32,739 nt of DNA from NCBI GenBank assembly GCA_015488325.1, contig WFOA01000055.1, forward strand, positions 1-32,739, written 5' to 3'. Shown here piece by piece: positions 1 through 32,739 of this stretch; position 1 is the stretch's first letter; each line of letters starts with the position of its first letter. The notes beneath the pieces were generated by a model that did no database searches, was not told the origin of the DNA, and saw only the letters and a list, made by a program, of their open reading frames with translations. Source of the DNA: Acidimicrobiia bacterium. GTDB lineage: Bacteria > Actinomycetota > Acidimicrobiia > Spongiisociales > ZC4RG35. Position numbers and translations under genes: made by a program.

Positions 1-2
1 GG

Positions 3-443
3 CATGGGGAGCCGTCCGGGTTGGACCCCTGGGACGCCCGCACCATCGAATGGACGATCCCCAACCCCACCCCCGAATACAACTTCGCCAAGCCCCCGGT
101 GATCCGCTCTCTCGACGACTTCTGGCATCGGAAGTACACCGTGGACGAAGAAGGCCGGGCCGTACGGCGGCCCGACGCCGACGAGCTCATCGCCCGTCTC
201 GACGAAGAGGGTCGGAACCCGACCGAACCGATCCACCTGCCCAACCCGAGCTACTTCCCGATCATCGCCGCGGCCGGCATGCCGATCATCGGGTACGGCA
301 TCATCTTCCACACCTCGGCAACTGGGAAATTCCTGATTGCCTTCGGCGCGCTCCTCACCATCGCCGCCTTCCTCGGGTGGGGTATGGAACCTCTGGAGGA
401 AGAACACACCGAGGCTGGCCTCGCGACTGCGGAGGCGCACTGA
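3..443 (+). CDS. ctaD: Cytochrome c oxidase subunit I, C-terminal part (5' truncated by window)
   Basis: The reading frame is open to the left edge, so only the last 146 residues of the haem-copper oxidase catalytic subunit are present. The first residues contain DPWDARTIEW followed by PEYNF, the usual C-terminal signature of subunit I after helix XII. Family members normally end a few dozen residues later. This one continues for about 115 residues, with a charged stretch and then two hydrophobic segments (roughly YFPIIAAAGMPIIGYGIIF and FLIAFGALLTIAAFLGW) and an acidic tail. The haem and CuB ligands lie outside the window. The stop overlaps the subunit III start (TGATG), as expected in a ctaDE operon. 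The extension may be a fused small subunit; that is inference. Confidence 0.9.
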   Translation, partial: HGEPSGLDPWDARTIEWTIPNPTPEYNFAKPPVIRSLDDFWHRKYTVDEEGRAVRRPDADELIARLDEEGRNPTEPIHLPNPSYFPIIAAAGMPIIGYGIIFHTSATGKFLIAFGALLTIAAFLGWGMEPLEEEHTEAGLATAEAH

Positions 444-1069
444 TGGCCGACGTCGCCCAGGCCGTCCCCGCCGGAACCCACGGGGAGCACGAAAGCACCG
501 GGATCGAACACCGGAAGCTGGGGATGTGGGTGTTCCTCAGCTCCGAGTTCCTCTTCTTCGGGGCCTTCATCACCACCTACCTGCTCTTCGCCTCCCGTCC
601 CGGCCTGGCCCGCCCCTATCCGGCCGAGGTGTATGACATCCCCTTCACCTCGGTGTCGTCGTTCGTGCTGCTGATGAGTTCGCTCACGATGGTGCTCGCC
701 CACAACGCCATCGAACGGAACGATCAGTCGGGGACCCGAACCTGGTTGTTGGCGACCGCCATGCTCGGCTCGGTCTTCATCGGAGGCCAGGTCTTCGAGT
801 TCACGGCCTTCGTCACCGAATACGGCATGAAGCTGACGACGAGCCCCGCCGCGTCGGCGTTCTTCGTCCTCACCGGATTCCACGGGCTGCACGTCCTGGT
901 CGGCGTGCTGATGCTGTTCTCCCTCTACGGGATGTCCCGGAGGATGGGAGGGCTCTCCCCGAAACAGCACATGAACGTCGAGCTGGTCGGCCTCTACTGG
1001 CACTTCGTCGACATCATCTGGATCGTCATCTTCACCGTCGTCTATCTGCTGTCGAAACCCCCGCTGTGA
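443..1069 (+). CDS. ctaE: Cytochrome c oxidase subunit III
   Basis: This 208-residue membrane protein belongs to the COX3 family and is a structural core subunit of the aa3/caa3 oxidase. It has about five transmembrane helices, the short form lacking the first two helices of mitochondrial COX3. Visible signatures are the start of the first helix (KLGMWVFLSSEFLFFGAF), the QVFEF segment, FHGLHVLVGV with its conserved histidines, and the C-terminal ELVGLYWHFVDIIWI. The ATG start shares a base with the upstream stop codon, so an earlier in-frame start is unnecessary, although the frame stays open upstream. The stop overlaps the GTG of the next gene. Identification is by family signatures and operon position. 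Confidence 0.96.
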   Translation: MADVAQAVPAGTHGEHESTGIEHRKLGMWVFLSSEFLFFGAFITTYLLFASRPGLARPYPAEVYDIPFTSVSSFVLLMSSLTMVLAHNAIERNDQSGTRTWLLATAMLGSVFIGGQVFEFTAFVTEYGMKLTTSPAASAFFVLTGFHGLHVLVGVLMLFSLYGMSRRMGGLSPKQHMNVELVGLYWHFVDIIWIVIFTVVYLLSKPPL

Positions 1070-1386
1070 GCATGGCTTCCGACACCACCCACGCCGCCCA
1101 TCCAACGCCGCTCCTGTACGTGAAGATCGCGGTCCTCCTGGCGATCCTCACCGGGATCGAAGTGGCGCTCTTCTACCTCGAGGATGCGGTCGGCCCCCTC
1201 GTCGTACCGTTCCTCATCATCCTCGCCTTCCTGAAGTTCGTGATCGTCATCGGCTACTACATGCACCTCCGTTACGAGAAGCCCTTCCTGTCCCGTTTCT
1301 TCTCCGCCGGGTTCGTGCTGGCGATCCTCGTATACGCCGTCGTCCTGGGAACCTTCGGGGTGCTCGCCATCCGGGCCGCCACCTAG
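1066..1386 (+). CDS. Cytochrome c oxidase subunit IV-like membrane protein
   Basis: This 106-residue protein has three hydrophobic helices and the motif YYMHLRYEK between helices two and three. That layout is typical of prokaryotic cytochrome oxidase subunit IV (COX4_pro/CyoD-like), which stabilises the oxidase complex in the membrane. The GTG start at 1066 overlaps the subunit III stop. An ATG two codons later (1072) is an equally possible start. It lies between ctaE and ctaG, which supports the assignment. The short length and low complexity make the family call less certain than that of its neighbours. Confidence 0.85.
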   Translation: MSMASDTTHAAHPTPLLYVKIAVLLAILTGIEVALFYLEDAVGPLVVPFLIILAFLKFVIVIGYYMHLRYEKPFLSRFFSAGFVLAILVYAVVLGTFGVLAIRAAT

Positions 1387-1396
1387 GGGAGACGCC

Positions 1397-2230
1397 ATGA
1401 ACTGGCCACTTCCCCCGTGGCATCCACATTGGGACGTGTGGCTCTTCGTCTTCGGCCTCGCCGCCGCCTACCTGTACGGCGACCTCCGGCTCCGCCCCCG
1501 CCTGGCACCCACCGCCGATCCTGCGACGGCCCGCCAGCGGATCCAGTTCCTCTCGGGCCTCGCCCTGGTCTGGGTCGTCTCCGACTGGCCCTTCGCCGAC
1601 ATCGCCGAGACGGCCCTGTTCAGCTTCCACATGGTGGAACACCTCGTCATCGTCTACGCGGTGCCGCCGCTGCTGCTCGTCGGCATGCCGACCTGGCTGG
1701 CCGACACCACGTTGGGCCATCCCCGCCTCCGGGGTGTCCTGGGTCGCCTCGCCCACCCGGTGGTCGCCTTCAGCGCCTTCAACGTCGCACTGGTGGCGAT
1801 CCACGCCCCCGACGCCGTCGCCCTCATGGTCACGAACGACCTCGCCCACTTCACCCTCCACGGCCTGCTCTTCGCCGTCGCCGTCCTCGCCTGGCTCCCG
1901 ATCTTCAGCCCCACCCGCCACCTGCCACGGCTGCGCCCGCCCATGCGCATGGCGTACCTGTTCCTGCAGACGATCGTCCCGACGGTGCCGGCGAGCTTCC
2001 TCACCTTCAGCACCACCCCCATCTATCCCGTCTACGGTGACGCGGCGGAGGCCTACGGCACCACCGCCATCGTCGACCAGACCGTCGCCGGCCTGATCAT
2101 GAAGCTCGGGGGTGGCGCGCTCCTGTGGAGCATCATCGTGACCATCTGGTTCCGTTGGATCCGCGAGGAACGTCGCTGGGAGGCGATCGAACGGGAACTC
2201 GCCGAGACCGACCTCACCGAACGGTCCTGA
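1397..2230 (+). CDS. ctaG: Cytochrome c oxidase assembly protein, caa3-type CtaG family
   Basis: This 277-residue integral membrane protein has about seven helices. It resembles the caa3_CtaG family, which is needed to build active caa3 oxidase, probably at the copper-insertion step. This family is distinct from the Cox11-type CtaG. The histidine-rich segment FHMVEHLVIVYAVPPLLLVG matches the family's conserved H-x3-H followed by a PPLL turn. A second histidine cluster is seen around DLAHFTLHGLLF. It starts 10 nt after the preceding stop behind a GGGGAGACGCC ribosome site and closes the oxidase operon. Two hairpins follow at 2232-2262. The charged C-terminal tail is probably cytoplasmic. Confidence 0.9.
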   Translation: MNWPLPPWHPHWDVWLFVFGLAAAYLYGDLRLRPRLAPTADPATARQRIQFLSGLALVWVVSDWPFADIAETALFSFHMVEHLVIVYAVPPLLLVGMPTWLADTTLGHPRLRGVLGRLAHPVVAFSAFNVALVAIHAPDAVALMVTNDLAHFTLHGLLFAVAVLAWLPIFSPTRHLPRLRPPMRMAYLFLQTIVPTVPASFLTFSTTPIYPVYGDAAEAYGTTAIVDQTVAGLIMKLGGGALLWSIIVTIWFRWIREERRWEAIERELAETDLTERS

Positions 2231-2231
2231 A

Positions 2232-2262
2232 GGTTCCGAAGAACCCTCGGCGAACGGCCGAG
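2232..2262. terminator. Two tandem hairpins between convergent genes
   Basis: GGTTC-cgaa-GAACC (2232-2245) is followed at once by CTCGGC-gaacg-GCCGAG (2246-2262). They fill most of the 46-bp gap between ctaG and the convergent gene ending at 2277, so they could stop transcription from both sides. There is no U-tract, so intrinsic termination is not proven. Confidence 0.45.
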
Positions 2263-2276
2263 TCGTCGACGACCGT

Positions 2277-3470
2277 TCAGAGGAGGACGAACTCGACGGC
2301 GGCTTCGCCGCCGCTCTTCGCCTCCCCTTCGGATTCGCCGCCTCCCCGAGCCAACAGCACGGCGACGATGATGAGGATCACGACCCCGATCCCAGCGGCG
2401 GCGACGAGGAACTCGCCCACCGTGATCTTCATACCGGGACGCGACGCCGCCAGGCCGGCGAAGGCCAGGATCCCCATGGCGATGAACAGCGCCAGGAGCG
2501 GAGCCGCCTTGGGGAAAGTGAGGAACAGCCACGCCGCCGGGAGGACGAGCAGCAGGATGGCCGCCAGCCCCGCCACCGGCAAGCTCATCGCCGTGCCGAG
2601 GAGACGCCGCACCGACCGCACCTCCTCCGCACTCTCTGCCAAGGAGCCGGAAGGGACCCCCAGGGCCTGGACCACCGCTGCGGTGCCGCGGCCCACGATG
2701 GCGGTGCCCACGATCATCACCAACGCGCCAGCCAGGACCGGGATCGTGGCGGTCCCCTCTGCGCCCGGCAAGGCGAAGACGGACACCAACAGCCCGCCCA
2801 CCACCGCCCCGCCGACGGCGCCCGCGACCGCACCGAGGGCGGCGCTCGACCGCCACGACGAACTGAGCCGCCACTCCGGGCCCATCCATCCCGTGCCGGC
2901 GCGGCTGAAGACGGCGACGAACCCGCCGAAGGCGGCCAGAACCACCATGGCCGCCAAGAACGTCGGGCCGGGGGCGACGTCGACGGCGGGACGGAACGCC
3001 TCGCCGGTCTCCACCACCGTCGCCTTCGGCGCCAGCCAGGGGGAAGCCGCCAGCACGACGAGGAGCCCTGCCACCGTCCCCGCCCACGTTCCGAACCGCC
3101 CCGCCACCCGGACGCGGTCGGACAGTGGCCGGGCTTCGAGTGGCTCCTCGACCGGCTCCTCGACCGCTGGAGGCGCCTCCACCGGCTCGGCGACGGCCGT
3201 CGCGGTAGCCGCCGCCGACGGGGCGGGAGCTGCGACCGCTGCGGGTTCAGGTGCGGGTTCAGGTGCGGGTTCGGGCGCGGGTGCGGACTCCGGGCCGGAT
3301 GCGGATGCGGGGGCCTCGGTCGCAACGGCGACGCTCCCTCCGCCCGCCCAGGCGGCGAGCACGTCGTCCACCGACGTCCCCGTGGCAGCGGCCCGGGCCT
3401 CGGCCGAACGGCGGATCAGCTCCTCCGGCGCCTGGAGCGCGGATGCAACCGCAGTCAGCAGATCGCTCAT
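2277..3470 (-). CDS. Multi-spanning membrane protein with Pro/Ala-rich linker, function unknown
   Basis: This 397-residue protein is not recognised. Residues 1-45 form a soluble helical segment (SDLLTAVASALQAPEELIRR onward). Its spacing resembles small helical adaptor or peripheral-subunit-binding folds, but this is only a resemblance. A Pro/Ala/Glu linker of about 80 residues follows and contains tandem PEPA units. After it come about eight hydrophobic segments and a short acidic tail. The start chosen is the ATG at 3470, because the frame further upstream reads as non-protein-like sequence and a TATGCT -10 box sits 9 nt before this ATG. It is convergent with ctaG. The linker suggests a flexible cytoplasmic arm tethered to a membrane domain. 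Confidence 0.75.
   Translation of the reverse strand: MSDLLTAVASALQAPEELIRRSAEARAAATGTSVDDVLAAWAGGGSVAVATEAPASASGPESAPAPEPAPEPAPEPAAVAAPAPSAAATATAVAEPVEAPPAVEEPVEEPLEARPLSDRVRVAGRFGTWAGTVAGLLVVLAASPWLAPKATVVETGEAFRPAVDVAPGPTFLAAMVVLAAFGGFVAVFSRAGTGWMGPEWRLSSSWRSSAALGAVAGAVGGAVVGGLLVSVFALPGAEGTATIPVLAGALVMIVGTAIVGRGTAAVVQALGVPSGSLAESAEEVRSVRRLLGTAMSLPVAGLAAILLLVLPAAWLFLTFPKAAPLLALFIAMGILAFAGLAASRPGMKITVGEFLVAAAGIGVVILIIVAVLLARGGGESEGEAKSGGEAAVEFVLL
3241..3288. repeat. 12-bp tandem repeat coding for the Pro-Ala-Glu linker
   Basis: The unit GCGGGTTCAGGT starts at 3241, recurs exactly at 3253, recurs with changes at 3265, and is more diverged at 3277. On the minus strand it encodes repeated PEPA in the linker of the 2277-3470 protein. 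Copy number could vary by slippage. Confidence 0.8.
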
Positions 3471-3479
3471 CGGCCCGGG

Positions 3480-3485
3480 AGCATA
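3480..3485 (-). promoter_or_regulatory. -10 box TATGCT, near-leaderless
   Basis: On the minus strand TATGCT ends 9 nt before the ATG at 3470. A start of transcription 6-8 nt after the box would leave almost no leader. No clear -35 was identified. Confidence 0.5.
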
Positions 3486-3553
3486 GCCGCTGGGAATCCG
3501 GCCTCGTCTCTCGCCTCGGTTCGGCTTCTCGCAGATGGCCGGACGCTCCGGCC

Positions 3554-4939
3554 TCAGCCCAGCCCCAGGATCGCCAGACCCCCCAACGCCAAGACGAACT
3601 GGAACGCCGGGATCGCCGTCCGTACCCCGAGGGCCGGCCCCGAACCGTCCAGGTCGGATTCGATGCGGCGGCGGGTCAAGGTGAGGGCCGCCGCGAGCCC
3701 GGCGACGATGCCGGCCACCTGCAGCACCCAGGCCCACACCGGCGACCCCACGTCGGTGATCTGCGGAACGGCGACCCCGAGAAGGTTCCAGCCCCGGGCG
3801 AACGGATCGGACAGCAGCGCCAACAGGCGTCGTCCCCCGGCCAGGATCGGGACGAGGTAGTGCGCGAAGACGTAGGCGACGGCGATCGGCACCAAGGTGT
3901 GGGCGAAACCCGAAGCCACCTCAGACGCGGCGGCACCGCCGGCTCGGGCGGTGACGGCCACGGCGGCGATGTAGCCGACCCAGACCACGGCCACGGCGGC
4001 GGCCAGGCCGACACTCCCCGAGATGGCACCACGCCACGGGTCGGCCAGAGCCGAGCCGAGGATCGGGTCGACGACGGCGGCCACCGTGTCCCGCCACCAC
4101 GCCGTGCCCACCACCCCGTCGAACGCCGCCGTCCCCACCATGGCGACGGCCATCGCCACCAGCCCCGGTCGCTCCGCCAGCTCCGGAAGACCCCGAAGCC
4201 ATCCCCGCCACACGAGGTCGCCACCTCCCGTCTTCTCGAACGGTCCGATCCCTCCGGCCAGCATGCCGTACAGCCCGAACCCGTCGCCGGTCTCGAGAGC
4301 CGTGTCCCGGCCGAAGGTGTCGATGTAGACCAGCGCGTACGCGGTGTAGACGAGCACCGCCACCGCCAGGTGGCGAGGGTCGGCCCTGAAGGGGTAGACG
4401 AGCTCCATCCACACGAACAGCACGAAGATGACGGTCCCCGGCCAGTATCCGACCCGTTCCTCGTGAAGGAGCCGCTCCCGCTCCCCCAGGCCGAACACTT
4501 CGGCGAGGCGTCGCCACGGACTGAGCGCCGGGTACAGGTTGCCGACGGCGGCGGCGACGAGGGGAACCGCGGGCCAGAAGATCGGCGAGATCAGGGACGG
4601 CAGCGGGTTCCGGGTCGGGTCGTCGGAGCCAACGAACCCGGCGACGACGCCGATCAGGAAGACCGCCACCGAGACGAGGCCGACGACGAACCCCACGGGC
4701 CGCAGCCACGGCCAGTCGAGGATTCGTTCCGTCGCCGTGCTCCGGGATGCGGACGACGAGCCGCTCCGCACCGTCACCACCGCCAACAGGACCGCCGCCA
4801 ACCCTGCTCCGGCCGCCAGGAACTCGGTGGGGACCGGCGGGTTGTCGGGCTCGGCAGGACCGTGAGCCCACGCCACCGAAGGCAGCACGAACAGACCGCC
4901 GACCACCGACACGGTCACGAGCATCCGGCGAACACCCAT
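3554..4939 (-). CDS. Polytopic membrane protein with signal peptide, unknown (resembles actinobacterial proteins labelled 'fenitrothion hydrolase')
   Basis: From the ATG at 4939 this is a 461-residue protein. It begins with a signal-like segment ending AWA-HG, then PPVPTEFL, followed by roughly eleven hydrophobic helices. The N-terminal AHG after cleavage and the polytopic layout recall a group of actinobacterial membrane proteins often annotated as fenitrothion hydrolase. That name comes from memory of database labels and should not be read as an activity; no catalytic residues can be assigned. A GTG at 4972 gives 11 extra residues. The ATG is preferred because TACGCT lies 9 nt before it, exactly as for the neighbouring gene at 3470. 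It is divergent from the 25-residue gene at 5026. Confidence 0.75.
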   Translation of the reverse strand: MGVRRMLVTVSVVGGLFVLPSVAWAHGPAEPDNPPVPTEFLAAGAGLAAVLLAVVTVRSGSSSASRSTATERILDWPWLRPVGFVVGLVSVAVFLIGVVAGFVGSDDPTRNPLPSLISPIFWPAVPLVAAAVGNLYPALSPWRRLAEVFGLGERERLLHEERVGYWPGTVIFVLFVWMELVYPFRADPRHLAVAVLVYTAYALVYIDTFGRDTALETGDGFGLYGMLAGGIGPFEKTGGGDLVWRGWLRGLPELAERPGLVAMAVAMVGTAAFDGVVGTAWWRDTVAAVVDPILGSALADPWRGAISGSVGLAAAVAVVWVGYIAAVAVTARAGGAAASEVASGFAHTLVPIAVAYVFAHYLVPILAGGRRLLALLSDPFARGWNLLGVAVPQITDVGSPVWAWVLQVAGIVAGLAAALTLTRRRIESDLDGSGPALGVRTAIPAFQFVLALGGLAILGLG

Positions 4940-4948
4940 CGCCGCCCG

Positions 4949-4954
4949 AGCGTA
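4949..4954 (-). promoter_or_regulatory. -10 box TACGCT, near-leaderless
   Basis: The minus-strand TACGCT is 9 nt upstream of the ATG at 4939, with the same geometry as the promoter at 3480-3485. It lies inside the coding region if translation starts at the GTG at 4972, which argues for the ATG. Confidence 0.45.
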
Positions 4955-4986
4955 ACGAATCAGATCCCGCACCCATCTGCCGTCGG

Positions 4987-4992
4987 TAGCAT
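4987..4992 (+). promoter_or_regulatory. -10 box TAGCAT for the 25-residue gene
   Basis: TAGCAT is followed after 21 nt by a good ribosome site, AAAGGGGA (5013-5020), five bases before the ATG at 5026. This fits a short-leader transcript. Confidence 0.45.
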
Positions 4993-5025
4993 CGGGTACG
5001 ACGCCGACCGAGAAAGGGGACCGGC

Positions 5026-5103
5026 ATGAAGAAGTTCCTCATGTTCCTGGTCGTGGTGGGGCTGGTGGCCGCGGCCGTCAAGTTCCTCCTCGACGAAGCC
5101 TGA
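5026..5103 (+). CDS. 25-residue membrane microprotein
   Basis: This short frame encodes MKKFLMFLVVVGLVAAAVKF plus LLDEA. It has a two-lysine start, one hydrophobic helix of about 15-18 residues and an acidic tail, typical of a single-pass small membrane protein with its N-terminus inside. Translation signals are convincing: AAAGGGGA lies five bases before the ATG, with a TAGCAT box upstream. The stop at 5103 is two bases before the convergent gene's stop at 5106, so the frame fits exactly between its neighbours. Actinobacteria have small MKK-L-rich proteins such as the DLW-39 family; this one is shorter and lacks the DLW signature. Function is unknown. Confidence 0.65.
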   Translation: MKKFLMFLVVVGLVAAAVKFLLDEA

Positions 5104-5105
5104 AC

Positions 5106-6014
5106 TCACCGTCGCTTCACGAACTCCGCCACCGCCCGGGCGATCGACTCCGGATGGGTCCAGGGAGCTTCGTGACGCGCATCGGCCAACTCGACCAGTT
5201 CTGCATCGGGCAGACGAGCCGCCAGGTCGTACTGCCAGGCGGCCGGAACGAGCTGATCCTGGACCGGCACGATCACCAGCGCCGGCACGTCGAGGCGTCC
5301 GATCCACGGTGTCGAATCGAAACGGAGAAGGGCGTACGACGAGACCGCCCCCGCTTCAGGGTCCCGCCGGTGGGTCTCCTCCCACAGCCAGCGGGCATGG
5401 TCGACGTCCACGGCGCCCGTCCACCGCAGGTACAGCGCCCGTGTCTCGGGGCTGCCGACGCCCGTCAGTCGCTCCCAGGCTCTGATCAGCCACGTCGCCA
5501 CCTGTCGAGCGCGGCGGACCCGCGGCGGATGGGTGGCGAAGGCACCGATCAGGACGAGTCGCCGCACCGCCCACCGATGGCGATGGGCGAGCTCCTGGGC
5601 GACGGCGCCTCCCATCGAATAGCCGACGACGGTGATGGGGCCGAGACCGAGGGCGGCGACGACACCCGCCAGGTCGTCGGCCAGGTCGGAGATGTCGAAA
5701 CGTTCGGTGGTCCGCGCCGACAGGCCGTGGTTCCGGTGGTCCACCAACACGACCCGATGGTCGTCGGCCAGCCGAGGCCCGACCCGGTACCACTCCCCGA
5801 TCGAGGATCCTCCGAGTCCGTGGACGAGCAGGACCGGTTCGGCGTCGGGTGGTCCCGCCTCTCGGACGAGGAACTCCCGGTCGCCGACGTACACGGTCCT
5901 CCCCGGAAGCCGCCACGGATGGGCCTGGGGCGGCCGGAACCGCGGGGTGAAGGCCGGGCCCAGGAGCCGCCACCCCACGGCGGCCGCCCCCACGACCTTC
6001 CAGAACCCCTTCAT
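5106..6014 (-). CDS. Alpha/beta-fold hydrolase
   Basis: This 302-residue protein is a member of the alpha/beta hydrolase superfamily; the substrate cannot be read from sequence. The order of motifs is LLVHGLGG (oxyanion-hole HG), DHRNHGLS, the nucleophile elbow GYSMGG, the acid in VPVQDQLVP and the histidine in [13 protein letters not shown]. The full Ser-Asp-His triad is therefore present. The hydrophobic N-terminus ([14 protein letters not shown]) may be a membrane anchor or signal. The ATG at 6014 overlaps the ferredoxin-like gene's stop (ATGA), showing translational coupling. It is the last gene of the minus-strand selD operon. A lipid- or ester-cleaving role is inference. Confidence 0.88.
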
Positions 6015-6436
6015 GGCGTCAACGGTCCACGGGCGAAGACGTGTTCTTCCACCGGGACCCCACCGAGGAGATGCTCGGTGATGATCCGCTCCATGACCGG
6101 AACCGTCACCGAGTGGTACCAGACACCCTCCGGGTAGACGAGGGCGATCGGGCCCTGTTCGCAGATGCGGAGACAGTCCACCTTGGTCCGAAGCACCCGC
6201 CCCCGTCCCGGGGGAACGGGCTCGGGGTCCGCCGAGGCGTCGCCCCGCCACGCCGGCGGCGGGGTGTCGAGGTCGAGCTCCTTCAGCCGTCGTTTCAGGT
6301 ACTTCCACACCGCCGTGGATTCCTCCCGGTCGGAGCAGCGGGGCGTCGACTGGTCGGCGCAGAGGAACAGGTGGCGTTCGACACCGCCCACCGAGAGGGC
6401 GTTGGCGATCGAGACCAACCGGGCGCGAGGTTCCAC
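6011..6436 (-). CDS. Thioredoxin-like [2Fe-2S] ferredoxin domain protein
   Basis: This 141-residue protein resembles the thioredoxin-like 2Fe-2S ferredoxin family. It has [12 protein letters not shown] near the N-terminus (two cysteines seven residues apart) and [12 protein letters not shown] later (cysteines three apart), which together give four cluster ligands. The tail [12 protein letters not shown] and the following helix also fit that family. An acidic and proline-rich insert separates the halves. The start chosen is the GTG at 6436; the ribosome site is weak and a downstream TTG could also serve. It lies 55 nt after selD and overlaps the hydrolase start. A role supplying electrons near selenium metabolism is suggested only by position. 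Confidence 0.85.
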
Positions 6437-6491
6437 GAGTCCCGATGGTATCGCCCTGGGCGGACGGCGTCGGCGTCCACGCCGGACGGGT

Positions 6492-7529
6492 TCAGACGAT
6501 GCGGATCGTCGCCTCCGCGCCGTCGACAAGCTCACCGACGACCGCCGCCCGAACACCGCCGTCGGAGAGGGCGGCCACGAGATCCGACAGCCGTTCGCGC
6601 GCCACGGCGATGAGCAGCCCCCCGCTCGTCTGGGCGTCGCAGAGGAGCCGGAGTGTCTCCTCGGCGACATCTCCGACGACGTGGGGACGGACCGATTCGA
6701 GGTTGCGGTCGCTCCCGCCCGGCCAGAAACCCTCGGAGAGGAGCTCCGCCACACCGTCGATCACCGGCACGGCCTCGGCCGCCACCACGGCCGACACCCC
6801 GGACGCGACGAGCATCTCCCGGAGGTGGCCGGCCAACCCGAACCCGGTGATGTCGGTGGCGGCATCGACCCCCACCTGCGTCATCGCCCTGGCCGCCCGG
6901 TCGTTGAGTGCCGCCATCGTCTCGACGGCCGCCCCGGCGACCTCGGGGGGGCATCTCCCGGCCTTGAGCGCGGTGGCGACGATGCCCATCCCCAGCGGCT
7001 TGGTGAGCACCAGACGGTCTCCGGGGCGACCCCCCGCATTCGTGACGAGGCGGTCGACCGTCTCCACCGTCCCGGTGACGGCGAAGCCGTACTTGGGTTC
7101 ACGGTCGTCGATCGAGTGACCGCCGACGATCACGCATCCGGCCTCCGCCATCACGTCGGCTCCGCCCCGCACGACCTCCTCCAACACCGAGAACGGGATC
7201 TCACCCCTCGGCCATCCGACGAGCTGTAGGGCGGTGAGGGGCTCGGCGCCCATGGCGTAGACGTCGGACAGGGCGTTGGCGGCGGCGATCCGGCCCCAGT
7301 CGTAGGGGTCGTCGACGATCGGCGTGAAGAAATCGACCGTCTGGACGAGGGCACGTCCGTCCGACAGGCGGTACACGCCTGCGTCGTCGCCAGGCCCCAC
7401 GATGACGTGGGGTGAGCGGGTCGCCGGATGGTCGTGCAGGGGGCGCAGGACCTGCGCCAGCTCGGAAGGCCCGAGCTTGCACGCTCAGCCGGCGCCGTGG
7501 CTGTAGCGGGTGAGACGGACGTCGGTCAC
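6492..7529 (-). CDS. selD: Selenide, water dikinase SelD, containing selenocysteine at an in-frame UGA
   Basis: SelD makes selenophosphate from selenide and ATP, the selenium donor for selenocysteine synthesis. Reading from the GTG at 7529 gives [14 protein letters not shown], then TGA (7487-7485), then [13 protein letters not shown]. The frame is then open to 6492. This matches the invariant SelD start HGAG-(C/U)-x-CK, so the TGA stands at the catalytic Cys/Sec (residue 15), with Lys18 three residues on. Later motifs are [22 protein letters not shown] and VGGHSIDD (ATP and metal binding), and [10 protein letters not shown] at the C-terminus. Total length of about 345 residues is normal. A SECIS-like hairpin follows the UGA. 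An alternative GTG at 7553 overlaps the upstream stop and would add eight residues. Confidence 0.93.
7459..7477 (-). promoter_or_regulatory. Bacterial SECIS-like hairpin in selD
   Basis: In the mRNA sense AGCUCGG-gccuu-CCGAGCU forms a perfect 7-bp stem with a five-base loop beginning with G. The stem starts seven bases after the UGA at 7487-7485, placing the loop about 17-21 bases from the U. That is the location expected for a bacterial selenocysteine insertion element bound by SelB. Confidence 0.75.
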
Positions 7530-7549
7530 GGCCCGCAACCTAGCGTCCG

Positions 7550-8065
7550 TCACCCGATGTCTTCGACGATGGTCGGGTGGCGGTCGTCGAAGACGACGAG
7601 CAGCGCCGCCCATACTTCGTCGCGGATCCCGCAGGGCTCGGCCTCCAACACCCAGTCCCGGAGGGGTATCAGCCGGCGGCCGTGGGCTTCGAAGCAGTCG
7701 CGGGACGGTGTCGACCGCACCCGGGGAACGATCCGGCCTACCGTCCCGTCGTCGCCGACGAGACGGTAGATCCCGTCCACCTTCCTGATCTCCAGCCGGA
7801 CCGCCCCGGCCTCCGCCACGAGGACACGCCGATCCGAGATGGTGGCCCAAACCTGCCCGACGGGGCCCACCAGCCGGTGGCGGCGTCGACGCCGGACCAA
7901 CCGAAGACGCTCCCCTGCCGGTGTGGACAGCTCGACGTCCCCCAACCGGCGTCCGTACACCACCGCCCGGTATTCACCCTCCGGCGAGACGACCACGGCC
8001 GTGTAGCGATATCCCACCTCGTCGCGCCGCTCCACCCGACGTTCGATCCTGAAGTGGACGGCCAC
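7550..8065 (-). CDS. Unrecognised 171-residue protein, first gene of selD operon
   Basis: I do not recognise a family. The GTG at 8065 is chosen because GAAGGGAG lies five bases upstream and the frame further upstream does not look protein-like. The sequence alternates short hydrophobic strands with charged turns (for example RYTAVVVSPEGEYRAVVYGR), suggesting a beta-rich fold. A basic run (RLVRRRRRHRLV) sits near the middle, and there are single cysteines in RDCFEAH and EPCGIRD. There is no signal peptide or membrane helix. Its stop is 20 nt before the selD start, so it is likely co-transcribed with selD. A TAGCCT -10 box is at 8107-8112. Confidence 0.7.
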   Translation of the reverse strand: MAVHFRIERRVERRDEVGYRYTAVVVSPEGEYRAVVYGRRLGDVELSTPAGERLRLVRRRRRHRLVGPVGQVWATISDRRVLVAEAGAVRLEIRKVDGIYRLVGDDGTVGRIVPRVRSTPSRDCFEAHGRRLIPLRDWVLEAEPCGIRDEVWAALLVVFDDRHPTIVEDIG

Positions 8066-8106
8066 GGGTCTCCCTTCACGGTCGCAGGACGTGTTCACCG
8101 CTGCCG

Positions 8107-8112
8107 AGGCTA
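8107..8112 (-). promoter_or_regulatory. -10 box TAGCCT of the selD operon
   Basis: The minus-strand TAGCCT is 41 nt upstream of the GTG at 8065, which has its own ribosome site. It lies back to back with the acyl-CoA dehydrogenase promoter at 8138-8143. Confidence 0.4.
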
Positions 8113-8137
8113 GGTGTTCCGACGCCGCCCCATGATC

Positions 8138-8143
8138 TACCCT
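8138..8143 (+). promoter_or_regulatory. -10 box TACCCT, leaderless
   Basis: TACCCT is exactly seven bases upstream of the GTG at 8151, and no Shine-Dalgarno sequence is present. Transcription would begin at or next to the start codon. Confidence 0.55.
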
Positions 8144-8150
8144 GACGACC

Positions 8151-9395
8151 GTGGAACTGTTCGACACCCCCGAACTGGCCGCGTTCCGGGCCGAGGCACG
8201 GGCCTGGTTGGAAGCTAACGTCCCACCCCTGGGCGAAGAGGAGTCCGGTGTCATCGGCCTGTTCGCCGAACATGAAGACGAGGAGGCGTTCCTCGCGAAG
8301 GCCCGACACTGGCAGGCCCGCCTCGCCGACGCCGGATGGGCCGGGATCACCTGGCCCACCGAATACGGAGGCAGGGGCCTCACCCCGGTCCATGAGATCG
8401 TCTGGCGCCAGGAAGCCGCCCATTTCGACCTGCCAGTCGGCGTGTTCGGGATCGGGATCGGGATGGGCGGCCCCACGATCATGGCGTGGGGCACCGAAGA
8501 GCAGAAAGCACGCTGGCTCCCGCCGATGCTGCGGGGCGAAGAGATCTGGTGCCAGCTCTTCAGCGAACCCGCCGCCGGGAGCGACGTCGCCGGCCTGCGT
8601 ACGAGAGCCGTCCGGGACGGCGACGAATACGTGGTGACCGGACAGAAGGTCTGGACGTCGGGTGCCCACTACTCGAAGTGGGGAATGCTCCTGGCCCGTA
8701 CCGACCCGAACGTGCCCAAACACGCCGGCCTCTCGTACTTCATCATCGACATGCGCCAACCCGGGGTGGAGGTGCGGCCTCTGCGGCAGATGACCGGCGG
8801 AGCCAACTTCAACGAGGTCTTCTTCGACGAAGCCCGGGTCCCCGCCGAGCACCTCCTCGGGGCCGAAGGCATGGGATGGTCGGTGGCCCTCACCACCCTC
8901 ATGCACGAACGGGTGGCGATCGGCGGCTACCTCGTCGGCGCCGCCGGGGTGTTCGACACCCTGCGTCGGATGTTCGACCGGGTCGCCGAGGAGCGGGGCG
9001 TCCACCCTCTGGTCGACCCGGTGGTCCGCGACCGCGCCACCGACCTCTACATCCGGGGTCAGGTGCTGCGGTTCATGACCCAACGCATCATCGCCAAGCT
9101 GGCGAAGGGGGAGATCCCGTCGGCCGAAGGAGCCGCCGCCAAGCTGGGGCTCACCTCCCTCCTCTCCCGGTTGGCCAACCTGGCGGTCGACGTCCAAGGT
9201 CCGGCGGGGATGCTCGGCCCCGAAGACGCCATCGACGACGGCAGGTGGGCCTTGGCGTTCCTCGGGTATCCGGGGATGCGGATCGCCGGAGGGACCGACC
9301 AGATCCTCCGCAACATCATCGGTGAACGGGTCCTGGGCCTGCCCGGTGAACCCCGGGTCGACAAGGACGTCCCCTTCAGCCGGATCCCCGGCTGA
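8151..9395 (+). CDS. Acyl-CoA dehydrogenase family flavoprotein
   Basis: This 414-residue protein has the normal length and domain order of FAD-dependent acyl-CoA dehydrogenases: an N-terminal helical domain, a beta domain around residues 134-230, and a C-terminal helical domain. FAD-binding signatures are LFSEPAAGSDVAG and GQKVWTSGAHY. The MCAD-type catalytic glutamate of the YEGT motif is absent; the equivalent segment reads AGGTDQILRNIIGERVLG. Glu253 in LMHERVAIGG is where isovaleryl- and long-chain acyl-CoA dehydrogenases carry their base, so it is the likely catalytic residue (inference). The gene appears leaderless. It stands alone, so the substrate cannot be inferred from context. Confidence 0.93.
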   Translation: MELFDTPELAAFRAEARAWLEANVPPLGEEESGVIGLFAEHEDEEAFLAKARHWQARLADAGWAGITWPTEYGGRGLTPVHEIVWRQEAAHFDLPVGVFGIGIGMGGPTIMAWGTEEQKARWLPPMLRGEEIWCQLFSEPAAGSDVAGLRTRAVRDGDEYVVTGQKVWTSGAHYSKWGMLLARTDPNVPKHAGLSYFIIDMRQPGVEVRPLRQMTGGANFNEVFFDEARVPAEHLLGAEGMGWSVALTTLMHERVAIGGYLVGAAGVFDTLRRMFDRVAEERGVHPLVDPVVRDRATDLYIRGQVLRFMTQRIIAKLAKGEIPSAEGAAAKLGLTSLLSRLANLAVDVQGPAGMLGPEDAIDDGRWALAFLGYPGMRIAGGTDQILRNIIGERVLGLPGEPRVDKDVPFSRIPG

Positions 9396-9420
9396 GCCGC
9401 CTCCACCCGACCAGGCTCAG
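9392..9420 (+). terminator. Inverted repeat after the acyl-CoA dehydrogenase
   Basis: CTGAGCC (9392-9398) pairs with GGCTCAG (9414-9420) across a 15-nt loop and overlaps the stop codon. No U-tract follows, so it is only a candidate terminator. Confidence 0.3.
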
Positions 9421-9445
9421 GGATGCGGCCCGACCGGCCGATGAG

Positions 9446-9451
9446 TACATT
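9446..9451 (+). promoter_or_regulatory. -10 box TACATT of the HAD gene
   Basis: TACATT lies 28 nt before the GTG at 9480. The predicted transcript would begin near 9458 and contain GGAGG at 9469-9473. This rules against the in-frame ATG at 9441 as the start. Confidence 0.45.
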
Positions 9452-9479
9452 GGAGCCCACACTTCCCCGGAGGTCGCCC

Positions 9480-10457
9480 GTGCCACGGCCGGTCTTTCCC
9501 CAGAACGTCATCGCCGTCATCTGGGACTTCGACAAGACCCTCATCCCCGGGTACATGCAGAAGCCCCTGTTCCGGCATTTCGACATCGACCCCGCCACCT
9601 TCTGGGAGGAGGTCGACCACCTCGAACAGTGGTACCGGAGCCGCGGCTCGGACCTGATCGCCACCGACACCCTCTACCTCAACCACATCCTCACCTATGT
9701 GCGGGCGGGGCGTATGGCCGGACTCAGCAACGAGCTGCTGCGCGAGCTGGGGGCCGAAATCGAGTTCTACGCCGGGATGCCGCACTTCATGGACATGCTG
9801 CGCAAGCACATCGAGGCGGAGCCACGCTTCGCCGACCATCAGGTCAGGGTCGAGCACTACATCGTGTCTTCGGGGTTACGCCAGATGATCCTCGGCTCGG
9901 CGGTGGCACCGTACGTCGAGTTCGTATGGGGATGCGAGTTCACCGAAGAGGTGGCGCCGCCCGGCTACCTGGAAGCGACCCAGCCTCGCCTCTTCACACC
10001 AGGCGAACGTCAGATCGAACAGCTCATCTACACGATCGACAACACGACGAAGACCCGGGCGATCTTCGAGATCAACAAGGGCACCAACAAGATCCCCCAC
10101 ATCGACGTGAACGCCAAGATCGCCCACGAAGACCGCCGAGTCCCGTTCCAGAACATGGTGTACGTCGCCGACGGGCCCTCCGACGTGCCGGTGTTCTCGA
10201 TCGTCAACCAGAACGGCGGCAAGACCTACGCCGTGTACCGGCCGGGTTCCGAAGCAGAGTTCCAGCAGGTGGATCGGCTCCTCCAGCAGGGCAGGATCCA
10301 GGCGTACGGTCCCGCCGACTACCGCGAAGGCTCCCAAACCGCCATGTGGATCACCCACGCCGTCGAACGGATCGCCGCCCGCATCGTGCGGGACCGTGAA
10401 CGAGCCCTGGCGGAGCGCCTCGGGCGTCCCCCCACCCACCTCGACGACGAGGACTGA
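9480..10457 (+). CDS. HAD-superfamily hydrolase (phosphatase-like)
   Basis: This 325-residue cytoplasmic protein belongs to the haloacid dehalogenase superfamily. Motif I is WDFDKTLIP, giving the nucleophilic Asp and the acid/base Asp. Motif II is HYIVSSGL. Motif IV is VYVADGPSDVPVFS, with Mg-binding aspartates. A large helical cap lies between motifs I and II. The layout is phosphoserine-phosphatase-like, but the protein is longer than SerB and the substrate is unknown. The GTG start is supported by GGAGG six bases upstream; the upstream ATG at 9441 is in frame but would lie before the predicted transcription start. The C-terminus is strongly charged. Confidence 0.88.
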   Translation: MPRPVFPQNVIAVIWDFDKTLIPGYMQKPLFRHFDIDPATFWEEVDHLEQWYRSRGSDLIATDTLYLNHILTYVRAGRMAGLSNELLRELGAEIEFYAGMPHFMDMLRKHIEAEPRFADHQVRVEHYIVSSGLRQMILGSAVAPYVEFVWGCEFTEEVAPPGYLEATQPRLFTPGERQIEQLIYTIDNTTKTRAIFEINKGTNKIPHIDVNAKIAHEDRRVPFQNMVYVADGPSDVPVFSIVNQNGGKTYAVYRPGSEAEFQQVDRLLQQGRIQAYGPADYREGSQTAMWITHAVERIAARIVRDRERALAERLGRPPTHLDDED

Positions 10458-10492
10458 CCGGACGTCGGCCGACCCGCCGGGTGCCCCCGACG

Positions 10493-10515
10493 GTGCCGGG
10501 AAACGACGACGGCAC
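10493..10515 (+). terminator. Hairpin in the gap after the HAD gene
   Basis: GTGCCG (10493-10498) and CGGCAC (10510-10515) form an inverted repeat within the 143-bp gap 10458-10600. The rest of this gap holds nothing I recognise. There is no U-tract. Confidence 0.3.
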
Positions 10516-10600
10516 GGACACGACCCGTCCGCCGTGACGCCCGGGCCTCTCGGGTCGACAGCGGTGCCGGGGGCCGCGTGCCCGACCGGATCGGACCACA

Positions 10601-10945
10601 ATGGAGGCGATGTTCCGGCGCAAAGCCCGCCGACCCAGCCTGGTGGAGCTGACCCTCCTCGGCTTCGGTTCCGACGAGGAGCTGATCTCCTACTACGGAT
10701 CGCTCGACGAGGCCGCCGCCGCCTGGCGGCGACACCGCGACGACGTCCTGGCCCGCTGGCCCAACGGTCGGCCCCAGGCCTGGTGGCGGTTCGAACCGGG
10801 GATCCCCGACGACCTCCGCACCGGCCCGTCCGTGGTGCTCACCCGGGCCGACGCCCACGCCTGGGACGACCTCGAGGCTCGACGCCGGGCCTTCCTCGCC
10901 TCCCGCGGTGAACCTCGCCCCGGACCGACCCGACCAGGAGCGTGA
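10601..10945 (+). CDS. Small hypothetical protein
   Basis: This 114-residue soluble protein is not recognised. It contains a helical N-terminal half (SDEELISYYGSLDEAAAAWRR) and a tryptophan-rich centre (GRPQAWWRFEPGIPDDLR). The C-terminus is arginine-rich and may be disordered. The ATG at 10610 (MFRRKARR) is an equally plausible start, because a CACAAT sequence precedes it by seven bases. Its stop overlaps the GTG at 10942, and the following gene starts within 3 nt. The middle region, ending in a predicted-acidic turn, resembles small proteins encoded next to phage-like or housekeeping genes in actinobacteria, but no function can be given. Confidence 0.65.
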   Translation: MEAMFRRKARRPSLVELTLLGFGSDEELISYYGSLDEAAAAWRRHRDDVLARWPNGRPQAWWRFEPGIPDDLRTGPSVVLTRADAHAWDDLEARRRAFLASRGEPRPGPTRPGA

Positions 10946-10947
10946 CG

Positions 10948-11379
10948 ATGCGTCTGACCTCACCCGCCTTCGTGAACGGCGGCTCGATCCCCGTGCGCCA
11001 CACCTGCGACGGAGATGACATCTCGCCGCCCCTCGACATCGACGACGTCCCCCCGGAGACGGAGTCCCTCGTCCTGGTGATGGACGACCCCGACGCCCCG
11101 CGAGGTACCTGGGACCACTGGGTGGCCTACGACATCGAGCCGACGTCCCACATCCCCGAAGGCGTCGGCACCCTCGGCACTCCGGGACGGAACGGGTGGG
11201 GTGACACCGGATACGGCGGTCCCTGTCCCCCGGCGGGGACCCACCGCTACATCTTCCGGGTCCTCGCCCTCGATCGGCGTCTCGGCCTGCCTCCCGGCCT
11301 CACCAAAGGTGAAGTGCTCGCCGCAGCCCAACCCCACGTCCTCTCCGAAGCGGTGCTCGTGGGCCTCTACGGCCGCTGA
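10948..11379 (+). CDS. YbhB/YbcL (Raf kinase inhibitor-like, PEBP) family protein
   Basis: This 143-residue protein has the bacterial PEBP-fold signatures in order: RHTCDGDDISPPLDIDDVP, VLVMDDPDAPRGTWDHWVAY, GYGGPCPPAGTHRYIFRVLA and LDRRLGLPPG. These residues build the conserved ligand pocket. Bacterial members bind small anionic or phospholipid-like ligands; the physiological role is not settled. The ATG at 10948 is preferred over the GTG at 10942, because AGGAG at 10936-10940 is seven bases from the ATG but only one from the GTG. The gene's last 13 bases overlap the convergent methyltransferase gene. Confidence 0.93.
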   Translation: MRLTSPAFVNGGSIPVRHTCDGDDISPPLDIDDVPPETESLVLVMDDPDAPRGTWDHWVAYDIEPTSHIPEGVGTLGTPGRNGWGDTGYGGPCPPAGTHRYIFRVLALDRRLGLPPGLTKGEVLAAAQPHVLSEAVLVGLYGR

Positions 11380-12185
11380 CCACCCGGACCACCTCGGAAA
11401 TGGTGGAAGGCGATGGCGGCGGCATGCCCGACGTTGAGGGAGTCGACGTCCCCGCACATCCGGATCCGCACGGTCCGGTCGGCGAGGGCCAACACCTCCT
11501 TCGACAATCCGGGACCTTCGGCACCGAGTACGACGGCGGTCCGCGGTGGCGGGTCGACGGTGTCGAGATCGACGGCCGCGGCGGCGGGGGTGAGGGCGAC
11601 GATCACGAACCCGCGGCGACGAAGCTCGTCGAGGGCCTGCGGCCACGGCTCGAGCCGCCGAAACGGCATCTGGAGGACCGCCCCCATCGAGACCCGTACG
11701 ACCCGCCGGTGATAGGGGTCGGCGCAGGTCGGATCCAACAGCACCCCCTCCACCCCCAACCCGGCCGCCGAGCGGAAGATGGCTCCGAGGTTCTCCAGGT
11801 CGTTGATCCCCTCCAGGACCGCCACCAACCGCGCCGCCGTCACCAGCGGCTCCAAGGCCGTCTCGGGTTGCCGCTCCACCATCGCCACCGCCCCCCGGTG
11901 CAGGTTGAAGCCGACGACGCGGTTCAGCACCTCCTGGGAGGCGACGTACACGACCAGGTCGTCGCCTGCGACCGCGTCGGCGAGCTGGTCGAAACGCTTC
12001 CTGGTGACGAGCATCGACCGGACCCTGTGGCCCGAGCGCAACGCCCGACGGATCACCGGTACGCTCTCGGCGACGAACAGGCCCCGCCCCGCTTCAACCC
12101 TTCGACGGAGCTCGGCGTCGGTCAGGTGCAGGAAGTCGGCGATCCGGGGATCTTCCGGATCGGCGACCTCGACCATCTCGACCAT
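11367..12185 (-). CDS. SpoU/TrmH-family RNA 2'-O-methyltransferase
   Basis: This 272-residue S-adenosylmethionine-dependent RNA ribose methyltransferase carries the three SPOUT knot motifs. They are NDLENLGAIFRSAAGLG (motif 1 with the catalytic Arg), VVLGAEGPGLSKEVL (motif 2) and DSLNVGHAAAIAFHHF (motif 3). An N-terminal substrate-binding domain occupies residues 1-110. The target could be 23S rRNA or tRNA; the sequence does not decide. Translation probably begins at the ATG at 12185, seven bases after the maf stop; a second ATG is three codons later. The 3' end overlaps the convergent YbhB-like gene by 13 bp. Confidence 0.92.
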   Translation of the reverse strand: MVEMVEVADPEDPRIADFLHLTDAELRRRVEAGRGLFVAESVPVIRRALRSGHRVRSMLVTRKRFDQLADAVAGDDLVVYVASQEVLNRVVGFNLHRGAVAMVERQPETALEPLVTAARLVAVLEGINDLENLGAIFRSAAGLGVEGVLLDPTCADPYHRRVVRVSMGAVLQMPFRRLEPWPQALDELRRRGFVIVALTPAAAAVDLDTVDPPPRTAVVLGAEGPGLSKEVLALADRTVRIRMCGDVDSLNVGHAAAIAFHHFRGGPGGQRP

Positions 12186-12192
12186 ACGGCCA

Positions 12193-12795
12193 TCATCCCA
12201 GACCGCCGCCGGGACGTCGGTGGCGAAGCGGGTCGATGCCCACCGAACGCAACAGCCTGGCGACGACGTGGAGCGGCAGCCCGACCACGTTGGAGGGACT
12301 GCCGTCCACCCACTCGACGAAGATCGCCCCCAGACCCTGGAGGGCGTACGCACCCGCCTTGTCCATCGGCTCACCCGTGGCCACGTAGGCGGCGATCTCC
12401 TCGTCGGTCATCTCGACCATCCGCACGAGGGTGCGTTCCACCGCCGAAACCGTCTCGACCCCGACCGGGGCGACGGCCACGCCGGTGACCACCTCGTGGG
12501 TGGCCCCGGACAGCCGTCGGAGCATCGACCGGGCCTCGGCCGGGTGGCCGGGTTTCCCGAGGATCTGGCCTCCCACCGCCACCGCGGTGTCGGCGGCGAG
12601 GACCACGGCGTCGGCGGCGTCGGCGGCGACCGCGGCCGCTTTGGCCCGGGCGACACGTTCCACGTACAGCTCCGGCTCTTCCTCCGGGTAGGGCCGCTCG
12701 TCGACGTCTGCCGGAACGACCTCGTAGTCGAGTCCCAACACGTCGAGGAGCCGACGGCGCCGGGGCGACGCCGAAGCCAACACGAGACGGGTCAC
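12193..12795 (-). CDS. maf: Maf family nucleoside triphosphate pyrophosphatase
   Basis: This 200-residue protein is a Maf-family nucleotide pyrophosphatase, which hydrolyses non-canonical or modified nucleoside triphosphates such as dTTP/UTP analogues. Signatures are the N-terminal [16 protein letters not shown], the substrate loop [11 protein letters not shown] with GQILGKP, and KAGAYALQG with [11 protein letters not shown]. The GTG start overlaps the stop of the upstream metallo-hydrolase (GTGA), and the next gene starts 7 nt after its stop, so three genes form one minus-strand operon. The C-terminal tail (about 12 residues) is arginine- and glycine-rich. Maf was first named for septum inhibition; a direct role in division is not implied here. 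Confidence 0.93.
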
Positions 12796-13499
12796 GTGGC
12801 CGGTTCACCCACGTCGAGGACCTTCACCTCGAAAGCTCCTCCGGCGGCTTCACGCAGCTCCTCGGGGGTTCCGGCCAGGATCGGGAAGGTCCCGTAGTGC
12901 ATCGGGATCACGGTCGAGACCCCCAGCAGCTTCGCCGCCTTGGCGGCCTGGCGGGGATCCATCGTGTAGTGGCCGCCGATGGGCAGGAGGGCGATGTCGG
13001 GACGCCACAGCTCCCCGATGAGGGACATGTCCCCGAACACCATCGTGTCCCCGGCGTGGTAGATCGTCGGCCCACCGTCGAAAGCGAGCACCCAGCCCCC
13101 CGGATCTCCACCATCCACGATGCCGACGTCACCCGAGATCCCGCTGGAATGCACCGCCGGGACGAACGTGGCGGAGATCCCTCCGGGACCGTCCACGGTG
13201 CCACCCATGTTGAGTCCGGTGACCCGGTCCAGCCCTTGGCCTTCCAGCCAGACGGAGATCTCGTGGATCGCGAAGATCTGCGGGGACAACCTCCGGGCGA
13301 GGGCGACCGTGTCGCCCACGTGGTCGAAGTGACCGTGGGTCAGGTAGATGGCGTCCACCCGCTCCGGTTCGTGCTCCGACTCCGGGCAGGCGGGGTTCCC
13401 CGACAGCCAGGGGTCGACGAGGACGACCGTCCCGTCGCCGGTACGGAACCGGAAGGCAGCGTGACCGAGCCAGGTCAGCTCGAGACCGTCGAGTTGCAT
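12792..13499 (-). CDS. Metallo-beta-lactamase-fold hydrolase, UPF0173-like
   Basis: This 235-residue protein starts at the ATG at 13499 behind a strong CAGGAGGGAACG site. The MBL-fold zinc motif HGHFDHVGD is at about residues 54-62. Further metal-ligand candidates are the histidine in VPAVHSSG, the aspartate in YHAGDTMVF and the histidine in IPMHYGTFP. The overall layout (WLGHAAFRF start, then DPWLSGNP) is that of UPF0173 metal-dependent hydrolases, whose substrates are generally unknown. It is first in an operon with maf and the SpoU gene, and a TAGGAT -10 box lies upstream. The longer upstream frame reads as antisense of the 13665 gene and is rejected. Confidence 0.92.
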
Positions 13500-13527
13500 C
13501 GTTCCCTCCTGGATCGACTCCTCCCCG

Positions 13528-13533
13528 ATCCTA
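13528..13533 (-). promoter_or_regulatory. -10 box TAGGAT of the MBL-maf-SpoU operon
   Basis: The minus-strand TAGGAT is about 29 nt upstream of the ATG at 13499, leaving a leader that holds CAGGAGG. The remaining part of the 165-bp divergent gap shows nothing else recognised. Confidence 0.45.
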
Positions 13534-13664
13534 CGACCCTGCCGGCGCCCGCCGGAGGGACGAACGTCCCGACGCAGTGGCGAAGGAACCCCCGTCTCTG
13601 GCCCTTCGTCCCTGGATTCGAGGCCTCGGGTAGGAGACGATGTCGTGGAGGACGGAGAACCCGG

Positions 13665-14096
13665 ATGGACGCGACTCGTGCTCTCGAAGCGGCAAAGAAG
13701 CGCAGGCGGGAACTGGCCGAAGCCGCAGCCGAGGTGGAGGATGCGGCCGCCCGACCCAAGTCGAGCCCCGACTGGCCGGTCGCCGTAGCCGCCGCCTTGG
13801 CCGAGCTGGACGACGCGTTCCGTACCCACTGTGACGAGGTTGAAGCCGACGGGGGCCTCTTCGACGAGATCGTCGAAGAGGCCCCTCGACTGGAGGGCCA
13901 GATCTCCGAGCTGCGCCGCCGCCACGCCGAGATCGCCTGCGAGATCGAACGTGTGCGGACCCGATGCGGCAGGCTCGACCCCGACGACATCCGCACCCAG
14001 GTGGCTTCCGTGCTGGGGATGCTTTCGCGACATCGCCAGCAGGAGTCGGACCTCGTCTGGGAGGCCTACATGGTCGACATCGGCGGGTGGTCGTGA
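13665..14096 (+). CDS. Hemerythrin-like / helical protein (tentative)
   Basis: This 143-residue all-helical, highly charged protein has coiled-coil-like heptads at the start (RALEAAKKRRRELAEAAAEV). The arrangement of RTHCDEVE, RRRHAEIACEIE and SRHRQQESDLVWEAY, spaced along four helices and ending VDIGG, recalls actinobacterial hemerythrin-like proteins, where such His and Glu residues bind a di-iron or other metal centre. The match is partial, so this remains a suggestion. The start is the ATG at 13665, preceded by GGAG motifs. It ends four bases before the convergent universal stress gene, leaving no room for a separate terminator. Confidence 0.65.
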   Translation: MDATRALEAAKKRRRELAEAAAEVEDAAARPKSSPDWPVAVAAALAELDDAFRTHCDEVEADGGLFDEIVEEAPRLEGQISELRRRHAEIACEIERVRTRCGRLDPDDIRTQVASVLGMLSRHRQQESDLVWEAYMVDIGGWS

Positions 14097-14099
14097 CGG

Positions 14100-14534
14100 T
14101 CAGTCGGGCCGTACGCAGAGGACCGGCGGGTCGACCGTCAACAGGATGTCCTGGGAGATGCTCCCCATCACGAGCTTGCCGACCCGGGAACGGTTCTTGA
14201 CGGTGATCACCAACAGGTCGCAGTTTTCCTTCGTGGCCAGGATCTGGATCTGTTGGACCGGGTCTCCGTACACCACCTCCGTACGGGTCCGCACCGCCTC
14301 TCCGACGACCCGGCCGACCAGCTCGTCGAGCCGTTGCCGTGCCTCGTCGAAGTGCGGTGTGGCCGCTTCGGAGTCGTGTGACATGTCGTCGAGGTCGAGA
14401 CCGAGGGAGGTGAGCACGTGGAGGACGATCAGTTCGGCCCCCTCGTTGGCGGCGAGCCGGGCGGCGTAGCGCAGCGCCGCCTCGGATTTCGCTTCGAGGT
14501 CCATCGGCACGAGGATCCGGTTGAACAGGCCCAC
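14100..14534 (-). CDS. Universal stress protein (UspA family)
   Basis: This single-domain UspA protein has about 144 residues. It has the N-terminal strand FNRILVPMDLEAKSEAAL, the amphipathic helix RYAARLAANEGAELIVLHVL, and a C-terminal nucleotide-loop region ITVKNRSRVGKLVMGSISQD followed by PPVLCVRP. The ATP-binding class has G-2x-G-9x-G(S/T). Here the segment reads NRSRVGKLVMGSIS, with RS instead of the first glycine pair, so nucleotide binding is uncertain. The start is either the GTG at 14534 or the GTG at 14543; AAGGAGGAGG lies nine bases before the first but only three before the second. It has its own promoter (TACCGT). Confidence 0.9.
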   Translation of the reverse strand: MGLFNRILVPMDLEAKSEAALRYAARLAANEGAELIVLHVLTSLGLDLDDMSHDSEAATPHFDEARQRLDELVGRVVGEAVRTRTEVVYGDPVQQIQILATKENCDLLVITVKNRSRVGKLVMGSISQDILLTVDPPVLCVRPD

Positions 14535-14563
14535 GGTGAGCACCCTCCTCCTTCGACCACCCC

Positions 14564-14569
14564 ACGGTA
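14564..14569 (-). promoter_or_regulatory. -10 box TACCGT of the universal stress gene
   Basis: The minus-strand TACCGT is followed 11 nt later by AAGGAGGAGG and then the GTG starts. A TTGACA-like sequence at 14586-14591 lies near where a -35 would be, but its orientation does not match this strand exactly. Confidence 0.45.
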
Positions 14570-14599
14570 GACCCCCGAACCCGAATTGACAGCCAGATC

Positions 14600-14620
14600 C
14601 GGCGAAATACGCCGTTTCGC
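14600..14620. promoter_or_regulatory. Overlapping palindromes in the usp/ABC divergent gap
   Basis: CGGCG-aaata-CGCCG (14600-14614) overlaps GCGAAA-tacgccg-TTTCGC (14602-14620). Both are perfect inverted repeats of operator size, between two divergent promoters. A repressor site is possible but not shown. Confidence 0.35.
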
Positions 14621-14651
14621 GCGGTCAAAACGCCGAAGGGGCAGAGGGGAG

Positions 14652-14657
14652 TACGCT
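14652..14657 (+). promoter_or_regulatory. -10 box TACGCT, leaderless, for the ABC operon
   Basis: TACGCT stands seven bases before the ATG at 14665 with no properly spaced ribosome site, the same layout as at 8138 and 26133. Confidence 0.5.
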
Positions 14658-14664
14658 GCGGCGG

Positions 14665-15591
14665 ATGCGGTCACCCCTCGTCACAGCGCGCGCCCTCACC
14701 AAGCGCTTCGGCGAGTTCACCGCCGTGGACGGGATCGACTTCGACGTCCACCAGGGCGAAGCCTTCGGGTTCCTCGGACCCAACGGTGCCGGCAAGAGCT
14801 CCACGATGCGCATGATCGGCGCCGTCTCCCCGATCAGCGGAGGGACCCTCACCGTGCTCGGACTCGACCCCGCCGCCGACGGTCCCGCCATCCGCGCCCG
14901 CCTCGGCGTCGTACCCCAAGAGGACAACCTCGACCAGGAGCTCACCGTCTGGGAGAACCTCTACATCTACGGCCGGTACTTCGACCTCCCCCGCCGGGTC
15001 ATCCTCGAGCGGATCGACGAGCTCCTGGAGTTCGCCCAACTCACCGAACGACGCAACGACACCGTCGAGCACCTGTCGGGCGGGATGAAGCGCCGGCTGA
15101 CGATCGCCCGGGGCCTCATCAACCAACCCGACCTCCTCCTCCTCGACGAACCGACCACGGGGCTCGACCCCCAGGCACGCCACGCCCTCTGGGACCGTCT
15201 GTACCGCCTCAAACAGCGTGGCGTCACCCTCATCGTCACCACCCATTACATGGACGAGGCCGAACAGCTCTGCGACCGCCTGGTCATCATGGACAAGGGA
15301 CGGATCGTCGCCGAAGGCTCCCCACGGGACCTGATCGCCCGGTATTCGCCGCGGGAGGTCGTCGAGCTTCGCCTCGCCCCCGACGACCACGACCGGGCGG
15401 TCGCCTCCCTCGACGGCCTGGCCCGACGCATCGAAGTGCTGCCCGACCGGATCCTGCTGTACACCGACGACGCCGAGGCGACGATCGGCGACGTCTTCGA
15501 GCGGGGTGTGGAACCCGAATCGATGCTGACCCGGCGCTCCACGCTGGAGGACGTCTTCCTGCGGCTGACGGGGAGGAGGCTGGTGGACTGA
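14665..15591 (+). CDS. ABC-2 type exporter, ATP-binding subunit
   Basis: This 308-residue ATPase energises the exporter completed by the next two genes. It has Walker A GPNGAGKSS, a Q-loop around VVPQEDNLDQ, the signature LSGGMKRRL, Walker B LLLLDEPTTGLDP and the H-loop in VTTHYMDEAE. The C-terminal 80 residues form the extra domain typical of NodI/DrrA-like ATPases. Family members export drugs, polyketides or lipo-oligosaccharides; the substrate here is unknown. The ATG follows a TACGCT box by seven bases, so the mRNA may be leaderless. The stop overlaps the first permease start (TGATG). Confidence 0.95.
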   Translation: MRSPLVTARALTKRFGEFTAVDGIDFDVHQGEAFGFLGPNGAGKSSTMRMIGAVSPISGGTLTVLGLDPAADGPAIRARLGVVPQEDNLDQELTVWENLYIYGRYFDLPRRVILERIDELLEFAQLTERRNDTVEHLSGGMKRRLTIARGLINQPDLLLLDEPTTGLDPQARHALWDRLYRLKQRGVTLIVTTHYMDEAEQLCDRLVIMDKGRIVAEGSPRDLIARYSPREVVELRLAPDDHDRAVASLDGLARRIEVLPDRILLYTDDAEATIGDVFERGVEPESMLTRRSTLEDVFLRLTGRRLVD

Positions 15592-16370
15592 TGCGAACGC
15601 CGGCGTTCGTACGTGTCCTGGAGGGGGAAGCCCGGGTGTACCGACGGGTCTGGCGCGGGTCGGTGATCTCGACGTTCCTCAACCCGGTCCTGTTCCTGGC
15701 GGCGATGGGGTTGGGACTGGGACGGCTGGTGGATGAACGAACCGCCGGTGTGGGACTCGACGGCCTCACCTACCTCGCCTTCCTCGCCCCCGGCCTCCTG
15801 GCAGCCACCGCCATGCAGACCGGCGCCGGTGACTCGTCGTGGCCGGTGATGGCGGGGATCAAATGGCGGAAGACCTACGACGCGGTGCTGGCGACCCCGG
15901 TGGGGGTGGCGTCGCTCACCGTCGGCCATCTCGCCTGGGTCGGGATCCGCCTCGTGTTCGTCTCGGTGGCGTTCGTGTTGGTGATGGCCGCCTTCGGGGC
16001 GGTCGGTCTGGCCGCCGGCCTCACGGCGGTTCCGGCCGCCGTCCTCACCGGACTCGCCTTCGCCGCCCCGATGGTCGCCTACACGGCGGGGCTGAAAGGA
16101 GAGCAGGGGCTGACCTCCATGTTCCGGTTCGGCATCGTCCCGCTGTTCTTGTTCTCGGGGACGTTCTTCCCCGTCTCCCAACTCCCCGACTGGTTGGAGC
16201 CCCTCGCCTGGGTCACTCCCCTGTGGCACGGGGTGGAGCTGTCCCGGTCGACCGCCCTCGGGACCGTCCCCGTGCCGCCTCCCTGGCTGTCCGTCGCCTA
16301 TCTGGCCTCGTGGACGGTGGGCGGGACCTGGCTGGCGGTGGTCCGGATGCGCCGGAGGCTGGTGACGTGA
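15591..16370 (+). CDS. ABC-2 type exporter, permease subunit 1
   Basis: This 259-residue integral membrane protein has six predicted helices and resembles the NodJ/DrrB-type ABC-2 permeases. The conserved cytoplasmic segment KWRKTYDAVLATPVG, seen in that family just before helix 3, is present. A later FLFSGTFFPVSQLPDWLE stretch followed by WVTPLWHGVELSR is also family-typical. It is a paralogue of the next gene, so the membrane domain is probably a heterodimer. The ATG at 15591 shares its A with the ATPase stop. Both ends overlap their neighbours, so the three genes are translationally coupled. Confidence 0.93.
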   Translation: MRTPAFVRVLEGEARVYRRVWRGSVISTFLNPVLFLAAMGLGLGRLVDERTAGVGLDGLTYLAFLAPGLLAATAMQTGAGDSSWPVMAGIKWRKTYDAVLATPVGVASLTVGHLAWVGIRLVFVSVAFVLVMAAFGAVGLAAGLTAVPAAVLTGLAFAAPMVAYTAGLKGEQGLTSMFRFGIVPLFLFSGTFFPVSQLPDWLEPLAWVTPLWHGVELSRSTALGTVPVPPPWLSVAYLASWTVGGTWLAVVRMRRRLVT

Positions 16371-17167
16371 CCGCCGCCACCCTCGTCGCCCGGGTGCTCC
16401 CACCGGTGGCGGGCGCCCGCAGGATCCTGGAGCGGAACTACCTCGTCTACCGCCACGTGTGGCTGATCGTCTTCTCCGGGTTCTTCGAGCCGCTCTTCTA
16501 TCTCTTCTCGATCGGGATCGGGATCGGTCGTCTCGTCGGTGACGTCACCGGACCGGACGGCACGGCGATCCCCTACACGGCGTTCGTCGCCCCGGCCCTC
16601 CTCGGCGCGGCGGCGATGAACGGCGCCGTCTACGAATCCACCTTCAACATCTTCTTCAAACTCAAGTTCGGGAAGGTGTACGACGCCATCCTCGCCACCC
16701 CGATGCGCCCCACCGACGTGGCGGTCGGCGAGGTGATCTGGTCGCTGCTTCGGGGCGCCATCTACGCCGCCGGGTTCCTCGCCGTCATGGCGGCGATGGG
16801 GTTGGTCACCTCCTGGTGGGGGCTGGCAGCGTTGCCTGCCGCCGTCCTCATCGGCTTCGCCTTCGCCGCCGTGGGCATGGCCGCCACCACCTTCATGCGG
16901 TCGTGGCAGGACTTCGACCTCGTCCAGCTCGTGACCCTCCCCCTGTTCCTCTTCTCCGCCACCTTCTACCCCCTCGACGTCTACCCGGAGACGATCCAGG
17001 TCGTCACCCGCTTCTCACCGCTCTACCACGGCGTCGAGATCCTGCGAGCCTTCACGCTGGGGACGCTCGACTGGAGCCTCGTCGGCCATGTCGGGTTCCT
17101 GACGGCGATGGGGGTGGGCGGCATGGTCGTCGCCGCCCGCCGCCTGGAGTCGCTCCTGTTGACCTGA
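16367..17167 (+). CDS. ABC-2 type exporter, permease subunit 2
   Basis: This 266-residue paralogue of the preceding permease has six helices. The matching cytoplasmic motif is KFGKVYDAILATPMRP. The second half carries FLFSATFYPLDVYPETIQ and RFSPLYHGVEILRAF, the same landmarks as in subunit 1. The GTG start overlaps the upstream stop (GTGA). Its last 153 bases are also read in the opposite direction by the kinase gene ending at 17015, an unusually long convergent overlap. No terminator is visible between them. Confidence 0.92.
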   Translation: MTAATLVARVLPPVAGARRILERNYLVYRHVWLIVFSGFFEPLFYLFSIGIGIGRLVGDVTGPDGTAIPYTAFVAPALLGAAAMNGAVYESTFNIFFKLKFGKVYDAILATPMRPTDVAVGEVIWSLLRGAIYAAGFLAVMAAMGLVTSWWGLAALPAAVLIGFAFAAVGMAATTFMRSWQDFDLVQLVTLPLFLFSATFYPLDVYPETIQVVTRFSPLYHGVEILRAFTLGTLDWSLVGHVGFLTAMGVGGMVVAARRLESLLLT

Positions 17168-18265
17168 CATCGCCGTCTCCCCGCGGGGGAGCTCCACCCG
17201 CCACCGGTGGGTGGTCTCCGACCGTTCCTCCGCCAGCCGTGCACCCATCATCTCGATCAGCCGGGAAGCGGTCCAAGGCCCCACCGGCCCGACGCCTCCC
17301 TGCGGGTCGGCGAAGGAGCCGACCTCGTCGGCCTGGCCCGTCATGGCCGGTCCGTCGTCTTCGACGTCGACGACCACCGTCGCGCCCGCCGACGTGGCGC
17401 CGATGCGGAGCGACCGGCCGCCCTGTTGGAACCGGTGCTGGGCCAGCATGCGCAGGGCCTGACCCAGGCGGAGCGCGTCGCAGCGGACGAGGAGACCGGC
17501 GGGCCCTTCGACCGCCGGACGCGGATAGCCCATCTCCTCCAGCGTTGCGGCCACCCCGTCGAGGACGGACCGGATCCGGGTGGCACGGGGGATGATCGTC
17601 ACCGGATCCCCACCTTCGAGCCGAGCCGCCGTCACGAAGTCGTCGATGGTGACGGACAGTTCCCGGGCTTGGCACAGGATCACGTCAGCGGTCTCCGCCG
17701 CCTCTCCTTCGAGCTGTGACCGGAGGATCGAGGCGAACCCGAGGATGCCGGTGAGGGGTGTCCGCAGCACGTGGGCGACCCAGCCGATCAGACCGTGGCG
17801 GAACCGGAGGGAGGCTTCGACGTTGCGGCTGGCCTCCACTTCGGCGGTGACGTCCTCGATGCTTCCTTCGATCCCGATGACCTTTCCGTCTTCCGACGTC
17901 ATCGGTCGGGCCGTGATCTTCGCCCAGATGGTGGTCCCGTCCCGTCGGGACAGCCGGAACGGCGCCACCGTCCCTCCGGAGAGGACGGTGTCGACGAGGC
18001 GCTCACGGTCTTCGGGGTCCACGTACAGGTCGGTGACCTTCACCCCGACCAGTTCCACGGGGCGCCCGTATCCGAGGATCTCGGCCAGGGCCGTGTTGCA
18101 TTCGAGCAGCTCTCCGTCGAGGCTGGTCCGGTAAAGGCCCACGGGGACCCCTTCGTAGAGGTCCCGGTACTGGTGGAGGAGCCGCCTGGCGCTTTCTTCG
18201 GCCTGCAGGCGCGCCGTGAGGTCCCTGATGACCAGCGCCACCATCGGTCGTTCCCCGACCGTCAC
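17015..18265 (-). CDS. PAS-domain histidine kinase with degenerate ATPase lobe, N-terminus lost
   Basis: The open frame of 416 residues begins inside a domain. Residues 1-20 (PMVALVIRDLTARLQ) are the end of a PAS domain whose front lies in other frames upstream. Residues 30-145 form a second PAS domain (GVPVGLYRTSLDGELLECN). The dimerisation helix has H165 in WVAHVLRTPLTGILG. In the ATPase lobe the N-box asparagine is missing (LRLGQALRMLAQHRFQ). The G1 box reads EDDGPAMTG, and the usual GxGLGL reads GGVGPVGPW. The frame continues past the natural domain end (RWRVELPRGETAM) into the convergent permease gene. It is paralogous to the kinase at 18977. Function may be lost or altered; the GTG start is only the first available. 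Confidence 0.7.
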   Translation of the reverse strand: MTVGERPMVALVIRDLTARLQAEESARRLLHQYRDLYEGVPVGLYRTSLDGELLECNTALAEILGYGRPVELVGVKVTDLYVDPEDRERLVDTVLSGGTVAPFRLSRRDGTTIWAKITARPMTSEDGKVIGIEGSIEDVTAEVEASRNVEASLRFRHGLIGWVAHVLRTPLTGILGFASILRSQLEGEAAETADVILCQARELSVTIDDFVTAARLEGGDPVTIIPRATRIRSVLDGVAATLEEMGYPRPAVEGPAGLLVRCDALRLGQALRMLAQHRFQQGGRSLRIGATSAGATVVVDVEDDGPAMTGQADEVGSFADPQGGVGPVGPWTASRLIEMMGARLAEERSETTHRWRVELPRGETAMSGQQERLQAAGGDDHAAHPHRRQEPDMADEAPVERPQREGSQDLDAVVER

Positions 18266-18740
18266 GCTGGTGGCGGCGACGTCGAGGGTTCGGGATTCGC
18301 CGACGGCCGTGACCCCTGCGGCAAGAACGGACCATCGGCGAAGAGGATGGTTCCGTCGGGTTCGACGACCGCTGCGGCGTCACCGACCGACTCGAAAAGT
18401 GGCCTGCACACGGCCCGAACCCTCGTCTCTCGCTCAACGACTGCCGTGTCGACGGCCCAGGCGACTGGGGAATCAAACGAGGGGTTGCGGCACCGGCCAG
18501 CAGGTCCGCCGCGGCTTCGACGCGGCGGTCCGATCGTCGGGAAACGCGGTACCCACCGACACCACGCACACGGAGGCGAGAACCCCCATCGCCCGGGACG
18601 GCGTTTCGGCGACGAACACCGTCGACACCGCGAAAGGGGGACGGGACGACGGCCGGGATCGAGAAGTCGCCGAGTTCGAAGCTTCCTGCCGCCACCGCAA
18701 CGACGACGAGCGTCACGTGACCGGCGAGGGTACGCCGTCC
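18266..18740 (-). pseudogene. Frameshifted remnant of the sensor region of the downstream kinase
   Basis: Protein-like pieces appear in successive different frames. GRRTLAGHVTLVVVAVAAGS lies from 18740 and AVSTVFVAETPSRAMGVLAS from 18631. RRVEAAADLLAGAA lies near 18526, followed by SPVAWAVDTAVVERETRVRA and FESVGDAAAVVEPDGTILF at 18471-18340. The last runs into VTAVGESRTLDVAATS (18313-18266), which continues the kinase frame. Order and spacing match the membrane and first PAS region of the paralogue at 18977-20992, with about 60 PAS residues missing. Several indels plus a deletion explain this best; sequencing error is the alternative. The 236 bp from 18741 to 18976 show nothing I can assign. 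Confidence 0.55.
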
Positions 18741-18976
18741 GGTGACGAGCCGTTCGACCCCGGTCGGCTGGGGACGCACGACTCGACTCCCCAGACGAGA
18801 CGTTCGGACTCGACGGCTCGGCCACGGAAAACGAACATTGGATCGGGATCCGATTCCGAAGGCGACTATCGCCGAAGTGAGTCCCGGCGGGGCTCTACCC
18901 ACGACGTGCTCCCCAGGATCTTCCCTTTGGCATGGCCAAGATCGAATCCAGGTGTCCGACGGGCGGTATCTCGGCC

Positions 18977-20992
18977 TCAGTCGGCAAAGGCCTCCGAACC
19001 CGCGTCGGGAGTATTCACCGCGGAACGACCGCGCGACGCTTGGCACCCTCGACTGAGACGGAGAACGTAGCACCGTCGACCGTCACGGTATTCGTATCCG
19101 GCATCACCGTCCATAGCCGAGGCGAGCTTGCGCGCCGCCCACAGGCCGACCCCAAGCCGATTCGGATTCGTCGAGTCGGCTTGGCTGCTCGAAAAAGGAT
19201 GGAAGAGTTGGCTGCAGTCCTGCGCCGAGACCGGTTGACCTTCGTAGGAGACGACGAGACGTACCTCGGAACCATCTTCGTCTCCTTCCGCCTCTACCGA
19301 AATCCGGCCGGTGGTGTCCCGCAACGCCACCGACATCATGAGCTGGACGGCCTGTCGAAGACGTAGCGGATCGGCGTAGACGGTCCTACCGTCACATGCA
19401 ACGTCTACTCGTGGGTGACCGGCACCGAAACCGAGGTTTCGCAGCGCTTCGGCCACCGCCTCGTCCACCTTGACACCGTCCACGTTCACCACCTCGAAAG
19501 CCCCGCCATCTCCTTGCAGCCGACTGGCGATGAGCAGCTCGTCGATGAGCGCGGCCAGCTCGTGGGCGTGGTCCCGGATCGTCTGTGCCAACTCCGTAGG
19601 GTCGGCGGTGATATCGGAGCGATTGAGCAGCTCGGCGTAGCCGAGGATGACGGTGAGAGGGGTGCGAAGGTTGTGGGCGACCGCTGCGATCAGTCGCTCC
19701 TTCGACCGGTTCGATGCTTCCAGGGCAGCCACCGCCTCCACCTGGGCGGTGATGTCCTCGAGGGCGCCTTCGTATGCAACGACGGTCCCGTCGTCCGCTA
19801 GAACCGCCCGGGTATGGTCTCGGACCCAGAGGACACGTCCGTCCAAGGCCCGGATCTGATAGACGGCGGAGGCTCCCCCGGTCCCGGTCTCCTCCAACAG
19901 CCGGTCCCGTTCGGTGGGGTCGACGTAGAAGTCCTGGGCGAGCCGTCCGAGGAGGTCCTCTTCCTCGTCGCCGCCGAGGAGCGTCACGAAGGCCGGGTTG
20001 CCGCCGAGGATCCTCCCGTCGGGGGCCGTCCGGTACAACCCCACCGGGACCCGCTCGTAGAGGAGCCGGAACGACTCCAGGCGTTCCCGGGCGGCCGTCT
20101 CGGCGGCGACCCGGCGGCTGACGTCCCGGACGGTGGCCGCTGCCATCCGCCGGCCCAGCACGTCGAAGGTGGCGACGGAGATTTCCGCCGGGAAGGTCTC
20201 CCCCCACGACCGCAACGCGTGGAGGATTGGCCGGTTCGACATAGCACGGGTGTCCGCTGCGCCTTCCATCGTGGCGGCGACGAACCGTTCGTGACGTTCC
20301 CGATAGGCGGGGGGCAGCAGCTCCGACACCGACCGGCCCACCATGTCACCGCTCCCATAGCCGAAGGTCTTCTCGGCTGACGAGTTAGCGCGCACAATCG
20401 TCCCTTCGGCGTCGACCACGACGACGCCGTCGCCGGCACTGTCGAACAGGGCGCTGTGGAGCTGACGATCGTATTGGGCCACCCGCGCCGACGCGACGAA
20501 GAGCAGATAGGTGACCACGAACGCCAAGGCCAGCACCGCGACCCCAATGACGGCACCGACGACCCGACCGGGGTGGTCGGCAGCTCGAGCGTTGAGAAGG
20601 GTGGCCGCCGCCACCGCCAGGTACACGATCAGCAGACGTACCACGGTCCGCCGGCGGTCGGATTCGACCAGGACGATCGCCACCGCCATCAGCGAACCGA
20701 CGGCGATCATCGCCGGAAACTGCCCACCGGAACCGAACAAGCCCAGGGGGACGATCGCCAGTGATGCCACCGCCACGAAACGTCCGGCGTCTGCCCGACC
20801 CCGCCATGTCTGGAACAGCGACCCCAAGGCGAGAACGAGCCCGAACACGGCCCAATAGATCTGGTTGGTCTCCCGGGTGACCCACGCCCCGAACCCGAAC
20901 GCCGTCGCTACCCCTAGACCCAACAGACCGAAGCCCCGCACGTAGAGAGTGGCGAGGTGGTGAGGCGAGGCGAAAGGACGGGACAGAATCAC
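18977..20992 (-). CDS. Membrane PAS-PAS histidine kinase with unusual ATPase lobe
   Basis: This 671-residue sensor starts at a GTG. Residues 12-168 hold about six hydrophobic helices forming an integral membrane sensor. PAS 1 spans about 178-295 (ALFDSAGDGVVVVDAEGTIV). PAS 2 spans about 308-420 (ERVPVGLYRTAPDGRILGGN). The phospho-acceptor helix has H440 in AVAHNLRTPLTVILGYAELL. The ATP lobe is atypical: the N-box reads LRLRQAVQLMMSVALRDTTG with no asparagine, G1 reads VSYEGQPVS with no aspartate, and only GVGLW resembles G2. Autophosphorylation by itself is doubtful. It is divergent from the intact kinase at 21115 and is the likely sister of the broken kinase downstream. Confidence 0.87.
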   Translation of the reverse strand: MILSRPFASPHHLATLYVRGFGLLGLGVATAFGFGAWVTRETNQIYWAVFGLVLALGSLFQTWRGRADAGRFVAVASLAIVPLGLFGSGGQFPAMIAVGSLMAVAIVLVESDRRRTVVRLLIVYLAVAAATLLNARAADHPGRVVGAVIGVAVLALAFVVTYLLFVASARVAQYDRQLHSALFDSAGDGVVVVDAEGTIVRANSSAEKTFGYGSGDMVGRSVSELLPPAYRERHERFVAATMEGAADTRAMSNRPILHALRSWGETFPAEISVATFDVLGRRMAAATVRDVSRRVAAETAARERLESFRLLYERVPVGLYRTAPDGRILGGNPAFVTLLGGDEEEDLLGRLAQDFYVDPTERDRLLEETGTGGASAVYQIRALDGRVLWVRDHTRAVLADDGTVVAYEGALEDITAQVEAVAALEASNRSKERLIAAVAHNLRTPLTVILGYAELLNRSDITADPTELAQTIRDHAHELAALIDELLIASRLQGDGGAFEVVNVDGVKVDEAVAEALRNLGFGAGHPRVDVACDGRTVYADPLRLRQAVQLMMSVALRDTTGRISVEAEGDEDGSEVRLVVSYEGQPVSAQDCSQLFHPFSSSQADSTNPNRLGVGLWAARKLASAMDGDAGYEYRDGRRCYVLRLSRGCQASRGRSAVNTPDAGSEAFAD

Positions 20993-21013
20993 GAGCTGAG
21001 ATTTCTCATCGGC

Positions 21014-21019
21014 AGCCTA
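21014..21019 (-). promoter_or_regulatory. -10 box TAGGCT of the 18977-20992 kinase
   Basis: The minus-strand TAGGCT lies 21 nt before the GTG at 20992, inside the 122-bp gap shared with the divergent kinase at 21115. No strong ribosome site was seen. Confidence 0.35.
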
Positions 21020-21114
21020 TCAGACCACCTGAAGCGATGACGCTTTCGTCGCCGACGTTCTGAGGGGCAAAAGATGGGCCTCAAGCGGGGAAAGAGCTTG
21101 CCGACCGGGCTGGC

Positions 21115-23103
21115 ATGGCCCTTGACGCCACCACACGTCCGACGTTCTGGTCACTCGTACCGGATCTCCGAAAGGCCTTCGAAGAAGGCCCATCCCCCGT
21201 CCCCGCCTCTCATGGACGGCGAACGCTCCTTGCGGTACGCCGACTCGGGCTCGTCGGCGGGGTGGTGTTCCACACGGTGTTGGGTTTCGTCTGGTCGTGG
21301 ACCGGTGGTCTCCTCGTCGCCGCCGCCTTCGCCGTGTACGCCCTCACGATCGCCCCGGCGATCACCCGTCTCCGCCCCCACAACTCCGCGCTGCACTTGA
21401 TCGCCGACAGCGTGGCGGTCGCCATCGTCGCCACCCTCGTCGGCACCCCCGTCCTCGCCATCCCCTGGCTGTTCGTGCTTTTCCTCGCCCCCATGGTCCT
21501 TGCCAGGACACGCACCGCCCTGGGAGTCCTCGCTGCTGCAGGCCTCCTCGTGCCGTTCACCATCAGCCTCGCCGGCAGGTACCCTCCAATCACGCCTCCC
21601 CTCGCCGATGAACTCCAAATCGCCTACATGTACGTCGCCTTCGCCGGCGACATACTGATCGCCGCCTTTCTGACCTTGGCAATGGGCTCCGCGACACGTG
21701 CCAGCCACGCGGAACGGACCCGGGCGGCCGAGACGGTCGAACGGCAACGAAGTCACCTCGAAACGCTCTTCGAGGCGATGCCCACCCCGGTCGCCCAGTT
21801 CGACATGACCGAGGTAGCCAACCGGCTCGCTGCCCTCCAACGCCGGGACGTCGACGACGTCTCCGCCTACCTCGCAGACCACCCCGAGATTCGATCCACC
21901 CTCGTCGAAACGATCGTTGTCAGAAGAGCGAACCCAGCATGGTGCAGGCTCTTCGACCTCGACACAGAGCGAGTGCACGGCCGGGTGAATTACGACAAAC
22001 TCCCTCCCAGCATCAGCGGTGCTTTTGCTCGGCTCATCGCCGAGCTCGGAACCGGAAAGATCCAAGGCGGCTTCCGTCTCAGTTTCGAGACCTTTCAAGG
22101 CAGATCCGTGCACGGCTGGTTCGGTTTCCGCGTTGTAGAAACCTACGGGACTCCCGACTACTCACGAGTGATCGTCACCGTCATCGACGAGACCGAACGT
22201 GAAGAGCTGGTCCGAACCATCAACGAACGGAACGCGGCACTCGCCCAAGCCCTGGAAGAGCTGCAGACCGCCCAGGCGGAGATGCTCCAAGGCCAGAAGA
22301 TGGAGGCGATCGGCACCCTCGCCGCGGGGATCGCCCACGAGATCAACACCCCCATCCAGTACGTCGGCGACAACGTGCGGTTCATCGGCGACGCCACCGG
22401 CGACGTCCTCGCCGTCCTCCAGGCGTCCGGGCAGGCCGTCGCCGAGTTCGACGACGGGACTCTCCGCCCCGAGACGATGGCGATGCTCTCCCGCGCCCTC
22501 GACGACGCCGACGTCGAGTTTCTATACGAAGAGCTCCCCGCCGCGGTCGACCAGGCCCTCGAAGGCGTGGACCGGGTGGCGACGATCGTCCGGGCAATGA
22601 AAGACTTCGCACATCCCGGGACCGAGGAGCTCGCCCCCGTCGACCTCAACCACGCCATCGAGACGACCGCCACCGTCTCGAAGAACGAATGGAAATACGT
22701 CGCCGAGCTCGAACTGGATCTCGATCCCGACCTCGGCCTCGTTCCCGCCCTCTCCGGGCCCCTCAACCAAGTGGTGCTCAACCTCATCGTGAACGCCGCC
22801 CACGCCATCGCCGACAAGGGCGACGACAAAGGCGTGATCCGAATCGCCACTGTCCGGGAAGACGACTTCGCCGTCGTGAGCGTCTCCGACACCGGCTGTG
22901 GAATCCCCGAGGAGATCCGCAGCCGGATCTTCGAGCCGTTCTTCACCACCAAAGAGGTGGGGCGAGGCTCGGGCCAGGGACTCGCACTCGCCCATCGGGT
23001 GGTGGTGGAACAACATCGAGGACGGATCGACGTCGAATCCGAAGTGGGGGTAGGCACGACCTTTCACCTTCGCATCCCCCTCCACTCCGAAGAGGAGACC
23101 TGA
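21115..23103 (+). CDS. Membrane sensor histidine kinase (NtrB/ZraS-like catalytic core)
   Basis: This 662-residue kinase has about six hydrophobic helices at residues 38-192, an atypical PAS-like region around 215-360 (LETLFEAMPTPVAQFDMTE...VIVTVIDETERE), a coiled coil (365-395) and a complete catalytic core. The H-box is TLAAGIAHEINTPIQYVGDN with H408. The N-box is LNQVVLNLIVNAAHAI, G1 is VSDTGCGIP, the F-box is IFEPFFTTKE and G2 is GSGQGLALAH. All ATP-binding residues are present, unlike the two neighbouring kinases. The ATG at 21115 has a weak ribosome site. An out-of-frame ATG at 21074 has a better one but leads into non-coding frame. Two response regulators follow immediately. Confidence 0.93.
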   Translation: MALDATTRPTFWSLVPDLRKAFEEGPSPVPASHGRRTLLAVRRLGLVGGVVFHTVLGFVWSWTGGLLVAAAFAVYALTIAPAITRLRPHNSALHLIADSVAVAIVATLVGTPVLAIPWLFVLFLAPMVLARTRTALGVLAAAGLLVPFTISLAGRYPPITPPLADELQIAYMYVAFAGDILIAAFLTLAMGSATRASHAERTRAAETVERQRSHLETLFEAMPTPVAQFDMTEVANRLAALQRRDVDDVSAYLADHPEIRSTLVETIVVRRANPAWCRLFDLDTERVHGRVNYDKLPPSISGAFARLIAELGTGKIQGGFRLSFETFQGRSVHGWFGFRVVETYGTPDYSRVIVTVIDETEREELVRTINERNAALAQALEELQTAQAEMLQGQKMEAIGTLAAGIAHEINTPIQYVGDNVRFIGDATGDVLAVLQASGQAVAEFDDGTLRPETMAMLSRALDDADVEFLYEELPAAVDQALEGVDRVATIVRAMKDFAHPGTEELAPVDLNHAIETTATVSKNEWKYVAELELDLDPDLGLVPALSGPLNQVVLNLIVNAAHAIADKGDDKGVIRIATVREDDFAVVSVSDTGCGIPEEIRSRIFEPFFTTKEVGRGSGQGLALAHRVVVEQHRGRIDVESEVGVGTTFHLRIPLHSEEET

Positions 23104-23105
23104 TC

Positions 23106-24236
23106 GTGGTACGGGTGATGTTCGTCGACGACGAACCGCAGATCCTCAGCGGCCTCCGCCGCATGCTCCGCAAGGAACGCTCCGAATGGCATCCCGAATA
23201 CGTGACGTCGGGGCGCGAAGCTCTCGCCCGCATGGAAGAGGAGCCCGTCGACGTCCTCGTCACCGACATGCGGATGCCCGAGATGTCGGGGCTGGAACTG
23301 TTGGCGGCCGTGAAGGAACGCCATCCCGAGACGGTGCGCCTCGTCCTGTCGGGACATGCCGACCAGGAGATGACGCTGAAGGCCGTCGGCCTCGCCCACC
23401 AGTACCTGTCGAAACCCTGCGATCCCGAAGTGCTCCGTACGGCCGTACAACGATCGGTACGGCTCCGATCGCACCTGGCCGACGTCGACTTGAAACAGGC
23501 TGTTTCCGGGGTGGGCTCTCTGCCCACCCTCCCGTCCATCTACTCCCGAGTCGTCGCCACCCTTCGCGATCCCGGCCGCACCCTCCTCGACGTCGGGGCC
23601 ATCATCGCCGAAGACATCGGGCTCACCGCCAAGGTCCTCCAGGTCGTCAACTCGTCGTTCTTCGGCCTTCCCCGAGAAGTTCTCACTGCCCAGGAGGCCA
23701 CCGCCCTCCTAGGGGGAGACGTCGTCACCTCCCTCGTCCTCGGCGCCGAACTCTTCGACGGGCCCCCAAGTCAGATGCCCGCCGCGGAACGCCTGTGGAA
23801 AGGAGCGACGTTGACGGCCTCCAAGGCCAAGGAAATCGCACGGCGGGTTGGGCTCGACCATCGAACCATCGAACATTCCTATGCGGCAGGCATGCTCCAT
23901 CACGTTGGCAAACTGGTTCTCCTCCGCCGTCATCCCCAACTCCTCGACGCCACCATCGAACAGGAGGTCGACACCATTGGCACACACCATGGCCTCCTCG
24001 GCGCCTACCTCCTCGACGTCTGGGGCTTTCCCGACCCGGTCGTCGAAGCCGTCGGCTTCCACGACCGCCCCCGTGAATCGCCGACCCACAGCTTCGGCCC
24101 CCTCGCCGCCGTCCACATGGCGATCGCTCTCCTCGGCGAGGACTGCCATCTGGCGGAGCCCGACAGAGAATTCCTCACCGAACTCGGGATCGACCTCGCC
24201 GATTTCGCCGATCTGATGGAGGGAGCAGATGCCTGA
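23106..24236 (+). CDS. Response regulator with REC and HDOD domains
   Basis: This 376-residue protein starts at a GTG two bases after the kinase stop, with GAGGAG upstream. The REC domain (residues 4-120) has the acidic pair FVDDEP, phospho-acceptor D54 in VTDMRMPEM, S82 in LVLSGHAD and K103 in YLSKPCD. The HDOD domain (about 130-330) shows the family start LPTLPSIYSRVVATLRDP, AIIAEDIGLTAKVLQVVNSS and FFGLPREV. HDOD domains are non-catalytic relatives of HD phosphohydrolases, used in signal transduction. The linked kinase is the expected phospho-donor. The gene overlaps the next regulator by 8 bp. Confidence 0.94.
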   Translation: MVRVMFVDDEPQILSGLRRMLRKERSEWHPEYVTSGREALARMEEEPVDVLVTDMRMPEMSGLELLAAVKERHPETVRLVLSGHADQEMTLKAVGLAHQYLSKPCDPEVLRTAVQRSVRLRSHLADVDLKQAVSGVGSLPTLPSIYSRVVATLRDPGRTLLDVGAIIAEDIGLTAKVLQVVNSSFFGLPREVLTAQEATALLGGDVVTSLVLGAELFDGPPSQMPAAERLWKGATLTASKAKEIARRVGLDHRTIEHSYAAGMLHHVGKLVLLRRHPQLLDATIEQEVDTIGTHHGLLGAYLLDVWGFPDPVVEAVGFHDRPRESPTHSFGPLAAVHMAIALLGEDCHLAEPDREFLTELGIDLADFADLMEGADA

Positions 24237-25392
24237 ACGGGTCCTCCTCGTCGACGACGAGCCCCGGGTGCTGGACGGATACCGTCGGGCGCTCCGGCGT
24301 CGCTACGAACTGTCCTTCGCCGAAGGGGCAGACGAAGCCCTCGGCATCCTGGAGTCGGAAGGCCCCTTCGCCGTCGTCGTCTCCGACTACCAGATGCCGG
24401 GCACCGACGGCATCACCTTCCTCGCAGAGATCGCCCGGCGGACCCCAGATACGGTACGCATGATGCTCACCGGCCAGGCCGACCTCGACGTCGCCACCGC
24501 CGCCGTCAACGACGGGAAGGTCTTCCGTTTCCTCACCAAACCCTGTCCCGCCACCGATTTGGCGATGGCCCTCGACGCCGGCCTCGAGCACCACCGTCTC
24601 ATCCGAGCCGAACGTGAGCTCCTCGAAGGGACCCTGCACGGCACCGTCCGCCTGATGACCGAACTGATGGGGCTCCTCGACCCCGACGCCTACGGGCATG
24701 CCGTTCGCGTTCGCAAGCTCGTCGCTCAGATGCTGGACGAGTTCCCCGCCGAAACGCATTGGCAGCTCGAACTCGCCGCCGAACTCTCCCAACTCGGCAC
24801 CCTCACCCTCCCCCCCGGCCTCCGCCGCAAGCTCCGCACCGGTGTCGAGCTCACGCCACGGGAGGAACGAATCGCGGCGGAACATCCCCGGACAGCCCAC
24901 GATCTGCTGTGCGACATCCCCCGCCTCGACCTAGTGGCCCGCATGATCGCCGCCCAACGCGACCCGGCGATGAACCGCCCACGGGAACCGTCACTGGCCG
25001 ATCCAGAAGATCTGGTCTCTGCTGGTGCGCATGCTCTCCACATCGCCACCGAGTTCGATCGACTTACCCGCACCCTGAGCATCGACGACGCCATCGCAGA
25101 GCTCGACACCGCCGCCGGATCCCACTTCCGGTCGCGGCTCCTCGCCCGGCTCGCCGCGGAACCACCAGAGCCCTCGTACCAAAGAGCGGCGGTCACCGTG
25201 ACAGAGCTCACGGTCGGCATGCTCGTCGAAGAAAACGTCGAGTCCCTGACAGGTATGCTGCTCCTTGGTGCGGGCCGAGAAGTCACCGCGCCGATCCTCG
25301 TGCACCTTCGGCGCTTCCAAGAGACCGTCGGCGTGGTCGAACCCATACGGGTACTCGTGCCCGACGACCCCGACACCGACCCGGATGTGTAG
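24229..25392 (+). CDS. Response regulator with REC and degenerate HD-GYP-like domain
   Basis: This 387-residue protein starts at the ATG at 24229 behind GGAGGGAGC, 8 bp inside the preceding gene. The REC domain has LLVDDEP, D53 in VVSDYQMPG, T at MMLTGQAD and K in FLTKPCP, so it looks able to accept phosphate. The rest follows the HD-GYP layout but has lost catalysis. HAVRVRKLVAQML keeps the first His and EHPRTAHDLL keeps HP. The HD pair is replaced in ELSQLGTLTLPP, and the HHExxDGxGYP stretch reads AAQRDPAMNRPREP. A c-di-GMP phosphodiesterase activity is therefore unlikely. A 90-residue C-terminal tail is unassigned. It probably acts by protein interaction (inference). Confidence 0.88.
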   Translation: MPERVLLVDDEPRVLDGYRRALRRRYELSFAEGADEALGILESEGPFAVVVSDYQMPGTDGITFLAEIARRTPDTVRMMLTGQADLDVATAAVNDGKVFRFLTKPCPATDLAMALDAGLEHHRLIRAERELLEGTLHGTVRLMTELMGLLDPDAYGHAVRVRKLVAQMLDEFPAETHWQLELAAELSQLGTLTLPPGLRRKLRTGVELTPREERIAAEHPRTAHDLLCDIPRLDLVARMIAAQRDPAMNRPREPSLADPEDLVSAGAHALHIATEFDRLTRTLSIDDAIAELDTAAGSHFRSRLLARLAAEPPEPSYQRAAVTVTELTVGMLVEENVESLTGMLLLGAGREVTAPILVHLRRFQETVGVVEPIRVLVPDDPDTDPDV

Positions 25393-25395
25393 GAT
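25390..25395 (+). promoter_or_regulatory. -10 box TAGGAT overlapping the regulator stop codon
   Basis: TAGGAT begins with the TAG stop of the preceding gene. Transcription from near 25402 would give a leader containing AGGAG at 25413-25417, directly before the small membrane gene. Confidence 0.4.
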
Positions 25396-25423
25396 GCTTC
25401 CCCCACCGGATTAGGAGATTGCC

Positions 25424-25792
25424 ATCCCGCCATCAGGGGCCGCCGCTCTAGTCGTCTTCGGGGCCTCCCTGGTCACCCGAGGCCTCACCGGCGGGCGCGA
25501 AATCCCTGTGCCGCCACCTTGGACAACGATACAGATCATCGGCTTCGTCACCGCCGGTCTCCTCGGTATCGTGGCCGTACGGAGGTGGAAACGGACCGGC
25601 GGTGTGTGGGACGAACGACTCCGCCACCGGCTCCTGGTCGCCGCCTCCTCCGGTTTCGTCACGATGCTCGCCCTCGCAGGAACCCTCCTCGTCGCCGCCC
25701 CCATCGTCGTCCTCTCCGACCTCTCTTCGTACTACCTTCAAGTAGGTATCGGTATCCTTTCGGCGGGAGTATCACTTTGGGAGACCGAGTGA
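25424..25792 (+). CDS. Small membrane protein, probable non-canonical start codon
   Basis: The frame opens after a TAG at 25412 and contains no ATG, GTG or TTG until the GTG at 25508. Yet residues upstream of that GTG form a good hydrophobic helix (AALVVFGASLVTRGL). AGGAG at 25413-25417 is spaced six bases from an ATC at 25424, or directly abuts an ATT at 25418. Start at ATC gives 122 residues and four helices; start at GTG gives 94 residues and three helices (TIQIIGFVTAGLLGIVAV, LLVAASSGFVTMLALAGTLL and YYLQVGIGILSAGVSLW). The stop is one base before the XRE regulator ATG. Such membrane protein plus YozG-like regulator pairs are common; the function is unknown. Confidence 0.6.
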   Translation: MPPSGAAALVVFGASLVTRGLTGGREIPVPPPWTTIQIIGFVTAGLLGIVAVRRWKRTGGVWDERLRHRLLVAASSGFVTMLALAGTLLVAAPIVVLSDLSSYYLQVGIGILSAGVSLWETE

Positions 25793-25793
25793 G

Positions 25794-26105
25794 ATGACCC
25801 GTCGAACACCTGGACCAGCCCAGATCGAGGTGCGGAACGACCTCCGGCGACACCGAATCGAAGCCGGCCTCACCCAACAAGCACTCGCCGAACGGGTTGC
25901 CGTCAGCCGGCGCACCATCGGCAGCATCGAACGGGGCGAATACGTGCCGTCGGTGACCCTGGCCCTCCGCCTCCAACGCGCCCTCGGCGTGCCCGTCGAC
26001 CAGATCTTCTGGCTCACCGCCGCCGACACCGACGAACCATCCGCAACCCACCACATCCCGGATCACACATCGGTCGCCAACCTCCCCTACTCGACGGTGG
26101 ACTGA
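25794..26105 (+). CDS. XRE-family helix-turn-helix regulator (YozG-like)
   Basis: This 103-residue DNA-binding protein has a single HTH_XRE domain at about residues 13-72. The helix-turn-helix is LTQQALAERVAVSRRTIGSI, followed by ERGEYVPSVTLALRLQRALG and VPVDQIFWL. This matches the short YozG-like class, which often accompanies a small membrane protein. The C-terminal 30 residues are histidine- and proline-containing and look disordered. The ATG follows the membrane gene stop by one base, with GGGAGACCGAGTGAG upstream. It may control its own operon, but no operator is evident. Confidence 0.9.
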   Translation: MTRRTPGPAQIEVRNDLRRHRIEAGLTQQALAERVAVSRRTIGSIERGEYVPSVTLALRLQRALGVPVDQIFWLTAADTDEPSATHHIPDHTSVANLPYSTVD

Positions 26106-26132
26106 GGTCGTCGGACCGGAGCCTCCGAGTCC

Positions 26133-26138
26133 TAGCAT
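26133..26138 (+). promoter_or_regulatory. -10 box TAGCAT, leaderless, for the E1 operon
   Basis: TAGCAT is seven bases before the ATG at 26146 (a GTG lies three bases earlier) and no Shine-Dalgarno is present. Confidence 0.55.
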
Positions 26139-26145
26139 CGGGGTG

Positions 26146-27102
26146 ATGGACGCCGACCTGCGGATTTCACTCCACGCCTGGATGGTGCTCACCCGCACCT
26201 TCGACGACGCCATGGTGTCGATGTGGAAGCAAGGCCGAGGGTTGGGCGGCACCTTCTCCCAGCGAGGACACGAAGCGATCTCGGTGGGAGCGGGGATGGC
26301 CTTGGGCCCCGACGACGTCGTCGCCCCTATGCACCGGGACCTCGGCACCTACCTGGTCCGAGGCATGAGTCCGGAGCGGATCTTCTCCAACCTGTTGGGG
26401 AAGGCGACCGGGCCGAGCCGGGGCCGGGACGCCAACCTCCACGGGATGGGCGATCTCGGCCTGGGCATCATCGGCTACATCAGCCACATCCCCCAGGCCC
26501 TGCCCACCACCCTGGGGGCGGCCATGGCGTTCCGCTACCGGGGGGAACGTCGGGTGGCGATGACCTTCGTCGGTGACGGAGGCACCTGCTCAGGCGGATT
26601 CCACGAAACCCTCAACATGGCCGCCCTGTACCGGGCACCGTTCGTGCTCGTCATCGAGAACAACCAGTACGCCTACTCGACCCCCCTCCATCAGCAGATG
26701 GCGGTGTCCGACCTGGCGGCCCGGGCCGCCTCCTACGGGGTCGCCGCCGAACGGGTCGACGGCAACGACGTCGAAGCCGTGTACCGGGCCGTCTCCGCCG
26801 CCGTGGAACGGGCCCGGAACGGGGAGGGACCGTCGGCGATCGAAGCGGTGACGATGCGCATGCTCGGCCACGCCATCCACGACGGCGCCGAATACGTCCC
26901 CGCCGAACTCTTGGAGGAATGGGCTGCGAAAGATCCGATCGAACGGCACCGGAACGTCCTGTTGGAGGACGGCGTCGTCGACACCGTCGACCTGGAGAAG
27001 ATGCGTGAGGTCGCCCAACAGCGGATCGCCGAGGCGATCGCCGAAGCCGAGAAGGCGCCGTACCCCGACCCGGCGACCGTCACCGAAGGGGTGTACGCGT
27101 GA
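26146..27102 (+). CDS. 2-oxoacid (pyruvate/branched-chain/acetoin-type) dehydrogenase E1, alpha subunit
   Basis: This 318-residue thiamine-diphosphate enzyme subunit decarboxylates a 2-oxoacid or acetoin-like substrate together with the beta subunit encoded next. The ThDP motif starts FVGDGGTCSGGFHETLNMAA and ends in VIENNQYAYSTP, the classic GDG...NN. Upstream are GGTFSQRGHEAISVG and the MHRDLGTYL segment near the active site, and later the GHAIHDGAEY loop. Length fits the heterotetrameric E1 class. Substrate cannot be settled: no E2, E3 or regulator is in the window. The ATG at 26146 is preferred over the adjoining GTG at 26143. The stop overlaps the beta-subunit start. Confidence 0.93.
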   Translation: MDADLRISLHAWMVLTRTFDDAMVSMWKQGRGLGGTFSQRGHEAISVGAGMALGPDDVVAPMHRDLGTYLVRGMSPERIFSNLLGKATGPSRGRDANLHGMGDLGLGIIGYISHIPQALPTTLGAAMAFRYRGERRVAMTFVGDGGTCSGGFHETLNMAALYRAPFVLVIENNQYAYSTPLHQQMAVSDLAARAASYGVAAERVDGNDVEAVYRAVSAAVERARNGEGPSAIEAVTMRMLGHAIHDGAEYVPAELLEEWAAKDPIERHRNVLLEDGVVDTVDLEKMREVAQQRIAEAIAEAEKAPYPDPATVTEGVYA

Positions 27103-28100
27103 GCGGCGACCAGGGCACCGGAGGCCGGGAACTCACCTACCTGGAGGCGATCGCCGAAGCCTTGTCCGTCGAGATGGAACGCGACGAACGGGTGCTGGTC
27201 TTGGGCGAAGACGTCGGCGGCACCTTCGGCGGCGCCTTCAAAGTGACGAAGGGTCTGGCGGAACGTTTCGGGGACCGACGGGTGATGAACACACCGATCG
27301 CCGAACTGGGGTTCGTCGGGATGGCTAACGGCATGGCGCTGATGGGGCTCCGCCCCGTCGTCGAAGTCCAGTTCGCCGATTTCATCTCCACCGCCTTCGA
27401 CTCGATCGTCCAGTTCGCCGCCACCAACCACTACCGATGGGGTGGGGCGATCCCGTGGGTGATCCGGGCGCCGTCCGACGGCGGCATCCGTTCGGGACCG
27501 TTCCACTCCCAGAACCCCGAAGCATGGTTCGTGCACACCCCCGGCCTGAAAGTGGTGGCTCCCGCCACGCCGGCCGACGCGAAGGGGCTGCTCATCTCGG
27601 CGATCCGCGACGACAACCCGGTCATCTTCTTCGAGGCGAAACCCCTGTACCGCAGCGTGCGGGGTCCCGTCCCCGAAGGGGAATATCTGGTTCCGATCGG
27701 AGATGCCCGGATCGCCCGCCGGGGCTCCGACGTCACCATCGTCACCTACGGCAGCCAGCTCCACGAGGCGCTCGCGGCGGCGGAACGTCTCGCCGTCGAC
27801 GGGATCGACACCGAAGTGGTGGATCTCCGCACGTTGAAACCCCTCGACGTCGACACGGTGTTGGATTCGGTGGCGCGGACCGGACGGGTCCTCGTCGTCC
27901 ATTCCGCCAACCGAAACGCCGGTGTCGGCGCCGAGGTGGCGGCCCGCATCGCCGAGGAGGCGTTCATGTGGCTCGACGCCCCGGTGACCCGCCTCGGCGG
28001 GCTCGACATCCCCATCCCCTTCAGCCCTCCCCTGGAGGACGCCTACCGTCCCGACGCCACCAAGATCGAAGCCGCCGTCCGCAAACTGGTGGCGTTCTGA
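27099..28100 (+). CDS. 2-oxoacid dehydrogenase E1, beta subunit
   Basis: This 333-residue partner of the alpha subunit has the transketolase pyrimidine-binding domain first (VLVLGEDVGGTFGGAF, NTPIAELGFVGMANGMALMG, RPVVEVQFADF) and then the C-terminal domain (GSDVTIVTYGSQLHEALAAA, DLRTLKPLD). GEDVGG supplies the conserved glutamate that activates thiamine diphosphate. The GTG overlaps the alpha stop (GTGA). A strong hairpin and repeat block follow the stop. The nearest following gene is a molybdenum hydroxylase, not the usual E2. Confidence 0.95.
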   Translation: MSGDQGTGGRELTYLEAIAEALSVEMERDERVLVLGEDVGGTFGGAFKVTKGLAERFGDRRVMNTPIAELGFVGMANGMALMGLRPVVEVQFADFISTAFDSIVQFAATNHYRWGGAIPWVIRAPSDGGIRSGPFHSQNPEAWFVHTPGLKVVAPATPADAKGLLISAIRDDNPVIFFEAKPLYRSVRGPVPEGEYLVPIGDARIARRGSDVTIVTYGSQLHEALAAAERLAVDGIDTEVVDLRTLKPLDVDTVLDSVARTGRVLVVHSANRNAGVGAEVAARIAEEAFMWLDAPVTRLGGLDIPIPFSPPLEDAYRPDATKIEAAVRKLVAF

Positions 28101-28106
28101 CACTCC

Positions 28107-28126
28107 GTGCGGCCGAATGGCCGCAC
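28107..28126. terminator. Strong hairpin after the E1 beta gene
   Basis: GTGCGGCC-gaat-GGCCGCAC is a perfect 8-bp stem with a four-base loop, six bases after the stop codon. It probably ends or protects the E1 transcript; a U-rich tract is not obvious, and it may belong to the adjacent repeat block. Confidence 0.5.
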
Positions 28127-28127
28127 C

Positions 28128-28297
28128 GTTCTTCCCCCTCTCGAGGGGGAAGTGGCCGCCGACGAAGGAGGCGGACGAAGGGGGTGGAGCAACGGCCCCG
28201 GTGCGGCGCGACAGGTGGAAGGCGCGTGCGCCACGCCCCCCTCACCACCGGGCCTAGCGGCCCGGCGGTCCCCTCCCCCCGCAAGCGGGGGGAGAAG
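28128..28297. repeat. Composite hairpin repeat, unit 1
   Basis: This 170-bp unit begins with a 62-bp block (28128-28189) that recurs exactly at 28312. It ends with a 28-bp block (28270-28297) that recurs exactly at 28409. The 62-bp block opens with the hairpin CTTCCCCCT-ctcg-AGGGGGAAG. The 28-bp block holds CTCCCCCCG-caag-CGGGGGGAG. A third hairpin, CCGGGCC-tagc-GGCCCGG, lies at 28248-28265. There are no credible coding frames. Confidence 0.85.
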
Positions 28298-28311
28298 CCT
28301 GTCGCGAACGA

Positions 28312-28436
28312 GTTCTTCCCCCTCTCGAGGGGGAAGTGGCCGCCGACGAAGGAGGCGGACGAAGGGGGTGGAGGCCGCGCGGGAGCTGGGAGGCGCGTGC
28401 ACCGAGCGCCCCTCCCCCCGCAAGCGGGGGGAGAAG
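28312..28436. repeat. Composite hairpin repeat, unit 2
   Basis: This 125-bp second copy has the same 62-bp block (28312-28373), a shorter middle that still contains GGCGCGTGC, and the same 28-bp hairpin block (28409-28436). Middle sections differ between copies. The pair resembles REP-like or MITE-like intergenic repeats rather than CRISPR, since there are two units only and they are long and palindromic. Confidence 0.85.
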
Positions 28437-28458
28437 GGGGAGAACAGTGCGGCGACGG

Positions 28459-28464
28459 TAGGAT
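28459..28464 (+). promoter_or_regulatory. -10 box TAGGAT of the molybdenum hydroxylase gene
   Basis: TAGGAT ends eight bases before the ATG at 28473 with no ribosome site between, again a leaderless layout. It sits just downstream of the repeat block. Confidence 0.5.
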
Positions 28465-28472
28465 CGCCGGCC

Positions 28473-30755
28473 ATGGCAGGTTCGATTCTCGGAGCAGCGG
28501 TCAAGCGTGTGGAAGATCCCCGGTTCATCACCGGCCGGGGGACCTATCTGGCCAACAAGACGATCGACGGGGCCCTGTGGATGGCGGTGGTCCGCTCGCC
28601 GGTCGCCCACGGTCGGATCACCGACATCGACATCTCCGGGGCCACGGGAGCACCGGGGGTCGTCGGGGTGTACACGGCCGCCGACCTCGACCTGCCTCCC
28701 CTCGCCCCGGGCGCGCCCGGAGCCGACCCCGCCACCGCTCGACCCATCCTCGCCGTCGACGTCGTCCGCTTCGTCGGCGAACCGGTGGCGGTCGTCGTGG
28801 CCGAAGATCCGGTCTCCGCCGTCGACGCCGCCGGGGAGGTGTGGGTGGACGTCGACCCGCTGCCGGCGGTCGCCACCGTCGACGCCGCCCTCGCCGACGG
28901 CGCCCCGCTCCTCTTCCCCGAGTTGGGAACGAACGTCGTCCTCACCGGCGGCCACACCGCCGACCACGACGTCCTGGCGGACGCCGACGTCGTCGTCCGC
29001 GGCGTGTTCGAGAATCAACGTCTCGCCCCGGTGCCGATGGAGCCGAACTCGGCGGCGGCGATACCCGACGGTGACCGCCTGGAAGTGTGGGTGGGTTCCC
29101 AGAACGTCTTCATCCACCAGGTGGTGATGGCCAACGTCCTCGGCATCGAACGGAACCGGCTCCATGTGATCGTCCCCGACATGGGCGGTGGGTTCGGCGC
29201 CAAGGTGCAGCCCTATCCGGAGCAGATCCTCACTGCCGCCCTCGCGTTGAAGCTGGGGCGGCCGGTCCGCTGGCAGGAGACCCGCACCGAGAACCTCCTG
29301 GCGATGACCCACGGACGCGACCAGCGTCAAGAGGTCGAGCTGGGGGCGCGCCGTGACGGCACCGTCGTAGGGTTGCGAGCCCGACTCACCCAGAACGCCG
29401 GCGCCTACACCCATTTCGGGGCGTTCCTGGCGTTCTTCACCGACCTGATGGCGGCCGGGCCGTACATGATCCCCGAGGTCGACGTTTCGTGGCGCTCTGT
29501 GGTGACGAACACCACCCCTGTGCACGCCTACCGGGGGGCGGGGCGCCCCGAGGCGACGGCGATGCTGGAACGGGCGATGGACCTCCTCGCCTCCGAGCTG
29601 GGTGTCGACCCCGCCGAGGTCCGTCGACGCAACTTCATCCCGCCGGATCGCTTCCCCTACACCACACCGACCGGCGCCCGCTACGACACCGGCGACTACG
29701 CCGCAGCCCTCGACCGGGCGTTGGAGGTCGCCGGATACGCCGAGCTGCGGGCCGAACAGGCCCGCCGTCGGGAACGGGGCGACCGGATCCAACTCGGCAT
29801 CGGCCTGTCCTCGTATGTGGAGATCACCGCCCCGGCGGAACGCAACGAGTGGAGCTCCGCCGAAGTCCACGACGACGGCTCGGTGACGGTGACGGTGGGG
29901 ACGTCCAGCCACGGCCAAGGTCACGAGACGGCGTTCGCCCAGATCGTCTCCGAGCTGCTGCACGTGCCGATGGAACGGGTCACCGTGGTCCAAGGTGACA
30001 GCGACCTGGTGGCCCGTGGCGGCGGCACGATGGGATCGCGGTCGTTGCAGCTCGGCGGTGTCGCCGTCCTCGAGGCAAGCGAAGAGGTTCTGGAGAAGGC
30101 GCGACGGATCGTCGCCCACGCCCTCGAAGCCGCCGTCGACGACGTGGTCCTGTTCGACGACGGGCGGCTCGGGATCGCCGGTGTCCCCGACACCGCCCTC
30201 ACCTGGGGCGAGGTCGCTGCCCTCGCCGCCGACGCCGACAACCTGCCCGAAGGGGTGGAACCCGGCTTGTCGGCCGCCACCACCATCGAACAGCAGGAGG
30301 CGACGTTCCCCTTCGGGACCCACGTCTCGGTCGCCGAGGTCGACACGGTCACCGGGGACGTCCGCCTGGTCCGCCACTGTTCGGTGGACGACTGTGGGAC
30401 GATCCTCAACCGGGTCCTGGTGGACGGCCAGATCCACGGCGGGGTCGCCCAAGGGGTCGGCCAGGCCCTCTTCGAGGCGGTCCGCTACGACGACGACGCC
30501 AACCCGCTGTCCGGGAACCTGACCACCTACCTGGTCCCCACCGCCTCGACGATGCCTCCCCTCACCGTCGACCACACGGTGACGCCGAGCGAGGAGAACC
30601 CCCTCGGGGTGAAAGGGGTCGGGGAGGCCGGGACGATCGGTGCGACCCCGGCGGTCCAGAACGCGGTGATCGACGCGGTCGCCCATCTGGGCGTCCGTCA
30701 TCTCGACATGCCGGTCACTCCGGCACGGGTGTGGGAGGCGCTGCAACGCCGATGA
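28473..30755 (+). CDS. Molybdenum hydroxylase large subunit (xanthine dehydrogenase / form II CoxL-like)
   Basis: This 760-residue molybdopterin-binding catalytic subunit belongs to the xanthine oxidase family. It opens with the family start RVEDPRFITGRGTYLANK and an a/b hammerhead domain (residues about 10-120), followed by the two molybdenum-cofactor domains. Motifs are VPDMGGGFGAKVQPYPEQ, the loop AYRGAGRPEA and the catalytic glutamate near residue 718 in GVKGVGEAGTIG. AYRGAGR is the form II version; true CO dehydrogenase form I has AYRCSFR, so CO oxidation should not be assumed. The small [2Fe-2S] and medium FAD subunits that normally accompany it are not adjacent. The stop overlaps a DAO flavoprotein start (ATGA). 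Confidence 0.93.
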   Translation: MAGSILGAAVKRVEDPRFITGRGTYLANKTIDGALWMAVVRSPVAHGRITDIDISGATGAPGVVGVYTAADLDLPPLAPGAPGADPATARPILAVDVVRFVGEPVAVVVAEDPVSAVDAAGEVWVDVDPLPAVATVDAALADGAPLLFPELGTNVVLTGGHTADHDVLADADVVVRGVFENQRLAPVPMEPNSAAAIPDGDRLEVWVGSQNVFIHQVVMANVLGIERNRLHVIVPDMGGGFGAKVQPYPEQILTAALALKLGRPVRWQETRTENLLAMTHGRDQRQEVELGARRDGTVVGLRARLTQNAGAYTHFGAFLAFFTDLMAAGPYMIPEVDVSWRSVVTNTTPVHAYRGAGRPEATAMLERAMDLLASELGVDPAEVRRRNFIPPDRFPYTTPTGARYDTGDYAAALDRALEVAGYAELRAEQARRRERGDRIQLGIGLSSYVEITAPAERNEWSSAEVHDDGSVTVTVGTSSHGQGHETAFAQIVSELLHVPMERVTVVQGDSDLVARGGGTMGSRSLQLGGVAVLEASEEVLEKARRIVAHALEAAVDDVVLFDDGRLGIAGVPDTALTWGEVAALAADADNLPEGVEPGLSAATTIEQQEATFPFGTHVSVAEVDTVTGDVRLVRHCSVDDCGTILNRVLVDGQIHGGVAQGVGQALFEAVRYDDDANPLSGNLTTYLVPTASTMPPLTVDHTVTPSEENPLGVKGVGEAGTIGATPAVQNAVIDAVAHLGVRHLDMPVTPARVWEALQRR

Positions 30756-31876
30756 CCCGAGCCGACGTCCTGGTGGTCGGCGGCGGGATCGCCGGCGTCT
30801 CCGTCGCCTACGAGCTCGCCGCCACCCACCGGGTGGTGCTCGCCGAATCCGAAGCCCAGCTCGCCTACCACACGACGGGACGTTCCGCCGCCCTGTATTT
30901 CGAGAACTACGGCCATGCCGCCATCAGGCCCCTCAGCAAGGCCAGCCGTCGGTTCCTCGAACATCCCCCTCCTGATCTCTGCGACGTCCCGCTGCTCACC
31001 CCCCGGGGCGGGCTCACCGTGGCCCGCCGGGATCAGATCGACCTCCTCGACGAGGCGGAGGAGGAGGGTCGGGCTGCCGGCACCGACGTGCGCCGTCTCG
31101 ACCCCGACGGGTGTGTGGAGCTGGTCCCTGCTCTCCGCGGCGAGCTGCTCGGTGGGGGCCTGTGGGAGCCGGGAGCCGCCGACATCGACGTCGCTGCCCT
31201 CCACCAGACCTACGTCCGGGGGATCCGCAGCCGAGGCGGGGAGGTGCGGCGGAAGGCCCCGGTGAGCACCTTGCGGCCCCTCACCGACGGCTGGGAGGCG
31301 CAGGTGGGCGACGACGAGCTCACCGTCGGCTACGTGGTCGACGCCGCCGGCGCCTGGGGTGACGAGGTGGCCGTCGCCGCCGGGGTGGATCCGGTCGGTT
31401 TGCAGCCGTACCGCCGAACCGCCTTCATGGTCCCCGGCCGGGAAGAGTGGAAGACCTGGCCGATGTGTATCGGGGTCGCCCACGACTGGTATTTCAAACC
31501 GGACGGGATCCAGCTCCTCTGCTCGCCGGCAGACGAAACCCCGTCTCCTCCCTGCGACGCCCGACCCGAAGATCTCGACGTCGCCATCGCCATCGAACGC
31601 ATCAACGCCATCACGTCGCTGGGGATCCGCAGTGTCCGTTCCGCCTGGGCCGGTTTGCGGACCTTCGCCCCGGACCGGGCGATGGTGATCGGACCCGACC
31701 CCGGGAATCCCCGGTTCGTCTGGCTGGTCGGCCAGGGCGGCACCGGCATCCAGACGGCCCCGGCGGCGGCCCGTCTGGCCGCCGCCCTCCTGCGGGGAGA
31801 CGACCTCGACCCCGATCTGGTGGAAGCCGGCGTGGACCCCGACGCCCTCTCCCCGGCCCGGCTGACGGAGCGGTGA
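30752..31876 (+). CDS. FAD-dependent oxidoreductase of the DAO family
   Basis: This 374-residue flavoprotein has the N-terminal Rossmann motif DVLVVGGGIAGVSVAYELA and then YHTTGRSAALYFENYG. The latter is reminiscent of D-arginine dehydrogenase/DadA-like D-amino-acid dehydrogenases. The C-terminal FAD contact is VWLVGQGGTGIQTAPAAARL. Family members oxidise amine bonds of amino acids; the exact substrate is unknown. The ATG at 30752 overlaps the preceding stop by four bases, so it is co-translated with the molybdenum hydroxylase subunit. It is not the FAD-binding medium-subunit type (CoxM) expected of that enzyme class. An upstream in-frame GTG at 30731 is rejected because of the overlap. Confidence 0.92.
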   Translation: MTRADVLVVGGGIAGVSVAYELAATHRVVLAESEAQLAYHTTGRSAALYFENYGHAAIRPLSKASRRFLEHPPPDLCDVPLLTPRGGLTVARRDQIDLLDEAEEEGRAAGTDVRRLDPDGCVELVPALRGELLGGGLWEPGAADIDVAALHQTYVRGIRSRGGEVRRKAPVSTLRPLTDGWEAQVGDDELTVGYVVDAAGAWGDEVAVAAGVDPVGLQPYRRTAFMVPGREEWKTWPMCIGVAHDWYFKPDGIQLLCSPADETPSPPCDARPEDLDVAIAIERINAITSLGIRSVRSAWAGLRTFAPDRAMVIGPDPGNPRFVWLVGQGGTGIQTAPAAARLAAALLRGDDLDPDLVEAGVDPDALSPARLTER

Positions 31877-31887
31877 CACCGAGCCGA

Positions 31888-31920
31888 CTGACGGTCGGAT
31901 TCGAACCGACTTGCGGTCAG
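31888..31920. promoter_or_regulatory. Nested palindrome before the last gene
   Basis: CTGAC-g-GTCGG-attcgaa-CCGAC-ttgcg-GTCAG gives two stacked 5-bp stems. It lies 11 nt after the DAO stop and overlaps the proposed -35 of the next gene, so it could be a terminator or an operator. Confidence 0.4.
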
Positions 31921-31938
31921 CACTTCGTTCGATACGTT
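31911..31938 (+). promoter_or_regulatory. Candidate promoter TTGCGG-16-TACGTT
   Basis: The -35-like TTGCGG (31911-31916) and -10-like TACGTT (31933-31938) are separated by 16 bases. Transcription near 31945 would include GAGGAGG at 31957-31963, seven bases before the ATG at 31971. Confidence 0.45.
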
Positions 31939-31970
31939 GCGCCGGACCGTCCCGTCGAGGAGGCTGGCGG

Positions 31971-32699
31971 ATGTCCGGAGACATCACCTTCGTCCACTAT
32001 TTTCCGATCGTCACGACCGGGCTGGGCCTGGTGTTCGCCGTCGTCCTGTTTCGGCATTGGCAGCGCACCCGCACGCCCTACGTCCTGTGGTGGTTCCTCG
32101 GCGTCGTCGCCTACGCGGTCGGCACCTTCGCCGAGGCGTACACGACGCTGTTCGGGTGGCAGGCCCCCATCTTCCGCACCTGGTACGTCGCCGGGGCGTT
32201 GCTCGGCGGCGCACCCCTCGCCCAGGGCACCGTCTACCTCCTGCTGAAACGGCGCACCGCCAACGTGTTGGCCGTCCTGCTGGTGGCCTACGTGGCGGTG
32301 GCGGCGACCTTCGTGATCCTGTCGCCGATCGACGCCGCCGCCGTGGAGACCCGCCGGCTCTCCGGGCAGGTGTTGGAATGGTCGTGGGTTCGCCTGTTCT
32401 CCCCCGTCGTCAACCTGTACGCCGTCATCTTCCTCGTCGGCGGCGCCATCCTGTCGGCGGTCCGGTATTGGCGTCGCTCGAATCGACCCATCGGCCGGGT
32501 GTGGGGCAACGTCCTCATCGCGATCGGTGCGATCCTCCCAGGAATCGGGGGAACGTACGCGCGGCTGGGTAAAGTAGAGGTCCTGTATGTCACCGAACTC
32601 GTCGGCCTCAGCCTCATCTACGCCGGATACCGTCTGATGGCGAAATCCCCCGCCGTGGCGATCCACACCGGCCAGCAGGAGGCGGCGGCCGCCGGATGA
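31971..32699 (+). CDS. Seven-helix integral membrane protein, unknown
   Basis: This 242-residue protein starts at the ATG at 31971 behind an excellent GAGGAGG site. It has about seven hydrophobic helices with short polar loops: for example FPIVTTGLGLVFAVVLF, VLWWFLGVVAYAVGTFAE, VLAVLLVAYVAVAATFVILS, FSPVVNLYAVIFLVGGAILS and VLIAIGAILPGIGGTYARLG. The N-terminus is outside by charge (HWQRTRTP and KRRTAN lie on alternating sides). No catalytic or cofactor motif is seen. The layout superficially resembles seven-helix sensor modules without a cytoplasmic domain. The last 40 bases of the window after the stop contain nothing recognised. Confidence 0.8.
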   Translation: MSGDITFVHYFPIVTTGLGLVFAVVLFRHWQRTRTPYVLWWFLGVVAYAVGTFAEAYTTLFGWQAPIFRTWYVAGALLGGAPLAQGTVYLLLKRRTANVLAVLLVAYVAVAATFVILSPIDAAAVETRRLSGQVLEWSWVRLFSPVVNLYAVIFLVGGAILSAVRYWRRSNRPIGRVWGNVLIAIGAILPGIGGTYARLGKVEVLYVTELVGLSLIYAGYRLMAKSPAVAIHTGQQEAAAAG

Positions 32700-32739
32700 T
32701 CCAACCTTGGGGCCGGGCCAATCCCCCCCACTCTCGCCC

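Follow-up and report, generated by a model that had tools for sequence, protein, structure and literature searches.

A selenocysteine-containing selenophosphate synthetase and its downstream RNA hairpins in an order of uncultured Actinomycetota

The selD gene of an Acidimicrobiia bacterium almost certainly encodes a selenophosphate synthetase that contains selenocysteine (Sec), with the UGA at codon 15 being recoded via SelB and a downstream hairpin, here termed H2. The gene was identified within a window of 32,739 nucleotides, i.e. the whole stretch of DNA analyzed. Sec-containing SelD is a known and common selenoprotein, Sec in SelD having long been recognized; the finding on the window SelD is correct and ordinary in kind, and its modest novelty lies in the RNA element. 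The less expected feature is a second conserved hairpin, H1, located between the UGA and the SelB-type hairpin.

The selD gene and its catalytic position

selD (selenide, water dikinase; 6492-7529, minus strand) has a GTG start and a predicted product of 345 residues with Sec at position 15. The terminal stop of the frame is a TGA (6492-6494), and its sole internal stop is the TGA at codon 15 (7485-7487, minus strand), which occupies the catalytic position in HGAG-U-ACK and is predicted to be read as Sec. The initial annotation described the frame read through this codon as a full SelD; our analyses of the minus strand frame from 7529 to 6492 bear this out. The product scores 401.9 bits against the curated equivalog TIGR00476 (cut-off 125) and 372.9 bits against NF002098 (cut-off 299), contains the Pfam domains AIRS and AIRS_C, and has as its closest solved structure PDB 3u0o (E=2.4e-87), the SelD of E. 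coli. HGAG-U-ACK aligns with HGAGCGCK of 3u0o, with Sec opposite the first Cys, and the window SelD has the Cys/Sec of the catalytic loop followed by xCK. The earlier placement of the catalytic residue in an HGAG-x-x-CK motif identified the correct Cys/Sec column, with the minor correction that Sec is the first x, i.e. HGAG-U-A-CK.

SelD of Aquifex aeolicus (PDB 2yye, 2zod and 2zau) is a natural selenoprotein, with which the window protein shares a Sec/Cys at the same position of the N-terminal loop and the full AIRS/AIRS_C fold, as well as the property of a selenoprotein serving its own synthesis. The window selD differs from genes for Sec-containing SelD/SPS proteins, such as that of Aquifex, in that the RNA downstream of its UGA has two hairpins.

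In one relative (G126) a stop codon lies just upstream of selD and a GTG is aligned with that of the window, observations that support the start at GTG 7529. A TANNNT -10-like element (TAGGTT, 7537-7542, minus strand) is located 7 nt before the start codon, and the window selD mRNA is probably leaderless, as judged from this sequence context. TANNNT is present 6-9 nt upstream of the start in 25 of 46 UGA-type loci, with many others having a strong Shine-Dalgarno sequence, which suggests that the mode of initiation has switched between families. A short 2Fe-2S ferredoxin-like ORF (6092-6436, minus strand; weak match to NF041612) starts 55 nt after the selD stop and is followed by an alpha/beta hydrolase gene.

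Two conserved hairpins downstream of the UGA

The consensus model for bacterial SECIS elements, as restated in PMC13188914, specifies a loop of 3-9 nt with G in the first two positions, a stem of 4-16 bp, a spacing of 16-37 nt and a minimum folding energy (MFE) of at most -7.5. H2 (GGCGCAG-GUC-CUGCGCC, 7442-7458, minus strand) lies within all of these ranges, with a 7-bp stem, a 3-nt loop (GUC) that begins with G, a position 33 nt after the UGA, near the upper limit for spacing, and an MFE of -11.3 kcal/mol (z -3.45).

The pairing of H2 is maintained by covariation and lost from the Cys homologues, as is characteristic of a bacterial SECIS. Of the H2 cells, 96% are paired across 38 distinct UGA genes, compared with 45% in 61 Cys genes and with 67% (sd 2.4%) on resampling of synonymous codons; six of the seven pairs are kept in only 2 of the 61 Cys genes. 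One H2 pair occurs as GC, CG, AU, UA and UG types among the UGA genes without a single mispair (37/37). The SECIS of E. coli fdhF has its apex about 18-19 nt after the UGA, and a bulged U. The GCAGGUC of the apex is nearly identical in the two elements, whereas the apex of H2 (GGUCC) is at 33 nt, is without the bulge and has H1 inserted before it.

H1 (AGCUCGG-GCCUU-CCGAGCU, 7459-7477, minus strand), which is conserved in UGA genes, is an addition to the standard single stem-loop of bacterial SECIS elements. Its fraction of paired cells, 0.90 compared with 0.73 (sd 0.019) under synonymous resampling, is beyond coding needs. At one H1 position pair, A15 is accompanied by U23 in all six cases, with only one U23 among the 31 sequences with G15 (Fisher p=3e-6, uncorrected for kinship). 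When H1 and H2 are considered as a two-helix structure in 37 gap-free UGA sequences, 94% of cells are paired, as against 30-42% when the structure is slid along the alignment, and the covariation exceeds that in all shuffles, although kinship inflates such shuffle tests. A covariance model of H1 plus H2 (R1), built from 37 sequences, scores UGA-type genes of the order at 57-78 bits, Cys-type genes at no more than 41 and all other matches at no more than 25; against its own genome it finds only the selD SECIS, with a plus strand match that is the mirror of the latter. Compared with shuffles of this GC-rich sequence, the 51-nt stretch as a whole does not stand out in folding energy (z -1.44); the case for a SECIS is therefore made by covariation, together with the loss of the structure from Cys genes.

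A different fold, in which GAGCNUGC, just after the U of the UGA, pairs with GCAGGUYC and carries H1 on top, is the minimum-energy fold in several relatives and would put the UGA at the base of the stem, where it also lies in E. coli fdhF. However, its outer stem lacks two-sided change in any of 8 pairs and has 81% of cells paired, whereas in H2 three pairs covary and 97% of cells are paired. Given that the outer stem does not covary, this fold was rejected and we consider it improbable. An outer stem closing a three-way junction round H1 and H2, present in the MFE fold of 63 nt, was likewise set aside, since by eye it is not kept in relatives.

The sequence evidence supports assignment of H2 as the bacterial SECIS of selD, with binding by SelB being predicted. 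The role of H1 is more tentative; it could be a folded spacer, a proposal to which we give somewhat less than even weight. In the same genome, the loops of the formate dehydrogenase (FdhA) and SelW-like genes lie 18 nt after the UGA, compared with 33 nt in selD. It is conceivable, again with rather less than even confidence, that two hairpins together form the selD SECIS, with H1 packing on H2 such that one SelB serves both 18-nt and 33-nt loops, perhaps with an efficiency of Sec insertion specific to selD. If functional, a two-hairpin SECIS would allow the rule that governs spacing in bacterial Sec insertion to be tested inside a single genome.

Conservation and exchange of Sec and Cys among relatives

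SelD is present in 123 of the 138 genomes of the order, with exactly one TGA in most and none in about a dozen. The nearest publicly named relatives are mostly metagenome-assembled genomes of Acidimicrobiia or other Actinomycetota. At the catalytic position, the codon in 110 SelD loci (that of the window and those of relatives) is TGA in 47, TGC in 49, TGT in 14 and never another, a distribution that excludes chance for the position of the UGA. The in-frame UGA is both aligned with Cys of homologues and kept among orthologues, as is typical of selenoproteins.

The proposal that selD is a pseudogene inactivated by the TGA, or that the TGA is a miscalled Cys codon, is consistent with the single base that separates TGA from TGC and with the draft nature of the assembly, but the conservation refutes it in practice: TGA recurs at these 47 loci in many independent assemblies, most SelD-bearing genomes of the order share it, which makes a sequencing error at 7485-7487 very unlikely, it is followed by 330 open codons with high GC3, and the SECIS is confined to UGA genes. 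We accord this proposal a negligible probability.

The initial annotation also predicted that a standard gene caller would truncate selD, and ORF calling with table 11 indeed yields only 302 residues from an internal GTG (7400), without the catalytic loop. The chance that this ORF, which is open, gives the real product, with the upstream part being incidental, is vanishingly small, as neither the catalytic Sec nor the CK motif is part of it and as the upstream 14 codons and the UGA are kept in relatives, with the start aligned. Across the order, a group of uncultured Actinomycetota, the SelD active site would be missed by gene callers.

A rapidly built tree of 106 SelD proteins requires 10 changes between Sec and Cys, at least 4 of which are forced by well-supported branches. 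The two residues have thus replaced each other repeatedly in SelD, with Sec clustering in this order and the SECIS decaying in Cys genes. Some Cys-type SelD genes (L065, a single locus; G043:C114; and G063:C2) retain scores of 36-41 bits against the SECIS model; they have probably changed from Sec to Cys recently, and their SECIS is probably decaying. Eight genomes with Cys-SelD (G113, G114, G119, G122-G125 and G134) retain SelA and Sec-containing FdhA, indicating that Sec decoding has been kept despite Cys-SelD. In one locus (L048; G020:C3:2359-3396) the SelD match contains one TGA and one TAG, reflecting frame damage, a misassembly or a match that runs on beyond the end.

Sec decoding and other selenoproteins of the genome

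The source genome (2.89 Mb in 162 contigs, 98% complete) has the machinery for making selenoproteins. As the initial annotation anticipated, selA, selB and tRNA-Sec are present elsewhere: selA is on contig C25 (TIGR00474, 436 bits), with selB directly downstream (TIGR00475, 341 bits), and tRNA-Sec is on contig C59 (anticodon TCA, i.e. UCA; Rfam tRNA-Sec, 75.7 bits; also found by ARAGORN). The further UGA-for-Cys genes that it predicted are likewise present, namely fdhA on contig C91, with one in-frame TGA at the Sec position (NNVDSCNRT-U-HAPSVAGL), and a SelW-like gene (L183; G000:C123:54395-54583), with an in-frame UGA in a CRTU motif, followed after 18 nt by a hairpin.

Decoding of the UGA as an amino acid other than Sec, by code reassignment or near-cognate read-through, has precedent in bacteria in which UGA is reassigned. 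Such decoding has scarcely any likelihood in this genome, where the selD frame itself terminates at a TGA, arguing that UGA is also a stop here and not simply reassigned, and where a SECIS is present along with selA, selB and a tRNA-Sec whose anticodon is UCA. No match to SelU, which is involved in selenouridine formation, was above cut-off in any of the 138 genomes, which leaves Sec as the most likely use of selenophosphate here.

By analogy with known selenoprotein biology, a ribosome reaching the UGA at selD codon 15 would encounter SelB, with Sec-tRNA-Sec and GTP, bound to the GGU apex of H2 downstream; H1 may serve as a folded spacer, or as a lower stem, and so bring H2 close to the mRNA entry of the ribosome. 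SelB would then deliver Sec at codon 15 in place of termination by release factor 2. The full SelD would convert selenide and ATP to selenophosphate, using Sec15 of its N-terminal loop, and SelA would use selenophosphate in making Sec-tRNA-Sec, which would supply SelD itself, formate dehydrogenase and the SelW-like protein.

The lineage is thus documented as Sec-decoding, with at least 3 selenoproteins, the selenoproteome of this genome being a lower bound. A custom scan for bacterial SECIS elements in the window and the selAB neighbourhoods gave no further convincing UGA gene; a window match at 14094, on the strand opposite to a uspA-like gene, was considered spurious. Another match of the scan is at L173:5144. 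Within the window ARAGORN found no tRNA and there was no match to Rfam families. A second SelD-like match (C123:35627) lies inside an ORF that, on reading its sequence, we judged to be PurL-like and not SelD. A literature search on Acidimicrobiia selenoproteins yielded nothing relevant, and the host's order is not named in the portions of the selenoproteome literature examined.

We considered whether SelD is the sole selenoprotein in four genomes that lack FdhA (G037, G042, G047 and G120), but this was refuted by the presence of SelW-like genes with one TGA. G111, and also the less complete G115 and G118, have Sec-SelD and SelA and no match to FdhA, SelW-like proteins or SelU; either they contain an unrecognised selenoprotein or SelD is its own only client.

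The Sec-containing formate dehydrogenase of the source genome is split (L142:5343-9819; G000:C91, minus strand). FdhA (7927-9819) contains Sec and lacks the Molybdop_Fe4S4 domain, which is instead at the C terminus of a separate protein of 289 residues (5343-6212) with Fer2_4/Fer4 domains; a NuoE-NuoF fusion is encoded between the two. This gene order is the same in all eight genomes checked, FdhA with about the same start point and one TGA is present in about 90 genomes of the order, and the split enzyme is order-wide. In 75 genomes of the order there is a SelW-like gene that contains exactly one TGA.
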